Assembly (NCBI RefSeq): GCF_001921215.1
Contig: NZ_MSIF01000011.1
Coordinates: forward strand, 124,001-188,000
DNA from: Actinophytocola xinjiangensis
GTDB lineage: Bacteria; Actinomycetota; Actinomycetes; Mycobacteriales; Pseudonocardiaceae
Reading direction: 5' to 3'
DNA length: 64,000 nucleotides
Shown: positions 1-64,000 of the stretch, one piece after another
Layout of the letters: each line of letters begins with the position of its first letter
Position numbering within the stretch: the stretch's first letter is position 1
Program-made: the position numbers and the translations under genes
Notes under the pieces: generated by a model
What the model saw: only the letters and a program-made list of their open reading frames with translations
Databases searched by the model: none
Told to the model about the DNA's origin: nothing

Positions 1-2146
1 GCTCGGTGCGCTGCCCCCGGACCTCGTCGAGCAGCTCACCGAGCGTGGCCGCGGCCTGCTCGGCGGTGGCCCTGCCGGTGGCGGCCAGCAGCGCCCCGAC
101 GACCGCGGCCTCCAGCCGGTAGGGCGGGCTCATGTCGGTGGCGCGCACCAGGTCGGCCGCGCGCTCGGCCAGGCCGTCCCAGGCGCCGGTGAACCAGTCG
201 AGGTGCAGCCGGGTCACCAGCACCCCGATGCGGTGGCGGTGGTACTGGTGGCGTTCGGCGAGTTCGGCCGCCCGGTCGAGGTGGCGGCGGGCGTCGGCGT
301 AGCGGCCCCACCGCAGGGCCAGGTCACCGACGTTGAGGTGGCCCCGGGTGACCTGCGCGCCCTGCTCCGGGCTGGCGGCGTCGTCGGGCAGGGCGGCGGC
401 CTCGGCCCAGCCGGACTCCTCGCCCAGGTGCAGCAGGGCGGTGGTGCGGTCGACGGCGAGGGTCAGCCGGCCGAGCGGTTCGAGGTGCACGGCCAGCCCG
501 GCCGCCCGCTCCAGCCACGACAGGTGCGCCGAGGCCGGCAGGGCCGTGCCGACCGGCCAGCCGAGGAAGGACATCGCGCGGACCGCCTCCGCCGGGTCGT
601 GCTCCAGGTCGGGCAGCGCGTTCTCCATCTCGGCGCGGGCGGCGTCGAAGTCGGCGGTGATCGGCAGCAGGCGCCCGAGCCGCACCCGCAGCCGGCCCCG
701 CAACGGCGGGGCGAGCCCCGGGCGGTCCAGCACCCGGCGCAGGGTCGCGACCAGGGCGCCGTAGCGGTCGGAGTCGGCCAGCGTGCCGGTGGGGATCTTC
801 CCGATCAGCCGCACCAGCGACTCGACGTCGACGCCGTCGTGGGTGGCCAGGTCACCCAGCAGTTCACCGGCGGCCATCTCGTCGCCGGCGGTGAGCGCGA
901 GGTCGGCCGCCTGCTCGCCGTAGTGGTGCCAGGCGGCGGTCTCGCCGGCCTCGCGGTAGTGCAGCGCGAGCCTGGCGACCGACTCGGGGGCGGTGGTGCG
1001 CAGCACGGTCGCCGCCCTGCGGTGCAGGTCGCGGCGCTGCGGTGCCGGGGTCGCCTCGTAGACGGCCCTGGCGGCCAGGACGTGCGCGAAGGCGGTCCTG
1101 CCCCGGTCGTCCTCGCGCAGCAGACGGGACCCGACGGCCTCGGCGAGCCCGTCGACGGCGGCACCCGCGTCCAGGCCGGTGACCGAGGCGACGATCCTCG
1201 GGTCGGCCGGCTCGGCGAGCACCGCGATCGCCCGCGACACCGCCCGCGCGTCCTCGCCCAGCCGCCCGAACCGTTCGAGCACCGCGTCGCGCACCGTCGC
1301 CGGCACGTGCAGTTCGGCGATGCTGACCCGCTCCCACCGGTGGTCGCGCCGGACCAGGGCGGCGCGCTCGTGCATGACCCGCACCGACTCCTCCACCGCG
1401 AACGGCAGGCCCGTCGTGCGTTCGTGCAGGAACCGGGCGAACTCCTCGGACAGCGGCTCGTCGTGCAGCATCGAGGACACCAGCGCGGCCGTGCCGGTCA
1501 CGTCCAGCGGCGTGAGCACGATGCGGGTCAGGGCCGTGCCCCGTGCCGGACGCGAGGACATCCGCCGCACCAGCGACTCCGGCGGCAGGTCCTCGGGCCG
1601 GTAGGTCAGCACCAGGCTGACCGGGTCGGGGCCGCCGGCGAGGAACAGCAGGAACTCCAGTGTCGCGTCGTCGGCCCAGTGGACGTCCTCCACGACCAGC
1701 ACCGCCACGTCCAGCCCGGCGAGCAGTTCGGCCAGCGCGCGGAACAGCCGGTGCCGGGAGGCGGTGGCGTCCTCGGCCGGCTCGGGCAGCGGCGGCAGGG
1801 CGCCGGCCCACTCGGGGAACAGCGGTCGCAGCGCCCCGGCCAGCGCGCTCAACCCCAGCCCGGTCACGTCCGGCACCCACCGGCGCAGCGTGTCGACGAC
1901 CGGGCCGAGGGTCAGCGGCTCGCGGAACGGCGGGCAGCCCGCGACCAGGACCGTCCCGGCGGGCGGGGTGCGGGCGAGCGACTCCCGCAGCAGGCGGGAC
2001 TTGCCGACCCCGGCCTCGCCCTCGACCAGGACCAGTGCCGGCGCGACCGCCAGCCCGCCGGCGAACGCCGCCAGTTCGGCCTCCCGCGCCACCAGCCGCG
2101 ACGCCGCCAGCACGAGCCCGGCGGCGGCACCGCCCGACTCGACCAT
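1..2146 (-). CDS. Large AAA-ATPase transcriptional regulator, LuxR/LAL-like (partial, 3' end off window)
   Basis: The minus-strand frame is open from an ATG at 2146 to the left edge, at least 715 codons. It has a Walker A motif GEAGVGKS at residues 43-50, a Walker B-like VLVVEDVHWADD near residue 155, and then long helical TPR-like sequence. This is the layout of the ATP-binding large LuxR (LAL) regulators and related STAND proteins, whose DNA-binding domain is usually C-terminal. That part would lie outside the window, so the LuxR assignment is inference. The target is unknown. The gene stands alone, about 150 bp from the efflux gene. Confidence 0.8.
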   Translation of the reverse strand, partial: MVESGGAAAGLVLAASRLVAREAELAAFAGGLAVAPALVLVEGEAGVGKSRLLRESLARTPPAGTVLVAGCPPFREPLTLGPVVDTLRRWVPDVTGLGLSALAGALRPLFPEWAGALPPLPEPAEDATASRHRLFRALAELLAGLDVAVLVVEDVHWADDATLEFLLFLAGGPDPVSLVLTYRPEDLPPESLVRRMSSRPARGTALTRIVLTPLDVTGTAALVSSMLHDEPLSEEFARFLHERTTGLPFAVEESVRVMHERAALVRRDHRWERVSIAELHVPATVRDAVLERFGRLGEDARAVSRAIAVLAEPADPRIVASVTGLDAGAAVDGLAEAVGSRLLREDDRGRTAFAHVLAARAVYEATPAPQRRDLHRRAATVLRTTAPESVARLALHYREAGETAAWHHYGEQAADLALTAGDEMAAGELLGDLATHDGVDVESLVRLIGKIPTGTLADSDRYGALVATLRRVLDRPGLAPPLRGRLRVRLGRLLPITADFDAARAEMENALPDLEHDPAEAVRAMSFLGWPVGTALPASAHLSWLERAAGLAVHLEPLGRLTLAVDRTTALLHLGEESGWAEAAALPDDAASPEQGAQVTRGHLNVGDLALRWGRYADARRHLDRAAELAERHQYHRHRIGVLVTRLHLDWFTGAWDGLAERAADLVRATDMSPPYRLEAAVVGALLAATGRATAEQAAATLGELLDEVRGQRTE

Positions 2147-2245
2147 CGGCGATCGGCTCCTCGGGTGGGGAAGACCAGGTGGACCGTATTGTGCAGCCCG
2201 TCCGTCCGAGCGGGAAGGGATTCGCCGGCCCGGTCACACACGACG

Positions 2246-2282
2246 ACGGCGCCGGGAGTCCACGGTGGACTCCCGGCGCCGT
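2246..2282 (-). terminator. Long hairpin downstream of the MFS gene
   Basis: A near-perfect inverted repeat with arms of about 18 bp (GGCGCCGGGAGTCCAC and its complement) starts 13 bp after the efflux pump stop codon. There is no clear U-tract on either strand, so it is a hairpin-only terminator candidate, common in high-GC actinobacteria. Confidence 0.55.
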
Positions 2283-2295
2283 GTGCGAAACCGGG

Positions 2296-3903
2296 CTAGC
2301 CGCGCTCGCCCTCGGTCACCGGCTCCTTCACCTCGTCGCCGTCGACGACGGGTTCGGTGCTGGACTCGGCCACCGGGGTCGGCAGGTTCTTGCCGCGCGG
2401 CAGGAACAGCGCCGGCAGCAGCGACAGCGCCAACAGCACCAGCGCCCAGACGAAGGTCGAGGCGTAGGCGTCGGCCATCGGCGGGGCGATCAGCGGACGC
2501 AGCTGCTCCGGAACGTCCTGCATGGACGTGATCTCCGGGACCTCCGCGCCGGGCGGCGGGGGCGGCAGCTGCGCCATCATCTCGGCGACCTTGCTCTTCA
2601 TCTCGTTGAACAGGATCACCGACAGCATCGCCGTGCCGATCGAGGCGGCGACCTGCTGGATGATGTTCAGGCTCGTCGACGCCTTGGCGACGTCGTCGGG
2701 CTTGAGCGTCTTCAGCGCGATCGACATGATCGGCATCATCGACATGCCCATCCCGATGCCCAGCACGAACAGCGCCGCGCCGATCGCCCAGTACGAGGTG
2801 TCCGCGCCGAGTTGGGTGAACACGACCATCGACCCGACGATGACCACGATGCCCAGCTGGGCCATCCTGGCCGCGCCGCCCCGGTCGACGATCATGCCGG
2901 CGATCGGCATCATGATCATCGCCGCGACGCCCTGCGGGGCCAGCAGCAGACCGGCGTTGAGCGCGCTCTCGAACCGCACCTGCTGGAAGTACAGCGGGAA
3001 CAGCAGCATGGCGCCGAAGAACGACACCACGAACAGCACCATCGTCAGTGTCGCCACCGAGAAACCCCGGTCACGGAACAACTTCAGGTCGATCAGCGCG
3101 TGCGGGGTGCGCCGCGCGTGCAGGACGAACAGCACCACCAGGATCAGCCCGCCGCCACCGGGCAGGTAGACCTCCGGGTGGTTGAAGCCCTCCTTGGACG
3201 GCACCTGCGCGAGGCCGTAGATCAGCGCGGCGAGACCGGGCGAGAGCAGGAGCAGGCCGAGCGCGTCGAACTTCTCCGCCGGCTTGGGCTCGTCGTCGTC
3301 GAGGATCTTCGCGCCCATCACCAGGGAGATGATCCCGATCGGCACGTTGATGAAGAAGATCCAGCGCCAGGACACGTCGTCGACCAGCCAGCCGCCGAGG
3401 ATCGGGCCCAGGATCGGGCCGAGCAGCATCGGCACGCCGAGCACGGCCATCACCCGGCCGACCCGCTCCGGCCCGGCCGCCTTGGTGAGGATCGTCATGC
3501 CCAGCGGCATCAGCATGCCGCCGCCCAGACCCTGCAGGACGCGGAACAGGATCAGCGACTCGGTCGACCACGCGGTGCCCGCCGCGGCCGAGCCGAGCAT
3601 GAACAGGAAGATCGCGCCGAGGTAGATCCGCTTGGTGCCGAACCGGTTCGCGGCCCAGCCGGAGAGCGGGATCACGGTGGCCAGCGCCAGGGTGTACCCC
3701 GTGGCGATCCACTGCATCTGGTCGAGGCTGGAGTTGAACTCGATGATCAGCCGGTCGAGGGCGATGTTGACCACGGTGATGTCGAGCATCGCCATGATCG
3801 CGCCGAGCACCACCACCGAGCCGATCATGATGATCCGCCGGTCGAGCCCCTGGTCCCCCGCTGGCGCCGCCGAGGCGGCGGGCGTCGGAGGTAGTGGTTC
3901 CAT
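2296..3903 (-). CDS. DHA2-family MFS drug efflux transporter (EmrB/QacA type)
   Basis: The 535-residue protein has the segment spacing of a 14-helix drug:H+ antiporter. It carries the family signature LDITVVNIAL in helix 1 and a motif C-like GPILGPILGGWL in helix 5, with cytoplasmic tails at both ends. It should export lipophilic or cationic compounds across the membrane. The ATG at 3903 overlaps the stop codon of the upstream MarR gene (TGATG) and has GGGGAG about 12 bases before it, so the two are translationally coupled. The MarR partner suggests substrate-inducible expression; the ligand cannot be read from sequence. The open frame extends upstream of 3903, but that part is antisense to the regulator's own frame and non-conserved. 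Confidence 0.9.
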   Translation of the reverse strand: MEPLPPTPAASAAPAGDQGLDRRIIMIGSVVVLGAIMAMLDITVVNIALDRLIIEFNSSLDQMQWIATGYTLALATVIPLSGWAANRFGTKRIYLGAIFLFMLGSAAAGTAWSTESLILFRVLQGLGGGMLMPLGMTILTKAAGPERVGRVMAVLGVPMLLGPILGPILGGWLVDDVSWRWIFFINVPIGIISLVMGAKILDDDEPKPAEKFDALGLLLLSPGLAALIYGLAQVPSKEGFNHPEVYLPGGGGLILVVLFVLHARRTPHALIDLKLFRDRGFSVATLTMVLFVVSFFGAMLLFPLYFQQVRFESALNAGLLLAPQGVAAMIMMPIAGMIVDRGGAARMAQLGIVVIVGSMVVFTQLGADTSYWAIGAALFVLGIGMGMSMMPIMSIALKTLKPDDVAKASTSLNIIQQVAASIGTAMLSVILFNEMKSKVAEMMAQLPPPPPGAEVPEITSMQDVPEQLRPLIAPPMADAYASTFVWALVLLALSLLPALFLPRGKNLPTPVAESSTEPVVDGDEVKEPVTEGERG

Positions 3904-4400
3904 CAAAGCCTTGTCTCCCCTTGTGTGCGGGTGGTTGTTGATGTCAGCTCGGTTCCTCGAGCCAGGATCGGCGTCAGCGCCTCGGACAACCGCTCCCGCT
4001 CGCGGTCGTTGAGGTGGCCGACGCACTCCCGGACGGCTTCGCGGTGGGCGTGCACGAATCCGGCCACGAACACGCGGCCGTGCTCGGTGAGTCGGACCCG
4101 TTTGATCCGGCGGTCCTGCTCGTCCTCCCTGCGCGTGACCATCTCGGCACGGGTCAGCGCCTGGACGGCGCGACCGGCGGTCGCCATTGACAACGCGAGA
4201 AGATCGGCCAGTTCGTTGAGCGCGAGTTCCTGTTCGTGCTGGCAGTCGGCGAGCACGAACAGGGTGCGCAGCTGGGAGAATGACAGATCCAGCCCGGCGG
4301 CGACACCCAATATGTGGGCCTCTCCGCTCTTCTTCAGGCTGGCCAGGCAGCTGACGACGTCGTCGGTCAGGGCGTCGACCGACGGCGCTGATGTTTTCAC
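3903..4400 (-). CDS. MarR-family transcriptional regulator
   Basis: A 165-residue winged-helix protein. The HTH core is LNELADLLALSMATAGRAVQAL, followed by the wing MVTRREDEQDRRIKRVRLTEHG typical of MarR, with flanking dimerisation helices. It is cotranscribed and coupled with the downstream efflux gene, the classic arrangement for autorepression relieved by a drug-like ligand. I chose the GTG at 4400. A longer start at 4457 is possible, but it would place the tandem repeat at 4422-4441 inside the coding sequence and has its purine run directly against the ATG. No strong ribosome binding site precedes 4400, so it may be leaderless. Confidence 0.85.
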   Translation of the reverse strand: MKTSAPSVDALTDDVVSCLASLKKSGEAHILGVAAGLDLSFSQLRTLFVLADCQHEQELALNELADLLALSMATAGRAVQALTRAEMVTRREDEQDRRIKRVRLTEHGRVFVAGFVHAHREAVRECVGHLNDRERERLSEALTPILARGTELTSTTTRTQGETRL

Positions 4401-4421
4401 GGTTGCAATGATCGCACCCAG

Positions 4422-4441
4422 GCAACTAACTGCAAGTAACT
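4422..4441. promoter_or_regulatory. Tandem 10-bp repeat, probable MarR operator
   Basis: GCAACTAACT is followed at once by GCAAGTAACT, differing at one base. It lies about 20 bp upstream of the MarR start in the divergent tex/marR spacer. Two sites one helical turn apart on the same face suit cooperative binding by the regulator. Confidence 0.5.
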
Positions 4442-4559
4442 GTGATCGGGCACTCATCCTTCTTCTAGGTGAAATCTACGCCCTCTCTAGTGACACTCCG
4501 CGATCCACTACCGCCACGTAGCCGCACCCGGACCAGAACTGTCGGGGACGGACGGCAGA

Positions 4560-6959
4560 ATGCACGCCGTGACCGCCACCACCACTCCCATGTCCGTGTA
4601 CACCCGCATCGCCGAGGAGCTCAGCGTCGCCGAACGACAGGTGCGCTCGGCCGTGGAGCTGCTCGACGGCGGCTCGACCGTGCCCTTCATCGCCCGGTAC
4701 CGCAAGGAGGTCACCGGCGCCCTGGACGACACCCAGCTCCGCACGCTGGAGGAGCGCCTGCGCTACCTGCGCGAGCTGGAGGAGCGCCGCGCCGCCGTGC
4801 TGGAGTCCATCCGGAGCCAGGGCAAGCTCGACGACGCGCTCACCGCGCAGATCATGGCCGCCGACTCCAAGGCCCGCCTCGAGGACATCTACCTGCCCTA
4901 CAAGCCCAAGCGGCGCACCAAGGCCCAGATCGCCCGCGAGGCCGGCCTCGAACCGCTGGCCGACGGCCTGCTCGACAACCCCGACACCGACCCGACGGCC
5001 GCCGCCGCGGTGTTCGTCGACGCCGAGAAGGGCGTCGCCGACGCCCAGGCCGCGCTCGACGGCGCCCGCGCCATCCTGGTCGAGCGCTTCGGTGAGGACG
5101 CCGACCTGATCGGCACCCTGCGCGAGCGGATGTGGAACCAGGGCCGGCTCGTGGCCAAGGTCCGCGACGGCAAGCAGGAGGCTGGCACCAAGTTCGCCGA
5201 CTACTTCGACTTCTCCGAGCCGTTCAGCAAGCTCCCCTCCCACCGCATCCTCGCCATGTTCCGCGGCGAGAAGGAGGAGATGCTGGAGCTGACCCTCGAC
5301 CCGCACCCCGACGAGGAGCAGCCCCCCGGCCCCTCGGCCTACGAGGTCGCCATCGCCTCCCGGTTCGGCGTCGACGACCGGGGCCGCGCGGCCGACAAGT
5401 GGCTGGGCGACACCGTCCGCTGGGCCTGGCGCACCCGCATCCTCGTGCACCTGGGCATCGACCTGCGCACCCGGCTGCGTCAGGACGCCGAGGACGAGGC
5501 CGTGCGCGTGTTCGCCGCCAACCTGCGCGACCTGCTGCTGGCCGCCCCCGCCGGCACCCGCGCGACCATGGGCCTCGACCCTGGCCTGCGCACCGGCGTC
5601 AAGGTCGCGATCGTCGACGCCACCGGCAAGGTCGTGGCCACCGACACCATCTACCCGCACGCCCCGGCCCGGCGCTGGGACGAGTCGCTGGTCACCCTGC
5701 ACCGGCTGGCCAAGCAGCACGACGTCGACCTGATCGCCATCGGCAACGGCACCGCCTCCCGCGAGACCGACAAGCTGGCCGCCGAGCTGCTCGGCAAGGC
5801 CCCCGAGCTGAAGCTGACCAAGGTGATGGTGTCCGAGGCCGGCGCGTCGGTGTACTCGGCGTCGGCCTACGCCTCCCAGGAGCTGCCCGACCTGGACGTG
5901 TCGCTGCGCGGCGCGGTGTCCATCGCCCGGCGGTTGCAGGACCCGCTGGCCGAGCTGGTGAAGATCGACCCCAAGTCGATCGGTGTCGGGCAGTACCAGC
6001 ACGACATCTCCGAGGTGAAGCTGTCCCGCTCGCTGGACGCGGTGGTCGAGGACTGTGTGAACGGCGTGGGGGTCGACCTCAACACCGCCTCGGCGCCCCT
6101 GCTGACCAGGGTGTCGGGCATCGGCGGCGCGCTCGCGGCCAACATCGTGGCCCACCGCGACGCCAACGGCCCGTTCCGGTCGCGTACCTCGCTCAAGGAC
6201 GTGTCCAAGCTGGGCCCCAAGGCCTTCGAGCAGTGCGCCGGCTTCCTGCGCATCCCCGGCGGCGACGACCCGCTGGACGCCTCGTCGGTGCACCCGGAGG
6301 CCTACCCGGTGGTCCGCCGGATCGTCTCGGCCACCGGCACCCAGCTCGCCGAGCTGATCGGCAACACCAAGGCGCTCAAGGCCCTGGCGCCCGAGCGGTT
6401 CGTCGACGAGACGTTCGGCCTGCCGACGGTTACCGACATCCTCGCCGAGCTGGACAAGCCCGGCCGCGACCCGCGTCCGGCGTTCAAAACGGCCGAGTTC
6501 AACGACGCCGTGCACACCCTCGCCGACCTCAAGGTCGGCATGGTGCTGGAGGGTGTGGTCACCAACGTGGCCGCGTTCGGCGCGTTCATCGACATCGGCG
6601 TGCACTGTGACGGGCTCGCGCACGTCTCCCAGCTGTCGCGGACCTTCGTCAAGGACCCGCGCGAGGTGGTGAAGTCCGGCGACATCGTGCGGGCCAAGGT
6701 CCTGGAGGTCGACACCCAGCGCAAGCGGATCTCGCTGACGCTGCGCCTGGAGGAGGAGACCACCGGCCGGGGCCGGCCGGAGCAGCGCGGCGGCGGCCAG
6801 CAGGGCGGCGGCCAACGCGGCCAGCGCGGCGGTGGCGGTGGCGGTGGCCAGCGCGGCGGCGGGCAGGGTCAGCGCCGGGGCGGCAACCAGCGCGGTGGCG
6901 GCGCCCCGGGCGGCGCGATGGCCGACGCCCTGCGCAAGGCGGGCTACCGACCCAACTGA
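4560..6959 (+). CDS. tex: Tex-family RNA-binding transcription accessory protein
   Basis: Clear Tex homologue of 799 residues. It has the N-terminal helical region, an YqgF/RNase H-like fold near residues 330-460 ([17 protein letters not shown]), helix-hairpin-helix motifs around 515-550 ([15 protein letters not shown]), and an S1 RNA-binding domain from about 660 ([20 protein letters not shown]). A Gly/Arg/Gln-rich tail of about 65 residues follows, which looks disordered and RNA-binding. It acts in the cytoplasm on nucleic acid and transcription complexes. The start is ATG 4560; ATG 4590 ([11 protein letters not shown]) matches the usual family start and is a real alternative. It is divergent from the MarR/efflux operon. 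Confidence 0.93.
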
Positions 6960-6980
6960 CCAGGCGCTTATGTTGGCGGC

Positions 6981-7577
6981 ATGGGAAAGGTCTACGAGCG
7001 GATCGAGCCGAGGCTGCGGGCGTTCATCGAGGAGCAACCGGTGTTCTTCGTGGCGTCCGCGCCGCTGGCCGGCGACGGTCACGTCAACCTGTCACCGAAG
7101 GGCCGCGCCGGCACGCTGGTCGTGCTCGACGAGCTGACCCTGGCCTACCTGGATTTCGGCGGCAGCCACGCCGAGACCCTGGCCCACCTGCGGGAGAACG
7201 GCCGGGTCACGCTGATGTGGTGCGCGTTCACCGGCCCGCCGAAGGTGCTGCGGGTGCACGGCCGGGGCGAGCCGGTGTTCCGCGACGACCCGCGCTGGCC
7301 GGCGCTGATCGGGCACTTCGGCGAGGTCGACGGGCCGGGCGCGCGGTCGATCGTGCTGGTGCGCGCGACGAAGGTCAGCGACAGCTGTGGCTTCGCCGTG
7401 CCGTTCCTGGACTACCGGGCCGAACGCACCCAGCACGCGGAGCACTTCGGCCGCAAGTCCGACGCCGAGTTCGCCGCCTACTGCGCCCGCAAGCCGTTCA
7501 ACGGGCGCAGCATCGACGGCCTGCCCGCGCTCCCGCTGCCCTTACCCGACCGGCCGGCCCGGGAAAATCAGCTCTGA
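6981..7577 (+). CDS. Pyridoxamine 5'-phosphate oxidase-family flavoprotein
   Basis: The 198-residue protein has the split-barrel FMN-binding fold. Typical features are PVFFVASAPLAGDGHVNLSPKG near the N-terminus, then LAYLDFGGSHAETLAHLRENGRVTLMWCAF and KVLRVHGRGEPV. This subgroup resembles general PNPOx-like proteins rather than true PdxH, and the substrate is unknown. TATGTT sits 6 nt before the ATG with no ribosome binding site, which points to a leaderless transcript. It lies 21 bp after tex but probably has its own promoter. Confidence 0.85.
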   Translation: MGKVYERIEPRLRAFIEEQPVFFVASAPLAGDGHVNLSPKGRAGTLVVLDELTLAYLDFGGSHAETLAHLRENGRVTLMWCAFTGPPKVLRVHGRGEPVFRDDPRWPALIGHFGEVDGPGARSIVLVRATKVSDSCGFAVPFLDYRAERTQHAEHFGRKSDAEFAAYCARKPFNGRSIDGLPALPLPLPDRPARENQL

Positions 7578-7623
7578 ACGATCATGGTTGCCGTGGTGGT
7601 GGTCACACTGGCAACCTCGCGGC

Positions 7624-8046
7624 ATGACTCGCCTCAACCAGGCCGCGCGTGAACTCATCGAGTCCGGCGCGCTGGCCCACCTCGCCACCATCAACCCCGA
7701 CGGTTCGCCCCAGGTGTCGGTCATCTGGGTGGGCCTCGACGGTGACGACCTGGTCTCCGGGCACCTGTCCGGCGACCTGCGGAAGTTGCACAACCTGCGC
7801 CGCGACCCCCGGGTCTCGGTCTCCTTCCAGTCCCCGACGCTCAACGCCATGCAACTCAACGAGCACCTCGTCGTGCGCGGCACCGCCACGGTCACCGAGG
7901 GCGGCGCGCCCGAACTGCTGGCCCGGCTCGCCAGGACCTACATCGGCCCGGACGCCACGTTCCCGCCGATCCCCGACCCGCCGGCCGGGTTCGTCACCCG
8001 GATCAAGGTCACCCGGATCGGCGGCGCCGGCACCTGGCAGGACTGA
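7624..8046 (+). CDS. PPOX-class F420-dependent enzyme
   Basis: A 140-residue split-barrel protein with the pattern ALAHLATINPDGSPQVSVIWVGLDGDDLV, then KLHNLRRDPRVSVSFQ and LVVRGTATVTEGG, characteristic of actinobacterial F420-dependent oxidoreductases and biliverdin/F420 reductases of the PPOX class. The physiological substrate is unknown. ATG 7624 was chosen because upstream codons in the same frame are non-conserved and overlap the previous gene. It is paralogous in fold to its upstream neighbour. Confidence 0.85.
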   Translation: MTRLNQAARELIESGALAHLATINPDGSPQVSVIWVGLDGDDLVSGHLSGDLRKLHNLRRDPRVSVSFQSPTLNAMQLNEHLVVRGTATVTEGGAPELLARLARTYIGPDATFPPIPDPPAGFVTRIKVTRIGGAGTWQD

Positions 8047-8064
8047 TCGCCGCTAGGGTGAGTC

Positions 8065-9051
8065 ATGCTCTACGTCGGCTGTTACACCGCCGCCAGCGGC
8101 GGCAACGGGACCGGGATCACCGCACTGCGCCAGGAGCCGTCGGGCGCGCTGACGCCGGTCGCCGAACTGCCGATGACCTCGCCCTCCTGGCTGACCAGAC
8201 ATCCCGACGCTCCGGTGCTCTACGCGGCCAACGAGTCGGCCGACGGTGCGATCACCACCGTCGGCCTGCCGGGGCTCTCGGCGCTGGACACGGTGTCCTC
8301 CGGCGGCGCCGACCCGTGCCACCTCGCGGTCACCCCGGACGGCCGTTTCCTGTTGTGCGCCAACTACTCCAGCGGCAGCCTGGCGGTCTTCGGGCTGGCC
8401 GGCGACGGACGGATCACCGGCCGGACCGACCTGGTCACGCACACCGGCTCCGGCCCGGTCGCCGGCCGCCAGGAGGCCGCGCACGTGCACATGGCCGTCC
8501 CGCTGGCCACCGAGCGCGGCACCCTGGTCTGCGCGGTCGACCTGGGCACCGACGAGATCCGCGCCTACCTGCTCGCCGGGGACGGCACGCTCACCGAGGA
8601 GGCGGTCTCGGCGATGCCGCCCGGGACCGGGCCGCGCCAGCTGGTCCGCCGCCCCGGCACCGACCTGGGCTACGTCGCCGGTGAGCTGGCCGGCACGCTG
8701 GTCACCGTGCGGGAGCAGCCGGCCGGCACGTTCACCCCGCTGGGGGCCACCGGCGCCACCGCCAACCCGTACGAGGGCGAGAACTTCGTGGCGCACACCC
8801 AGATCGTCGGCGACCGGCTGTACCTGTCGAACCGGGGCCCGGACTGTGTCACCGAGTTCGACCTGACCGGCCCGGCCCCGACCGCGGTGACCGACCACCC
8901 GTGCGGTGCGTTCCCCCGGCACTTCACCGTGCTCGACGGCGTCTGCCACACCGCCGCGCAGCTCGACGACGCGATCGTGTCGGTCCCGCTGGCGGGCGGG
9001 CCGGCCAGCCGGTTCGCCACCGGGTCACCGACCTGTGTGATCGCCGGCTAG
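8065..9051 (+). CDS. Lactonase family protein (6-phosphogluconolactonase-like beta-propeller)
   Basis: The 328-residue protein begins MLYVGCYTAASGGNGTGI and repeats blade motifs such as PDGRFLLCANYSSGSLAVF and GPRQLVRRPGTDLGYVAGELAGTL, as in the seven-bladed Pgl/lactonase family. In that family the reaction is hydrolysis of 6-phosphogluconolactone in the pentose phosphate pathway; here it is inferred. TAGGGT lies 5 nt before the ATG and there is no ribosome binding site, so initiation is probably leaderless. It converges on the hydrolase gene with a gap of about 27 bp. Confidence 0.85.
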   Translation: MLYVGCYTAASGGNGTGITALRQEPSGALTPVAELPMTSPSWLTRHPDAPVLYAANESADGAITTVGLPGLSALDTVSSGGADPCHLAVTPDGRFLLCANYSSGSLAVFGLAGDGRITGRTDLVTHTGSGPVAGRQEAAHVHMAVPLATERGTLVCAVDLGTDEIRAYLLAGDGTLTEEAVSAMPPGTGPRQLVRRPGTDLGYVAGELAGTLVTVREQPAGTFTPLGATGATANPYEGENFVAHTQIVGDRLYLSNRGPDCVTEFDLTGPAPTAVTDHPCGAFPRHFTVLDGVCHTAAQLDDAIVSVPLAGGPASRFATGSPTCVIAG

Positions 9052-9078
9052 CCCCCGCGCCCCGCGGTCGTACCTGGT

Positions 9079-9861
9079 TCAGCGCCGGCCGACGGGGTTG
9101 GTCAGCGTGCCGAGGCCCTCGATGGTGATCGACACGGTCTGGCCGGGGGTCATCGGGCCGACCCCGGCGGGGGTGCCGGTCAGGATGATGTCCAGCGGGC
9201 GCAGGGTCATCACCGCCGAGACGTACTCGATCAGCGCCGGCACGTCGTTGATCATCAGCGAGGTGCGGGAGTCCTGGCGGGGTTGTCCGTCCAGCGTGGA
9301 GCGGATGGCCACGTCGGAGGGGTCGAACACGGTCTCGATCCACGGGCCGAGCGGGCAGAACGTGTCGTGGCCCTTGGCGCGGGTCCACTGGCCGTCGGCC
9401 TCCTGCTGGTCGCGGGCGGTGACGTCGTTGGCGATCGTGTAGCCCAGCACCGAGGACAGCGCGCGCTCGGCCGGGATGTCCCGCCCGCCGGAGCCGATGA
9501 CCACGGCCAGTTCCGCCTCGAAGTCGACCCGGGTGGAGTCGGCCGGCAGCTTGATCTCCGCGCCGGGGCCGATGACCGCGGTGTTCGGCTTGAGGAACAG
9601 GATCGGCGCGTCCGGGACCGCGTTGCCGAACTCCTCGGCGTGCTCGGCGTAGTTGCGGCCGATGCAGACGATCTTGGGCGGCAGGAACGGGGTCAGCAGC
9701 CGAACCTCGTTCAGCGGCCAGGTGGTGCCGGTGAACGTGGGGTCGGTCCAGGGGGTCGTGTTCGGGTCGTTGGCGATCTCCGCCACGGTCAGGTCGTCGC
9801 CGTCCCCGTGGACGGCACCGAACGCGACTCCCTTGGGTGAGGCAACTCGAGCGATTCGCAC
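9079..9861 (-). CDS. Fumarylacetoacetate hydrolase-family protein
   Basis: A 260-residue protein with the FAH fold signatures IVCIGRNYAEHAEEFG, PILFLKPNTAVIGPG, VDFEAELAVVIG (metal-binding acidic residues) and YTIANDVTARDQQ, ending with the usual LTGTPAGVGPM. Family members hydrolyse or decarboxylate 2-oxo acids, such as acylpyruvates and intermediates of aromatic degradation; the exact substrate is not determinable. The GTG start at 9861 has TAGGCT exactly 7 nt upstream, supporting a leaderless start. The earlier ATG at 9912 is not favoured. Confidence 0.88.
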   Translation of the reverse strand: MRIARVASPKGVAFGAVHGDGDDLTVAEIANDPNTTPWTDPTFTGTTWPLNEVRLLTPFLPPKIVCIGRNYAEHAEEFGNAVPDAPILFLKPNTAVIGPGAEIKLPADSTRVDFEAELAVVIGSGGRDIPAERALSSVLGYTIANDVTARDQQEADGQWTRAKGHDTFCPLGPWIETVFDPSDVAIRSTLDGQPRQDSRTSLMINDVPALIEYVSAVMTLRPLDIILTGTPAGVGPMTPGQTVSITIEGLGTLTNPVGRR

Positions 9862-9977
9862 GCCGGAAAGCCTACTGACCCGTCCGGATTGGCCCGGTTG
9901 CCGGCTAGGCAAACCCGACCGTGACCTGCTTGTGTCAATGGGAACCGAACATTTCTATGGATCGGGGAGAAATTATC

Positions 9978-10640
9978 ATGCGAAGAATTCTCGCAGTCGT
10001 CGCTCTGCTGCTCACCTCGCTGCTCGGCTTACCGGCCACCGGTGGCGCCGAGGTCGCCGCCGAACCGCTGGGCAGCGGCGCCGTCCTGTTCAACCCGCTC
10101 GGCCCGGCCGGGCACTGCACCGCCGCGTTCGCCGCCGTCGACGCGCGCGGCCTTGGCCACCTGGTCACCGAGGCGTCCTGCGCGAACCTGACCTCGGCCG
10201 ACCTCTACACCACCGACTCCAGCGGAAAGAACGTCCTGGTCGGCAGCGTCGTGTCGGCCGGCGCAACCTACGCGGTGGTGCGGGTCAGGAACACCGCCGC
10301 GTGGGAGCTGGTGCCGTGGATCGACACCGGCACCGGGCGTGTGGTCCTCACCGGTTCCCGGGAGACCCCGGCCGGCGGCACCGTGTGCCTGGTCGACCGG
10401 CCGGCCGCGATGTCCTGCGGCCGGGTCCTGCTCAGGGACGACCCCGACGGCCCGGCACCGGGACTGACCAGGACCGACCTGTGCGCCTCGCCCGAGTCGG
10501 TCGCCTTCATCACCGCCGACCAGGCCCAGGGCGTGCCGGTCAGCGCGTCCAGTTGGTGCACCACGATCGCCGGCACCAGCTGGTTCGCGCCGGTCAACCC
10601 GATCCTGGAGCACGAGCAGCTGAGCCTGCTCACCGGCTGA
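9978..10640 (+). CDS. Secreted trypsin-fold protein lacking the catalytic triad (pseudo-streptogrisin)
   Basis: A 220-residue precursor with a signal peptide (RRILAVVALLLTSLLGLPATGGA) behind GGGGAG and ATG 9978. The mature part aligns by eye with streptogrisin-type S1 proteases. The TAGHC position reads TEASC, the catalytic Asp region reads GATYAVVRV, and the GDSGGP loop reads PESVAFITADQ, while disulfide cysteines and the closing SWFAPVNPILE motif are kept. All three catalytic residues therefore appear to be replaced. It may be a binding or inhibitor-decoy protein. The fold assignment is inference from weak similarity. The 3' end overlaps convergent cimA by 11 bp. Confidence 0.6.
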   Translation: MRRILAVVALLLTSLLGLPATGGAEVAAEPLGSGAVLFNPLGPAGHCTAAFAAVDARGLGHLVTEASCANLTSADLYTTDSSGKNVLVGSVVSAGATYAVVRVRNTAAWELVPWIDTGTGRVVLTGSRETPAGGTVCLVDRPAAMSCGRVLLRDDPDGPAPGLTRTDLCASPESVAFITADQAQGVPVSASSWCTTIAGTSWFAPVNPILEHEQLSLLTG

Positions 10641-12258
10641 CCGAGGCCGCCTCCACCCGCATCGCCTTGTGCGCCAACGCGTCACACAGCGCCAGCCAGC
10701 TGGCCTCGACGATGTTGCCGTGCACACCGACCGTGGTCCACTCGTGCTCGCGGTCGGTGGACTCCACCAGCACCCTGGTCACCGCGTCGGTCCCCGGCCG
10801 GTCGGCCAGGATGCGCACCTTGTAGTCGGACAACCGGACGTCGGCCAGCCACGGCAGGTACGGGCTCAACGCCTGCCGCAGCGCGGCGTCCAGCGCGTGC
10901 ACCGGCCCGTTGCCCTCCGCGGTGGCGATCACCCTGGTTCCGGCGACGTGCACCTTGACCGTCGCCTCGGAGACGATCACGCCGTCGAGGCGATGGTCGA
11001 GGATCACCCGGTAGGACTCGAGCGTGAACGGCGGACTGTCTACAGAGGACTCTTCGAGTTCCCTGCGCAGCAACAGTTCCAGCGAGGCGTCGGCCGCCTC
11101 GAAGGACCAGCCACGCGACTCGAGCTCCTTGACCCGCCGCACCGCACTGGTCAACACCGCCGGCTGGCCGGCCAGGTCCACCCCGAGCTCACGTCCTTTG
11201 AGCTCCAGGCTGGCTTGGCCGGCCATCTCGGTGACCAGCACCCGCATGTCGTTGCCGACCACCTCAGGGTCGATGTGGTTGTACAGCAACGGATCCACCT
11301 TGATCGCGCTCGCGTGCAGCCCCGCCTTGTGAGCGAAGGCCGACGCCCCGACATAGGCCTGGTGGGTGTCAGGGGCGAGGTTGGCGATCTCGGCCAGGGC
11401 ATGCGAGACCCTGGACAGCTCCGGCACGCTCGCGGTGGGTATCACCGGCATGCCGAGCTTGGTGACGAGGTTGCCGACGACCGCGAACAGGTCCGCGTTG
11501 CCGGCGCGCTCGCCGTAACCGTTGGCGGTGCACTGGACGTGGGTGGCACCGGCCTGCACGGCGGCCACCGAGTTGGCCACCGCGCACCCGGTGTCGTCCT
11601 GGCAGTGGATGCCGACCCGGTAGCCGGTGCGCGCGACGACCTCGCCGACCGTGTCGGCCAGCGCCAGCGGCAACTGGCCGCCGTTGGTGTCGCACAGCAC
11701 CGCCACGTCCGCACCCGACTCCATGGCCGCGGCCAGCACCCGCAGCGCGCAGTCCGGGTCGTGGGCGAAGCCGTCGAAGAAGTGCTCGGCGTCCAGGAAC
11801 ACCCGCCGCCCCCGCTCCACCAGGAACGACACCGTGTCGCGGACCATCGCGCACGCCTCGGCGACGTCGGTCCGCAGCGCCCGCTCGATGTGCCGCACGT
11901 CGGACTTCGCGACCAGCGTGACCACCGGCGCCTGGGACGCCAGCAGCGCCGCGACCTGCTGGTCCTCGGTGACCTTCGTCCCCGGCCGGCGGGTGGCGCC
12001 GAACGCGACCAGCGCCGCGTGGCGCAGCGTCAGCTCACCGGCGGCGGCCCGGGCGAAGAACTCGGTGTCGGTCGGCAGCGCCCCCGGCCAGCCGCCCTCG
12101 ATGAACCCGACACCGACCTCGTCGAGCAACCGCGCGACGGCGAACTTGTCGGCCAGCGAGTAGGTGATGCCCTCCCGCTGCGCCCCGTCCCGCAAGGTCG
12201 TGTCGAACACGTGGAACGAGTCGCCGAGCGGGGTCTCGGCGGGAGCCGTGCGAGTCAC
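10630..12258 (-). CDS. cimA: (R)-citramalate synthase-type enzyme
   Basis: The 542-residue protein has the HMGL-like TIM barrel (FDTTLRDGAQREG metal-binding start, VLCDTNGGQLP, HCQDDTGCAVAN) and a C-terminal LeuA-type regulatory dimer domain from about residue 400. Such enzymes condense pyruvate and acetyl-CoA to citramalate, giving 2-oxobutyrate for isoleucine without threonine deaminase. The GTG at 12258 has AGGAAGGA close upstream. Its 5' region carries a leader peptide, a long hairpin and a terminator (12299-12405), so attenuation by branched-chain amino acids is expected. The related 2-isopropylmalate synthase is less likely because of the length and the RREGITYS-type N-terminus of the CimA clade. 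Confidence 0.88.
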   Translation of the reverse strand: MTRTAPAETPLGDSFHVFDTTLRDGAQREGITYSLADKFAVARLLDEVGVGFIEGGWPGALPTDTEFFARAAAGELTLRHAALVAFGATRRPGTKVTEDQQVAALLASQAPVVTLVAKSDVRHIERALRTDVAEACAMVRDTVSFLVERGRRVFLDAEHFFDGFAHDPDCALRVLAAAMESGADVAVLCDTNGGQLPLALADTVGEVVARTGYRVGIHCQDDTGCAVANSVAAVQAGATHVQCTANGYGERAGNADLFAVVGNLVTKLGMPVIPTASVPELSRVSHALAEIANLAPDTHQAYVGASAFAHKAGLHASAIKVDPLLYNHIDPEVVGNDMRVLVTEMAGQASLELKGRELGVDLAGQPAVLTSAVRRVKELESRGWSFEAADASLELLLRRELEESSVDSPPFTLESYRVILDHRLDGVIVSEATVKVHVAGTRVIATAEGNGPVHALDAALRQALSPYLPWLADVRLSDYKVRILADRPGTDAVTRVLVESTDREHEWTTVGVHGNIVEASWLALCDALAHKAMRVEAASVSR

Positions 12259-12298
12259 GACAGATCCTTCCTGGGCTGGCAAACGGTTGGCAGGGCAC

Positions 12299-12326
12299 AA
12301 AAAAACCCCTCGCGTGCAGCGAGAGG
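12299..12326 (-). terminator. Intrinsic attenuator terminator of cimA
   Basis: CCTCTCGC and GCGAGGGG form an 8-bp stem (one G-U pair) with a 5-nt loop, followed by seven T. It lies between the leader peptide and the cimA ribosome binding site, where premature termination would switch cimA off. Confidence 0.85.
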
Positions 12327-12329
12327 TCA

Positions 12330-12364
12330 GCGCACCGGGTGTGTAGCGTCGCTACCCGGTGCGC
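12330..12364 (-). promoter_or_regulatory. Leader hairpin (pause/antiterminator element) of cimA
   Basis: A perfect 10-bp stem GCGCACCGGG / CCCGGTGCGC with an inner TAGC/GCTA stem. The leader peptide's last codons and its TAG stop lie within the 5' arm and inner stem, so ribosome position can melt or leave this hairpin. It directly precedes the terminator. Confidence 0.75.
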
Positions 12365-12405
12365 TCGGCGATAATGAGCAGAACTGCGGTGGTCACGGCA
12401 CGCAT
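12352..12405 (-). CDS. Branched-chain leader peptide of cimA
   Basis: The open frame from ATG 12405 encodes MRAVTTAVLLIIAERTG, with the run Val-Leu-Leu-Ile-Ile just before the hairpin. CAGTAT, a plausible -10, ends exactly 7 nt before an in-frame GTG at 12396, so a leaderless 14-residue version (MTTAVLLIIAERTG) is the likelier product. The same 7-nt spacing occurs at the ilvB leader. Ribosome stalling at these codons when Leu/Val/Ile are scarce would favour cimA expression. Confidence 0.8.
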   Translation of the reverse strand: MRAVTTAVLLIIAERTG

Positions 12406-12476
12406 ACTGCCACACCGCTCCCCGGCCGTACCAGCCCCCGGTCGCCCGGTCCCACCATTCGGGACGTACCCGCACG

Positions 12477-12522
12477 AAAAAAGACCGCGAGCACCGGGCC
12501 AACAGGGCCACGGTGCTCGCGG
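12477..12522 (-). terminator. Rho-independent terminator after leuB
   Basis: A 12-bp perfect stem CCGCGAGCACCG / CGGTGCTCGCGG with a GC-rich loop, followed by six T on the minus strand, 24 bp past the leuB stop. It separates leuB from the cimA leader promoter. Confidence 0.9.
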
Positions 12523-12545
12523 ACGGTCCTTGCTCCGGCTACCGG

Positions 12546-13595
12546 CTACAGCTCCACACCGGACGTCGGGTTGTTCGACGACACCAGCGCCGCCAGGCGG
12601 TCACCGATGGCGAACGTGCTGCCCGGCGACGGGTGGTCACGGGTGGCCAGGTCGAAGGCCACCGAGGCCTCGATCCGCCGCGCGGCCTCGTGCTCGCCGA
12701 GGTGGTCGAGCAGCAGCGCCACCGACAGCACCGCGGCCGTCGGGTCCGCCACACCCTGCCCGGCGATGTCCGGCGCACTGCCGTGCACCGGCTCGAACAT
12801 CGACGGGTTGCGCCGGGTGATGTCGATGTTGCCGCTGGCCGCCAGGCCGATACCGCCGGTCACCGCCGCCACCAGATCGGTGAGGATGTCCCCGAACAGG
12901 TTGTCGGTGACGATCACGTCGAACCGGCCGGGGTCGGTCACCATGTGGATCGTGGCCGCGTCGATGTGCTGGTAGGCCACCGTCACGTCCGGGTGCTGCA
13001 ACGACACCTCCTCCACCACGCGCGACCACAACGAGCCGGCGTGGGTGAGCACGTTGGTCTTGTGCACCAACGTGAGGTGCTTGCGCGGCCGGGTCACCGC
13101 CCGCGCGAACGCGTCCCGCACGACCCGCTCGACACCGTAGGAGGTGTTGACGCTCACCTCGGTCGCGATCTCGTGCGGGGTGTCCTTGCGCAGCAGGCCA
13201 CCGTTGCCCGCGTACAGGCCCTCGGTGCCCTCCCGGATCACCAGCAGGTCGATCTCCCCCGGGTTGGCCAGCGGACTGGCCACCCCCGGGTAGAGCCGCG
13301 CCGGGCGCAGGTTGACGTGGTGGTCGAGCTCGAACCGCAGCCGCAGCAGCAGTCCGCGCTCCAGGATGCCGCTCGGCACCGAAGGGTCGCCGACAGCGCC
13401 GAGCAGGATCGCGTCGTGCTGGCGCAGCTCGCCGAGGACCGACTCGGGCAGCAGCTCCCCGGTCGAGTGCCACCGCGTGGCCCCGAGGTCGTACTTCGTC
13501 ACCTCGACGTCGGGCACCACCTCATTGAGCACCTTGAGCGCCTCGGCGATCACTTCGGGCCCGATCCCGTCACCGGGGATCACCGCGAGCCGCAT
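12546..13595 (-). CDS. leuB: 3-isopropylmalate dehydrogenase
   Basis: The 349-residue enzyme begins [15 protein letters not shown] and has the NAD-dependent beta-decarboxylating dehydrogenase signature [27 protein letters not shown], with the substrate Arg/Lys/Asp residues in place. It oxidises 3-isopropylmalate to 2-oxoisocaproate in leucine synthesis. Start ATG 13595 has GGGAGG 7 nt upstream. It lies about 110 bp downstream of serA, the mycobacterial order (serA then leuB). Confidence 0.95.
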
Positions 13596-13703
13596 GCACA
13601 CACCTCCCGGAACAACGGGCTTAGTTGGTCACGCGAAGGTTACCCGGATGGTGGCCGAACACCGCTGCTGGCCACCCGACTAGGTGGTGTCGGCCGCCAG
13701 AAG

Positions 13704-15299
13704 TCACCCGAAATCAACCGCACGGATGAACGTGGCGCGCACAGCCGTGCCGATCGACTCCAACACCGACTGGTCCACCGACCGGTCCGCCCGCAGCAGC
13801 ATCAGCGCGTCCGAGCCGTCGGCGACCTGGCTGATCTGGGCCGCCTCGACGTTGATCCCGGCGCCGCCGAGCAGCGTGCCGACGGTGCCCATGACGCCCG
13901 GCCGGTCGGCGTACTCCAGCAGTAACAGGACGCCCTCCGCGCGCAGGTCGAACCCGCGCCGGTTCACCTCGACGATCTTCTCGACCTGGTTGAGGCCGGT
14001 CAGGGTGCCCGAGACGCTCAGGATCGTGCCGTTGGGGTAGCCCGCGCGCAGCGTCACCAGACTGCGGTAGTTCGCGCTCTCCGACTCCTTCTCCAGCTTC
14101 ACGTCGACGCCGAGCTCCTCGGCCAGACGCGGCGCGTTGACGAAGGTCACCGGGTCGGCGACGACACCGGTGAACACCCCGCGCATCGCGGCCAGCGGCA
14201 GCACCTGAACGTCCTCATTGGACAGCTCGCCGCGCACCTCGACGTTGATCGAGGTCGGCGGGGTGGAACTGAGAGCCGAGAGCACGGCGCCGAGCTTCTG
14301 GGTCAGCGGCAGGTAGGGCCGGACCTCCTCGCCGACCGCGCCACCGGCCACGTTCACCGCGTCCGGCACGAAGTCGCCGCGCAGCGCCGAGAGCACCGAC
14401 CGGGCCACGTCGGTGCCGGCCCGGTCCTGCGCCTCGGACGTCGAGGCGCCCAGGTGCGGCGTGACGACCACGTTCGGCAGCTCGAACAGCGGGCTGGCGG
14501 TGGTCGGCTCGGTGACGAACACGTCGACCCCGGCCCCGCCGACCCGGCCCTCGCGCAGCGCCTCGGCCAGCGCGTCCTCGTCGATCAGGCCGCCACGGGC
14601 GGCGTTGACGATCAGCACGCCCGGCTTGACCCTGGCCAGCTGCTCGGTGCCGATGAGGCCCTTGGTCTCGGGGGTCTTGGGCAGGTGGATGGAGATGATG
14701 TCGGCCCGGCTGAGCAGTTCGTCCAGCTCCACGAGCTCGATGCCCAGCTGCGCGGCGCGCGCGGCGGACACGTAGGGGTCGTAGGCGATCAGCTCGGTGC
14801 CGAACGCGGCGAGCCGCTGGGCGAAGAGCTGACCGATCTTGCCCAGGCCGACCACACCGACGGTCTTGCCCTGGATCTCCACGCCGGAGAAGGAACTGCG
14901 CTTCCACTCGCCGCCGCGCAGGCTCGCGTCCGCGGCCGGGATGCGGCGGGCCAGCGACAGCAGCAGGGCCACCGCGTGCTCGGCGGCGGAGACGATGTTG
15001 GACGTCGGGGCGTTGACCACCAGCACGCCGCGCGCGGTGGCGGCCGGCACCTCCACGTTGTCCAGGCCGACCCCGGCACGGGCGACGACCTTGAGACGGT
15101 TGGTGGCGGCGAACACCTCGGCGTCGACCTTGGTGGCCGAGCGGACGAGCAGCGCGTCGGCGTCGGCGACAGCGGCGAGCAGGGCGGCGCGGTCGGTGCC
15201 GTCGACGTGGCGTACCTCGACCTCGTCACCGAACACGGAGACCGTCGACGGGGCGAGCTTCTCGGCGATCAGGACAACGGGACGGGTTGACTGGGTCAC
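13704..15299 (-). CDS. serA: D-3-phosphoglycerate dehydrogenase
   Basis: The 531-residue long-form enzyme commits 3-phosphoglycerate to serine synthesis. Visible features are the Rossmann motif VGVVGLGKIGQLFAQRL, the catalytic Arg in NAARGGLIDE, the Glu/His pair ending in TPHLGASTSEAQ, then the intervening ASB domain and a C-terminal ACT domain (LLEYADRPGVMGTVGTLLGGAGINV) for serine feedback. This four-domain form is typical of actinobacteria. GTG 15299 was chosen, with GGAG 9-10 nt upstream. A perfect 16-bp palindrome lies 40 bp before the start. Confidence 0.95.
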   Translation of the reverse strand: MTQSTRPVVLIAEKLAPSTVSVFGDEVEVRHVDGTDRAALLAAVADADALLVRSATKVDAEVFAATNRLKVVARAGVGLDNVEVPAATARGVLVVNAPTSNIVSAAEHAVALLLSLARRIPAADASLRGGEWKRSSFSGVEIQGKTVGVVGLGKIGQLFAQRLAAFGTELIAYDPYVSAARAAQLGIELVELDELLSRADIISIHLPKTPETKGLIGTEQLARVKPGVLIVNAARGGLIDEDALAEALREGRVGGAGVDVFVTEPTTASPLFELPNVVVTPHLGASTSEAQDRAGTDVARSVLSALRGDFVPDAVNVAGGAVGEEVRPYLPLTQKLGAVLSALSSTPPTSINVEVRGELSNEDVQVLPLAAMRGVFTGVVADPVTFVNAPRLAEELGVDVKLEKESESANYRSLVTLRAGYPNGTILSVSGTLTGLNQVEKIVEVNRRGFDLRAEGVLLLLEYADRPGVMGTVGTLLGGAGINVEAAQISQVADGSDALMLLRADRSVDQSVLESIGTAVRATFIRAVDFG

Positions 15300-15338
15300 G
15301 GCGCGAACTCCATGGAATTGCCGGTTGTTGGGGGCGCG

Positions 15339-15354
15339 GTTACAGCGCTGTAAC
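15339..15354. promoter_or_regulatory. 16-bp perfect palindrome upstream of serA
   Basis: GTTACAGCGCTGTAAC is fully self-complementary and sits 40-55 bp before the serA start, where it would overlap a promoter. It looks like a dimeric repressor or activator site; the regulator is not identified in this window. Confidence 0.55.
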
Positions 15355-15443
15355 TCCACCGGCGACGAGTCTAGGAGGTCAGCTGAACCGGTACACCATG
15401 TGGTGAGCGAACCGACAGCGGGCCGGTGGGAGGGTCGTGCGAA

Positions 15444-15749
15444 CTACCAGGGCTCGTCGAACTCCCCGGCCTTGGCGCCCTCGACGAAGGCGTCCCATTC
15501 GGACTCGGTGAACACCAGAACCGTGTCGTCGGGACCGGTGTGCTTGGAGTTGCGCATCGCGATGTAGGTCTTGCCGTCGGTGTGCGGCACGAACGCGATC
15601 TCGACGTACTCGCCGTCGGGGTCGGCGTCCGGCTCGGCGGCGCGCTGCCAGTCCGCGTCGGTCAGGTCGAGCTTGCCGCGCACGTGCGCCTTGTCGTCGT
15701 AGATGGGCGCGCTGGCCCGAGTGCCCTCATCACTCACAGCATCACTCAC
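15444..15749 (-). CDS. DUF397-like small protein
   Basis: A protein of about 101 residues with the DUF397 pattern: a conserved W near the start (TDADWQRAA), EYVEIAFVPHTDGKTYIAMRNSKH and FTESEWDAFVEGAKAGEFDEPW. DUF397 proteins are abundant in actinomycetes and usually sit beside XRE-type regulators, but none is adjacent here, so it is an orphan between serA and ilvC. Several GTG starts are possible (15749, 15737); 15749 has GGAGTAGG upstream. Function unknown. Confidence 0.75.
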   Translation of the reverse strand: MSDAVSDEGTRASAPIYDDKAHVRGKLDLTDADWQRAAEPDADPDGEYVEIAFVPHTDGKTYIAMRNSKHTGPDDTVLVFTESEWDAFVEGAKAGEFDEPW

Positions 15750-15830
15750 AGCGACAAACCTACTCCCCGGCGTCGGACACGACGACACGGCGTGCCTGAC
15801 GCCGGGGACACAACAGGTCAGACCCTCGGG

Positions 15831-19234
<3,404 letters not shown>

Positions 19235-19307
19235 CGGCTTCAGCCTCTGGTGTGTCGATGTTGTCTGGCGGTTTGTCGCAGACTCGCTGCTCAGGCTCTC
19301 ACGCATG

Positions 19308-19343
19308 AAAAAACCCCCGCCGACCGATCAGGTCGTACGAGGG
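19308..19343 (-). terminator. Intrinsic attenuator terminator of ilvBNC
   Basis: An imperfect stem (CCCTCGTACGACC against GGTCGGCGGGGG, one bulged A) with loop TGATC is followed by six T. It lies about 75 bp before the ilvB start and after the leader peptide. Confidence 0.85.
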
Positions 19344-19345
19344 TC

Positions 19346-19387
19346 GCGCGTTCGACGCAGCCTGGGCTTCCTCAGCGTCGAACGCGC
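19346..19387 (-). promoter_or_regulatory. Leader hairpin of ilvBNC attenuator
   Basis: A 13-bp perfect stem GCGCGTTCGACGC / GCGTCGAACGCGC surrounds a 16-nt loop. The last six codons of the leader peptide and its TGA overlap the 5' arm, so translation controls whether this hairpin forms. The 3' arm lies immediately before the terminator stem. Confidence 0.8.
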
Positions 19388-19419
19388 TGGGGAAGTACGA
19401 GACCGGTCTGCTGGGGCAC
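19372..19419 (-). CDS. Branched-chain leader peptide of ilvBNC
   Basis: GTG 19419 opens a 15-codon frame, MPQQTGLVLPQRVRR, with Leu-Val-Leu in the middle. The -10 TAGCGT ends exactly 7 nt before the GTG, so this peptide is probably translated from a leaderless 5' end. Leader-peptide attenuation of ilvBNC is known in corynebacteria; here it is inferred from the architecture. Confidence 0.82.
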   Translation of the reverse strand: MPQQTGLVLPQRVRR

Positions 19420-19426
19420 GCCGGGA

Positions 19427-19455
19427 ACGCTAGTGCTTTCGCAGTAGACCGTCAA
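19427..19455 (-). promoter_or_regulatory. Promoter of the ilvB leader
   Basis: The -35 TTGACG (19455-19450), a 17-bp spacer and the -10 TAGCGT (19432-19427) give a near-consensus primary sigma factor promoter, with the start point expected at or next to the leader GTG. Confidence 0.85.
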
Positions 19456-19504
19456 CCCTGTGGGAACGTGATCCCATCAGATGGGCAGTGGCAAGATGGG
19501 TGAG

Positions 19505-19975
19505 GTGACCCCGACCCAGCAGCAGACCCCGTCCCGCCTCGTGTTTCGCACACCGGCGACCGCGGTGCTCGGTGCGCTGCTGTTCATCGTGACCGCGACG
19601 CCGTTCGCGGCCGCCTCCCCGTGGCTGCTGCTGACCTATCTGCTGCCGGTCGTGGCCATCGTCGCGGTGCTGCGGCTGCGCACCACCGCGACGGCCGACG
19701 GGCTGGTGGCGCGGACGATGTTCGCCCGCCACGACCTGCCCTGGTCCGACATCCGCGCACTGCGCGTGTCGGAGCGGTCGTGGGTGCGCGCGGTGCTGGC
19801 GAGCGGGAAGGAGCAGCCGCTGCCGTCGGTACGGACCCGGCACCTGCCCGCGCTCGCCATGATCAGCGGAGGCCGGCTGGACGACCCCAGCGAGCCCCCC
19901 GCCGCCTCGGACGAGCCCCAGGAGCCAGCCGACGAGCCACCGGCCGAGAAGGCCGTTTCCGCAGACGAGACCTGA
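19505..19975 (+). CDS. PH-domain membrane protein, Cfp6-like
   Basis: A protein of about 156 residues with two hydrophobic N-terminal helices (AVLGALLFIVTATPFAA and WLLLTYLLPVVAIVAVL) and a bacterial PH-like domain (ADGLVARTMFARHDLPWSDIRALRVSERSWVRAVLASG), then an acidic/Pro tail. Position divergent from ilvB and the domain pattern match mycobacterial Cfp6 (Rv3004). GTG 19505 was preferred because CAAGAT lies 7 nt before it; ATG 19496 and 19481 are alternatives. Function unknown. Confidence 0.75.
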   Translation: MTPTQQQTPSRLVFRTPATAVLGALLFIVTATPFAAASPWLLLTYLLPVVAIVAVLRLRTTATADGLVARTMFARHDLPWSDIRALRVSERSWVRAVLASGKEQPLPSVRTRHLPALAMISGGRLDDPSEPPAASDEPQEPADEPPAEKAVSADET

Positions 19976-19987
19976 CTTGGAGGAGCC

Positions 19988-21832
19988 GTGCCAGAGCTCC
20001 GTTCCCGCATCACCACCCACGGCCGCAACGCCGCCGGCGCCCGGGCGCTGTGGCGCGCCACCGGCATGACCGACGGCGACTTCGGCAAGCCGATCGTGGC
20101 GATCGCCAACTCCTACACCCAGTTCGTGCCCGGTCACGTGCACCTGCGTGACCTCGGTGACATCGTGGCCGAGGCGGTCAAGGAGGCCGGCGGCACCGCG
20201 CGCGAGTTCCACACCATCGCCGTGGACGACGGCATCGCCATGGGCCACGGCGGGATGCTGTACTCGCTGCCCTCGCGCGAGATCATCGCCGACAGCGTGG
20301 AGTACATGGTCAACGGGCACGCCGCGGACGCCCTGGTGTGCATCTCCAACTGCGACAAGATCACCCCGGGCATGCTCAACGCCGCGATGCGGCTCAACAT
20401 CCCGACGGTGTTCGTCTCCGGCGGCCCGATGGAGGCCGGCAAGGCGGTGGTGGTCGACGGGGTGACGCACCCGTCGTCGGACCTGATCACCGCGATCGCC
20501 GCGTCCGCCAACGACAAGGTCGACGAGCTCGGCCTGTCGGCCGTGGAGCGGTCGGCCTGCCCGACCTGCGGTTCGTGCTCCGGCATGTTCACCGCGAACT
20601 CGATGAACTGCCTGACCGAGGCGCTGGGCCTCGCGCTGCCCGGCAACGGTTCGACGCTGGCCACCCACGCCGCCCGCCGCGACCTGTTCGCCAGGGCCGG
20701 CACGACCGTGATGGAGCTGGCCAGGCGGTACTACGGCGAGGACGACCACGCGGTGCTGCCGCGCTCGATCGCCACCCGCGACGCGTTCGTCAACGCGATG
20801 GCGCTGGACATGGCGATGGGCGGCTCGACGAACACGGTGCTGCACATCCTGGCGGCGGCCCGCGAGGGCGAGGTCGACTTCTCGCTGGCCGACATCGACG
20901 CCATCAGCCGGCGAGTGCCGTGCCTGTCGAAGGTGTCGCCGAACTCCGACTACCACATGGAGGACGTGCACCGCGCCGGCGGCATCCCGGCGATCCTCGG
21001 TGAGCTGTGGCGGGCGGGGCTGCTGGCCGAGGACGTGCACAGCGTGCACAGCCCGTCGCTGGGGACATGGCTCTCGGAATGGGACGTGCGCGCCGCGTCG
21101 CCGTCCCCGGAGGCCGTCGAGCTGTTCCACGCCGCCCCCGGCGGGGTGCGCACGACGAAGGCGTTCTCCACCGACAACCGCTGGTCGTCGCTGGACACCG
21201 ACGCGGCCGGCGGCTGCATCCGGGACGCGGCGCACGCGTACACGGCCGAGGGCGGTCTGGCCGTGCTGCGCGGCAACCTGGCCGAGAACGGCGCGGTGAT
21301 CAAGGCGGCGGGGATCGACGAGGAGCTGTTCCGGTTCGAGGGCCCCGCGCGGGTGGTGGAGAGCCAGGAGCAGGCGGTGTCGGCGATCCTGGGCAAGGAG
21401 ATCCAGCCCGGCGAGGTGCTGGTCGTGCGCTACGAGGGGCCGGCCGGCGGCCCCGGCATGCAGGAGATGCTGCACCCCACGGCGTTCCTCAAGGGCGCGG
21501 GCCTCGGCAAGAAGTGCGCGCTGATCACCGACGGCCGCTTCTCCGGCGGCACGTCGGGCCTGTCGATCGGCCACATCTCCCCCGAGGCGGCCGGCGGCGG
21601 CACCATCGGCCTGGTCGAGAACGGCGACCGCATCCTCATCGACGTCCACGAGCGCCGCCTGGAACTCCTGGTGGCCCCCGAGGTCCTCGCCGACCGCCGC
21701 GCGAAGATGGAGTCCAGCGAGCGACCGTGGCAGCCGCGCGACCGTCAACGCCCGGTGACCGCGGCACTGCGCGCCTACGCCCGACTGGCCACCGACGCGT
21801 CCCAGGGCGCGGTCCGCGACCCCAACCTCTGA
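19988..21832 (+). CDS. ilvD: Dihydroxy-acid dehydratase
   Basis: The 614-residue IlvD/Edd-family enzyme carries Fe-S ligands in [10 protein letters not shown] (Cys122) and [19 protein letters not shown], and the C-terminal motif [23 protein letters not shown]. It dehydrates dihydroxy acids to 2-oxo acids in Val/Ile/Leu synthesis. The start is GTG 19988, preceded by GGAGGA. It is downstream of the PH-domain gene by 12 bp, on the opposite strand to ilvBNC, with no attenuator visible in front. Confidence 0.96.
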
Positions 21833-21839
21833 CCGCCGG

Positions 21840-23174
21840 TCAGCCCACCAGGTCGCCGATCACCGCCTCGGCCTTCGTGTCCGACCCCGCCGGCAGTTCC
21901 GCCCCCGCCGGCCCGACCTCGACCGTGAGTTCCACCACTCCGTCGCCGGCCGCCACGGCGTGGTCGATGCCCCCGTCGCGGGTCTCGACCACCGCACGCC
22001 GGCCGGCGACGGTGGTCACCTCACCGTCCCCCACCACCCCTTTCCGCACGGCGAAGGTCACCACGAGCACCCGCTCACGCCCGACGAAGTGACACCCCTC
22101 ACCTGCCACCGCCACCGGCCGCAACGCGTCCCCGAACCGCTCCCGAACGGAGTCGGCGGCCATCGCACACATGACCTGCGGGTCGTCGGTCCCCGTCAGC
22201 TCGTCGGGCACCGGCACGTCCCTGGCCGGTTCGCACCGCCGGGCGTCGTTGTCGTCGGCCAGGTAGGCGCAGTACCCCAGGTAGGGGCCGTCGGGCTCGT
22301 CCGGGCCGTAGAGCAGGGGCCGCTGGGGTTCCCCGCGTGGCGCCGGCTGCCCGAGCAGCCCGATGGCCCCCTCGGCCAGCCGCGTCGAGTAGGCGCAGTC
22401 CACCGAGAACACCGTCACCGGATAGTCCTGGGTCTGGGCGTACGGGGAGTCGAAGGGCCGTTGCCGCCAGCGGATCCCGCAGTTGTCGTCGTCCTCGTAG
22501 ATCGCGACGTCCGTGCCGCCGACGGTCGCCGCACGAGCCCGCCCGGCCGGCGTGGGTTCGACGAACGAGAGCAACGCCTCCTGCTCGGGCGCAACACCGA
22601 GATACTGGCAGGCGCCCAGCTCCGTCCCCAGGAACAGCCGGTCCGGTTCCGGCTCGAGCACCGCGTCGAGAACCGTGCACGGATCCCACCGGGGCCGGCC
22701 CCGGGCCGCGGCCGGATCGGCCAGCACCGCCGAGGCCCGGGCCGCCACCTCGGTCACCGCCTGGCACGAGCCGCCCGCCGAGAACGCGACGGCCACCGTG
22801 AAACTGACCGGCAGGTGGACGACACACCGATCGTCGACGTAGGCCTTCACCCCACCCACGACCCGCGCCGCCATCGACACCCGCTCCTCGTGCCCCAACG
22901 GGACGACGGCCACCCGCACCGGGCCCGCCGTGCAGGAGAACGGTTCGCTGGCCACAGGTTCGTCGTTGGTCACGTCGGGTGCGTCGAGCACCGCGCACAG
23001 GTCCACCTCGCGCAACGCGGCCAGCACGGCCTCCCGGTCCCGGTCCTTCGGCCGCGCCTGCCCCCCGGGCGGCGTCGGCGACGAGGTCGCGGGCCGCTCC
23101 TGCTCCCCCGTCGGCGCGCCGACGCATCCGCCGACCACCAGCACGACGAGCACGACGACGATCCGGGCGATCAT
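21840..23174 (-). CDS. Predicted lipoprotein with two Cys-rich lobes
   Basis: The 444-residue protein has a hydrophobic N-terminus ending in a lipobox (VVGGC, Cys17) and a Pro/Ser linker. Two lobes follow with DLCAVLD and DPCTVLD motifs resembling DUF3558-type actinobacterial lipoproteins. It should be anchored on the outer face of the membrane. Its ATG overlaps the stop of the upstream gene by 4 bp, so it is the last gene of a three-gene operon with type VII-like proteins. Function unknown. Confidence 0.75.
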   Translation of the reverse strand: MIARIVVVLVVLVVGGCVGAPTGEQERPATSSPTPPGGQARPKDRDREAVLAALREVDLCAVLDAPDVTNDEPVASEPFSCTAGPVRVAVVPLGHEERVSMAARVVGGVKAYVDDRCVVHLPVSFTVAVAFSAGGSCQAVTEVAARASAVLADPAAARGRPRWDPCTVLDAVLEPEPDRLFLGTELGACQYLGVAPEQEALLSFVEPTPAGRARAATVGGTDVAIYEDDDNCGIRWRQRPFDSPYAQTQDYPVTVFSVDCAYSTRLAEGAIGLLGQPAPRGEPQRPLLYGPDEPDGPYLGYCAYLADDNDARRCEPARDVPVPDELTGTDDPQVMCAMAADSVRERFGDALRPVAVAGEGCHFVGRERVLVVTFAVRKGVVGDGEVTTVAGRRAVVETRDGGIDHAVAAGDGVVELTVEVGPAGAELPAGSDTKAEAVIGDLVG

Positions 23175-24151
23175 GACCCGTACTTCCGCAGGAAGGTCTG
23201 GATCTCGTCATCGTCCTGGAAGTTGGCCAGTTGCCCCGCGACCATCCGGTTCAGCTGGTCCATCTCGTCCTTGGCGTCGGTGAGGATCGTGGCCTGGGTG
23301 TGCATGTACGACTCGACCAGATCTCGCCACCAGTAGCCACCGACCGAGTCCTCTCCCCGGTTGAGCAGATCACCCGCCACCTCGGTGAACAGTGACGACC
23401 ACATCGAGGTGACCGCCGTCATCGCGACGAAGCCGGCACCCGTCGCCAACGCGACCGCCCCGGCCGCGATCCCGGCGAACAGGGCCGCGTTGACGTCGAC
23501 GGAGAACCCGCCTTCGGGTTTCGCGGCGAACTTCTCCTCGAACGCCGCCACCAGACCGGCGGCTGCCTCGTCGAGGCTGTCCCGCGCCCCTTTGACGATC
23601 ACGGCGTACTTGGGAATCGCGCCGTAGAGCACCTCGGCGATCTTGTTCGCCTGCCCGGTGACGGTCTGCAGCCGCAGCAGGAACATGAACGCGGCGTCGG
23701 CCGCCTCCCCGGTCCACCCGATGCTGGGAAACAGGTCGACCAGCGACGGGATCCCCTCGTCGCCGATCCACCAGATGTTGCGCACGGCCGCGGCCTTGTC
23801 GCCCAGCGGACTGTCCGGTCGCTCGACCACCGGCGTGGCGACGGCCGCCATGCCGTGCAGGAACTGCCAGGGCTGGTAACCCTCGATCACCGACTCGAAC
23901 GCCAGTTGGTCATCCGGCGCGATGGTCCCGGGCTGGTCGTTGATCGGGGCGACCGGTCCCGGTTCCTCCCGTTTTCCGCCGCCCGGGTGGAAAACGGTCC
24001 GGTCGTAGGAATGCTCCTCGGGGTGCAGCAACCACTCGACCCACGAGGTGAGCCGCTCGGCGTTGGGCCGCAACCGCGAGTCCTGTGCGATGCCGGCTGC
24101 CCCGAGCACACCGGTGTCGCGGGGAACGTCGCTCCTGTCCGGCGGGGCCAT
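23171..24151 (-). CDS. Hypothetical protein with WXG-like motif and central hydrophobic helix
   Basis: A 326-residue protein without a signal peptide. It contains IGWTGEAADAAFMFLLRL followed by a long helix, like the WXG hairpins of type VII substrates, then an Ala/Gly-rich hydrophobic stretch near residue 225 (ALFAGIAAGAVALATGAGFVAM) and a helical C-terminus. It sits between an EspC-like small protein and a lipoprotein in one operon. A larger ESX-type substrate or surface protein is plausible but not proven; no toxin domain is recognisable. Confidence 0.65.
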   Translation of the reverse strand: MAPPDRSDVPRDTGVLGAAGIAQDSRLRPNAERLTSWVEWLLHPEEHSYDRTVFHPGGGKREEPGPVAPINDQPGTIAPDDQLAFESVIEGYQPWQFLHGMAAVATPVVERPDSPLGDKAAAVRNIWWIGDEGIPSLVDLFPSIGWTGEAADAAFMFLLRLQTVTGQANKIAEVLYGAIPKYAVIVKGARDSLDEAAAGLVAAFEEKFAAKPEGGFSVDVNAALFAGIAAGAVALATGAGFVAMTAVTSMWSSLFTEVAGDLLNRGEDSVGGYWWRDLVESYMHTQATILTDAKDEMDQLNRMVAGQLANFQDDDEIQTFLRKYGS

Positions 24152-24153
24152 GG

Positions 24154-24531
24154 TCAGCTCCCTCCCGGGCCGGGATCGCGGAGTATGCCGTCGAACACCG
24201 CCGCGTGTTCGCCGTCCACCCGCCGGTAGGCCTCGCGCGATTCGTCGAGCGCGGTGGTCATCCGGGTGAACTGGGACTCGATGGCGACATGCAGCCGGTG
24301 CAGTTCACCGATCATCGACGCCAGGTTGGTGAGCACCGCTTCACTTGAGGCGGTGAAGTCGACGGGCGGGCCGGACGGGCCGAGGTCGGTCGGTGAGCCG
24401 AGCAGATCGCTCATGGGACTTTCCTGGGCCTTGGCCAGCTGTTCGACCAGGATGTGGTTGCGGGCGGCGATCTTCGCCGTCTCGTCTCGCAGGAGCTTGA
24501 GTTTCTCGGGTTGGACTGTGAAGTCTCTCAT
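24154..24531 (-). CDS. Small helical protein, ESX-associated (EspC/WXG-like)
   Basis: A 125-residue, almost entirely helical protein beginning MRDFTVQPEKLKLLRDETAK, with a turn near PPVDFTASSEAVL and a second helix pair. Length and pattern fit the EspC/type VII secretion-target group. It is the first gene of the operon; the next start codon follows its stop by 2 bp. The WXG motif itself is missing, so assignment rests on shape and context. Confidence 0.65.
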   Translation of the reverse strand: MRDFTVQPEKLKLLRDETAKIAARNHILVEQLAKAQESPMSDLLGSPTDLGPSGPPVDFTASSEAVLTNLASMIGELHRLHVAIESQFTRMTTALDESREAYRRVDGEHAAVFDGILRDPGPGGS

Positions 24532-24664
24532 GGTGATCGTGCCCCCAGTTGCACCGACTGTGATCGTTGCGACACCGTCCGCAGCGTAGCAAGCCGGTGG
24601 TGGCGCTGGGGGCGGTTCGGGTTGTCTCTAAACTCCCTGCGCCAGCGGCGAAGTTGGAGCGGGC

Positions 24665-25846
24665 ATGGACACCTCGGGTGGGGCGACGGCGGCCCAGTTG
24701 CGTCTGCTGAGCCGGCGGACCGTCACGGTGTTGCGGACGGTGGCGGTGGTGGTCGCCGGTGGGGCCGGGGTGGCGCAGGCGGGGCGGCAGATGCCGGTGG
24801 TGGCCGCGGTGGTGGTGGGGTTGTTGGTGTGGAGCGCGGTGTACGCGCGATTCACGCCGAGCCGGTGGCTGATCGTCGCCGATACCGGGGTGGTGGCGGG
24901 GTTGTGTGTCGCGCAGGGGTGGGTGGTTCGGGCGGAGGCCCTGCCGGACAGTACGAACTGGGTGTTGGCGGTCGTGACGATCACGGTGGTGGGGCATCAG
25001 TGGTTCACCGCGACCTGGGGTGGGGCGGCGTTGACGGCGGTGCTCGTCGCGGCGCATCTGGTGGGGCAGGCGGCGGCGGGGCCGGAGGTACCCGGCGGCG
25101 CGGCGATGTTGGCGATGTGGGTGTTCGGGGAAGCCGGGCTTTCCCGGGCGCTGCGGATGTTCCTGTACAAGGCGGCGCGGCGGGCCGACGACGCGGTCGC
25201 GGGCAGTGAGCGGGCGCGGCGGGAGACAGCCGTGGCGGCGGCCCGGCGGGCCGACGAGCGCGAGCATCTCGCGGTCCTGCACGACACCGCGGCGGCGACC
25301 CTGTTCGCCGTCGGGACGCGGATGGTCGACGGGACCGAGCCCGGCCTGGTTCGGCAGGCGGCGCGGGACCTGGACATCCTTGCCGCGCAACCACAACGCG
25401 GGGACACCGACCTGGCCCGGCTGCTCGGCGACGTCGCCCGCGACGCGCCGGTCACCGTGCGCCTGGACGTGTCCGGGCCGATCCGGATGCCGGCCATCTC
25501 GGCGTCGGCGATCGAGGCGGCGGCCAGGGAAGCGCTGACCAACGTCGCCCGGCACGCCGGGGTGGACTCGGCGGAGCTGGTGGCGGCGCGGCACGGGTCG
25601 ACGGTCGTGGTGGAGGTCGCCGACAGCGGGCGGGGTTTCGATCCCGCCGGGGTTCCCGCGCACCGGCACGGCGTGACCGGGTCCATCACCGAACGTCTCG
25701 ACCGCGTCGGCGGGCGGGCGCGGATCACCTCCACCCCGAACGAGGGCACCGTCGTGCGCCTGGAGTGGCCCGACGCCGAGCACGGCCGCCCGGCGGGCGA
25801 ACCCGCGCGAGGGCGGGCCGGCGACGGGACGCTGTCCGATGACTGA
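24665..25846 (+). CDS. Membrane sensor histidine kinase, NarL/DegS-type
   Basis: A 393-residue protein with four to five N-terminal membrane helices, a coiled linker (SERARRETAVAAARRADERE), the phospho-acceptor box LHDTAAATL with His206, and an HATPase_c domain (EAAAREALTNVARHAG, VADSGRGFDPAG). It should phosphorylate the NarL-type regulator two genes downstream. TTGGAG precedes the ATG. It is divergent from the lipoprotein/ESX-like operon and may control it; that link is inference. Confidence 0.85.
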   Translation: MDTSGGATAAQLRLLSRRTVTVLRTVAVVVAGGAGVAQAGRQMPVVAAVVVGLLVWSAVYARFTPSRWLIVADTGVVAGLCVAQGWVVRAEALPDSTNWVLAVVTITVVGHQWFTATWGGAALTAVLVAAHLVGQAAAGPEVPGGAAMLAMWVFGEAGLSRALRMFLYKAARRADDAVAGSERARRETAVAAARRADEREHLAVLHDTAAATLFAVGTRMVDGTEPGLVRQAARDLDILAAQPQRGDTDLARLLGDVARDAPVTVRLDVSGPIRMPAISASAIEAAAREALTNVARHAGVDSAELVAARHGSTVVVEVADSGRGFDPAGVPAHRHGVTGSITERLDRVGGRARITSTPNEGTVVRLEWPDAEHGRPAGEPARGRAGDGTLSDD

Positions 25847-26948
25847 GCCGGGCCGCGCCGTGGTGGCCGGCAACCTGATGCGGGCGCTGCGGTTGACCAC
25901 GTTGACCGTGGCGGCGGCGCTGCTGCTGGTGTTCGCGCTGCCGCTGCTGGTGGCGGACCCGGGGCTGTACCGGAGCCTGGGCCAGCAGGTGGTGGCGTTC
26001 GCGCTGCTGGTGGCGGTGGCGGTGGTGGCGGGGGTCGCCGTGGTGCGGGACCGGCCGGTGGGGCGGGTCCGGTGGGCGCTGGTCGCGGCGGTGTTCGCGG
26101 CGTCGGCGCTGGCCACGACGGGGGTGGCGCCGGCGGATCTGATGGCGGAGGGCGAGTGGTCCTACGGGCTGATCGGCTGGTTCCTGCTGCTGGTACTCAT
26201 CGACCACGGCACGACCGCCACACTGGTCGCGCTGGGGGTGTTCACCGCCGGGAGTTTCGCGCAGCTGGTGGCGGTCGGGCAGGGACACGAGGTCGCCGAC
26301 CTGGTCGTGGTGACCACCGCCGTGCTCGGCTGCGAACTTCCGGTCCTGGCGATCGCGATGGCGCTGCGGCGGATCGCGGGCACCGCCGCCGACGCGGCCG
26401 TCCGGGAGGAACGCACCCGCACCGAGGACGCGATCGCCGAGCGGCTGCACGCCGACCGTCGCGACCGGTACGCCGAACTGGCGTCCACGACCGTGCCGCT
26501 GCTGCGCGCGCTGACCGACGGCACCGCCGACCTGACCGATCCGCTGGTCCGCGCCGACTACGCCGTCGCCGCGTCGCGCCTGCGCCGCCTGTTCGCCGAA
26601 CACGACGAGGTCCACGACCCCCTGGTGCACGAACTGCGGGCCTGCCTCGACCTGGCCGAACGCACCGGTGTCGTGGTCTACCTGGGGACCTGCGGCGACC
26701 ACCCGACCCCGCCGCTGGCCGCGCGCAGAGCACTCACCGAACCGGCACTGCGCGCCATGGCCACAGCGGACACCCGCGCCCGCATCACCGTCCTCGGCTC
26801 GCCGGGCGGCGTGACCGTCAGCATCCTCACCGACGGGGTCGGTGAGCAGGGAGAACCCTTGGGGGACAACGATGTCGGTGTGACGGTGACCCGACTGGCC
26901 GACGGACCGGACGTCTGGGTGGAGGCCACGTGGACCGCGACGAGCTGA
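25839..26948 (+). CDS. Membrane kinase-like partner without recognisable catalytic motifs
   Basis: A 369-residue protein with a similar layout to its neighbour (membrane helices, then a charged coil EERTRTEDAIAERLHADRRDRYAEL). The region where the His box should be reads AELASTTVPLLRAL, and no N-box or G-box is visible in the C-terminal part. It looks like a degenerate histidine kinase acting as a co-sensor. It overlaps the kinase gene by 8 bp and the regulator gene by 19 bp, so the three proteins are made together. Confidence 0.7.
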   Translation: MTEPGRAVVAGNLMRALRLTTLTVAAALLLVFALPLLVADPGLYRSLGQQVVAFALLVAVAVVAGVAVVRDRPVGRVRWALVAAVFAASALATTGVAPADLMAEGEWSYGLIGWFLLLVLIDHGTTATLVALGVFTAGSFAQLVAVGQGHEVADLVVVTTAVLGCELPVLAIAMALRRIAGTAADAAVREERTRTEDAIAERLHADRRDRYAELASTTVPLLRALTDGTADLTDPLVRADYAVAASRLRRLFAEHDEVHDPLVHELRACLDLAERTGVVVYLGTCGDHPTPPLAARRALTEPALRAMATADTRARITVLGSPGGVTVSILTDGVGEQGEPLGDNDVGVTVTRLADGPDVWVEATWTATS

Positions 26949-27586
26949 CCAGCGTGGTGGTCGTCGACGACCACCCGGCGATCGTCGCCGGGCTGGAGGC
27001 GTGGTGCGCGGCCGCCGACCCGCCGCTGCGGGTGCTCGCCGCCGGCCCCACCCCGGCCGTGGCCTGGACCCCACCGGGCGCCGACGCCGACGTCGTCGTG
27101 TTCGACCTGCAACTCACCGAACAGGTCCCCGCCTACCCCGAACTACGGCGCCTGGTCGACTCCGGCCGGCAGGTGATCGTCTACACCATGCGCGAGGACC
27201 GCGACACCATCCTCAGGTGCCTGGACCTCGGCGCGTTCGCCTACCTGTCCAAGACCGAAGGCCCCCGCCACCTGGTCCACGCGATCCGCGCCGCCAGCGA
27301 GGACCTCCCGTACACGCCCCCGTCGATGGCCCGCGCGATCAGCACCGACACCCGCCCCGACCGCCCCCGCCCCACGGCCAGGGAGATCGACGTCCTGGTG
27401 AGCTGGTTCGCGTGCGAGTCCAAGGAGATGGTCGCGCGCAAACTGGGCCTGTCGGTACGAACGGTGAGCAGCTACATCGACCGGGTACGGATCCGCTACG
27501 CCAGCGCGGGCCGCCCCGCGTCGACGAAGGCCGCGCTCGTGGCCCGCGCGATCCAGGACGGCCTGGTCAGTCTCGACGACCTGTGA
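26930..27586 (+). CDS. Response regulator, NarL/FixJ-type
   Basis: A 218-residue protein. The receiver domain has the acidic pair VVDDHP, the phospho-acceptor Asp59 in VVFDLQL and the switch Lys in AYLSKTEG. The C-terminal HTH reads PTAREIDVLVSWFACESKEMVARKLGLSVRTVSSYIDRV, with a weaker match at the usual LT-x-RE-xE-VL start than most LuxR domains. GTG 26930 has GGAGG immediately upstream, inside the preceding gene. It forms a three-gene signalling operon with 24665-26948. Confidence 0.88.
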   Translation: MDRDELTSVVVVDDHPAIVAGLEAWCAAADPPLRVLAAGPTPAVAWTPPGADADVVVFDLQLTEQVPAYPELRRLVDSGRQVIVYTMREDRDTILRCLDLGAFAYLSKTEGPRHLVHAIRAASEDLPYTPPSMARAISTDTRPDRPRPTAREIDVLVSWFACESKEMVARKLGLSVRTVSSYIDRVRIRYASAGRPASTKAALVARAIQDGLVSLDDL

Positions 27587-27643
27587 CGCTGTGGGTCGAA
27601 CGACCGTCACGGGGGTGGTGGGTGGGGCCTACCGTTCGGCGAC

Positions 27644-27841
27644 ATGGTGCGTGAGATCGAAACCGTCACTGAGCGGTCGCCGGATGGGGCTGTCGAGGTC
27701 ACCGTGGGAGCGACCGGCGGGTTGGTCAACCTCAGCTGTTCGGAGCTGATTCGGACGATGCCGCCTCGGCAGGTCGCCGCGACCATCCAGCATTGTGTTC
27801 GGGCGGCCCAGGCGAGTGCGGCTCGGCGTTCCGCTGCGTGA
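27644..27841 (+). CDS. Short YbaB/EbfC-like protein
   Basis: A 65-residue frame whose pattern AVEVTVGATGGLVNLSCSELIRTMPPRQVAATIQHCVRAAQASA resembles the C-terminal half of YbaB-type nucleoid or ESX-associated proteins. TACCGT lies 8 nt before the ATG, suggesting a leaderless message. It could be a truncated family member or a stand-alone small protein. Confidence 0.5.
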   Translation: MVREIETVTERSPDGAVEVTVGATGGLVNLSCSELIRTMPPRQVAATIQHCVRAAQASAARRSAA

Positions 27842-27900
27842 TTCTCTGGCGAAACCCCCCGCCACCAGCACGACCACGGCCCACGACCAACCCGCCAACA

Positions 27901-27916
27901 CGTGACCTGAGTCACG
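27901..27916. promoter_or_regulatory. Inverted repeat upstream of the sulfate operon
   Basis: CGTGAC-CTGA-GTCACG, arms of 6 bp, is followed by the palindrome GAGATCTC. It lies about 25 bp upstream of the proposed -35 of the Cys leader. It is a candidate binding site for a sulfur regulator. The rest of 27842-27939 shows nothing recognisable. Confidence 0.4.
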
Positions 27917-27939
27917 AGATCTCACGATACGGATGCCGG

Positions 27940-27968
27940 TGGACCAACAGATGGACCCGTGGCACGCT
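27940..27968 (+). promoter_or_regulatory. Candidate promoter of the Cys leader/sulfate operon
   Basis: TGGACC (27940-27945), a 17-bp spacer and CACGCT (27963-27968) end 7 nt before the leader ATG. The hexamers are weak, but the spacing matches the other leaderless starts in this window. Confidence 0.45.
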
Positions 27969-27975
27969 GACTGAC

Positions 27976-28065
27976 ATGTCAACAGTGACCGAACTCCTCC
28001 TCGTGGCCAGGCGCCACGTGGACTTCGTTCGTGTCTCCAGTGCGATGTGCCGGCTCGCCCGCTGA
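27976..28065 (+). CDS. Cys-containing leader peptide of the sulfate assimilation operon
   Basis: A 29-codon frame ending SSAMCRLAR, with the internal motif RRHVDFVRVSSAMC that recurs in actinobacterial leader peptides upstream of sulfur genes. Such peptides (the Ms5788A-like/Cys leader group) are known to sense cysteine supply by ribosome stalling. Here it lies 110 bp before sirA and has a leaderless-type start. Only one Cys codon is present, two codons before the basic end. Confidence 0.8.
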   Translation: MSTVTELLLVARRHVDFVRVSSAMCRLAR

Positions 28066-28175
28066 GCGTGTCGTACCCATCGGCGCGCCAGGTCGCGCCG
28101 GCAGTGTGACTCCCTTGTGCCAAACGGGGTTCAACGGCGTGCCCTCAACCGCCCAGGAACTCGGAGGTTGGACGG

Positions 28176-29855
28176 GTGTCATCTCCCACCACACCGCGCA
28201 AGCCGCGCGCCCGGCGCGGTGAGGGGCAGTGGGCGCTCGGCTACCGCGAGCCCCTCAACCCCAACGAGCGCAGCAAGAAGGACGACAACCCGCTGAACGT
28301 GCGGGACCGGATCGAGAACATCTACGCGCACACGGGCTTCGCCGGGATCGATCCGGCGGATCTGCGTGGGCGGTTCCGTTGGTACGGGCTCTACACGCAG
28401 CGCAAGCCGGGGATCGACGGCGGGCGCACCGCCACCCTCGAACCCGAGGAGCTCGACGACGAGTACTTCATGCTGAGGGTGCGGATCGACGGCGGTGCCG
28501 TCACCACCGAGCAGCTCGCGGTCATCGGCGAGGTGTCCCAGACCTATGCCCGCGACACCGCCGACATCACCGACCGGCAGAACATCCAGTACCACTGGAT
28601 CCGTGTCGAGGACATGCCGGCGGTGTGGGCCAAGTTGGAGGGTGTCGGGCTCACCACGATGGAGGCCTGTGGGGACAGTCCGCGCGTGATCCTGGGTTCC
28701 CCGGTGGCGGGGATCGCCGAGGACGAGGTGCTCGACGGGACGCCGGCGATCGACGAGATCCGGCGGCGGTACATCGGGGATCCGGCGTTCGCGAACCTGC
28801 CGCGCAAGTTCAAGACGGCCGTGTCGGGGCAGCCGGACGTCGCCCACGAGGTGCATGACGTCGCGTTCGTGGGGGTTCGGCATCCCGAGCACGGGGCCGG
28901 GTTCGATCTGTGGGTGGGCGGCGGCCTGTCAACCAATCCGATGATCGGGGTCCGGCTGGGCGCCTGGGTGCCGTTGGACGAGGTCGCCGAGGTGTGGGCC
29001 GGTGTCATCAGTGTCTTCCGGGACTACGGGTACCGGCGGCTGCGCAACCGCGCCCGGCTGAAGTACCTGGTCAAGGACTGGGGCGCGGAGAAGTTCCGCG
29101 AGGTGCTGGAGCGCGAGTACCTCGGCCGGGAACTGCTGGACGGTCCGGGGCCGGAGGTGCCGGCGGAGCCGTTGGACCACGTCGGCACGCACCGGCAGAT
29201 CGACGGGCGGTACTACGTCGGTGCGGCGCCGATCGCGGGCCGGGTGTCCGGGTCGACGCTGGTGGCGGTCGCCAAGGCGGCCGAGCGGGTCGGGTCCAAC
29301 CGGGTGCGGTTCACCCCGCAGCAGAAGCTGGTCGTGCTGGACGTGCCGGAGAACGAGGTCAGCACGCTGGGCGCGGAGCTGGCGCGGCTGGGGCTGCGCA
29401 CCGATCCGTCGCCGTGGCGGCGTGGGGTGATGGCCTGCACCGGGCTGGAGTTCTGCAAGCTCGCGATCGTGGAGACCAAGGCCCGCGCGGTCGATCTCGT
29501 CTCGACGCTGGAGCGGCGGCTGGCCGACATCACCGGTGAGGTGAGCGCCCCGATCACGGTGCACATCAACGGCTGCCCCAACTCCTGTGCTCGGATCCAG
29601 ACCGCCGACATCGGGCTCAAGGGCCAGATCGTCACCGACGCCGATGGCAACCAGGTCGAGGGGTTCCAGGTGCATCTCGGTGGCGGGCTCGGGCTCGACG
29701 CCGGGTTCGGTCGCAAGCTGCGCGGCCACAAGGTCACCGCCGACGGTCTGGCCGGCTACGTCGAGCGGGTGGTGCGCAACTTCGTCGCCGGGCGCAAGCC
29801 AGACGAGCGGTTCGCGCGGTGGGTCGCCCGCGCCGACGAGGCGGACCTGACATGA
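28176..29855 (+). CDS. sirA: Ferredoxin-dependent assimilatory sulfite reductase
   Basis: The 559-residue two-repeat enzyme reduces sulfite to sulfide with sirohaem and a [4Fe-4S] cluster. Cluster cysteines are visible in CTGLEFCKLA and NGCPNSCAR. Tyr70 (FRWYGLYTQ) and Cys165 (MEACGDSPR) match the covalently linked Tyr-Cys pair described for mycobacterial NirA/SirA, supporting sulfite rather than nitrite as substrate. GTG 28176 has GGAGG 8 nt upstream. It heads an operon of overlapping genes through 33679. Confidence 0.93.
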   Translation: MSSPTTPRKPRARRGEGQWALGYREPLNPNERSKKDDNPLNVRDRIENIYAHTGFAGIDPADLRGRFRWYGLYTQRKPGIDGGRTATLEPEELDDEYFMLRVRIDGGAVTTEQLAVIGEVSQTYARDTADITDRQNIQYHWIRVEDMPAVWAKLEGVGLTTMEACGDSPRVILGSPVAGIAEDEVLDGTPAIDEIRRRYIGDPAFANLPRKFKTAVSGQPDVAHEVHDVAFVGVRHPEHGAGFDLWVGGGLSTNPMIGVRLGAWVPLDEVAEVWAGVISVFRDYGYRRLRNRARLKYLVKDWGAEKFREVLEREYLGRELLDGPGPEVPAEPLDHVGTHRQIDGRYYVGAAPIAGRVSGSTLVAVAKAAERVGSNRVRFTPQQKLVVLDVPENEVSTLGAELARLGLRTDPSPWRRGVMACTGLEFCKLAIVETKARAVDLVSTLERRLADITGEVSAPITVHINGCPNSCARIQTADIGLKGQIVTDADGNQVEGFQVHLGGGLGLDAGFGRKLRGHKVTADGLAGYVERVVRNFVAGRKPDERFARWVARADEADLT

Positions 29856-30022
29856 CCGAACGCGCCACCCCGTTCTACTGCCCCTACTGCGGGGACGAGG
29901 ACCTGCGGCCCCAGGAGGAGCCGCACGCCGCCTGGCTGTGCACCGGATGCCGCCGGGTGTTCACCGTGAAGTTCGTCGGCCTGAACCTGGGCGCCGAGCC
30001 CGTGGAGGCGAGCACCTCATGA
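29852..30022 (+). CDS. Small zinc-ribbon protein of the sulfate operon
   Basis: A 56-residue protein with CPYCG and CTGCR, two CxxC knuckles of a zinc ribbon about 20 residues apart. It overlaps sirA (ATGA) and cysH (ATGA), so its synthesis is coupled to both. Small CxxC proteins recur at this position in actinobacterial sulfite reductase operons; a role in Fe-S or electron delivery is only a guess. Confidence 0.8.
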   Translation: MTERATPFYCPYCGDEDLRPQEEPHAAWLCTGCRRVFTVKFVGLNLGAEPVEASTS

Positions 30023-30723
30023 GGACCACCACCCGAACCGACGACCAACTGCGGGCGCTCGCCGAGCGTGCGGCGGTCGACCTGGCCGACGCGTCGGCCG
30101 CCGAGGCGCTGGCCTGGACGGCCGAGGAGTTCGGCACGAGCTGGATCGTCGCGTCGAACATGCAGGACGCGGTGCTGATCGACCTCGCGGTCCGCGCGCG
30201 GGCCGACGTGGACGTGCTGTTCCTGGAGACCGGCTACCACTTCGCCGAGACCATCGGCACCCGCGACGCGATCGAGCTGACCTATCCGGGGATCCGGGTG
30301 GTCAACGCGGCCGCCGAGCAGTCGGTGGCCGAGCAGGAGGCCGAGTTCGGCCAGCTGAACAGGACCGACCCCGGCCGGTGCTGCTTTCTGCGCAAGGTCG
30401 TGCCGCTGCGGGCGACGCTGTCGAACTACGACGCGTGGGTCACCGGCGTGCGCCGGGTCGACGCGCCGACCAGGGCGGACACGCCGGTCGTGCAGTGGGA
30501 CGAGCGCAACGGCCTGGTGAAGATCAACCCGATCGCGCCGTGGTCGGACGAGGAGTTCAGGTCCTACCTGGACACCAACGGAATTCTGGAGAACCCGCTG
30601 GTCGGTGCGGGGTACCTGTCGATCGGCTGTGCGCCGTGCACCGCGAAACCGTTGCCGGGCAGCGACGCCCGCAGCGGACGCTGGGCCGGCCTCGCCAAGA
30701 CCGAATGTGGGTTGCACGGATGA
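30019..30723 (+). CDS. cysH: Adenylyl-sulfate (APS) reductase
   Basis: The 234-residue PAPS/APS reductase-family enzyme has the substrate loop SNMQDAVLIDLAVR, GRCCFLRKVVPL, CAPCTAKPLPG and ECGLHG at the C-terminus. The paired CC and CxxC cysteines ligate a [4Fe-4S] cluster and mark the APS-reducing form, consistent with a cysN lacking APS kinase downstream. It reduces APS to sulfite plus AMP with thioredoxin. The start ATG overlaps the previous stop by 4 bp. Confidence 0.92.
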   Translation: MRTTTRTDDQLRALAERAAVDLADASAAEALAWTAEEFGTSWIVASNMQDAVLIDLAVRARADVDVLFLETGYHFAETIGTRDAIELTYPGIRVVNAAAEQSVAEQEAEFGQLNRTDPGRCCFLRKVVPLRATLSNYDAWVTGVRRVDAPTRADTPVVQWDERNGLVKINPIAPWSDEEFRSYLDTNGILENPLVGAGYLSIGCAPCTAKPLPGSDARSGRWAGLAKTECGLHG

Positions 30724-31646
30724 CCGCGACAGTCCATCGGCCGGCCACCCGGCCGAGCCTGGATGCCTTGGGGCGCCTGGAGTCCGAGGCGCTGCACATC
30801 ATGCGTGAGGTCGCAGGGGAGTTCGACCGGCCGGTGGTGCTGTTCTCCGGCGGCAAGGACTCGACGCTGCTGCTGCACCTGGCGGTCAAGGCGTTCTGGC
30901 CGGCGCCGGTGCCCTTCCCGTTGCTGCACGTGGACACCGGGCACAACTTCGACGAGGTCATCGAGTTCCGCGACCGGATGGTCGAGCGGTACGGGCTGCG
31001 GCTGGTGGTCGCGCACGTGCAGGACTGGATCGACGACGGCCGCCTGGCCGAACGTCCGGACGGGACCCGCAACCCGCTGCAGACCGTGCCGCTGCTGGAC
31101 ACGATCGGCGAGCACCGGTTCGACGCGGTGTTCGGCGGCGGCCGGCGCGACGAGGAACGGGCCCGCGCCAAGGAGCGGATCTTCAGCCTGCGTAACGCCT
31201 TCGGCCAGTGGGAGCCGCGCCGGCAGCGCCCCGAGCTGTGGAACCTCTACAACGGACGGCACCGTCCGGGTGAGCACGTGCGGGTGTTCCCGCTGTCGAA
31301 CTGGACCGAGCTGGACGTGTGGCGCTACATCCGCCGCGAGGGCATCGAGCTGCCGTCGATCTACTACGCCCACGAGCGCGACGTGTACCTGCGGGACGGG
31401 ATGTGGCTGACCGAGGGTCCGTGGGGCGGGCCGCGCGCGGAGGAGATCGTGCTGCGCCGCACGGTCCGCTACCGCACGGTCGGCGACGGCTCGTGCACCG
31501 GCGCGGTCGAGTCGGACGCGACGTCGTTGGACGAGGTCATCGACGAGGTGGCGGCGAGCCGGCTGACCGAGCGCGGCGCGACCAGGGCCGACGACCGGTT
31601 GTCGGAGGCCGCGATGGAGGACCGCAAGCGCGAGGGTTACTTCTGA
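30720..31646 (+). CDS. cysD: Sulfate adenylyltransferase subunit 2
   Basis: The 308-residue subunit has the PP-loop SGGKDSTLLLHLA, the DTGHNFDEVIEFRD motif and AVFGGGRRDEERARAKERIFSLR, all typical of CysD. With CysN it makes APS from ATP and sulfate. It overlaps cysH by 4 bp (ATGA) and cysN by one base (TGATG). Confidence 0.96.
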   Translation: MTATVHRPATRPSLDALGRLESEALHIMREVAGEFDRPVVLFSGGKDSTLLLHLAVKAFWPAPVPFPLLHVDTGHNFDEVIEFRDRMVERYGLRLVVAHVQDWIDDGRLAERPDGTRNPLQTVPLLDTIGEHRFDAVFGGGRRDEERARAKERIFSLRNAFGQWEPRRQRPELWNLYNGRHRPGEHVRVFPLSNWTELDVWRYIRREGIELPSIYYAHERDVYLRDGMWLTEGPWGGPRAEEIVLRRTVRYRTVGDGSCTGAVESDATSLDEVIDEVAASRLTERGATRADDRLSEAAMEDRKREGYF

Positions 31647-32926
31647 TGGCAACGGACCTTCTCCGGCTGGCGACGGCCGGTTCGGTCGACGACGGCAAGT
31701 CGACGCTGGTCGGCCGGCTGCTCTACGACACCAAGTCGGTCCTGGCCGACCAGCTGGACGCGGTCCACCGCGCCAGCGTCGACAAGGGACTGTCCACTCC
31801 GGACCTGTCGCTGCTGGTGGACGGGCTGCGCTCGGAGCGCGAGCAGGGCATCACGATCGACGTGGCCTACCGCTACTTCGCGACCCCGCGCCGCACGTTC
31901 GTGCTGGCCGACACCCCGGGGCACGTGCAGTACACCCGCAACACGGTGACCGGCGCGTCCACCGCGCAGCTGGCGATCCTGCTGGTGGACGCGCGCAAGG
32001 GTGTGGTGGAGCAGACCCGCCGGCACGCGGCGGTCCTCGGCCTGCTCGGCGTGCCGCGCCTGGTGCTGGCGGTCAACAAGATCGACCTGGTGGACTACGA
32101 CGAGGCCACGTTCGAGGTGATCGCCAAGGAGTTCGCCGCGCACGCCGCCGCGCTGGGCTACGCGCGGGAGAACGTGACCACGATCCCGGTGTCGGCGCTG
32201 GTCGGCGACAACGTGGTGGACGCCTCCGAGCGCACCCCGTGGTATGTCGGGCCGACGCTGCTGGAGCACCTGGAGACGGTGCCGGTCGAGCCGGACCCGC
32301 ACGAGGCGCCGCTGCGGTTCCCGGTGCAGTACGTGATCCGCCCGCGCACCGCCGAGCACCCGGACTACCGGGGCTACGCCGGCCAGGTCGCGGCCGGCAG
32401 TGTCGCGCCGGGCGACGAGGTGGTGGTGCTGCCGGGCGGGACGCGGACCACGGTCAGCCGGATCGACACCGCCGACGGCCCGCTGACCGAGGCGACCGCC
32501 GGCATGTCGGTGACCCTGCTGCTGACCGACGACCTGGACATCTCCCGGGGCGATCTGGTGGCCGGCGCGCAGGATCCGCCGGTGGTCACCGACGAGGTGA
32601 CCGCGACGCTGGCGTGGCTGGCGGACAAGCCGCTGGTGGCGGGCGCGCGGGTGTTGGTCAAGCACGGCGCGCGGACCGTCGCGGCGATCGTCGGCGAGCT
32701 GCGCACCCGGTTCGACGAGCAGCGGCTGTCCACCGTGGACAATCCGGAGTCGTTGTCGCTCAACGAGATCGGCCAGGTCGTGCTGCGCACGGCGGAGCCG
32801 GTTCCGGTCGACGACTACCGCACCCACGGCCGCACCGGGGCGTTCCTGGTGATCGACCCGGCAGAGGGCAACACCCTGGCCGCCGGCCTGGTCGGCGCGC
32901 CGCTGCCGCTGCTGGGCGGGTCCTAG
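31646..32926 (+). CDS. cysN: Sulfate adenylyltransferase subunit 1 (GTPase)
   Basis: A 426-residue translational-GTPase-like protein with P-loop GSVDDGKSTLVGRLL, switch DTPGHVQYTRN and NKIDLVDY, followed by two beta-barrel domains. It ends without the C-terminal APS kinase (CysC) domain found in mycobacterial CysNC, in keeping with direct APS reduction by CysH. GTP hydrolysis drives APS synthesis with CysD. Confidence 0.95.
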   Translation: MATDLLRLATAGSVDDGKSTLVGRLLYDTKSVLADQLDAVHRASVDKGLSTPDLSLLVDGLRSEREQGITIDVAYRYFATPRRTFVLADTPGHVQYTRNTVTGASTAQLAILLVDARKGVVEQTRRHAAVLGLLGVPRLVLAVNKIDLVDYDEATFEVIAKEFAAHAAALGYARENVTTIPVSALVGDNVVDASERTPWYVGPTLLEHLETVPVEPDPHEAPLRFPVQYVIRPRTAEHPDYRGYAGQVAAGSVAPGDEVVVLPGGTRTTVSRIDTADGPLTEATAGMSVTLLLTDDLDISRGDLVAGAQDPPVVTDEVTATLAWLADKPLVAGARVLVKHGARTVAAIVGELRTRFDEQRLSTVDNPESLSLNEIGQVVLRTAEPVPVDDYRTHGRTGAFLVIDPAEGNTLAAGLVGAPLPLLGGS

Positions 32927-33679
32927 GTGGCGCCGCCGCTGGTCGCCGTCGCGCACGGCAGCCGCGACCCGCGCAGCGCCGCCACGATCTCGGCGCTGGT
33001 CGACGTGATCCGCACCCGGGCGCCGTCGCTGGACGTGCGGACGGCGTTCCTGGACCTGTCGGCGCCCCGGCTGCCCGACGTGCTCGCCGCGCTGCACGGC
33101 GAGGGCCACCGGGACGTGGTCGTGGTGCCGCTGCTGCTCGGCACGGCCTTCCACGCCCGGGTCGACCTGCCGGCGATGGTCGCCGAGGCGACCGCGCGGC
33201 TGCCCCGACTGGCGGTGTCGGTGTCCGGGGTGCTCGGCCCCGACCCCCGGCTCCCGGAGCTGGCCCACCGCCGGCTGCTCGCCGCCGGGGCGTCGCCCGA
33301 CGACCCGGAGCTGGGGGTGATCCTGGCCGGCGCCGGCTCCTCGCACGCCCCGGCCAACCACGCGGTCGCGGCGGTGGCCGGCGACTGGGCGCGGGACAAC
33401 CGCTGGGCGGGCGCGGTGGCCGCGTTCGCCAGCGCCGCGCGGCCCGACGTGCCGGCGGCGGTGGCGACGCTGCGCGCGGCCGGGGCCCGCCGGCTGGCGG
33501 TGGCGTCCTGGTTCCTGGCCCCCGGTCGGCTGCCTGACCGAATTGTGAACCTCGCCCGCGCGGCCGACCCCGGGGTGCTGCTGGCCGACCCGCTCGGAGC
33601 GGACCCCACCCTGGCTGACCTGGTGCTCGACCGGTTCAGCGAGGCTGCCGCCGTTCGGACGGACGCCCGCTACGCCTGA
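32927..33679 (+). CDS. Sirohydrochlorin chelatase-like protein (CbiX family)
   Basis: A 250-residue protein with AHGSRDPRS at the N-terminus (catalytic His) and the duplicated CbiX-like fold (VVVVPLLLGTAFHARVDLP; RLAVASWFLAPGRLPDRI). It likely inserts Fe2+ into sirohydrochlorin to make the sirohaem needed by SirA. The GTG abuts the cysN stop with no gap. It is the last gene of the operon. Confidence 0.85.
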   Translation: MAPPLVAVAHGSRDPRSAATISALVDVIRTRAPSLDVRTAFLDLSAPRLPDVLAALHGEGHRDVVVVPLLLGTAFHARVDLPAMVAEATARLPRLAVSVSGVLGPDPRLPELAHRRLLAAGASPDDPELGVILAGAGSSHAPANHAVAAVAGDWARDNRWAGAVAAFASAARPDVPAAVATLRAAGARRLAVASWFLAPGRLPDRIVNLARAADPGVLLADPLGADPTLADLVLDRFSEAAAVRTDARYA

Positions 33680-33797
33680 CGGTCGTGTTCCGTTCGGCAA
33701 ACGGGAAACCTTGACGGTGTTGCTACTCGGTAGTAGTCAGGAAGTGGTTCCGGAACCTCTTGCCCTGCAACGCAATCCCCTTGAGGTGAGGACGACG

Positions 33798-34427
33798 ATG
33801 AAGTCTGCCCTGACGCGTGCCGCCCTCGGCGCGCTCGCCACCGCGGCTGCCGTACTCGCACTGGCCCAACCGGCCTCCGCCGCCGCCTTCGACATCGTCT
33901 ACGACTGTGAGGCCGACACCCCGCTCGGCTCGGAGAACCTGTCGCTCAACCAGTCGGTCGAGGCCAGCGCCCCGGCCACCGTCGCCCCCGGCGGCTCGCT
34001 GGACGTGGTGGTCGACCCCGGCCCCAACCAGGTGCCCTCGGAGGCCGCCGGCTACGACATCAAGGAAATCCACTCGTTCACCCTGAAGGTCCCCGTCCCG
34101 ACCAACGCGACGCTCGCCGGCGTCACGCTGACCGGTGGCTCCGGCCTCGGACCGAACCCGCCGACGTGGTCGGAGGACGCCGGCGTCGTCACGGTCACCT
34201 TCTCCGGTCCGATCGCCGGCGGCGCGAGCTTCGAGCTGCCGACGGTGACCGCGACCCTGACCGCCGGTGCCTCCGGCACGATCACCTCGTCGCTCTACGG
34301 CAGCAGCTACGACGACGCGGGCCTGCGGTTCACCGCCGTGGTCTCCACGTTCATCGGTGACATCTCCGCCCCCACGGCCTGCTTCCCCAACCCCAACCCC
34401 ACCCTGACCACGACCACCATCGCCTGA
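33798..34427 (+). CDS. Secreted beta-rich protein of unknown function
   Basis: A 209-residue precursor with a Sec signal peptide ending QPASAAA. The mature part has a conserved-looking YDCEADTPLG start, paired cysteines (one near the start, one near the C-terminus, APTACFPNP) and beta-strand-rich sequence (IHSFTLKVPVPTNATLAGVTLTGGSG) followed by a Thr-rich tail. Similar secreted proteins occur in actinomycetes, but I cannot name a function. GAGGTGAGGA precedes ATG 33798. TTGACG at 33711-33716 and TAGTCA at 33734-33739 may be its promoter. Confidence 0.75.
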   Translation: MKSALTRAALGALATAAAVLALAQPASAAAFDIVYDCEADTPLGSENLSLNQSVEASAPATVAPGGSLDVVVDPGPNQVPSEAAGYDIKEIHSFTLKVPVPTNATLAGVTLTGGSGLGPNPPTWSEDAGVVTVTFSGPIAGGASFELPTVTATLTAGASGTITSSLYGSSYDDAGLRFTAVVSTFIGDISAPTACFPNPNPTLTTTTIA

Positions 34428-34482
34428 CCGTCGCGTGACCGGGGTGGGCGGCGCCGGCCAGGCGCCGCCTACCCTCACGGAC

Positions 34483-35328
34483 ATGGCCGACGAGTTGCTG
34501 ACAGCGGAGTCCAACCAGCCCCAGCTCACCGCCTGGAACGGGATCTCCGGGGCGTTCTGGACGGACAACGCCGACCGGTACAACGCGGGCGTCGCCGAGT
34601 TCCACGAGCGGTTCCTCGACGCCGCCGCGCTGCGCCCCACCGACCTCGTGCTCGACGTCGGCTGCGGCAGCGGCCAGACCACCCGCGACGCCGGCCGCCG
34701 GGCCGCCGCCGCGCACGGCGTCGACCTGTCGCAGCGCCAGCTCGCCCTGGCCGCCACCCTCTCCGCCGACCTGCCCAACGTGACCTACGAGCAGGCCGAC
34801 GCCCAGGTGCACCCGTTCCCGGCCGCGCACCACGACGTGGTCATCAGCCGCAACGGCACCATGTTCTTCGGTGACCAGCACGCCGCGTTCACCAACCTCG
34901 CGGCCACGTCGCGCCCCGGCGGCCGCCTGGTCCTGCTGGCCTGGCAGCCGCTGGAGCGCAACGAGTGGCAACAGGTGTTCCGCTCGATCGTCGCCGGCGG
35001 CACGGCCCCGCAGGCACCCCCTCCTGGCGCCCCGGGCCCGTGGTCGCTCAGCGACCCCGACCACGTGCGGACCCTGTTGACCGGCACCGGTTTCACCGAC
35101 GTGCGCCTCGAGGACCTGCGGGGGCGGATGTACCTGGGCGCCGACGCCGAGGACGCCTTCGGGTTCCTGTCCGGCCAGCAGGCCACGGCGCTGGCCGAAC
35201 TCGACCCGGCCGCCCGCGCCGAGGCCATCGACGCCCTGCGGGAGACCCTCCGCGCCCACGAGTCCCCCGAGGGCGTCCACTACGACAGCGCCGCCTGGCT
35301 CATCCGCGCCACCCGCGCCGACACCTAG
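34483..35328 (+). CDS. SAM-dependent class I methyltransferase
   Basis: A 281-residue protein with motif I VLDVGCGSGQTTRDAG, motif II HGVDLSQRQLALA and DVVISRNGTMFFGDQHAAFTNLAATSRPGGRLVLLAW, the pattern of methyltransferase domain 25/UbiE-like enzymes. The substrate is unknown. TACCCT sits exactly 7 nt before the ATG and there is no ribosome binding site. Its 3' end overlaps the convergent aldo-keto reductase gene by 4 bp. Confidence 0.88.
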   Translation: MADELLTAESNQPQLTAWNGISGAFWTDNADRYNAGVAEFHERFLDAAALRPTDLVLDVGCGSGQTTRDAGRRAAAAHGVDLSQRQLALAATLSADLPNVTYEQADAQVHPFPAAHHDVVISRNGTMFFGDQHAAFTNLAATSRPGGRLVLLAWQPLERNEWQQVFRSIVAGGTAPQAPPPGAPGPWSLSDPDHVRTLLTGTGFTDVRLEDLRGRMYLGADAEDAFGFLSGQQATALAELDPAARAEAIDALRETLRAHESPEGVHYDSAAWLIRATRADT

Positions 35329-36377
35329 GACGCGGCGGCGCGCTCGGCCAGCGGGCGCCGGCGGCGGACCGGGTCGGTGAGCTGCGGCGGCGCCCAGGCA
35401 CCGTCGGCGCGGTAGAGGTCGGTGCCGGGCGGCACGATCTCGTCGATGCGGTCCAGGGTCGCGTCGTCGAGGGTCAGCGCGGCGCCCTTCAGCGCGGCGT
35501 CGAGGTGTTCCTGGGTACGCGGGCCGATGATCACCGACGTGACGCCGGGGTGGGCGGCGCTGAACGCCACGGCCAGCTCCGGCAGGGTGACGCCGAGGTC
35601 TGCGGCCAGCTCCGTGAGCTTGTCCAGCGCGGCGAACTTGGCGGCGTTGCCCGGAATCGACTCGTCGAACCGGGCGGGGGTGAGGCTGGCGCGGCCGCTG
35701 GTGAAGTCGACCGGCTGGCCGGCGCGGACCTTGCCGGACAGGAAACCCGACGCCAGCGGGCTCCACACCAGCACCCCCATGCCCAGCCGCTGGCAGGTCG
35801 GCAGCACGTGCTGCTCGATTCCCCGCGCCACCAACGAGTACGGCGGCTGCTCGGTGCGGAACCGGTGCAGCCCGCGGTCGCGGGCCACGTGGTAGGCCTC
35901 GACGACGTCCTCGGCGGGGAACGTCGAGCAGCCGAACGCGCGGATCTTGCCCTGGCGCACCAGATCCGTCAGCGCGCCCAGGGTTTCCTCGATGTCGGTG
36001 GAGTGGTCGGGCCGGTGGATCTGGTAGAGGTCGATCCAGTCGGTGTCCAGCCGCCGCAGGCTGTCCTCGACGGCGCGCATGATCCACCGGCGCGAGTTGC
36101 CGCCCCGGTTGGGGCCCTCGCCCATCGGGAAGTGCACCTTGGTGGCGAGCACGACGTCGTCGCGCCGCCCGCGCAGCGCCTTGCCGACGATCTGCTCGGA
36201 CTCCCCGGCGCTGTACATGTCGGCGGTGTCGACGAAGTTGATGCCCGCGTCGAGGGCGGAGTTGATGATCCGGGCGGAGTCGTCGTGGTCGGGGTTGCCG
36301 ACCGCGCCGAACATCATGGTGCCCAGACAGTGGACACTGACCTCGATCCCGGTTCCGCCAAGGGTTCGGTAGCGCAT
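35325..36377 (-). CDS. Aldo/keto reductase
   Basis: A 350-residue (beta/alpha)8 NADPH-dependent reductase. The catalytic Asp, Tyr and Lys lie in NFVDTADMYSAGESE and VVLATKV, the His in YQIHRPD, and the C-terminal cofactor loop reads VIIGPRTQEHL. The substrate is unknown. TACGTT lies 6 nt before the ATG on the minus strand, so it is probably leaderless and shares a short divergent spacer with the next gene. Confidence 0.9.
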   Translation of the reverse strand: MRYRTLGGTGIEVSVHCLGTMMFGAVGNPDHDDSARIINSALDAGINFVDTADMYSAGESEQIVGKALRGRRDDVVLATKVHFPMGEGPNRGGNSRRWIMRAVEDSLRRLDTDWIDLYQIHRPDHSTDIEETLGALTDLVRQGKIRAFGCSTFPAEDVVEAYHVARDRGLHRFRTEQPPYSLVARGIEQHVLPTCQRLGMGVLVWSPLASGFLSGKVRAGQPVDFTSGRASLTPARFDESIPGNAAKFAALDKLTELAADLGVTLPELAVAFSAAHPGVTSVIIGPRTQEHLDAALKGAALTLDDATLDRIDEIVPPGTDLYRADGAWAPPQLTDPVRRRRPLAERAAAS

Positions 36378-36434
36378 GCCGGCAACGTAGACGCTGGAGT
36401 GGACTCCAGGTCAAATCCCGTTAGGGTCGCTGCC

Positions 36435-37226
36435 ATGGCTGAGCTGGTGCACTACACGACCGACCGTGGCGTCGCGACGATCACACTCGACTCCCCGCAC
36501 AACCGCAACGCGCTGTCCGCGCAGCTGCGCCGCGAGCTGCGCGACCACCTGGGCGCCGCCGCCGGCGACGACGCGGTGCGGGTGATCGTGCTCGACCACA
36601 CCGGCCCGGTGTTCTGCGCCGGCATGGACCTCAAGGAGGCCGGCAGCCCGGGGTCGAGCACCGACGGGGTCAACGAGTTCCCGGAGATCCTGACCCAGCT
36701 GTGGACCAGCCGCAAACCCGTGGTGGCCCGCCTCGCCGGCCCGGCCCGCGCCGGCGGGGTCGGCATCGTCGCCGCCGCCGACATCGCGGTCGCTGTGGAC
36801 ACCGCGACGTTCGCGTTCACCGAGGTGCGGCTGGGGCTGGTGCCGGCGGTGATCTCGGTGACCGTGCTGCCCCGGCTGCTCCCCCGCGCCGCCCACGAGC
36901 TGTTCCTCACCGGCGAGTCCTTCGACGCCGCCCGCGCGCGGGACATCGGCCTGATCAACGCGGCCGTGCCGGCCGGCCAGCTCGACGCCGAGGTCACCCG
37001 CTACACCGACCTGCTGGCCCTCGGCGGCCCGACGGCGCTGGCGGCCACCAAGGACCTGCTGCGCCGCGCCCGCGCCGCCGACCTGGCCGACGACTTCGCC
37101 GACATGCTCGACCTGTCCGCCGGGTTCTTCGTCGGCGCCGAGGGCCAGGAGGGCATCGCGGCGTTCGCCCAGAAGCGGCCGGCGGCGTGGGTGCCTCAGG
37201 CGGGAACGAACTCCGCGCGGAAGTGA
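36435..37226 (+). CDS. Enoyl-CoA hydratase/isomerase-family protein
   Basis: A 263-residue crotonase-fold protein (ITLDSPHNRNALSAQL, oxyanion motif VFCAGMDLKEAG, TFAFTEVRLGLVP). The second catalytic Glu (in TEVRLG) is present, but the position of the first, normally in GGGxEL, reads AGGVGI, so it may not be a simple hydratase. TAGGGT is 7 nt before the ATG: leaderless. Its 3' end overlaps the barstar-like gene by 31 bp. Confidence 0.85.
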   Translation: MAELVHYTTDRGVATITLDSPHNRNALSAQLRRELRDHLGAAAGDDAVRVIVLDHTGPVFCAGMDLKEAGSPGSSTDGVNEFPEILTQLWTSRKPVVARLAGPARAGGVGIVAAADIAVAVDTATFAFTEVRLGLVPAVISVTVLPRLLPRAAHELFLTGESFDAARARDIGLINAAVPAGQLDAEVTRYTDLLALGGPTALAATKDLLRRARAADLADDFADMLDLSAGFFVGAEGQEGIAAFAQKRPAAWVPQAGTNSARK

Positions 37227-37477
37227 CCCGGCCTGGTCTCCTCGGCCAGCACCTCGCGGATCGCCCCGGCGGCCTTCGGGTCGGCGGCGGCGAGGACCTC
37301 GGGCGCCGACCACACCAGGACGTGCTCGCCGGGCGGCAGCCACGACAGGTCACGCAGGCAGTCGGCGAGCGCGTCGAGATTGGCGCCGAACCAGGCGGGG
37401 AACGACAGCGCCTCGGCGACGGCCGTCATGAACTCGGCCTTCGTCCGGACGCGGGTGCCGTCGATCAGGTGCTCCAT
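37196..37477 (-). CDS. Barstar-family ribonuclease inhibitor
   Basis: A 93-residue protein with the barstar pattern: IDGTRVRTKAEFMTAVAEALSFPAWFGANLDALADCLRDLSWL. In this family the acidic residues of the FGxNLDAL-xDCL region plug the RNase active site. Its ATG overlaps the stop of the RNase gene (TGATG), so toxin and inhibitor are co-translated. The obvious partner is the adjacent RNase. Confidence 0.9.
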   Translation of the reverse strand: MEHLIDGTRVRTKAEFMTAVAEALSFPAWFGANLDALADCLRDLSWLPPGEHVLVWSAPEVLAAADPKAAGAIREVLAEETRPGHFRAEFVPA

Positions 37478-37872
37478 CACTGCTCCGGGTCCACGGCCAC
37501 GAACGACCGGTAGTGGTCGGCGGTGTAGTACAGCTCGCCGTCACCGCCGGTGACCAGCCGGCGCGCGCCCCGGTCCTGGCTACCGGGCGTGTCGACCGTG
37601 TACTCGTGGTAGTAGTCCGACGGCTCCTCGGGGAGCAGCCGCTCGCGGTTGCCGAACACGTCGCCGTCCTGCTCGTACGGGAACGGGCCGTCGGACTCGA
37701 TCAGCCGCCAGGTCTCGCCGGCCTGCGCCGGCAGCTCGGACAGTGCCCGTACGGGCAGCCCGGAGTCCGGCGGCGACGCGGGATCGCTCAGCGCCTCCCG
37801 CAGGAACCATCCGGCGACGACCAGGACGACCAGCCCGACCAGGGCGACGGTGATGCGGCGTGAGGACCCCAC
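37477..37872 (-). CDS. RNase Sa/barnase-type guanyl-specific ribonuclease, membrane-anchored or secreted
   Basis: A 131-residue protein. One N-terminal hydrophobic helix (ITVALVGLVVLVVAGWFL) is followed by a ribonuclease N1/T1 domain very close to streptomycete RNase Sa: LIESDGPFPYEQDGDVFGNRE, YYHEYTV with the catalytic Glu, RGARR with the catalytic Arg, and DHYRSF with the catalytic His. The Cys pair that forms the RNase Sa disulfide is absent. GTG 37872 has TAGGCT 7 nt upstream, a leaderless start. Confidence 0.9.
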   Translation of the reverse strand: MGSSRRITVALVGLVVLVVAGWFLREALSDPASPPDSGLPVRALSELPAQAGETWRLIESDGPFPYEQDGDVFGNRERLLPEEPSDYYHEYTVDTPGSQDRGARRLVTGGDGELYYTADHYRSFVAVDPEQ

Positions 37873-37890
37873 GCCGCCCAGCCTAGGCAG

Positions 37891-38169
37891 TCATCCTCTG
37901 GTCGACGCGGGCACCTGCTCGTCGGCCAGATCGTCCGTTTCGTCCGATCCGGTCGCGGGCGGGTCGACGGCCGGTGAAGTGGCGCCCAACGGCCGGTCCT
38001 CAACCGGCGACGGCCCGAACCAGGCCGACGCGTGGTCGACGATCCGGTCGATGAGCCAGGCCACGACCAGCACGAGCGGCATCAGGACGGCCATCACGAT
38101 GAGGAACTGGAGCGGGAAGGCCAAACCGGTCATCCACAGCTCGACGCCGTTCCACCAGTCCGACAGCAT
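37891..38169 (-). CDS. Small membrane protein
   Basis: A 92-residue protein with a hydrophobic hairpin near residues 14-40 (GLAFPLQFLIVMAVLMPLVLVVAWLI) and a Pro/Asp-rich cytoplasmic tail. No family is recognised. ATG 38169 is preceded by GGGAGG and also by TACTCT at 7 nt, so either initiation mode is possible. It lies 18 bp upstream of the RNase gene on the same strand. Confidence 0.6.
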   Translation of the reverse strand: MLSDWWNGVELWMTGLAFPLQFLIVMAVLMPLVLVVAWLIDRIVDHASAWFGPSPVEDRPLGATSPAVDPPATGSDETDDLADEQVPASTRG

Positions 38170-38237
38170 GCCTCCCAGAGTAGACCTAGGCCACTTCACC
38201 CCTCCCGGGGTCGAGGAAAGTCGGTAAGTTGCCAAGC

Positions 38238-39203
38238 ATGTTCGCCGTGTACGCAGCCGAGCCCAACCCGGACCAGCCACTGGACGCCCTGCGCGTCGGT
38301 GAGCGCCCGGATCCCGAGGTGCCGCACGGCTGGGTGGCGGTCACCGTCCGTGCCGCCAGCCTGAACATGCACGACCTGTGGACGCTGCGCGGCGTGGGCA
38401 TCAAGCCCGACCAGTTCCCGATGATCCTGGGCTGTGACGGCGCCGGTGAGCTGGCCGACGGGTCGCCGGTGGTGGTGCACGGCGTGGTCGGCGACGCCTC
38501 GGTGTACGGCGACGAGACCCTCGACCCGAGGCGCACGCTGCTCACCGAGAAGTACCAGGGCACCTTCGCCGAGACGGTGGTCGTGCCGGCACGCAACGTG
38601 CTGCCCAAGCCCGACGGGCTGTCCTTCGCCGAGGCGGCGTGCATGGGCACCGCGTGGCTGACCGCCTACCGCATGCTGTTCACCAGGTCGGGGCTGCGGC
38701 CGGGCCAGTCGATGCTGGTGCAGGGCGCGTCCGGCGGGGTGTCGACGGCGCTGGTCACGCTCGGCAAGGCGGCCGGGCTGCGGGTGCTGGTGACCGGGCG
38801 CAGCGAGGAGAAACGCGCGCTGGCGACAAGGCTGGGCGCGCACGAGACGTTCGAGTCCGGCGCGCGGCTGCCGGAGAAGGTGGACGCGGTCTTCGAGACC
38901 GTGGGCAAGGCGACCTGGGCGCACTCGATGCGCTCGGTGAAACCGGGCGGCACGATCGTGGTGTCGGGTTCGACCAGCGGCCCCGACCCCAGCGCCGACC
39001 TGCAACGACTGTTCTTCACCCAGGTCAGGGTGGTCGGCTCGATGATGGGTACGCGCGACGAGCTGGCCAGCCTGCTCGAGTTCTGCCGGCTGACCGGGAT
39101 CCGGCCTCAGATCGGCACCGAGTTGCCCCTGGCCGACGCGGCCACGGGGTTCGGGCAGATGCTTTCCGGCGAGACCGCCGGGAAGATCGTCTTCACACGG
39201 TGA
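38238..39203 (+). CDS. Zinc-binding dehydrogenase/quinone oxidoreductase-like MDR protein
   Basis: A 321-residue medium-chain dehydrogenase (MFAVYAAEPN start, LGCDGAGEL, nucleotide motif VQGASGGVSTALVTLGKAAGLRVLVTGRS). The structural zinc cysteines are missing, as in quinone oxidoreductases. The substrate is unknown. TAAGTT ends exactly 7 nt before ATG 38238, a leaderless start. Confidence 0.88.
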   Translation: MFAVYAAEPNPDQPLDALRVGERPDPEVPHGWVAVTVRAASLNMHDLWTLRGVGIKPDQFPMILGCDGAGELADGSPVVVHGVVGDASVYGDETLDPRRTLLTEKYQGTFAETVVVPARNVLPKPDGLSFAEAACMGTAWLTAYRMLFTRSGLRPGQSMLVQGASGGVSTALVTLGKAAGLRVLVTGRSEEKRALATRLGAHETFESGARLPEKVDAVFETVGKATWAHSMRSVKPGGTIVVSGSTSGPDPSADLQRLFFTQVRVVGSMMGTRDELASLLEFCRLTGIRPQIGTELPLADAATGFGQMLSGETAGKIVFTR

Positions 39204-39209
39204 GGTCGC

Positions 39210-39647
39210 ATGCGCACATTCACGCTGGATGACGCCATCCAGCTGGCCCGGCGTGCCCACGAGGGTCAACTGGACAAGTCCGGGCGGCCCTACATCGCCC
39301 ACCCGTTGCGGGTGATGGGCTACGTCTCCGGGACCCACGAGCGAATGACGGCGGTACTGCACGACGTCGTCGAGGACACCCCGGTGACGCTCGCGGACCT
39401 GACGTCGGCCGGCTGCCCCGCCGAGGTCGTCGCCGCCGTCGAGGCGATCAGCAAACAGCCGGACGAGTCGAGGGAACAGTACCTGGAGCGGGTGCGCGCC
39501 AACCCGATCGCGCTGACCGTCAAACGCGCCGACATCGCCGACAACCTGTCGCCGGACCGGATGGTCCGCCTGGACACCGCGACCCAGGACCGGCTGCGCA
39601 CCAAGTACGAAGCCGCCCTGACGGCGCTGGCCCAACCCCTGCCCTAG
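39210..39647 (+). CDS. HD-domain phosphohydrolase (RelA/SpoT hydrolase-like)
   Basis: A 145-residue single-domain protein with the metal-binding HD motif (ARRAHEGQ, YIAHPLRVM, AVLHDVVEDT, DIADNL), like MESH1/small alarmone hydrolases. It may degrade (p)ppGpp or another nucleotide; no synthetase domain is present. It starts 6 bp after the preceding gene and is probably cotranscribed. Confidence 0.85.
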   Translation: MRTFTLDDAIQLARRAHEGQLDKSGRPYIAHPLRVMGYVSGTHERMTAVLHDVVEDTPVTLADLTSAGCPAEVVAAVEAISKQPDESREQYLERVRANPIALTVKRADIADNLSPDRMVRLDTATQDRLRTKYEAALTALAQPLP

Positions 39648-39698
39648 TGTGTCCCGGTCGAGGTCGGTGACGATCTCACCGACTCGACCGGTCCGAAC

Positions 39699-40280
39699 CT
39701 AGGTCGCGAGCCTGCCCAGCAGGTCGTTCGGCACGATCCGCACCGGGAACGGCCGCTCCGCCTCGAAAACCTCGCTGCCCTTGACCTCGGCCACGGTGTG
39801 GTAGACGAGGTTCTCGTTCAGCTCGTAGGCCACCAGCTTCGGCACCTCCGGGTCGATCACCCAGTAGCTGGGCACCTCCAGGCGCTGGTAGGCGGCGCGC
39901 TTGTTGTTCAGGTCATTGAGCACGCTGCTCGGCGAGAACACCTCGACGGCCAGCAGCGGCGCGACCGGCAACAGGGCCTCGGTGAAGTCCTCGTCCCGCC
40001 CGACCAACACGTCCGGCTGCAATTCCGTGGTCGGAGAGGCGCGTACCGCGAACGGCGCCCCGAGCACGTCGAACTCCGCCGGGCACGCCTGTTCGAGAAC
40101 CTGGTAGAGCCGGTACACGATCTTCTGGTGACGCCGGCCCGGTGCCGGGCTCACGATGAGCGTCCCGTCGATGAGCTCGTACCGGTTGCCGTCATCCGGC
40201 ATCGCCTCCAGGTCGTCCACGGTGAACGGGCGTCCGTGGGCGAGCCGGACCGAACCGGATTCCGCTGTCATGGCTCCCAT
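39699..40280 (-). CDS. Uma2/DUF820-family nuclease-fold protein
   Basis: A 193-residue protein with the PD-(D/E)xK-like Uma2 pattern: YELIDGTLIVSPAPGRRHQKIVYRL, LQPDVLVGRDED, LLAVEVFSPSS and NKRAAYQRLEVPSYWVIDPE. The family is common in actinobacteria and cyanobacteria; its function is unproven, and a link to mobile elements is often assumed. ATG 40280 follows AGGGGGG; ATG 40271 is an alternative. Confidence 0.88.
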   Translation of the reverse strand: MGAMTAESGSVRLAHGRPFTVDDLEAMPDDGNRYELIDGTLIVSPAPGRRHQKIVYRLYQVLEQACPAEFDVLGAPFAVRASPTTELQPDVLVGRDEDFTEALLPVAPLLAVEVFSPSSVLNDLNNKRAAYQRLEVPSYWVIDPEVPKLVAYELNENLVYHTVAEVKGSEVFEAERPFPVRIVPNDLLGRLAT

Positions 40281-40360
40281 GGTGCCCCCCTTTCTGTCCG
40301 GCGCCAACTCAACCACGGGTCACCGACGGAACACTGTTCGTGTGCGGGAGGGACAACCGG

Positions 40361-42205
<1,845 letters not shown>

Positions 42206-42278
42206 TCAGGTTCCTCGTCGTCTCCATGTGGCAACGGGCATATCGTCCCATGTGACGGCGGGCGTGGGCGCGGGCCGG

Positions 42279-43079
42279 TCAGGGCAGGACGAGCGGGGCG
42301 CCGGTGCGCGGGTGCTCGATGACCTCGATCTCCCGCTGGTAGACCCCGGTGAGCAGCTCCGGGGTGAGCACCCGTGCCGGCTGGCCGCAGGCGGCCACGC
42401 GACCGCCGGCGATCACCGCGATCCGGTCGGCGTGCGCGGCCGCCAGGTTCAGGTCGTGCAGGACCGCCAGCACCGCGCCACCCGCCCTGGCATGAGCGAC
42501 CGCCACCCGCATGACCAGGTCCTGGTGGCGCAGGTCCAGCGCCGCGGTCGGCTCGTCGAGCAGCAGCAGCGGAGTGCGCTGGGCCAGCACCCTGGCCAGC
42601 GCCACCCTGGCGCGCTCGCCGCCGGACAGCGTGCCGAAGGTGCGCTCGGCGAAGCCGGTCACCTCGGTGGCGGCCATCGCCTCGGCGACCGCGGCCTCGT
42701 CGTCGGCGGCGAGCGGGGTGCCCGCCCACGGCGCCCGGCCCATCGCCACCACCTCGGCCACGGTGAACGGGAACGCCACGGTCGTGTGCTGGGGCAGCAC
42801 CCCGCGCCGCACCGCCAGGTCGGCCGGCCGCCACCGGCGCACCGGCCGGCCGAACACCGTGACCGTGCCGGCGGTGGCGCCCAGGTCCCCGGAGAGCAGG
42901 CCGACCGTGGTCGACTTGCCGGCGCCGTTGGGTCCCACGACCGCCACGACCTCGCCGGCCGCCACCGTCAGGTCCACGCCGTGCAGCACCTGCCGGGGGC
43001 CGCGCACCACGTCCGCGCCGGCCGCCTCGGCCAGCACCTCGCCCGGTTCGACCGGCTCGGGCATCCTCGGTCGCCGCAT
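42279..43079 (-). CDS. hmuV: Haem ABC transporter ATP-binding protein
   Basis: A 266-residue ATPase with Walker A GPNGAGKS, signature LSGGERARVALARVLAQ, Walker B LLLLDEPTAALD and H-loop VLHDLN. Together with the permease and binding protein upstream and haem oxygenase next door, haem is the likely cargo. Its start overlaps the permease stop by one base (TGATG). Confidence 0.92.
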   Translation of the reverse strand: MRRPRMPEPVEPGEVLAEAAGADVVRGPRQVLHGVDLTVAAGEVVAVVGPNGAGKSTTVGLLSGDLGATAGTVTVFGRPVRRWRPADLAVRRGVLPQHTTVAFPFTVAEVVAMGRAPWAGTPLAADDEAAVAEAMAATEVTGFAERTFGTLSGGERARVALARVLAQRTPLLLLDEPTAALDLRHQDLVMRVAVAHARAGGAVLAVLHDLNLAAAHADRIAVIAGGRVAACGQPARVLTPELLTGVYQREIEVIEHPRTGAPLVLP

Positions 43080-44137
43080 CACGCCCACCCGCCCTGGCGG
43101 GAGCGCGTGCGGCGCAGCAGCCAGAAGAAGAACGGTCCGCCGACCAGCGAGGTCAGCATGCCCAGCGGCAGTTCGGCGTTCTCGATCGCCGTGCGGGCCA
43201 ACAGGTCCGCGCTCACCAGCACCAGCGCGCCGCCCAGGGCGCTGGCCGCGAGCAGGACCCCGTGCGCCGGCCCGGCGATCATCCGGATCAGGTGCGGCAC
43301 GACCAGCCCGACGAACCCGACGATGCCGGCGAACGCCACCCCGGAGCCGACCAGCAGCGCCACCCCCACCACGACCAGCAGCCGCAGCCGCTCGACGTCG
43401 ACGCCCAGGTGGCGGGCCGGGCCCTCGCCCAACGCCAGCAGGTCCAGCCGGCGGGCGACCGTGGCCGCGATCACCAGGCCGGTGACCGCCAGCGGTGTCA
43501 CCGCCGCCAGCGCCTGCCCGGTCGCGCCGTTGAGGCTGCCCAACTGCCAGAACACGATCTGCTCGCGGGCCTGCGGGTCGGCGGCGAAGGTCAGGAAGGC
43601 GATCACCCCGAACGCGAACGCGTTCACCGCGATCCCGGTCAGCACCAGCGTGACCACCTCGGTCCGCCCGCCCGAGCGCGCCAGCAGGTACACCACCAGC
43701 GTGGTCGCCAGGCCGCCGAGGAACGCGGCGGCGGCGACGGTGAAGTTCCCCAGGAACGACACCCCGGCGACGAGCACCGCACACGCCCCGACCGCCGCGC
43801 CGGAGGACACGCCGACGACCGCCGGTTCGGCCAGCGGGTTGCCGAACACGCCCTGCAACATCGCCCCGGCCACCGCCAGGCACGCCCCGACCACCACGGC
43901 CAGCGCGACCCGGGGAAAGCGCACCGCCCACAGCGCGTTGTCGCCCTGCGGGTGGCTGGGCATCGGGCCGAGGTCGATACCCAGGCCGTGCAGCAGCGAG
44001 CCGAGCACCTCGTCGGGCGGCACGGCGAGTTGCCCGGAGCCGGCCGCCAGCACCGTCATCGCCACCAGCGCGACGGCCAGGCCCACCAGCAGCGGCCAGC
44101 CGGTAACCCGCCGGCGCACGGCCGGGGTCACGCTCAC
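43079..44137 (-). CDS. hmuU: Haem/iron ABC transporter permease (FecCD family)
   Basis: A 352-residue permease with about ten membrane helices and the FecCD hallmarks GACLAVAGAMLQGVFGNPLAEPAVVGVSSGAAVGA and GIVGFVGLVVPHLIRMIAG. It overlaps the binding-protein gene by 4 bp. It forms the membrane channel of the importer. Confidence 0.92.
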   Translation of the reverse strand: MSVTPAVRRRVTGWPLLVGLAVALVAMTVLAAGSGQLAVPPDEVLGSLLHGLGIDLGPMPSHPQGDNALWAVRFPRVALAVVVGACLAVAGAMLQGVFGNPLAEPAVVGVSSGAAVGACAVLVAGVSFLGNFTVAAAAFLGGLATTLVVYLLARSGGRTEVVTLVLTGIAVNAFAFGVIAFLTFAADPQAREQIVFWQLGSLNGATGQALAAVTPLAVTGLVIAATVARRLDLLALGEGPARHLGVDVERLRLLVVVGVALLVGSGVAFAGIVGFVGLVVPHLIRMIAGPAHGVLLAASALGGALVLVSADLLARTAIENAELPLGMLTSLVGGPFFFWLLRRTRSRQGGWA

Positions 44138-45141
44138 GACTGGTACAGCACGGTCGCCAGCGCCGTGATCGTCTGGCCGACGCGGGGGCCGAAGCTGAGC
44201 AGGTCGGTGTCGTCGACGTCGACGATGCGCCGGTGCTGGCCGGCCGGTGTCTGGGCCAGGCCGGGGATCTTCAGCAGCCCGTCGACACCGCCGACCGACT
44301 CCAGGCCCTTGGTGAGCACGATGACCACCTCGGGCTGGGCGGTGAGCAGCGCCTCGCTGGTGATCGGCACGAACGGCTTGTCCAGGCCGATGTCGGTACC
44401 GACGTCGACCCCGCCGACCGAGGCGATCATCGAGTCGGCCCCCGAACCCGGCCCGGCCATCAGGTACACCCCCGCCGAGCCGCGCACGTAGAGGAAGGTG
44501 ATCCTCGGCGCGTCCTCGCCGGTCGGCGCGAGCTCACGGGCCGAGGCGATCTCGCCGTCGACCCGGGCGACGAGCGCCTCGCCGGCCTCCTCGACCCCCA
44601 GCGTCCGCGCCACCGCGCGGATCTGGTCCGGCACGCCCTCCAGGGTGCGGGTCGGGTCGAAGAACACCACCGGGACACCGGCCGCGCGCAGCTGCTGGGG
44701 CACCTCGGGCGGGCCGATGCTGGTGTCGGTGAGCACCACGGTCGGGTCGAGGTCGAGGATGGCCTCGGCGTTGAGGTCGTGCCCGCCGGCGGTCACCACC
44801 GGAACGTGCGCCGCGCTGGGGAAGCCGGTGGAGGAGTCCCGGCCGACGACGTTGTCGCCCAGGCCGAGGGTGAACACGACCTCGCCGAGCGTCCCGTACA
44901 GGTCGACGGCCACGATCCGGTCGACGTCGGTCACGGTGACCTGTTCACCGTCGAAGGACCGCACGGTCACCGGGAGCCGGGGCTCGACCTTCCCGACCGG
45001 CGTCACGTCCTGGCCGGCGACCTTCGCGGTGGCCGGGCCGGAGAGCGTGAGGGCCGCCGGGGCGGTGGTGGCGGCCGTGCTGGTGACACCCCCGCAGCCG
45101 GCGACCGCCAGCACCGCCGCGAGGCCGAGCAGCCGTCTCAC
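44134..45141 (-). CDS. hmuT: Haem/iron ABC transporter substrate-binding lipoprotein
   Basis: A 335-residue lipoprotein (signal LLGLAAVLAVAGC with Cys near residue 14), then a periplasmic-binding fold of the cobalamin/haem/siderophore class (RIVAVDLYGTLGEVVFTLGLGDNVVGRD, LDPTVVLTDTS, FLYVRGSAGVYLMAGPGSGADSMI). The PGSGADSMI segment is typical of haem-binding HmuT proteins. GTG 45141 overlaps the haem oxygenase stop by 4 bp. Confidence 0.9.
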   Translation of the reverse strand: MRRLLGLAAVLAVAGCGGVTSTAATTAPAALTLSGPATAKVAGQDVTPVGKVEPRLPVTVRSFDGEQVTVTDVDRIVAVDLYGTLGEVVFTLGLGDNVVGRDSSTGFPSAAHVPVVTAGGHDLNAEAILDLDPTVVLTDTSIGPPEVPQQLRAAGVPVVFFDPTRTLEGVPDQIRAVARTLGVEEAGEALVARVDGEIASARELAPTGEDAPRITFLYVRGSAGVYLMAGPGSGADSMIASVGGVDVGTDIGLDKPFVPITSEALLTAQPEVVIVLTKGLESVGGVDGLLKIPGLAQTPAGQHRRIVDVDDTDLLSFGPRVGQTITALATVLYQS

Positions 45142-45812
45142 GAGGGGGTCGGGCCGGCGCCGTTGGCCTGGCCGAGGTCGTCGAACACCGCGCGGTTGAG
45201 CCGGAAGGCCTCGTTGGCCTCGGCCATCAGCCGGTCCTGCTCGTCGGCGCCCCAGGGCAGCGCGTCGAGCAGGCCACGGTAGCCGTCCTTGAACAGCTTG
45301 GGTTTGCCGACCTGGTCGAAGGTGTAGAAGCGCACGCCGTCCTCGGTCAGGCCGTAGTGGGTGCGCAGGTGGTGGCGGATGATCTGGCCGCCGGACAGGT
45401 CGCCGAGGTAGCGGGTGTAGTGGTGGGCGAGGAAGGCGCTCGGCGAGTCGAAGCACACGGCGCGCAGCCGGTCGACGTAGCGGCGGGTCGCGGGCAGCGG
45501 TGTCAGGGTGTCGCGCCAGCCCGCCCCGCGTAACCAGGAGAGGTCGGCCGCGAGCGCGGCTTCGCGGACGAGCGCGTCGGAGACGAAAGGTCCGACGACG
45601 GGGTCGTCGCGCCAGGTCTCGCCGGCCTGTTCGAGTACGGCGTAGAAGAGGTAGCTCTGGCCGAGCAGCGCGGCGTAGGCGTCGCGATCCAGCCGCCCTC
45701 CCACGAGATCGACGATGAACGACGACGACTCGGTGCGCTCGTGCTCGTCCCGGGTGGCCGCCTTCAGCCGTGCGGACAAGGACTCGCCGGCGCGTGTCAC
45801 AACATTCGTCAT
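45138..45812 (-). CDS. hmuO: Haem oxygenase (biliverdin-producing)
   Basis: A 224-residue haem oxygenase with the proximal His in RDEHERTESSSF, the distal helix Gly motif YLGDLSGGQIIRHHL and FYTFDQVGKPKLFKDGYRG. It opens imported haem to release iron. It is the first gene of a four-gene operon whose promoter region holds overlapping DtxR-type iron boxes, so iron repression is expected. Confidence 0.95.
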   Translation of the reverse strand: MTNVVTRAGESLSARLKAATRDEHERTESSSFIVDLVGGRLDRDAYAALLGQSYLFYAVLEQAGETWRDDPVVGPFVSDALVREAALAADLSWLRGAGWRDTLTPLPATRRYVDRLRAVCFDSPSAFLAHHYTRYLGDLSGGQIIRHHLRTHYGLTEDGVRFYTFDQVGKPKLFKDGYRGLLDALPWGADEQDRLMAEANEAFRLNRAVFDDLGQANGAGPTPS

Positions 45813-45828
45813 ACCTGATCCGCGTCCC

Positions 45829-45867
45829 TTAAGTTAGGGTCACCTCACTTAATTGAGGCTTACCTAA
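45829..45867. promoter_or_regulatory. Overlapping DtxR/IdeR-type iron boxes
   Basis: Three overlapping 19-mers each match 14 of 19 positions of the DtxR consensus TTAGGTTAGCCTAACCTAA: 45829-45847, 45834-45852 and 45849-45867. The 5-bp and 15-bp offsets suit multiple dimers on one region. They lie between the divergent haem oxygenase and surface-protein genes and could control both. Match counts were done by eye. Confidence 0.75.
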
Positions 45868-45880
45868 GGATAGGTGGCGC

Positions 45881-46684
45881 GTGGTCGAAGATCCAAGCCC
45901 CAGAAGCAGAACCGCCTGGGCACTGGCGGTCACGACGTTCGTCCTCGCGCTGCTGGCCGGCGCCGGCCAGGCCACCGCCGCACCCCGGATCACCGTGTCG
46001 AAGACCTCCGGGCTCAACCCGGCCGGCGACACGATCACCGTCAACGGCACCGGATTCGACGTGACGAAGGGCATCTACGTCGCGGTGTGCGTGGACAACG
46101 GACCCGGTCAGGTGCCGACCCCCTGCCTCGGCGGCGTCGACACCGGCGGCTCCGGCGGCGGCTCGGCGTGGATCTCGTCCAACCCGCCCAGCTACGGCAA
46201 CGGCCTCGCCACCCCCTACGGCCCCGGCGGCTCGTTCTCGGTGACCCTCACCGTCGCCGCCATCGACCCGGTGACCGGCACCGACTGCCGCCGCGTCGCC
46301 TGCGCGGCGGTCACCCGCGCCGACCACACCCGCACCGGCGACCGCTCGCAGGACGCCCGGATCCCGCTCTCCTTCGCCGCCCCCGCACCGAAACCGACGC
46401 CGACAACCCAGGCCCCACCACCGCCGCCACCCGCCACCACCACGACGGTCGCCCCCACGACCACGACGACCACCGCGCCGCCGTCGACCACCACAGCGCC
46501 CCCCAGCTCCGCCGCCGCCACGACCACCGCCGCCGAGATCACCGAGACGGCCGCCGCCCCCACCGCACCGGACCGCACCGGCTGGTGGCTCGGCGGCGGC
46601 GCGGCCGTGCTGGCCGCCGCCGCGGTGCTGGTCGTCCTGCGCGTGCGACGCGCCCGCGCCGCCACCCCGAGCGACCCGAGCTGA
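45881..46684 (+). CDS. Secreted/membrane-anchored protein with an Ig-like (neocarzinostatin-like) domain
   Basis: A 267-residue protein with a signal peptide (AWALAVTTFVLALLAGAGQATAA) and a domain starting ITVSKTSGLNPAGDTITVNGTGFD, as in actinobacterial neocarzinostatin/Ig-like surface domains, with two Cys pairs. A Pro/Thr-rich stalk and a C-terminal helix (WWLGGGAAVLAAAAVLVVL) with a basic tail follow. It is divergent from haem oxygenase, beside the iron boxes, and precedes the HtaA gene, so a haem-relay role is likely. A related domain lies inside the next protein. Confidence 0.8.
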   Translation: MVEDPSPRSRTAWALAVTTFVLALLAGAGQATAAPRITVSKTSGLNPAGDTITVNGTGFDVTKGIYVAVCVDNGPGQVPTPCLGGVDTGGSGGGSAWISSNPPSYGNGLATPYGPGGSFSVTLTVAAIDPVTGTDCRRVACAAVTRADHTRTGDRSQDARIPLSFAAPAPKPTPTTQAPPPPPPATTTTVAPTTTTTTAPPSTTTAPPSSAAATTTAAEITETAAAPTAPDRTGWWLGGGAAVLAAAAVLVVLRVRRARAATPSDPS

Positions 46685-46737
46685 CCCGCCCCACCACGCA
46701 GCCGTCCCCACCGAGAACGAGGAGCAGACAGCCACCG

Positions 46738-48588
46738 ATGTCCACCCACACCACGGCGAGACCGCTCGCCGCAGCCCTGACCATCGCGCTCGGGACACTC
46801 GGCCTCCTGGCCGGCGGCGCCGTCGCGGCGCAGGCCGCGCCGGCCGACGTCACCGCCGGCACCCTGGACTGGGGCGTGAAGCAGTCCTTCCGCAACTACA
46901 TCAAGGGCCCGATCGCCCACGGCAGCATCACCCTCGGCGGCGGCGCCACCGAGAACACCGACGGCACGTTCCGCTTCCCGGCGGCCACCGGCAGCGTCGA
47001 CACCGACGCCGACACCGCCCAGGTGGCGTTCGCCGGTTCGGTCGCCTTCGCCGGCCACGACAGCGGTTCCGGGCCGCTGCTGTCGATGACCATCCAGGAC
47101 ATCCGCGTCGAGCTGACCGCCGAGGGCGGCACGCTCGTCGCCGACGTGGTGTCGAAGTCGCTGTCCTCCGGGGAGAACGTCACCTACGACGACGTCGAGT
47201 TCGCCACCGTCGCGGCCACCGACCTCACCGGCACCGACACCGTCACCGGCGGCCCGTCGGCCACCACCCTCACCGCGGCCGGCGCCCCCGCGTTCGCCGA
47301 CTTCTACCCCGAGGGCACCGCCCTGGACCCGGTCACGCTCGCGGTCACCACCGCCCCGGAACCGGTGTGGGAGCCGGCCATCACCGCCAGCGCGACCACC
47401 GGCCTGGACCCCGACGGTGAGACGATCACCGTGTCCGGCAACGGTTTCGACCCCGCCGCCAACATCGGCACCCGCCCGCCGCTGGCCGACCGGCCCACCG
47501 GCGTGTACCTGGTGTTCGCCAAGCTCGGCGACCCGTGGCGGCCCTCGCAGGGCGCGCCGTCGGGCGCCCGCACCGTGCTCGACCAGAAATGGGTACTGCC
47601 CGCCGGGTCCCGCGCGGTGCTCGACCCGGCCGGCACCAACCCCGACTACGCGGTACTCGGCGAGGACGGCACCTTCACCGCCACCCTCGACGTCACCGCC
47701 ACCACCGACGGCGTGGCCGACTGCGCGGTCGACACCTGCGGCGTGATCACCTACGCGGCCGGCGGCCCGGTCAACGCCGCGCACGAACTGTTCGTCCCGC
47801 TGGAGTTCGCCGACCCGACCGAACCGACCGAACCGACGGAGCCCACCGAGCCGACCGAGCCCGGCACCCCGCCGCAGGCCGGTGAGGTCACCGACGCCCG
47901 GCTCTCCTGGGGTCTCAAGGAGTCGTTCCGCCAGTACGTGCGCGGCCCGATCGCCCACGGCAGCTGGACCCTCGACGGTGTCACCGGCGACGGCCCGTTC
48001 CACTGGGAGAACCTGACCGCCGGCACGTTCGACACCGACGGCCCCGAGGGGCTGCTCGACTTCGCCGGCTCGGTGCGGTTCTCCGGCCACGACCAGGGCG
48101 CCGGCCCGCTGCTGGACCTGACGATCTCCCAGCCGCAGGTCCGGATCACCGGCGGCACCGCCGAACTGCTGCTCGACGTGCGCAGCAAGGGCCTGGACAC
48201 CCCCGGCTACGTGGAGCTCGACGACGTGGTGTTCGCCAGCCTCGACCTGTCGGCCGTCACCCCCGAGATCTCCGGCGGCGTGGTCAGCTACGCGTCGGTG
48301 CCGGCGACGCTGACCGACGCGGGCGCCGAGGGCTTCGCCGGGTTCTACGAGGGCGGCACCGTCCTGGACCCGGTCAGCTTCACGGTGGCCAGTGACGGCG
48401 CCGCACTGCCCCCGGTCCCCGCCCCGCCGGGCGACGGCGGCCAGGACCCGCCGGCGCTGACCGCCCCGGCGAACAACCTCGCCTACACCGGCTCCGACCC
48501 CTGGCCCCTGCTCTGGGGCGGCGCCGTCCTCGTCGCTCTCGGCGGCGGCCTACTGCTGTTCCGCCGCCGCCGCGGCAGCATCGTCTGA
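46738..48588 (+). CDS. Surface haem-binding protein with two HtaA domains and LAxTG sorting signal
   Basis: A 616-residue protein. Signal peptide; HtaA domain 1 at about 38-200 (LDWGVKQSFRNYIKGPIAHGSI); an Ig-like domain (ATTGLDPDGETITVSGNGFD) at about 220-350; a PTE-repeat linker (TEPTEPTEPTEPTEPG); HtaA domain 2 from about 385 (LSWGLKESFRQYVRGPIAHGSW). The C-terminus has NNLAYTG, a hydrophobic helix and RRRRG, a class E sortase (LAxTG) signal. HtaA domains bind haem in corynebacteria via the Tyr in the first motif and a later conserved His; both kinds of residue are present. GAACGAGGAGC precedes the ATG. Confidence 0.9.
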   Translation: MSTHTTARPLAAALTIALGTLGLLAGGAVAAQAAPADVTAGTLDWGVKQSFRNYIKGPIAHGSITLGGGATENTDGTFRFPAATGSVDTDADTAQVAFAGSVAFAGHDSGSGPLLSMTIQDIRVELTAEGGTLVADVVSKSLSSGENVTYDDVEFATVAATDLTGTDTVTGGPSATTLTAAGAPAFADFYPEGTALDPVTLAVTTAPEPVWEPAITASATTGLDPDGETITVSGNGFDPAANIGTRPPLADRPTGVYLVFAKLGDPWRPSQGAPSGARTVLDQKWVLPAGSRAVLDPAGTNPDYAVLGEDGTFTATLDVTATTDGVADCAVDTCGVITYAAGGPVNAAHELFVPLEFADPTEPTEPTEPTEPTEPGTPPQAGEVTDARLSWGLKESFRQYVRGPIAHGSWTLDGVTGDGPFHWENLTAGTFDTDGPEGLLDFAGSVRFSGHDQGAGPLLDLTISQPQVRITGGTAELLLDVRSKGLDTPGYVELDDVVFASLDLSAVTPEISGGVVSYASVPATLTDAGAEGFAGFYEGGTVLDPVSFTVASDGAALPPVPAPPGDGGQDPPALTAPANNLAYTGSDPWPLLWGGAVLVALGGGLLLFRRRRGSIV

Positions 48589-49425
48589 TCCCGCTGCGCC
48601 GGCGGTGGTCCCCGACCGCCGCCGGCGCAGCACCACCGCCAGCCCCACCAGCAGCACCAACGCCACCACGAACGGCGCCGGCCCGACCGCGTCCAGCCAG
48701 CCGACCAGCGTCGCCTGCACCGACCCGGCCGCCCGCACCACCGGGTCGCCGACCTGGCCGCCGAGGTGGAACAGCCGCAGCTCGTAGAACCCGTAGTAGC
48801 CGACGTACGCGCCGGTGAGCACCAGCAGCACACCACCGGCCCTGGTGACGTGGGGCATCGCCCGGCGCACCCCGCCCGCCACCGCCGCACTGGCCACCGC
48901 CGCGGCGACCGCCAGGACGGCGACGACCAGCCCCATACCCAGCGCGTAGGCGCCGAACGCCGGCAGCGCCCCGGTCCGCAACGCCACCCCGGCCGCCGCC
49001 AGGAACGGCCCGATCGAGCACGACAGCGACGCCACCGCGAACGCCACCCCGTACCCGACCATCGACACCAGTGCCGTGCCCGGCGCGCCCCGCACCGGTG
49101 CGGGCACCAGCAACCCGATCTGCCGCCCGGCCACCAGCAGCGCCCCCAGCACGACCATCACGACACCCACGACGACGGTCACCACCGGCAGCCACCGCTG
49201 CACCGCCCCCGCCAGCGACGAGCTGAGCAGCCCGAACACCCCGAACACGGCGACGAACCCCACGGTCATCAGCCCGCTGGCGGCCAGCGCCCGCCCCAGC
49301 CGCGACCCCCGCGACCCACCGGCGACGACCAGCGTCAGGTAGCCCGGCAGCATCGCGAAACCGCACGGGTTGACCGTCGCCAGCATGCCGGCACCGAGCG
49401 CGAAGGCCAGGTCGCCGGCGTTCAC
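48550..49425 (-). CDS. ccdA: Cytochrome c biogenesis protein CcdA-like
   Basis: A 291-residue membrane protein with six to seven helices and the redox motif NPCGFAMLPGYL in helix 1, with a second Cys in SLSCSIGPF. It passes reducing equivalents across the membrane to the adjacent thioredoxin-like lipoprotein. Its GTG overlaps that gene's stop by 4 bp. The 3' end overlaps the convergent HtaA gene by 39 bp. Confidence 0.9.
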   Translation of the reverse strand: MNAGDLAFALGAGMLATVNPCGFAMLPGYLTLVVAGGSRGSRLGRALAASGLMTVGFVAVFGVFGLLSSSLAGAVQRWLPVVTVVVGVVMVVLGALLVAGRQIGLLVPAPVRGAPGTALVSMVGYGVAFAVASLSCSIGPFLAAAGVALRTGALPAFGAYALGMGLVVAVLAVAAAVASAAVAGGVRRAMPHVTRAGGVLLVLTGAYVGYYGFYELRLFHLGGQVGDPVVRAAGSVQATLVGWLDAVGPAPFVVALVLLVGLAVVLRRRRSGTTAGAAGSDDAAAAAAEQQ

Positions 49426-50000
49426 CGCAGCGCGTCGACGCGCTGGCGCAGCTCGTCGGGTTCGAGCAGTTCCTTCTCCACCTCGACCGCGCCGTCCGCA
49501 CTGACGAACGCGTAGGCCGGCTGGTAGTCGACCCCGAACCGCTTCCAGATCGAGGCGTCCCGGTCGGCCAGGTGCGGGAACGTCCCGAGCCCGAACCTGT
49601 CGACGAACTCCCGCATCGCCGGCACCTCGTCCTGCGCGGCCACCCCCACGAACCGCACCCCCTCGGTCTTCGCGACCTCGGCGATCGTCGGGGCCTCGGC
49701 CTGACAGGTCGGGCACCACGGCGCCCAGAACCACAGCATCGCCGGCGCCCCGTGCAGGTCGGCCCCGTCGAAGGTCTCCCCGTCGATGGTCTTGGCCTGG
49801 AACCGCAGCAGCTCCGGCACCTCCCCGGGCACCGGCGCCTCGGACAGCCCGTCCACGCCGTCGGGCCCAGTCGGCGTCGACGCCACCGGCTGCCCACCCT
49901 CGGCCGGTCCGGCGGCGTCACCAGCGCCGTCACCGGCCCCGCACCCGGCGATGCCCAGCCCGAACAACACGGCGATCAACACCGGCAACCGGCGAGTCAT
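49422..50000 (-). CDS. Thioredoxin-like lipoprotein (TlpA/ResA family)
   Basis: A 192-residue lipoprotein with lipobox GIAGC, a Gly/Ala-rich linker and a redoxin domain with the active site WAPWCPTCQAEAPTI. It likely reduces apocytochrome or other surface thiols using electrons from CcdA. ATG 50000 has GAGGAGG 8 nt upstream; the longer open frame upstream is non-conserved. Confidence 0.92.
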   Translation of the reverse strand: MTRRLPVLIAVLFGLGIAGCGAGDGAGDAAGPAEGGQPVASTPTGPDGVDGLSEAPVPGEVPELLRFQAKTIDGETFDGADLHGAPAMLWFWAPWCPTCQAEAPTIAEVAKTEGVRFVGVAAQDEVPAMREFVDRFGLGTFPHLADRDASIWKRFGVDYQPAYAFVSADGAVEVEKELLEPDELRQRVDALR

Positions 50001-50090
50001 GGGTCTGCCTCCTCGAAGGGCGTGGTCGGTCCCCCGCATCATGCCCTGCCCCCTCCGGCAACGACCCTTACGAGCCGGTGACGTCCCGGC

Positions 50091-50163
50091 CCGCCCACTC
50101 CAGGCGCTGCGACCAACGGCCCCCGGTACCCATCCGCCACGCACCCCGCCCACTCCAGGCGCT
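50091..50163. repeat. 18-bp direct repeat downstream of a methyltransferase gene
   Basis: CCGCCCACTCCAGGCGCT occurs at 50091-50108 and 50146-50163. The second copy runs on into TTCGATCCGCAGCCCGGC, which is also present at 50276-50293 in the 3' end of the methyltransferase gene. This looks like decayed duplication of that gene's tail within the 230-bp spacer. Confidence 0.5.
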
Positions 50164-50230
50164 TCGATCCGCAGCCCGGCGCCCGTTCCGGCACCGAGGA
50201 CCCGTCCGCCCCCGTGCCGGCCCCGGCGCG

Positions 50231-50863
50231 TCAGACGGCGGAGAAGGCCACGACCGCGCCGGACCGTTCCAGGTGTTCGATCCGCAGCCCGGCCGCCGCG
50301 CACCACGCGCGCAGCTCGGCCACGGTCCCGCCCTCGCCGAAGATGCCCAGCCGGCGCAGGGCGGCGATCGCCGCGTCCTGGCGGCGACCGGCTCCCCGCA
50401 CGATCAGGTCACCCACCAGTCGCCCGCCGGGGGCGAGGCAGCGGGCCAGCTCGCCGACCGCGCCGGCCGGGTCGGGGACGCAGTGCAGGCCGTTGAACGT
50501 GACACACACGTCGAAACCACCGTCGGCGAAGGGCAGGCGGGCCAGGTCCGCGGCCACCACGTCGGCGGGCAGGCCGGCGCGTTGCGCGCGCCGGCGCGTC
50601 CGGCGCAGCATCGCCTGGGACAGGTCGGCGCCGACGTAGCGCAGGCCCTGACCTGGGCGGAGTCCGCGCAGCGCGACGCCGCCACCGCACGGCGCGTCCA
50701 ACAGCGAGGTCCCGACGGGCAGGTCGGCCAGCCTCCGGAGCGTGTCGTACAGCGGGCGCACGTCGGCGCCCCAGAGCAGGCGGGCCACCGGGCGCGCCAA
50801 CCATTCCCGCTCGACACCGAGGTCGTAGGCGGCGCCGAACAGGCGGCTGTCCCAGGCACTCAC
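50231..50863 (-). CDS. SAM-dependent methyltransferase (UbiE-like)
   Basis: A 210-residue class I methyltransferase with motif I SLLDAPCGGGVALRGL, YVGADLSQAMLRR and DVCVTFNGLHCVPDPAGAVGELARCLAPGGRLVGD. The substrate is unknown. GTG 50863 and GTG 50878 are both possible starts; 50863 has GACACT 6 nt upstream. It stands alone on the minus strand. Confidence 0.87.
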   Translation of the reverse strand: MSAWDSRLFGAAYDLGVEREWLARPVARLLWGADVRPLYDTLRRLADLPVGTSLLDAPCGGGVALRGLRPGQGLRYVGADLSQAMLRRTRRRAQRAGLPADVVAADLARLPFADGGFDVCVTFNGLHCVPDPAGAVGELARCLAPGGRLVGDLIVRGAGRRQDAAIAALRRLGIFGEGGTVAELRAWCAAAGLRIEHLERSGAVVAFSAV

Positions 50864-51047
50864 CCCGCCAGTGTCCACCGCGCCGTTTCCCGGGGCCTTC
50901 CACCGTCTACCGCGTCGCCGGTGCCTGCCGCGGCCCGGCAGTGTCTACGCGCCTGTGTCAGTGCCTGCCGCGCGCCGGTGCCCGCGGCCCGATGCCGCTG
51001 GCCGAACCGTCGGCGCCGGCGAGCACCGTGCCGGCGCCGGCACGGCC

Positions 51048-51119
51048 GCGCCGTCCGTGTCTACCGCGCCGTCCGTGTCTACCGCGCCGTCCGTGTCTGC
51101 CGGGCCGTCAGTGTCTGCC
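51048..51119. repeat. Four 18-bp tandem repeats
   Basis: GCGCCGTCCGTGTCTACC is repeated at 51048, 51066, 51084 and 51102, the last two with 1-3 changes. It fills most of the spacer between the methyltransferase start and the winged-helix gene; the last unit runs into that gene's 3' end. Confidence 0.85.
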
Positions 51120-51449
51120 GCGCGCGACCGCCTCCAGTGCGTGGACCAGGGCCCGCACGTCGTGCGAGGCGAGGCCGTAGCAGCCGTCGATGCCGGCGGT
51201 CACGAGTCCGGCGGCGCCGAGGACCTCCAGGTGGTGGAAGATGTCGCCCTCTCCGGTCCGGGCGACGAGTTCGGTGGCCGAGGCGTTGCCGTCGGCGAGG
51301 ACGAGCAGGACCGCGAGCCGTTGCCGGGACGCCAGCGCCCGGCCGACGTCGTAGAGCCGCTCGTCCAAGGCAACCACCGCGGTCGACGGGAGGCGCCCTT
51401 CCGGCCCGGGTGGGGCCGGGGAGGGCGCCGGGTGGTCCAGCGACGTCAC
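51108..51449 (-). CDS. ArsR-like winged-helix regulator
   Basis: A 113-residue protein with a winged-helix core (ALASRQRLAVLLVLADGNASATELVARTGEGDIFHHLEVLGAAGLVTAG) like ArsR/HTH_20 regulators, preceded by a Pro-rich N-terminus. GTG 51449 overlaps the stop of the DUF5666-like gene by 4 bp, so both are made from one message. Ligand and target unknown; no metal-binding Cys cluster is seen. Confidence 0.8.
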   Translation of the reverse strand: MTSLDHPAPSPAPPGPEGRLPSTAVVALDERLYDVGRALASRQRLAVLLVLADGNASATELVARTGEGDIFHHLEVLGAAGLVTAGIDGCYGLASHDVRALVHALEAVARGRH

Positions 51450-51991
51450 TTCCAGCCGAAGTCGGTGAGGTCGAGGATGGTGCTGGCGGCCGGGGTCTGC
51501 CCGCCCTTCGGCGCGACCACGACGACCTGCTCGTCCTTGGCCACCGAGTCGATCTTCGCGTCCCCGTTGACGGTGGTCTCGGCAGTGACCGCGTAGGTCC
51601 TGGCGAACCCGTCGGCACTGCGCACCGCGACCGACTTCCCGTCGACGGCCGTCACGGTGCCCTTCTGCACCAGCATGGTGGTCGACCCGCCGCCCTCGGT
51701 CGCCAGCACGACCTCGGCACGCGAGAGGTCCTCGACGTTGAGCTGGTCCAGCGTTTTGAACAGGCCGCCGGCGCCCCAGCCGCCCTTCCAGTCACCCTTC
51801 CCGTCACCGTGCCCGCCGGCCCACGGCGGCCCGTCGTGCTCCTCGGTCGGTGCGGGCTGGGTCGGTGCGGGCTCGGTCGGCTGCTGTCCGCCCGCCGCCG
51901 CGGCGATCCCGAAGGCGCCGACGCTGACCACGCCGACCACCGCGACCCCGAGACCGACGCGCCAGCCGAGGCGTCTGGTCCGTTCGCTCAT
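51446..51991 (-). CDS. Membrane-anchored protein with DUF5666-like domain
   Basis: A 181-residue protein with one N-terminal helix (GLGVAVVGVVSVGAFGIAAAA), a Pro/Thr and Gly/Trp-rich linker, and a C-terminal small beta-barrel (MLVQKGTVTAVDGKSVAVRSADGFARTYAVTAETTVNG) typical of DUF5666. Function unknown. It is translationally coupled to the winged-helix regulator downstream, which may respond to it. Confidence 0.75.
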   Translation of the reverse strand: MSERTRRLGWRVGLGVAVVGVVSVGAFGIAAAAGGQQPTEPAPTQPAPTEEHDGPPWAGGHGDGKGDWKGGWGAGGLFKTLDQLNVEDLSRAEVVLATEGGGSTTMLVQKGTVTAVDGKSVAVRSADGFARTYAVTAETTVNGDAKIDSVAKDEQVVVVAPKGGQTPAASTILDLTDFGWK

Positions 51992-52605
51992 GCTGTCACT
52001 CCCCGTCGGTTGTCCGCTGCCATCAATGATCGCGACGGACGGCCCCGCTGACGTCGCCTCGCGGGCGAGACCTCACCTACCGACAGGGCGGTACCCCGAC
52101 GCCCCCGCCCTACGCCCCACGCGGTACCTCCCTCGGCCGAGTGCCCCGCCGGCAACCCGACCGGGCACCCGACCAACGACCCGACCGGCCATTCAGCCGA
52201 CGCCTCGGCTCGCCGATCGACCGGCAACCCCAGCCGCCGACACCAGCAGCAACCCCAGCCGAAAACCCGACCGACTACTCCAGCCACCAACACACCAGCC
52301 AGCAACAGCCAGCCAACGACACCAGCCAGCAACAGCCAGCGGGCGACACCAGCCAGCAACCCCCAGCCCACAACTCCCAGCCGGCGACTCCAGCCAGCAA
52401 TCCGGCCCACAACCCCCAGCCGGCGACACCAGCCAGCAACCCCGGCCACAACCCCCAGCCGACGACACCAGCCAGCAACCCCGGCCACAACCCCAACCAG
52501 CAACTCCAACCGCCGACACCAGCCAGCAAACCCAGCCGGCCGACCCAGCCGCCGACGCCAGCCGGCGACTCAGCCCGTAACCCAGTTCGCGGCTCAGCTG
52601 ATGGC
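51992..52605. repeat. 614-bp noncoding spacer with degenerate CCAGCCAGCAAC repeats
   Basis: From about 52205 to 52590 the plus strand is made of imperfect repeats of ACACCAGCCAGCAAC within 27- to 51-bp units; two adjacent units of 39 bp are clear at 52387-52425 and 52426-52464. The frames spanning it on both strands are low complexity (Pro/Gln/Thr or Gly/Trp/Val) and conserved with nothing I know. 51992-52204 shows nothing recognisable. Confidence 0.8.
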
Positions 52606-53463
52606 TCAGCTGATGGCGATGGCCATGACGCCGGCCAGCACGATGACCGCGCCGCCCAGGCGTCGCGCGGGGTTCGGTTCGCCGAGCAGGAGCCAGGCCC
52701 CCACGCTGCCGATCACGATCGACAGTTCCCTGGCCGGCGCGACCATGCTCACCGGCGCGTAGCGCATGGCGAACAGCACGAGCACGTAGGCCAGCGGCGA
52801 GAGCACCGCGACCGCGAGCACCGGCGCCCGGTGCCGTGCCCAGATCCCCGCGACCTCGGCCCGCCGCCGGTAGGCGTAGGGCCCCAGCAGCATGGTCTGG
52901 ACGGCCGACGACCCGGTCATCAGCACGAACGGCGACACGGCCAGCGCGGTCACCGCGTGCGCGTCCCAGACCGTGTAGGTGGCGATCATGGCGCCGCAGC
53001 CCAGCCCGTACCCGACGCCGGTCGCCCAGGACCGCCCGCCGCCGGATCCGAGACCGCCGATGACCCACACCCCGACCACGACCCCGGCGGTGCCCAGCAG
53101 CACGGCCAGCCCCGGCCGTTCACCGAACAGCAGGATCGCCGCGCCGACCGAGAGCATCGGCCCGGTGCCCCTGGCCAGCGGGTAGACCACCGACAGGTCG
53201 CCCACGGCGTACCCGCGTTGCAGCAGCACGAAGTACCCGGTGTGCACACAGCCGCTGACCAGCACGGCGATCCACCACGCCCCGGCCACCCCACCCTCGA
53301 CGGCGATCGCGACGATCGCCACGGGTAACTGGAAGACCGTCGACCAGACGCCGGTGAGCCAGACGAACAGGGCGCCGCCGTTCGGTACCGCCTTGGCGCA
53401 CAGGTTCCAGCCCGCGTGCGCCATCGCCGCTCCCAGCACGAGCACCACCGCCGCGACCTGCAC
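52606..53463 (-). CDS. EamA/DMT-family transporter
   Basis: A 285-residue protein with ten predicted helices in two EamA repeats (AAMAHAGWNLCAKAV, ...VVYPLARGTGPMLSVGAAILLFGERP and ...VLVLFAMRYAPVSMVAPARELSIVIGSVGAWLLLGEP). It probably exports a small metabolite. The start is GTG 53463. It is divergent from the SPFH gene, with an 82-bp spacer holding the TGATATCAC element. Confidence 0.87.
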   Translation of the reverse strand: MQVAAVVLVLGAAMAHAGWNLCAKAVPNGGALFVWLTGVWSTVFQLPVAIVAIAVEGGVAGAWWIAVLVSGCVHTGYFVLLQRGYAVGDLSVVYPLARGTGPMLSVGAAILLFGERPGLAVLLGTAGVVVGVWVIGGLGSGGGRSWATGVGYGLGCGAMIATYTVWDAHAVTALAVSPFVLMTGSSAVQTMLLGPYAYRRRAEVAGIWARHRAPVLAVAVLSPLAYVLVLFAMRYAPVSMVAPARELSIVIGSVGAWLLLGEPNPARRLGGAVIVLAGVMAIAIS

Positions 53464-53499
53464 CCACCCACACTGCCTGGTTCCCCCCGACCGGATAAT

Positions 53500-53516
53500 G
53501 TGATATCACTTTGATA
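53500..53516. promoter_or_regulatory. Palindrome plus repeat, probable RHH operator
   Basis: GTGATATCAC (53500-53509) is a perfect 10-bp palindrome. TGATA recurs at 53501-53505 and 53512-53516, one helical turn (11 bp) apart. It is AT-rich in a GC-rich genome and lies 30-46 bp before the SPFH start, whose operon encodes a ribbon-helix-helix protein that could bind it. Confidence 0.6.
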
Positions 53517-53545
53517 GTAGCTGAGGATTCGCGAGGGGAATCGAC

Positions 53546-54466
53546 ATGAACGACACGTTCCAGACCGCCATGCCACCGCCACACATCCGCGAGCGGGTCG
53601 CGTTCAACACCTCCGGGATGCCGGTGTTCGCCGCCTCGGCGGTGCTCATGCTGGGTGGGCTCGCCCTGACCCTGATCGGCATCATCGACCTGGCCAACCG
53701 CGAGGGCGGGCTGGCGCTGGTGATCATCGGCGGCCTGGCGCTGGTGGCCGGCGTGCTGGTCGCCTCGGGCCTGATCATGGTGGCGCCCCGCGAGGCCAGG
53801 GTGATCCAGTACCTCGGCCGGTACACGGGCACCGTGCGCATCGACGGCCTGCGCTGGATCAACCCGTTCACCCTGCGCCGGAAGATCTCCACCCGCATCC
53901 GCAACCACGAGACGGCGGTGACGAAGGTCAACGACGCCGACGGCAGCCCGATCGAGATCGCCGCGGTCGTGGTGTGGCGGGTGACCGACACGGCCCGCGC
54001 GGTGTTCGAGGTCGACGACTTCCTGGAGTTCGTCAACATCCAGACCGAGACCGCCGTCCGCCACATCGCGACGACCTACCCGTACGACGCCCACGGCGAC
54101 GAGACGCTGTCGCTGCGCCAGAACACCTCGGAGATCACCGACAAGCTGTCCGCGGAGGTCGGCGCCCGGGTCGAGGCGGCGGGCGTGGAGGTCATCGAGT
54201 CACGAATCACGCACCTGGCGTATGCGCAGGAGATCGCCGGTGCGATGCTGCGACGTCAGCAGGCCGGCGCGGTGGTCGCCGCACGACAGCGGATCGTCGA
54301 GGGGGCGGTGGGCATGGTGCAGGCGGCCCTGGACGCACTGGCCGAACACGAGGTCGTCGACCTGGACGAGGAACGCAAGGCGGCGATGGTGAGCAACCTG
54401 CTGGTCGTGCTGTGCGCCGACCGCGACACCCAGCCCGTGGTGAACACGGGCTCGCTGTACAACTGA
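53546..54466 (+). CDS. SPFH/band-7 domain membrane protein
   Basis: A 306-residue protein with two N-terminal membrane helices ([44 protein letters not shown]) and an SPFH domain ([28 protein letters not shown] ... [35 protein letters not shown]), then an amphipathic helical tail. Family members oligomerise on membranes and often scaffold proteases. GAGGGG precedes the ATG. It is followed after 7 bp by a ribbon-helix-helix gene. Confidence 0.9.
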
Positions 54467-54473
54467 GCGACCC

Positions 54474-54698
54474 GTGTCCGAGCGCAAGAAGATACTCCTG
54501 CGGCTCGACCCGGCCATCCACGACGCGATAGCCAGGTGGGCGGCCGACGAGCTGCGGAGTACCAACGCGCAGATCGAGTTCCTTCTCCGCCGGGCGCTGT
54601 CCCAGCAGGGCCGCCTCCCCGGCAACGCCGGGGGCCTCCCCCGCCGGGGACGACCCCCCAAGTCCCCACCCGCCGACGACGAGCCCCCGGACCAGTGA
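54474..54698 (+). CDS. Arc-type ribbon-helix-helix DNA-binding protein
   Basis: A 74-residue protein with the RHH core [38 protein letters not shown] (beta strand, then two helices) and a basic/Pro tail ([10 protein letters not shown]) resembling an AT-hook. GTG 54474. It is in one operon with the SPFH gene and is likely its autoregulator. Confidence 0.82.
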
Positions 54699-54812
54699 CC
54701 CGCCCCGGCACGCGGCGTGACCGATCCCGCACACCGCCCTGACGCCGACGAGGTCAACGCCGGATGCCCGGGTACACCGCGCGACTGGCGGCGGACGGGC
54801 TGACCGAGCTCG

Positions 54813-54880
54813 GTGTCCGCCGGTGCCGGCGAGGTGCCGGCGAGGTGCCGATAGGTGTCGATGAGTGTCGACACGGTGCC
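54813..54880. repeat. Seven helically phased GTGYC boxes upstream of rpsT
   Basis: GTG[C/T]C occurs at 54813, 54823, 54834, 54845, 54855, 54865 and 54876, with steps of 10 or 11 bp (mean 10.5), ending 3 bp before TAGCAT (54884-54889), a possible -10. The rest of the 54699-54995 spacer holds a small CTCGCT-GACC-AGCGAG hairpin near 54928 and nothing else I recognise. Confidence 0.6.
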
Positions 54881-54995
54881 TGTTAGCATGGCTCGTCGTG
54901 CCGTGTGGCGTTCCGCCCAGGAGGAAACTCGCTGACCAGCGAGGCCACCCACATCGCGGCACGGACCTTCCGTGATCGACGTCGAGGAGTAACTC

Positions 54996-55256
54996 GTGGC
55001 CAACATCAAGTCCCAGATCAAGCGCATCCAGACGAACGAGAAGGCGCGACTGCGCAACAAGTCCGTCAAGTCCTCGGTGAAGACCGCGATCCGCAAGTTC
55101 CGCGAGGCGGCCGACGCCGGCGAGAAGGAGAAGGCCGTCGAGCTGCTCCAGGCCGCCAGCCGCCAGCTGGACAAGGCCGCGAGCAAGGGCGTGATCCACG
55201 CCAACCAGGCGGCGAACAAGAAGTCCGCCATGGCCAAGCGCGCCAACCAGCTCTGA
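54996..55256 (+). CDS. rpsT: 30S ribosomal protein S20
   Basis: An 86-residue basic helical protein, [23 protein letters not shown], diagnostic for S20, which binds 16S rRNA early in assembly. The start is GTG 54996 with GAGGAG upstream. The 5' leader is about 100 nt if TAGCAT at 54884 is the -10, which leaves room for control. Confidence 0.97.
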
Positions 55257-55268
55257 CCCCAGAACTCC

Positions 55269-55305
55269 CGACGATGCCGGCCGCTCCCCGCGGCCGGCAT
55301 CGTCG
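55269..55305 (+). terminator. Terminator hairpin after rpsT
   Basis: A perfect 16-bp stem CGACGATGCCGGCCGC with loop TCCCC starts 13 bp after the rpsT stop. There is no U-tract, but the stability is very high, as in many actinobacterial terminators. Confidence 0.85.
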
Positions 55306-55456
55306 TGTCCGGGGCCCCCGCCCAGATCGAACGCCCGACGGCGAGCACCGCCAGCTCAGCCCACTGTCGACCCCGGCACGTTCCACCCGGTGATGAACGG
55401 GCGGTGCCGGTTGGCCCGGGGGTGTCCGGTGCCGGGGGCGGTGCGAGGATGGCGGG

Positions 55457-56434
55457 GTGAAGTCACCCGCCGTGACCCCGCCGGCTCTTCAGCTCGTGCT
55501 GGGCGAGGAGGAGCTGCTGGTGGAACGCGCGGTTCGCGCCGCGGTCGACGCCGCCAAGCTCGCTGATCCCTCCGCCGAGCTCACCCGGGTGAAGGTGTCC
55601 GACATCAGTCCGCCCGAGCTGGCCGAGTTGGTCAGTCCGTCGCTGTTCGCCGAGCGGCGGGTCATCGTGCTGGAGAGCGCGCACGATGCCAACAAGGACA
55701 TCGCCGCGGCGGTCACCGCGTACATCAGGGATCCGGCGGACGGGGTCCAGCTGGTCGTGCTGCACACCGGCGGCGGACGCAAGCCCGCCAAGGACCTCAT
55801 CGCCACGTTGCGCTCGGCCGGGGCGAACGTGGTGGACTGCCCGAGGATCACCAAGCCGGGCGACCGGGAAGCCTTCGTACGCAACGAGATCCGCCGCGCC
55901 GGCGGCAAGACCGACGCGGAGGCGGTCAGCGTCCTGATCGACTCCGTCGGCTCCGACCTGCGTGAGCTGGCCTCGGCCGCCGCCCAGCTCGTCGCCGACA
56001 CCAGCGGGCAGGTGACGGCCGAGGAAGTGCGTCGCTACCACCGGGGCCGGGCCGACGTCACCGGGTTCGCCGTGGCCGAGAAGGCTGTCACCGGGGACGT
56101 GTCCGGCGCGCTGGAAACGCTGCACTGGGCCCGGCAACTCGGCGTCCCGCACGTCCTGATCGCCGACGCCCTGGCCGACGCGGTCCGCACCGTCTCCCGC
56201 GTGGCCGGCGCCGGGCGCGCCGACCCGTTCCGGCTGGCCTCCGAGCTGGGGATGCCGGCGTGGAAGATCCGCAAGGCCCAGTCCCAGTCCCGGGGCTGGC
56301 ACCCCGCCGGCCTGGTCGCCGCCATGCAGGTCGTCGCCGAGGTGAACGCCGACGTCAAGGGCGTCGCCGCCGACGCGGACTACGCACTCCAACGCGCGGT
56401 CCTTCGCGTCACCGAGGCCCGCCGGCTCGACTGA
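55457..56434 (+). CDS. holA: DNA polymerase III subunit delta
   Basis: A 325-residue clamp-loader subunit: LVLGEEELLVERAVRAAV at the start, the degenerate AAA+ core (FAERRVIVLESAHD, LIATLRSAGANVVDCPRI) and the C-terminal helical collar (ARQLGVPHVLIADALADAVRTVSRV). It opens the beta clamp during loading. GTG 55457. Next to rpsT, as in other actinobacteria, though here on the same strand. Confidence 0.92.
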   Translation: MKSPAVTPPALQLVLGEEELLVERAVRAAVDAAKLADPSAELTRVKVSDISPPELAELVSPSLFAERRVIVLESAHDANKDIAAAVTAYIRDPADGVQLVVLHTGGGRKPAKDLIATLRSAGANVVDCPRITKPGDREAFVRNEIRRAGGKTDAEAVSVLIDSVGSDLRELASAAAQLVADTSGQVTAEEVRRYHRGRADVTGFAVAEKAVTGDVSGALETLHWARQLGVPHVLIADALADAVRTVSRVAGAGRADPFRLASELGMPAWKIRKAQSQSRGWHPAGLVAAMQVVAEVNADVKGVAADADYALQRAVLRVTEARRLD

Positions 56435-56568
56435 CCCCGGCCACGATCCCGCACGACTCCCAGCACGGCTCCCACCGGACTCCCGCCGCGCACCCGAACA
56501 GGCGGTGACACGGCGCCTTCGCGGGGTCACCGCCACGAGGCCGGGACGTGGTCGGACGCGGTCGTGGT

Positions 56569-59500
56569 TCAGTCACGCTGAAGTACCTCTCGAATGATGG
56601 ACCTCACATTGGCCTCGTCAGCGGGTTGTGCCGTAACGTGTTCGGGAGACAACTGAATACCGCTCATCCAGAGGGGCAGAGGGATCGGCCCGAAGAAGCC
56701 CCGGCAACCGGCGTTCGCCATTTCGCACACAGCGAGGACGGCGACGCACACGGTGCCAATTCCGACCCGCACGCGGGACAGATGAGGAGACACCTCGCGA
56801 TGACAGTCACTGCCCACGCCACCACCACGTTCGACCTCGGGCCGGCGCGCGCGCTCAGCTGCCGGGAGTGCGGCCACCAGGTACCGCTCGCCGCGGAGTT
56901 CGCGTGTGTCGAGTGTTTCGGCCCCCTTGAGGTCTCCTACGAGTTCGGTGAGATCACCCGTGCGGCCATCGAGTCCGGCCCCAACTCGATCTGGCGCTAC
57001 CGCGACCTGCTGCCCGTTCCGTCTGATGTGGACACCCAGCCGAACACCGAGCCGGGGCTGACCCGGCTGGTGAAGGCCGACCGGCTCGCGGCCGCGCTCG
57101 GCGTGAAGTCCTTGTGGGTCAAGGACGACACCGGCAACCCGACGCACTCGTTCAAGGACCGGGTGGTCGCCGTCGCGCTCGCCGCCGCCCGCCAGCTCGG
57201 GTTCACCGTGCTGGCCTGCCCGTCCACCGGCAACCTGGCCAACGCCGTCGCCGCCGCCGCTGCCCGCGCCGGCTGGGAGTCGGTGGTGCTGATCCCGTCG
57301 TCGCTGGAGCGGGCGAAGGTTCTCACCACCGCCGTCTACGACGGTGCCCTGATCGCCGTCGACGGCAACTACGACGACGTGAACCGGCTGGCCACCGAAC
57401 TCGCCGCCGAACACGAGGACTGGGCGTTCGTGAACGTCAACGTCCGCCCGTACTACGCGGAGGGCTCCAAGACGCTGGGCTACGAGGTCGCCGAGCAGCT
57501 CGGCTGGCGGCTCCCCGACCAGGTCGTGGTGCCGGTGGCCTCCGGCGCCCAGTTGACCAAGGTGGACAAGGGTTTCCGCGAGTTCACCGAACTCGGCCTG
57601 GTCGAGGCCAAGCCCTACCGCGTGTTCGGTGCCCAGGCGACCGGCTGCTCGCCGGTGTCCGCCGCGTTCAAGGCCGGCCTGGACGTGGTGAGCCCGGTGA
57701 AGCCGGACACGATCGCCCGCTCGCTCGCGATCGGCGCCCCCGCCGACGGCCCGTACGTGCTCGACGCGGTGCGCCGGACCAACGGTGCCGTCGAGGACGT
57801 CACCGACGAGGAGGTCGTCGAGGGCATCCGCCTGCTGGCCAGGACCGAAGGCATCTTCGCCGAAACCGCCGGCGGCGTCACCGTCGCCACGGCCAAGAAG
57901 CTGATCGACACCGGCCAGCTCGACCCGGACGCCGAGACCGTCCTGTTCATCACCGGCGACGGCCTCAAGACGCTCGACGCCGTGCAGGACAGGATCGGCC
58001 CGCGCGCCACCGTGCCCCCGTCGGCCGCGGCCGTCCGCAAGGCCCTGGAGTCCTGACCGTCCACGATCCGCGGTAGGCGGACCGCGCGCGTGGCCTCTGG
58101 TCGTCGCGCGTGGTCCGCGCTCGCCGGCGACGATCGCCGTGTCGCCGTGGGTGTCGGTGCGCACGATCACCGCGCCGAGGCGTTCGAGCGCCCGCAACGT
58201 CGTACGGCTGGGATGGCCGTACCGGTTGCCGGCGCCGACACTCACCACCGCGATCCGGGGCCGGATCGCGGCGAACAGGTCCGGCGAGGTGTACCGACTG
58301 CCGTGGTGGGGCACCTTGACCACCTCCGAGGACAGGTCGACGTGCGCGCCGAGCAGGCTGGCCTGGGCCGCCAGCTCCACGTCCCCGCTGAGCAGGATCC
58401 GCCCGGCCGGGGTGGCCGCGCGCAGCACCAGCGACGCGTTGTTGATCTCCGTACCCTCGGCGTCCGCCGTGGGCATCAGCTCCTTTCCTGTCGGGGACAA
58501 CACCTCGATCGTCAGGCCGGGCCACGACAGCTGGCGCCCGGCGTCCAGTTGGACGACCGGCACGCCGGCCGCGCCGGCCGCGTCCCGCACCTCCTTCCAC
58601 GCCCAGGCCGGTTCCCTGGCGGGACTCACGCCCACCGCGCCGACCTCCCGGTCACCGAGGACCGCGTCCAGGCCGCCGATGTGGTCGGCGTGCAGGTGGC
58701 TGAGCACGACCAGCGGCACCCGGGACACACCCAGCCGGTCCAGGCAGCCGGCGAGCGGCCCCGGTTCCGGTCCGGTGTCGACGACGACCGCCCGGCCGGC
58801 GTCGCCGGTGGCCAGCACGAGCGCGTCGCCCTGGCCGACGTCGCAGGCGACCATCGCCCACCCGGCCGGCGGCCAGCCGGGCGAGATCACCCGGATCGGG
58901 ACGACGACCACCAGCGTCCCGGTCAGCAGCGCGCCGACCAGCACCCGCAGCCGGCGGCGCCGTAACGCCGCGACCACCAGCAGCAGGCACGCGACCAGCA
59001 GCAGCCCGCCCCACCAGCCGTCGGGCCAGCCGATGGTGGCACCGGGCAGGCCCGCCGCGTGGCGGGCGACCAGGATCAGCCAGTCGGCCTCGGGTCCGGC
59101 CAGGCGCACCAGCAGCTCGGCGAGCCACGAGGACGCCGGGGCGACGAGCGCCGCCACGACTCCCAGCACCGTCGCCGGTGCCACCACTGGCGCCGCCAGC
59201 AGGTTCGCCAGCACGGCCACCAGGCTGACCTCGCCCACCATGCCGGCCACGACCGGCGCGGTCGCCAGGTGCGCCGCGGCGGGAACCGCCACCGCCTCGG
59301 CCAGCCCGCGAGGAACCCCACGGGCCGACAGACCCCGCGCCCAGCGTGGTGCGAGCAGCACCAGCGCCAGCGTGGCCAGCACCGACAGCGCGAACCCGAA
59401 GCTCACCGCCATCGCCGGATCCCACAGGACCAGCGTGATCACCGCCGCGCCCAGCGCCGGCAGCGCGGCCCGTTGGCGACCGGCGGCCAGCGCGAGCAGT

Positions 59501-60471
59501 CCGACCGCGCCCATGACACCGGCCCGCAACACGCTCGGCTCGGCCCCGGCGAGCACGACGAACCCGACCAGCGCGCCCATCGCACCGAGCGCCGCGCCGC
59601 GCGGGCCGACCCGCACCGCCTGGAGCAGGAACAGCACCGCCACGCACACGATCGCCAGGTTCGACCCGCTCACGGCGAGCAGGTGCGCCATCCCGGCCGC
59701 CTCGAACTCCTCCGCGACCCGCTGGGACAGCCGGTCGGTGTCGCCGACGACCAGGCCCGGCAGCAGCCCGGCCGGCTCGGGGTCCAGGACCGCCGTGGCG
59801 TCGCGCAGGCCCGTGCGCAGCGACTGCGCGACCCGCTGCCACCAGGTCGCCTCGCCCAGTTCCTCCGGCGGGCCGCGCACCCGCAGCACGGCGACCGTCA
59901 GCTCGCCGGAGCGTGCCGGCACGAGCCGGGCGGTGGCGGTCACGTCCTGGCCGGGCAGCAGCGCCGACCAGCGGTCGACCGGGGCGAGCAGTACCACCCG
60001 GCCGGTCGAGGCCACCGGGGCGCCCTCGACCACGGCGTCCCGCACGCTGGCCGGCACGAGGACCGTCCGCACGCCGCCGCGCTGACCGCCGAAGCCGGCG
60101 GAGAACACCGGCCGGGGACGTTCGTCGACCGTCACTCGGAACACGCCCTCGGCGCCGGCCGTCGCGAGTGCCCGCAGCGGGTCGTCCTCGGCCGCGCGCA
60201 ACCGCCCGGCGCCGACGACACCGACCAGCAGACCGCTGACCAGCAACGACCAGCCGACGCCCAGACGCCACCAGCGCGTCACCGGTTCCCGGTGCCGGGC
60301 GCGGGCCACCACCAGGACACCCACGCCGACGGCGGCGGCGCCCCCGACGGCGGCCCACCACCAGCCGAGCAGCAGCCCGGCCATCGTGGCGAGCCAGACG
60401 GTGAGGGCGGCCGGGGCCAGGCGCCAGTCCGGTGCGTCGGCCGGATCGGCCCAGGCCCTGATCACGCTCAC
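56569..60471 (-). CDS. comEC: ComEC/Rec2-family DNA uptake channel (conserved part 58100-60471; frame continues antisense to thrC)
   Basis: The first ~790 residues are a clear ComEC: N-terminal helices, the competence domain (LLPGLVVGDTDRLSQRVAEEFEAAGMAHLLAVSGSNLAI) and a metallo-beta-lactamase-like domain (VDTGPEPG, LSHLHADHIGGLDAV, VKVPHHGSRYTSPD). It should carry single-stranded DNA across the membrane. Oddly there is no stop codon after the domain ends (GDTAIVAGERG, about 58110): the frame runs to a TGA at 56569, antisense through thrC and its riboswitch, adding about 510 low-complexity residues that resemble nothing. A lost stop or a frameshift is likely. GTG 60471 overlaps comEA by 4 bp. 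Confidence 0.8.
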   Translation of the reverse strand: MSVIRAWADPADAPDWRLAPAALTVWLATMAGLLLGWWWAAVGGAAAVGVGVLVVARARHREPVTRWWRLGVGWSLLVSGLLVGVVGAGRLRAAEDDPLRALATAGAEGVFRVTVDERPRPVFSAGFGGQRGGVRTVLVPASVRDAVVEGAPVASTGRVVLLAPVDRWSALLPGQDVTATARLVPARSGELTVAVLRVRGPPEELGEATWWQRVAQSLRTGLRDATAVLDPEPAGLLPGLVVGDTDRLSQRVAEEFEAAGMAHLLAVSGSNLAIVCVAVLFLLQAVRVGPRGAALGAMGALVGFVVLAGAEPSVLRAGVMGAVGLLALAAGRQRAALPALGAAVITLVLWDPAMAVSFGFALSVLATLALVLLAPRWARGLSARGVPRGLAEAVAVPAAAHLATAPVVAGMVGEVSLVAVLANLLAAPVVAPATVLGVVAALVAPASSWLAELLVRLAGPEADWLILVARHAAGLPGATIGWPDGWWGGLLLVACLLLVVAALRRRRLRVLVGALLTGTLVVVVPIRVISPGWPPAGWAMVACDVGQGDALVLATGDAGRAVVVDTGPEPGPLAGCLDRLGVSRVPLVVLSHLHADHIGGLDAVLGDREVGAVGVSPAREPAWAWKEVRDAAGAAGVPVVQLDAGRQLSWPGLTIEVLSPTGKELMPTADAEGTEINNASLVLRAATPAGRILLSGDVELAAQASLLGAHVDLSSEVVKVPHHGSRYTSPDLFAAIRPRIAVVSVGAGNRYGHPSRTTLRALERLGAVIVRTDTHGDTAIVAGERGPRATTRGHARGPPTADRGRSGLQGLADGRGRRGHGGARADPVLHGVERLEAVAGDEQDGLGVRVELAGVDQLLGRGDGDAAGGFGEDAFGPGQQADALDDLLVGDVLDGTVGPAHRVEHVRAVGGGADRERAGDRVRLHRAHHVQAGLERGGHRRAAGRLGTEHAVGLGLDQAEFGELAETLVHLGQLGAGGHRHHDLVGEPPAELLGDLVAQRLGALRVVRADVDVHERPVLVFGGEFGGQPVHVVVVAVDGDQGTVVDGGGENLRPLQRRRDQHHRLPAGAGSGGGDGVGQVAGGRAGQHGEPELAGGGERDGDHPVLERVRRVAGVVLDPQGLHAERGREPVGLHQPGQPRLGVRLGVHIRRNGQQVAVAPDRVGAGLDGRTGDLTELVGDLKGAETLDTRELRGERYLVAALPAAERARRPEVERGGGVGSDCHREVSPHLSRVRVGIGTVCVAVLAVCEMANAGCRGFFGPIPLPLWMSGIQLSPEHVTAQPADEANVRSIIREVLQRD
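56663..56786 (+). ncRNA. SAM-I (S-box) riboswitch upstream of thrC
   Basis: P1 arms CTCATC (56663) and GATGAG (56781) enclose the S-box core: AGAGGGGCAGAGGGATCGGC, then GCCCCGGCAACC and GGTGCCAATTCC, all hallmark SAM-I elements. The 3' P1 arm abuts and partly includes the GAGGAG ribosome binding site of thrC, and GAGG can also pair with CCTC at 56793, so control is probably translational with SAM as the off signal. TAACGT at 56634-56639 may be the -10. The spacer 56435-56633 shows nothing else. Confidence 0.93.
56800..58056 (+). CDS. thrC: Threonine synthase
   Basis: A 418-residue PLP enzyme with an N-terminal zinc-ribbon-like CRECG...CVECFG, the PLP Lys in DDTGNPTHSFKDRVV and the phosphate loop CPSTGNLANAV. 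It converts O-phosphohomoserine to threonine. ATG 56800 has GAGGAG 10 nt upstream. It is preceded by a SAM-I riboswitch, so threonine synthesis, which competes with methionine for phosphohomoserine or homoserine, responds to SAM. Confidence 0.95.
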   Translation: MTVTAHATTTFDLGPARALSCRECGHQVPLAAEFACVECFGPLEVSYEFGEITRAAIESGPNSIWRYRDLLPVPSDVDTQPNTEPGLTRLVKADRLAAALGVKSLWVKDDTGNPTHSFKDRVVAVALAAARQLGFTVLACPSTGNLANAVAAAAARAGWESVVLIPSSLERAKVLTTAVYDGALIAVDGNYDDVNRLATELAAEHEDWAFVNVNVRPYYAEGSKTLGYEVAEQLGWRLPDQVVVPVASGAQLTKVDKGFREFTELGLVEAKPYRVFGAQATGCSPVSAAFKAGLDVVSPVKPDTIARSLAIGAPADGPYVLDAVRRTNGAVEDVTDEEVVEGIRLLARTEGIFAETAGGVTVATAKKLIDTGQLDPDAETVLFITGDGLKTLDAVQDRIGPRATVPPSAAAVRKALES

Positions 60472-61961
60472 CCGGCCACCACCAGGTCCTGGAGCTTGCC
60501 GAACCGGCTGGGGCCGATCCCCTCGATCTCCCGCAGCTGGTCGACCGAGGCGAACCGGCCGTGCTCGGTGCGCCAGTCCAGGATCCGCTGGGCGGTGACC
60601 GGTCCGACGCCGGGCAGGGTGTCCAGCGCGGACAGGGACGCGGAGTTCAGGTCGACGCGCGCGGCGGCCGGTTCTCCGCCAGCCTCGGCAGGCGCCTGCG
60701 CCCCGGGTGGGGTCGGGACGCCGACGTAGAGCTGTTCCCCGTCGCCGAGCCGGCGGGCGAGGTTGAGGCCGCCCAGGTCCGTGTCGGGAACGGGGTTGCC
60801 GGCGGCCTTGAGGGCGTCCGCCACGCGGGAGCCCTCCGGCAGGGTGACCAGGCCCGGGGCGGCGACCCGGCCGACGACGCTGATCACGATCGAACCCTCG
60901 TCAGCGGCACTGCTGGGATGTCGCGCTTCGCTGACCGACGCCGCCGGCAGGGCGGCCGGCAGCGCCGGTGGCGGCTCGGGGACCTCGGGTGAGCCGGACA
61001 GGGTGAAGACGAACGCCAGGGCGATGCCGATCACGACGCCGGCGCCGGCGAGGACGGCGAGGCGCCACCGCGGTGGGCGCGGCGGCCGGTCGAACCAGTG
61101 GTCGGGGAGCCAGCGCTCGGACAGGCGGTCCACGACCCGGCGCCACCAGGGCCGGTCGGTCGGCCAGTTCTCCGGGTGGGGTACCGGGGGCAGGGCGGCG
61201 AGGTGGACCGTTGGCGGGTCGTCCGGGGATGGGACGGTGGCCTCCGGCGGCGTGGGTTCGCGGGATCGTCGACGCGTCGACAACCAGGCACCTGACCCAG
61301 ACACGGACACGGACGACAGATCGAGGCCATCCGAAGGCGGATCAGCGACCTCCAGCGAAGCCGGCTCCCGGGACCGACCACGCGCCGACAACCAAGCACC
61401 TGACCCAGACACAGACACGGACGACAGATCGAAGCCATCCGAAGGTGGATCAGTGACCGGAGCGGGTTCGCGGGATCGTCGACGGATCGACAACCAGGCA
61501 CGTGGCCGGGACTCGCGCGCGGGTGACCGGTCGGGGTCGTCCGGAAACGGCTCTGGAACGGGAAGTGTGCCGCGGAGGGCGGACGAAGCCGGTGGGGGAA
61601 CTGGGTGAACGTCGGTGCCCGGCGGGGAATCCGGTTCGGGGAACAGGGATGCGGCGAGCGCGGACGCCGGAACGGGGTCCGGTCTCGACGATCGGGCCGG
61701 CGCCGGTCCGAACAGCGACCCGACCGGACCCGGCGAACGGCCGGGTGGGGACGGGACGTGGACGTCGATCGAGGGCGAGGTGTCCGGAAAGGACGTGGGC
61801 GGTGCGGGGGAAGTGTTGGGCGACAGGACGTGTGGCGGCTCGGTCGGCAGTGGATCCGGTGGCAGGAACCGGGATTCGGGGACTTGTGGACTGGGGTGGG
61901 CGGCGGTCAGGAGGGACAGTCGGGTGCTGGGTCGGCGGTCGCGCCGGGTCGTTTCGATCAC
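60468..61961 (-). CDS. comEA: ComEA-family DNA-binding protein with repeated N-terminal region
   Basis: A 497-residue protein. The N-terminal ~280 residues are Pro/Ser/Arg-rich and contain two full copies and one partial copy of a 34- to 36-residue repeat (AWLSxRxRSREP...DLSSVSVSGSG). One membrane helix follows (WRLAVLAGAGVVIGIALAFVF), then a SLBB-like domain (ISVVGRVAAPGLVTLPEGSRVADAL) and C-terminal helix-hairpin-helix motifs (LPGVGPVTAQRIL, IEGIGPSRFGKL). It binds DNA outside the membrane for ComEC. GTG 61961 has TAGCGT exactly 7 nt upstream: leaderless. Confidence 0.88.
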   Translation of the reverse strand: MIETTRRDRRPSTRLSLLTAAHPSPQVPESRFLPPDPLPTEPPHVLSPNTSPAPPTSFPDTSPSIDVHVPSPPGRSPGPVGSLFGPAPARSSRPDPVPASALAASLFPEPDSPPGTDVHPVPPPASSALRGTLPVPEPFPDDPDRSPARESRPRAWLSIRRRSREPAPVTDPPSDGFDLSSVSVSGSGAWLSARGRSREPASLEVADPPSDGLDLSSVSVSGSGAWLSTRRRSREPTPPEATVPSPDDPPTVHLAALPPVPHPENWPTDRPWWRRVVDRLSERWLPDHWFDRPPRPPRWRLAVLAGAGVVIGIALAFVFTLSGSPEVPEPPPALPAALPAASVSEARHPSSAADEGSIVISVVGRVAAPGLVTLPEGSRVADALKAAGNPVPDTDLGGLNLARRLGDGEQLYVGVPTPPGAQAPAEAGGEPAAARVDLNSASLSALDTLPGVGPVTAQRILDWRTEHGRFASVDQLREIEGIGPSRFGKLQDLVVAG

Positions 61962-62102
61962 GCTTTCGACGCTAGGCGGGAATCGCGGGCAGCGGGAGGC
62001 GACGGTGCTCCGCTGTGGACAACTCGCGGTGGTGTGGACAAACAAGCGCCGCTGGGGATCGAGCGGAGACGAATGTCGGTGGGGTGTGGGAATCTGGAGG
62101 GT

Positions 62103-62960
62103 TCAGGGTTGCGTCGGGCAGACCACGACGCCGAGCATGCCGGGACCGGTGTGGGCACCGATCGCGGCGCCCAGTTCGGACACCACGCAGCCCGCCGAAC
62201 CGGCGATGCGTTCGTCGAGACGGGTGGCCAGTTCCACCGCGCGGTCGTGGGCCGCCAGATGGTGGACGGCCAACTCCACCGCGCTCGCGCCGGTCGCCGT
62301 CGCGGCCTGTTCGGCCAGGTCCACCAGGCGCAGCATCGCCCGATGCGTCGTGCGGACCTTCTCCAGGGGCTCGATGCGACCCTGCGCCACGTGCAGCACC
62401 GGCTTCACCGCCAGCGCCGTGCCGAGCAACGCCGCGGCGGAGCCGATCCGCCCGCCCCGGCGCAGGTACTCCAGCGTCTCCACGACGAAGAAGGTCGTGG
62501 TCCCGGCGGCGGCGGAGACGGCGAGTTCCTCGACCTTGTCCGCCGGCGCGCCGTCGATCGCGGCCGACGCCGCGCGCAGAACCGCGAAGCCCAGGCCCAT
62601 CACCGTCGTTCGCGAGTCGACGACACGGACGAGGTCCTCACCGATCTCCCTGGCCGCCAGGCGGGCCGACTCCCAGGTGCCGGACAGTTCCCGCGACAGG
62701 TGCACCGAGACGATGCCCTCGGCGCCCGCGTCGAGCAGCGACCGGTAGACGGCCGCGAACTCGTCCGGGTTGGGCCGCGACGTCGTGACCCGGTGTTTGC
62801 CGGCCAGGGCCGCCGCGACCTGGGCCGGGCCGATGTCCACACCGTCCAGACCGGACCTGTCCTCGATCACCACGTGCAGCGGTACGACATGGACCGCGTG
62901 CCGGGCGGCGAAACCATCCGGCAGGTACGCACTGGAGTCGGTGACCACGGCGAGCGGCAC
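62103..62960 (-). CDS. DegV-family fatty acid-binding protein
   Basis: A 285-residue protein with the DegV pattern VVTDSSAYLP, VTTSRPNPDEF, ISVHLS-like IVSVHLSRELSGTWESA, VVDSRTTVMG and LEYLRRGGRIGSAAALLGTALAVKPVL. DegV (FakB-like) proteins bind fatty acids. The start is GTG 62960. It lies 6 bp after octT in the same order as mycobacterial Rv2417c. Confidence 0.92.
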   Translation of the reverse strand: MPLAVVTDSSAYLPDGFAARHAVHVVPLHVVIEDRSGLDGVDIGPAQVAAALAGKHRVTTSRPNPDEFAAVYRSLLDAGAEGIVSVHLSRELSGTWESARLAAREIGEDLVRVVDSRTTVMGLGFAVLRAASAAIDGAPADKVEELAVSAAAGTTTFFVVETLEYLRRGGRIGSAAALLGTALAVKPVLHVAQGRIEPLEKVRTTHRAMLRLVDLAEQAATATGASAVELAVHHLAAHDRAVELATRLDERIAGSAGCVVSELGAAIGAHTGPGMLGVVVCPTQP

Positions 62961-62966
62961 GGTCGG

Positions 62967-63710
62967 TCAGCCTACGTGGTGCTCGTCGACTTTCCGCACG
63001 ACCAACGGCGACACCACGTCAGCCAGCGCGGCGCCCACCCTCGCGTGCGCCTCCCAACCCCAGTGGATGCCGTCCGGGTTGCCGTGCCCGCCCAGCACGT
63101 GGTCGCCGGTCAACTCGCCCAGGTCGAGCAGCGGCACCCCCGCCCGCGCCCCCCACGCCCGGATCTCGAACATCGCGTCCGCCCGGCCGGTGTGCACCAG
63201 CCCGTAGGACCTCGCCCGGTGCACCGGGGGCAACACGCCGACCGCTGGCAGGTCGGGGCGCAGCGCGCGGATGGACCCCAGGATCCGGTCCAGGTAGTGC
63301 ACGGTCAGCGTGGGTGGCAGCGCGACCGGCCGGCCGCGGGTCGCCCTGGCCAGCCAGGGCTGCGCGGCGACGTAGCGGTCGCGGACGAACCGGCGCAGCG
63401 GCTCGGGGCGCAGGTAGCGCAGGCCCTCCCGCAGGAAGGTCGGCAGCGGTGAGGGCAGCGTGTCCATGCTGCCGACCGCCAGCACCAGCACGTCGGCCTT
63501 GGGCAGCGTGGTCCACACCCGGGGGTCGCCGGCCAGCGCCCAGAACGCGTCCCGGGAGGTCCAGCCGAAGCGGGCGAACAGCTCGGTCCTCGCGCCCAGC
63601 GCGTTCGCCGCGACGTTGGGCCACAACCGTTCGTCGTCGGACGGGTACGGACCGTCCGGGCCGTGGAAACTCAGCGAGTCGCCGAACATCAACAAGGTTG
63701 GCGCGGTCAT
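62967..63710 (-). CDS. octT: SGNH-fold acyltransferase, OctT-like (diglucosylglycerate octanoyltransferase)
   Basis: A 247-residue SGNH/GDSL protein: block I FGDSLSFHGPDG with the catalytic Ser, block III-like AVGSMDTL, and block V DGIHW with Asp/His. Length, position between gpgP and degV, and motif match Rv2418c (OctT), which octanoylates diglucosylglycerate in methylglucose lipopolysaccharide synthesis. Function by synteny and similarity. Confidence 0.82.
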   Translation of the reverse strand: MTAPTLLMFGDSLSFHGPDGPYPSDDERLWPNVAANALGARTELFARFGWTSRDAFWALAGDPRVWTTLPKADVLVLAVGSMDTLPSPLPTFLREGLRYLRPEPLRRFVRDRYVAAQPWLARATRGRPVALPPTLTVHYLDRILGSIRALRPDLPAVGVLPPVHRARSYGLVHTGRADAMFEIRAWGARAGVPLLDLGELTGDHVLGGHGNPDGIHWGWEAHARVGAALADVVSPLVVRKVDEHHVG

Positions 63711-63714
63711 CGTC

Positions 63715-64000
63715 TCAGCCGGTGATCCCCGCGTTGTACACGCGCAACCGCCACGCCAGACCGCTCGTGCCGCGCCTGGCCAGCACCGTCCAGTGGCAGT
63801 TGCCGATGCCGCCGATCTTCGCCCAGGACGCCACCGGCAGCTCCAGCAGGTGCCCGACGAGCGCGGCGATCAGGCCGCCGTGCGCGCACAGCACCGCGGT
63901 GTCCTCGGTCGACTCGTCGAGGTCGCCGACCACCTCGGCGGCACGCGCGGCGACCTCCAGCCGGGACTCGCCGCCGGGCGGGGTCCAGGTCGGGTCGGTC
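63715..64000 (-). CDS. gpgP: Histidine phosphatase-family protein, GpgP-like (partial, 5' end off window)
   Basis: The C-terminal 94 codons are visible, starting PTWTPPGGESRLEVAARAAEV and containing the second phosphatase motif AVLCAHGGLIAALVG with its catalytic His. In this synteny the gene is glucosyl-3-phosphoglycerate phosphatase, which precedes OctT in the same pathway. The RHG motif would be beyond the right edge. Confidence 0.82.
   Translation of the reverse strand, partial: TDPTWTPPGGESRLEVAARAAEVVGDLDESTEDTAVLCAHGGLIAALVGHLLELPVASWAKIGGIGNCHWTVLARRGTSGLAWRLRVYNAGITG

Follow-up and report, generated by a model that had tools for sequence, protein, structure and literature searches.

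A probable isoleucine-type leader-peptide attenuator upstream of the citramalate synthase gene cimA in Actinophytocola xinjiangensis and its relatives

We analyzed a 64,000-nt stretch of Actinophytocola xinjiangensis DNA (the window), in which serA, leuB, a leader, and cimA follow one another in this order on the minus strand; the features described below lie on that strand. The cimA gene (10630-12258) starts with the GTG at 12258 and is preceded by a Shine-Dalgarno-like AGGAAGGA at 12265-12272. Its identification as citramalate synthase, proposed in an earlier note made from the sequence, was confirmed by TIGR00977 with 580.8 bits against a cut-off of 450. The leuB gene ends at 12546, 5' of a strong stem with six T, which was assigned as an intrinsic terminator (12477-12521; 16 pairs in the inner stem of the fold, six T at 12482-12477). 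Because of this terminator, cimA probably has its own transcript, split from that of leuB at 12521-12477. As for ilvA in this organism, TIGR01127 yielded four matches, all below its cut-off.

Upstream of cimA, a -10-like box, CAGTAT (12404-12409), lies 7 nt 5' of the GTG at 12396, which begins an apparently leaderless leader peptide ORF (12352-12396) that encodes MTTAVLLIIAERTG and stops with the TAG at 12354-12352. An in-frame ATG (12405-12403), at the end of the span given in the earlier note, overlaps the -10-like box, and GTG 12396 is thus the better leaderless start. The control codons, ATT ATC for Ile-Ile, are found at 12370-12375. Hairpin 1 (hp1; 12329-12365), assigned from the fold and from covariation, spans the end and the stop codon of the ORF, and it is abutted by an intrinsic terminator hairpin with a seven-T tract (12299-12328; stem 12328-12304, T 12305-12299). 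The minimum free energy (MFE) fold of 12396-12259 contained both hairpins at -54.3 kcal/mol (z -2.32), and 4 of 200 shuffles were equally good. A leader peptide, a hairpin over its stop codon, and a terminator with seven T before cimA had been described in the earlier note, and all three are borne out by the sequence, the fold, and the conservation in 140 of 140 leaders reported below. The stem lengths given there, 10 and 8 bp, were not reproduced, as the MFE fold gives a 12-bp outer stem for hp1 and 10 bp for the terminator.

In a scan of both strands of 10000-15000, the terminator of the cimA leader was the sole terminator-like site. The shuffled sequences had a mean of 0.8 such sites, so the scan by itself is not significant, and the comparative test is the stronger one for this leader. 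At the gathering score, Rfam gave no match in the leader; at E up to 1, three weak matches appeared, the best with 18.4 bits versus the 50 required. A T-box or other Rfam family was rejected because no match reaches the curated score.

For the comparative test, 150 genomes from the family of the source organism, Pseudonocardiaceae (own family), were searched, and cimA was present at E up to 1e-100 in 140 of them. The data set comprises 141 upstream regions, 30 taken from loci and 111 from fetched stretches, with one genome (G098) contributing two copies. The signature AT[CT]AT[CT], followed by an in-frame stop and then a T-run, was found upstream of all 140 first-copy cimA genes. The remaining region, that of the second cimA copy of G098 (L230), harbors a cobalamin riboswitch in place of the Ile-Ile leader. 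None of the 140 reverse complements, and 1 of 2800 single-base shuffles, contained the same signature. The first control Ile codon is ATT in 127 of the 140 leaders, and at least one ATT occurs in 139; within 30 own-family cimA genes, ATT accounts for 4 of 392 Ile codons.

The residue preceding Ile-Ile is Ile in 107 leaders, Val in 12, Leu in 2, and another residue in 19. These counts make the device Ile-type: the conserved control signal of the cimA leaders is Ile-Ile, and a neighboring Leu is rare in the own family. The name "leucine/isoleucine-type" given in the earlier note therefore stands for its isoleucine part, whereas the leucine part fits the source species, and Leu was rejected as a conserved control residue in the own family. 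The remark that a pair of Ile codons at the control position suits a gene of isoleucine precursor supply agrees with Ile-Ile as the conserved feature. Additionally, an in-frame ATG or GTG with [TC]ANNNT 6-7 nt before it was present in 119 of 140 leaders, compared with 2 of 140 for either of the alternative frames; this bias supports translation in the leader frame from a leaderless start.

Dereplication of the 140 leaders left 71 rows (alignment A1), in which 98.6% of the cells pair over both helices and 9 of the 20 pairs have changed on both sides. Six of these belong to the 10 pairs of hp1, where 97.2% of the cells are paired, and three to the 10 consensus pairs of the terminator, where 100% are paired. 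The A1 helices beat 500 of 500 shuffles on all five measures, in a control that ignores relatedness, and they also beat all six slid versions, which pair in 43-58%. An alignment of cimA leaders had been suggested in the earlier note as a check for covariation and conserved branched-chain codons; both hairpins covary, and the conserved codons are Ile-Ile.

In the 140 leaders, folded from the Ile codons onward, Ile-Ile begins 10-14 nt upstream of hp1. The leader stop codon lies 10-13 nt inside hp1 in 136 leaders and 2 nt before hp1 in 4. A terminator stem precedes the T-run in 140 of 140 MFE folds, and hp1 and the terminator have no pairing nucleotides in common. In these folds the gap between the two hairpins is 0 nt in 125 leaders and 1 nt in 15. 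The interior of hp1 varies from 11 to 30 nt, and the distance from the T-run to the cimA match from 10 to 121 nt.

A covariance model (R1) was trained on own-family sequences alone. In the own genome, R1 gave one match, at cimA (E 2.7e-20); the next had an E of 7, and no second copy of the element was found with R1 below that value. We then applied the model to named cimA loci, taking the 80 best among 584 confirmed ones. It matched 38 of these 80 at E up to 1e-4, always upstream of the cimA match and no more than about 200 nt away from it. The matched loci comprise 11 of 11 from Pseudonocardiales, a set that overlaps with the training family, and 27 of 69 from outside the family, with 42 of 69 having no match at this threshold. 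By genus or MAG name, the outside loci include Micromonospora, Nonomuraea, Planotetraspora, Cellulomonas, Demequina, Nakamurella, and Nocardioidaceae; the weakest is one Ilumatobacteraceae MAG. Ile-Ile was present in 25 of the 27, and the other two (L058 and L071), read by eye, have a split or single Ile. Leu-Leu-Ile-Ile was found again in Nonomuraea-like cimA loci.

At the level of the class, R1 matched 189 of 296 genomes (E up to 0.01) in a search whose strict filters miss weak matches. We searched 80 of the class genomes for both cimA (E up to 1e-90) and R1. Of these, 63 had cimA, and in 47 of the 63 the element was located on the strand of cimA, 4-215 nt upstream. The remaining 16 cimA genes had no close upstream R1 match. 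Two of them begin at contig ends (G162 and G225), and in at least 4 of the other 14 upstream regions (L337, L338, L347, and L350) a co-directional CDS seemingly ends close before cimA, as judged by eye. In the other element-less regions a simple ORF scan, which is no proof of absence, found no comparable leader. The four f2 genomes of the 80-genome set had no cimA at E up to 1e-90, and R1 matched none of them at E up to 0.01.

R1 also matched away from cimA. In the 80-genome set there were 31 such matches at E up to 0.005, and the gene was identified for 21: sixteen ilvB (by blastp to the own ilvB), two leuA, and three leuS (both by NCBIfam). Val is present in all of the ilvB leaders read, in nearly all as Leu-Val and often as CTC GTA, and the two leuA and three leuS leaders have Leu-Leu-Leu. 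By these codons, the identity of the control codons tracks the pathway of the downstream gene, with the RNA frame constant. Three g68 genomes carry an ilvB leader peptide whose sequence equals that of S. lividans IlvL, which makes g68 a probable Streptomyces. An f2 leader with LVVI (L291) has hairpins that abut without overlap, like those of the cimA leader. When 21 ilvB leaders of relatives were folded from about hp1 on, the gap was 0 in 19 and 1 in 2, and hp1 could be extended into the terminator by no pair in 20 leaders and by 1 pair in 1. In a 110-nt fold window, the same 21 leaders gave a gap of 0 in 13, 1 in 1, 2 in 1, and 9 in 1, and the hairpins were not separable in 5; the junction figure for ilvB is therefore window-dependent.

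We interpret the cimA leader as a ribosome-mediated transcription attenuator that would respond to Ile-tRNA charging, a reading we hold at a probability of roughly 0.85; this figure covers Ile-responsive attenuation, not how hp1 spares transcription. An attenuator of the leader-peptide kind before cimA had been proposed in the earlier note, and the sequence and its conservation support it. Judging by the anatomy and by experiments on similar ilvB leaders, RNA polymerase would begin at the leader start codon with a ribosome behind it. With ample Ile-tRNA, the ribosome would reach the stop codon and cover the 5' arm of hp1; with hp1 blocked, the terminator would form and transcription would end upstream of cimA. 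With scarce Ile-tRNA, the ribosome would stall on the Ile codons without quite reaching hp1, which would fold, and cimA would be made for lack of termination.

The ribosome positions were modeled with the actual stop positions and on the assumption that 12 nt are blocked from the start of the A-site codon. When the A site holds the first Ile codon, all 140 leaders retain at least 7 hp1 pairs. At the second Ile codon, at least 7 pairs remain in 95 leaders and 4-6 in the other 45; at the stop codon, fewer than 4 are left in all 140. A model with one fixed stop position, from which 5 of the 140 leaders differ, gave an identical outcome. Being free at the first Ile codon and blocked at the stop, hp1 has the placement of an antiterminator that starvation permits and plenty forbids. 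Under constrained folding, the terminator formed in all 140 leaders whatever the ribosome state, and on thermodynamic grounds alone transcription would always terminate. How hp1 would prevent termination is the least certain step, because hp1 and the terminator share no pairing nucleotides. The fixed 0-1 nt junction suggests a steric effect, and our preferred last step is that the folded hp1, 0-1 nt from the terminator base, would prevent the final terminator pairs from forming in the polymerase exit channel.

In the E. coli trp and ilv attenuators, the position of the ribosome on the control codons decides termination; the antiterminator uses a terminator arm, and the control codons overlap the first pairing region. 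Neither the arm-sharing antiterminator nor the codon overlap was seen in the cimA leader. A classical trp-type attenuator was disfavored, given that no conserved long helix was found to pair with a terminator arm and that the terminator is present in every modeled state; the sole contrary result is a weak loop complementarity, described below. The cimA leader does have three features of the ilvB type, namely pathway codons near the first hairpin, a hairpin at the stop codon, and a terminator before the gene. With no shared arm of the trp type found, we place it among the actinobacterial ilvB-type attenuators.

As far as the available text of the sources goes, the ilvB attenuators of Actinobacteria (ilvL of Streptomyces and ilvB1 of mycobacteria; PMC1262725, PMC8079986, PMC13236596) resemble the cimA leader in having a short, often leaderless ORF with branched-chain codons, a hairpin that closely follows the control codons and covers or adjoins the stop, and a terminator directly behind. 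The cimA leader differs in its gene, which serves Ile, and in its codons, Ile-Ile versus the Leu/Val of ilvB. The Corynebacterium ilvB-II motif and three-hairpin ilvBNC leader, in the parts of PMC10272879 and PMC11857589 at hand, likewise have a uORF over the first hairpin, a second hairpin that is the terminator, and hairpin bases that adjoin. In those systems, however, a GCC trinucleotide belongs to both antiterminator and terminator, or the P1 loop forms pairs with the terminator; in the cimA leader, the boundary overlap was not found and loop pairing is weakly indicated. The three leuS and two leuA_bact loci also have an amino-acid-run leader, of Leu in their case, a hairpin at the stop codon, and an adjacent terminator. 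The published LEU element of leuA is, by the accessible part of PMC1262725, a pseudoknot without an obvious terminator, unlike the cimA leader.

Experiments on ilvB leaders are described in the same partly available sources. In the tuberculosis bacterium, the ilvB1 leader is reported to yield a premature transcript, enzyme inhibition induces, and changing LVVI to AAAA abolishes induction; in the proposed model, the antiterminator is masked while the ribosome sits at the stop codon (available portion of PMC13236596). Terminator mutants of C. glutamicum ilvBNC raised expression 7-8 fold (PMC11857589, in part). A C. ulcerans ilvB-II reporter was unaffected by one Val-codon change, according to the accessible text of PMC10272879, a result that speaks against codon sensing.

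Two alternatives concern the last step only. The main rival, possible in our view at somewhat less than even odds, is that hp1 acts as a pause hairpin that would hold RNA polymerase until the leaderless ribosome starts, with the stop/go decision being kinetic or made by elongation factors. In favor of it, hp1 is synthesized ahead of the terminator, a translating ribosome opens it, and the two hairpins are compatible in folding; a hairpin-made pause has been proposed for H1 of C. glutamicum ilvBNC in the available part of PMC11857589. A pure pause, however, needs no gap of 0-1 nt, yet such a gap is seen in all 140 cimA leaders and in 21 of 21 ilvB leaders when these are folded from hp1 on, and it contrasts with the variable hp1 interior and T-run-to-cimA-match distance.

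The other, which we regard as unlikely, is a trp-like or Corynebacterium-like antiterminator pairing with a terminator arm that was missed or is weakly conserved. This is the textbook mechanism, and the consulted portions of two sources offer precedents: the C. glutamicum ilvBNC hairpins have a boundary trinucleotide in common (PMC11857589), and the P1 loop of C. ulcerans can pair with the terminator (PMC10272879). Between the hp1 interiors and the 3' arm of the terminator, complementarity was 5.63 bp compared with 5.34 for shuffled interiors, an excess of 0.3 bp above 100 of 100 shuffle sets, though a small one from 140 sequences that are related to one another. Moreover, in five own-genus ilvB leaders the 110-nt window gave a 5' part paired to the terminator. 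Against arm pairing, a column-pair scan of the alignment returned hp1 and the terminator as two 10-bp helices, with a next best of only 5 bp, and no conserved long helix reusing the terminator arms. Extension of hp1 past its own base was 0 pairs in 115 of 140 leaders and 1 pair in 25, boundary nucleotides common to both hairpins were not seen, and the terminator wins in every ribosome state of every leader.

Two further readings would remove the sensor or the RNA. That the terminator is constitutive or merely tunes basal expression, with the peptide ORF being no sensor, is very improbable to us. It would agree with a terminator stable in all modeled states and with codon changes reported to be without effect in the S. 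coelicolor ilvB leader, a result taken to speak against codon sensing (cited in the available text of PMC1262725). The invariant Ile-Ile, the rare ATT, and the gene-matched codons nevertheless demand a reason, and a plain terminator is not expected to conserve them. Still harder to credit is a role of the inverted repeat at the DNA level, as an operator bound by a regulator protein, in place of an RNA hairpin. hp1 is indeed a GC-rich inverted repeat close to a promoter-like box; its arms, however, lie at a variable distance (interior 11-30 nt) and change in paired fashion, which favors the RNA hairpin.

Returning to the steric reading of the last step, we extend it only tentatively, and with considerable doubt, to a class in Actinobacteria. 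Its members would have a common chassis with codons for Ile at cimA, Leu-Val at ilvB, and Leu at leuA and leuS. The antiterminator would share no nucleotides with the terminator, and a hairpin able to fold only during the ribosome stall at the control codons, abutting the terminator base, would sterically block terminator closure in the polymerase exit channel.

The earlier note had supposed that attenuators of cimA are not well described, and we found none in Rfam or in the literature searched, which consisted of main texts of mostly open-access papers. The Streptomyces tag of cimA is presumably SCO5529. In the parts of the sources available, neither cimA nor citramalate is named in the table of eight leader peptides of S. 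lividans (PMC8079986), the main text of the S. clavuligerus Term-seq study (PMC8269248), the 50-genome motif paper (PMC11109978), or PMC13236596. A Methanothermobacter paper has citramalate synthase, leader peptide, and attenuation among its terms, used apart from one another in its accessible text (PMC13158618).

The element is deeply conserved (140/140 own-family cimA genes and 47/63 in the class sample), yet it has no Rfam match. If our reading is true, a specific Ile sensor is added to the control of branched-chain amino acids in actinobacteria; the shared enzyme IlvB would be wired to Leu/Val codons, and CimA, the entry enzyme of the Ile route, to Ile codons. The fixed junction of 0-1 nt bears on the mode of action of those actinobacterial leader attenuators in which no antiterminator is visible. 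Branched-chain precursors feed the acyl units of antibiotics in actinobacteria, which makes the cimA leader a plausible engineering handle. The window also contains an ilvB gene, whose leader, at 19419-19308, has the same architecture.

At the terminator (columns 94-121) in the alignment of 71 dereplicated cimA leaders of the family (out of 140), the 5' arm, GACCTCTCGC, was almost invariant, and its 3' partners differed, pairing with it as G.U, A-U or G-C. The two hairpins of the cimA leader type were also present in the window's own ilvB leader, located on the minus strand at 19308-19419, with a GTG start at 19419, the control codons Leu-Val-Leu (CTC GTA CTT) at 19401-19393, and a T-run at 19313-19308. 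Beyond cimA and ilvB, the same architecture, a leader ORF with pathway codons, a hairpin at the stop codon and an adjacent terminator, was found with Leu-run leaders at leuS (L327, L329, and L333) and leuA_bact (L318 and L320) of actinomycete genomes.

In five own-genus ilvB leaders (L298, L301, L302, L305, and L307), the 110-nt minimum free energy fold paired the terminator arms with the 5' part of the leader and enclosed the first hairpin. This enclosing fold, as modeled, may represent an extra state of these leaders.

The second cimA-like copy of G098, a family genome with two copies, had a cobalamin riboswitch (RF00174, 57.4 bits) occupying the expected place of the Ile leader. Additionally, the window harbors a SAM riboswitch (RF00162, 76.1 bits) on the plus strand at 56661-56788.
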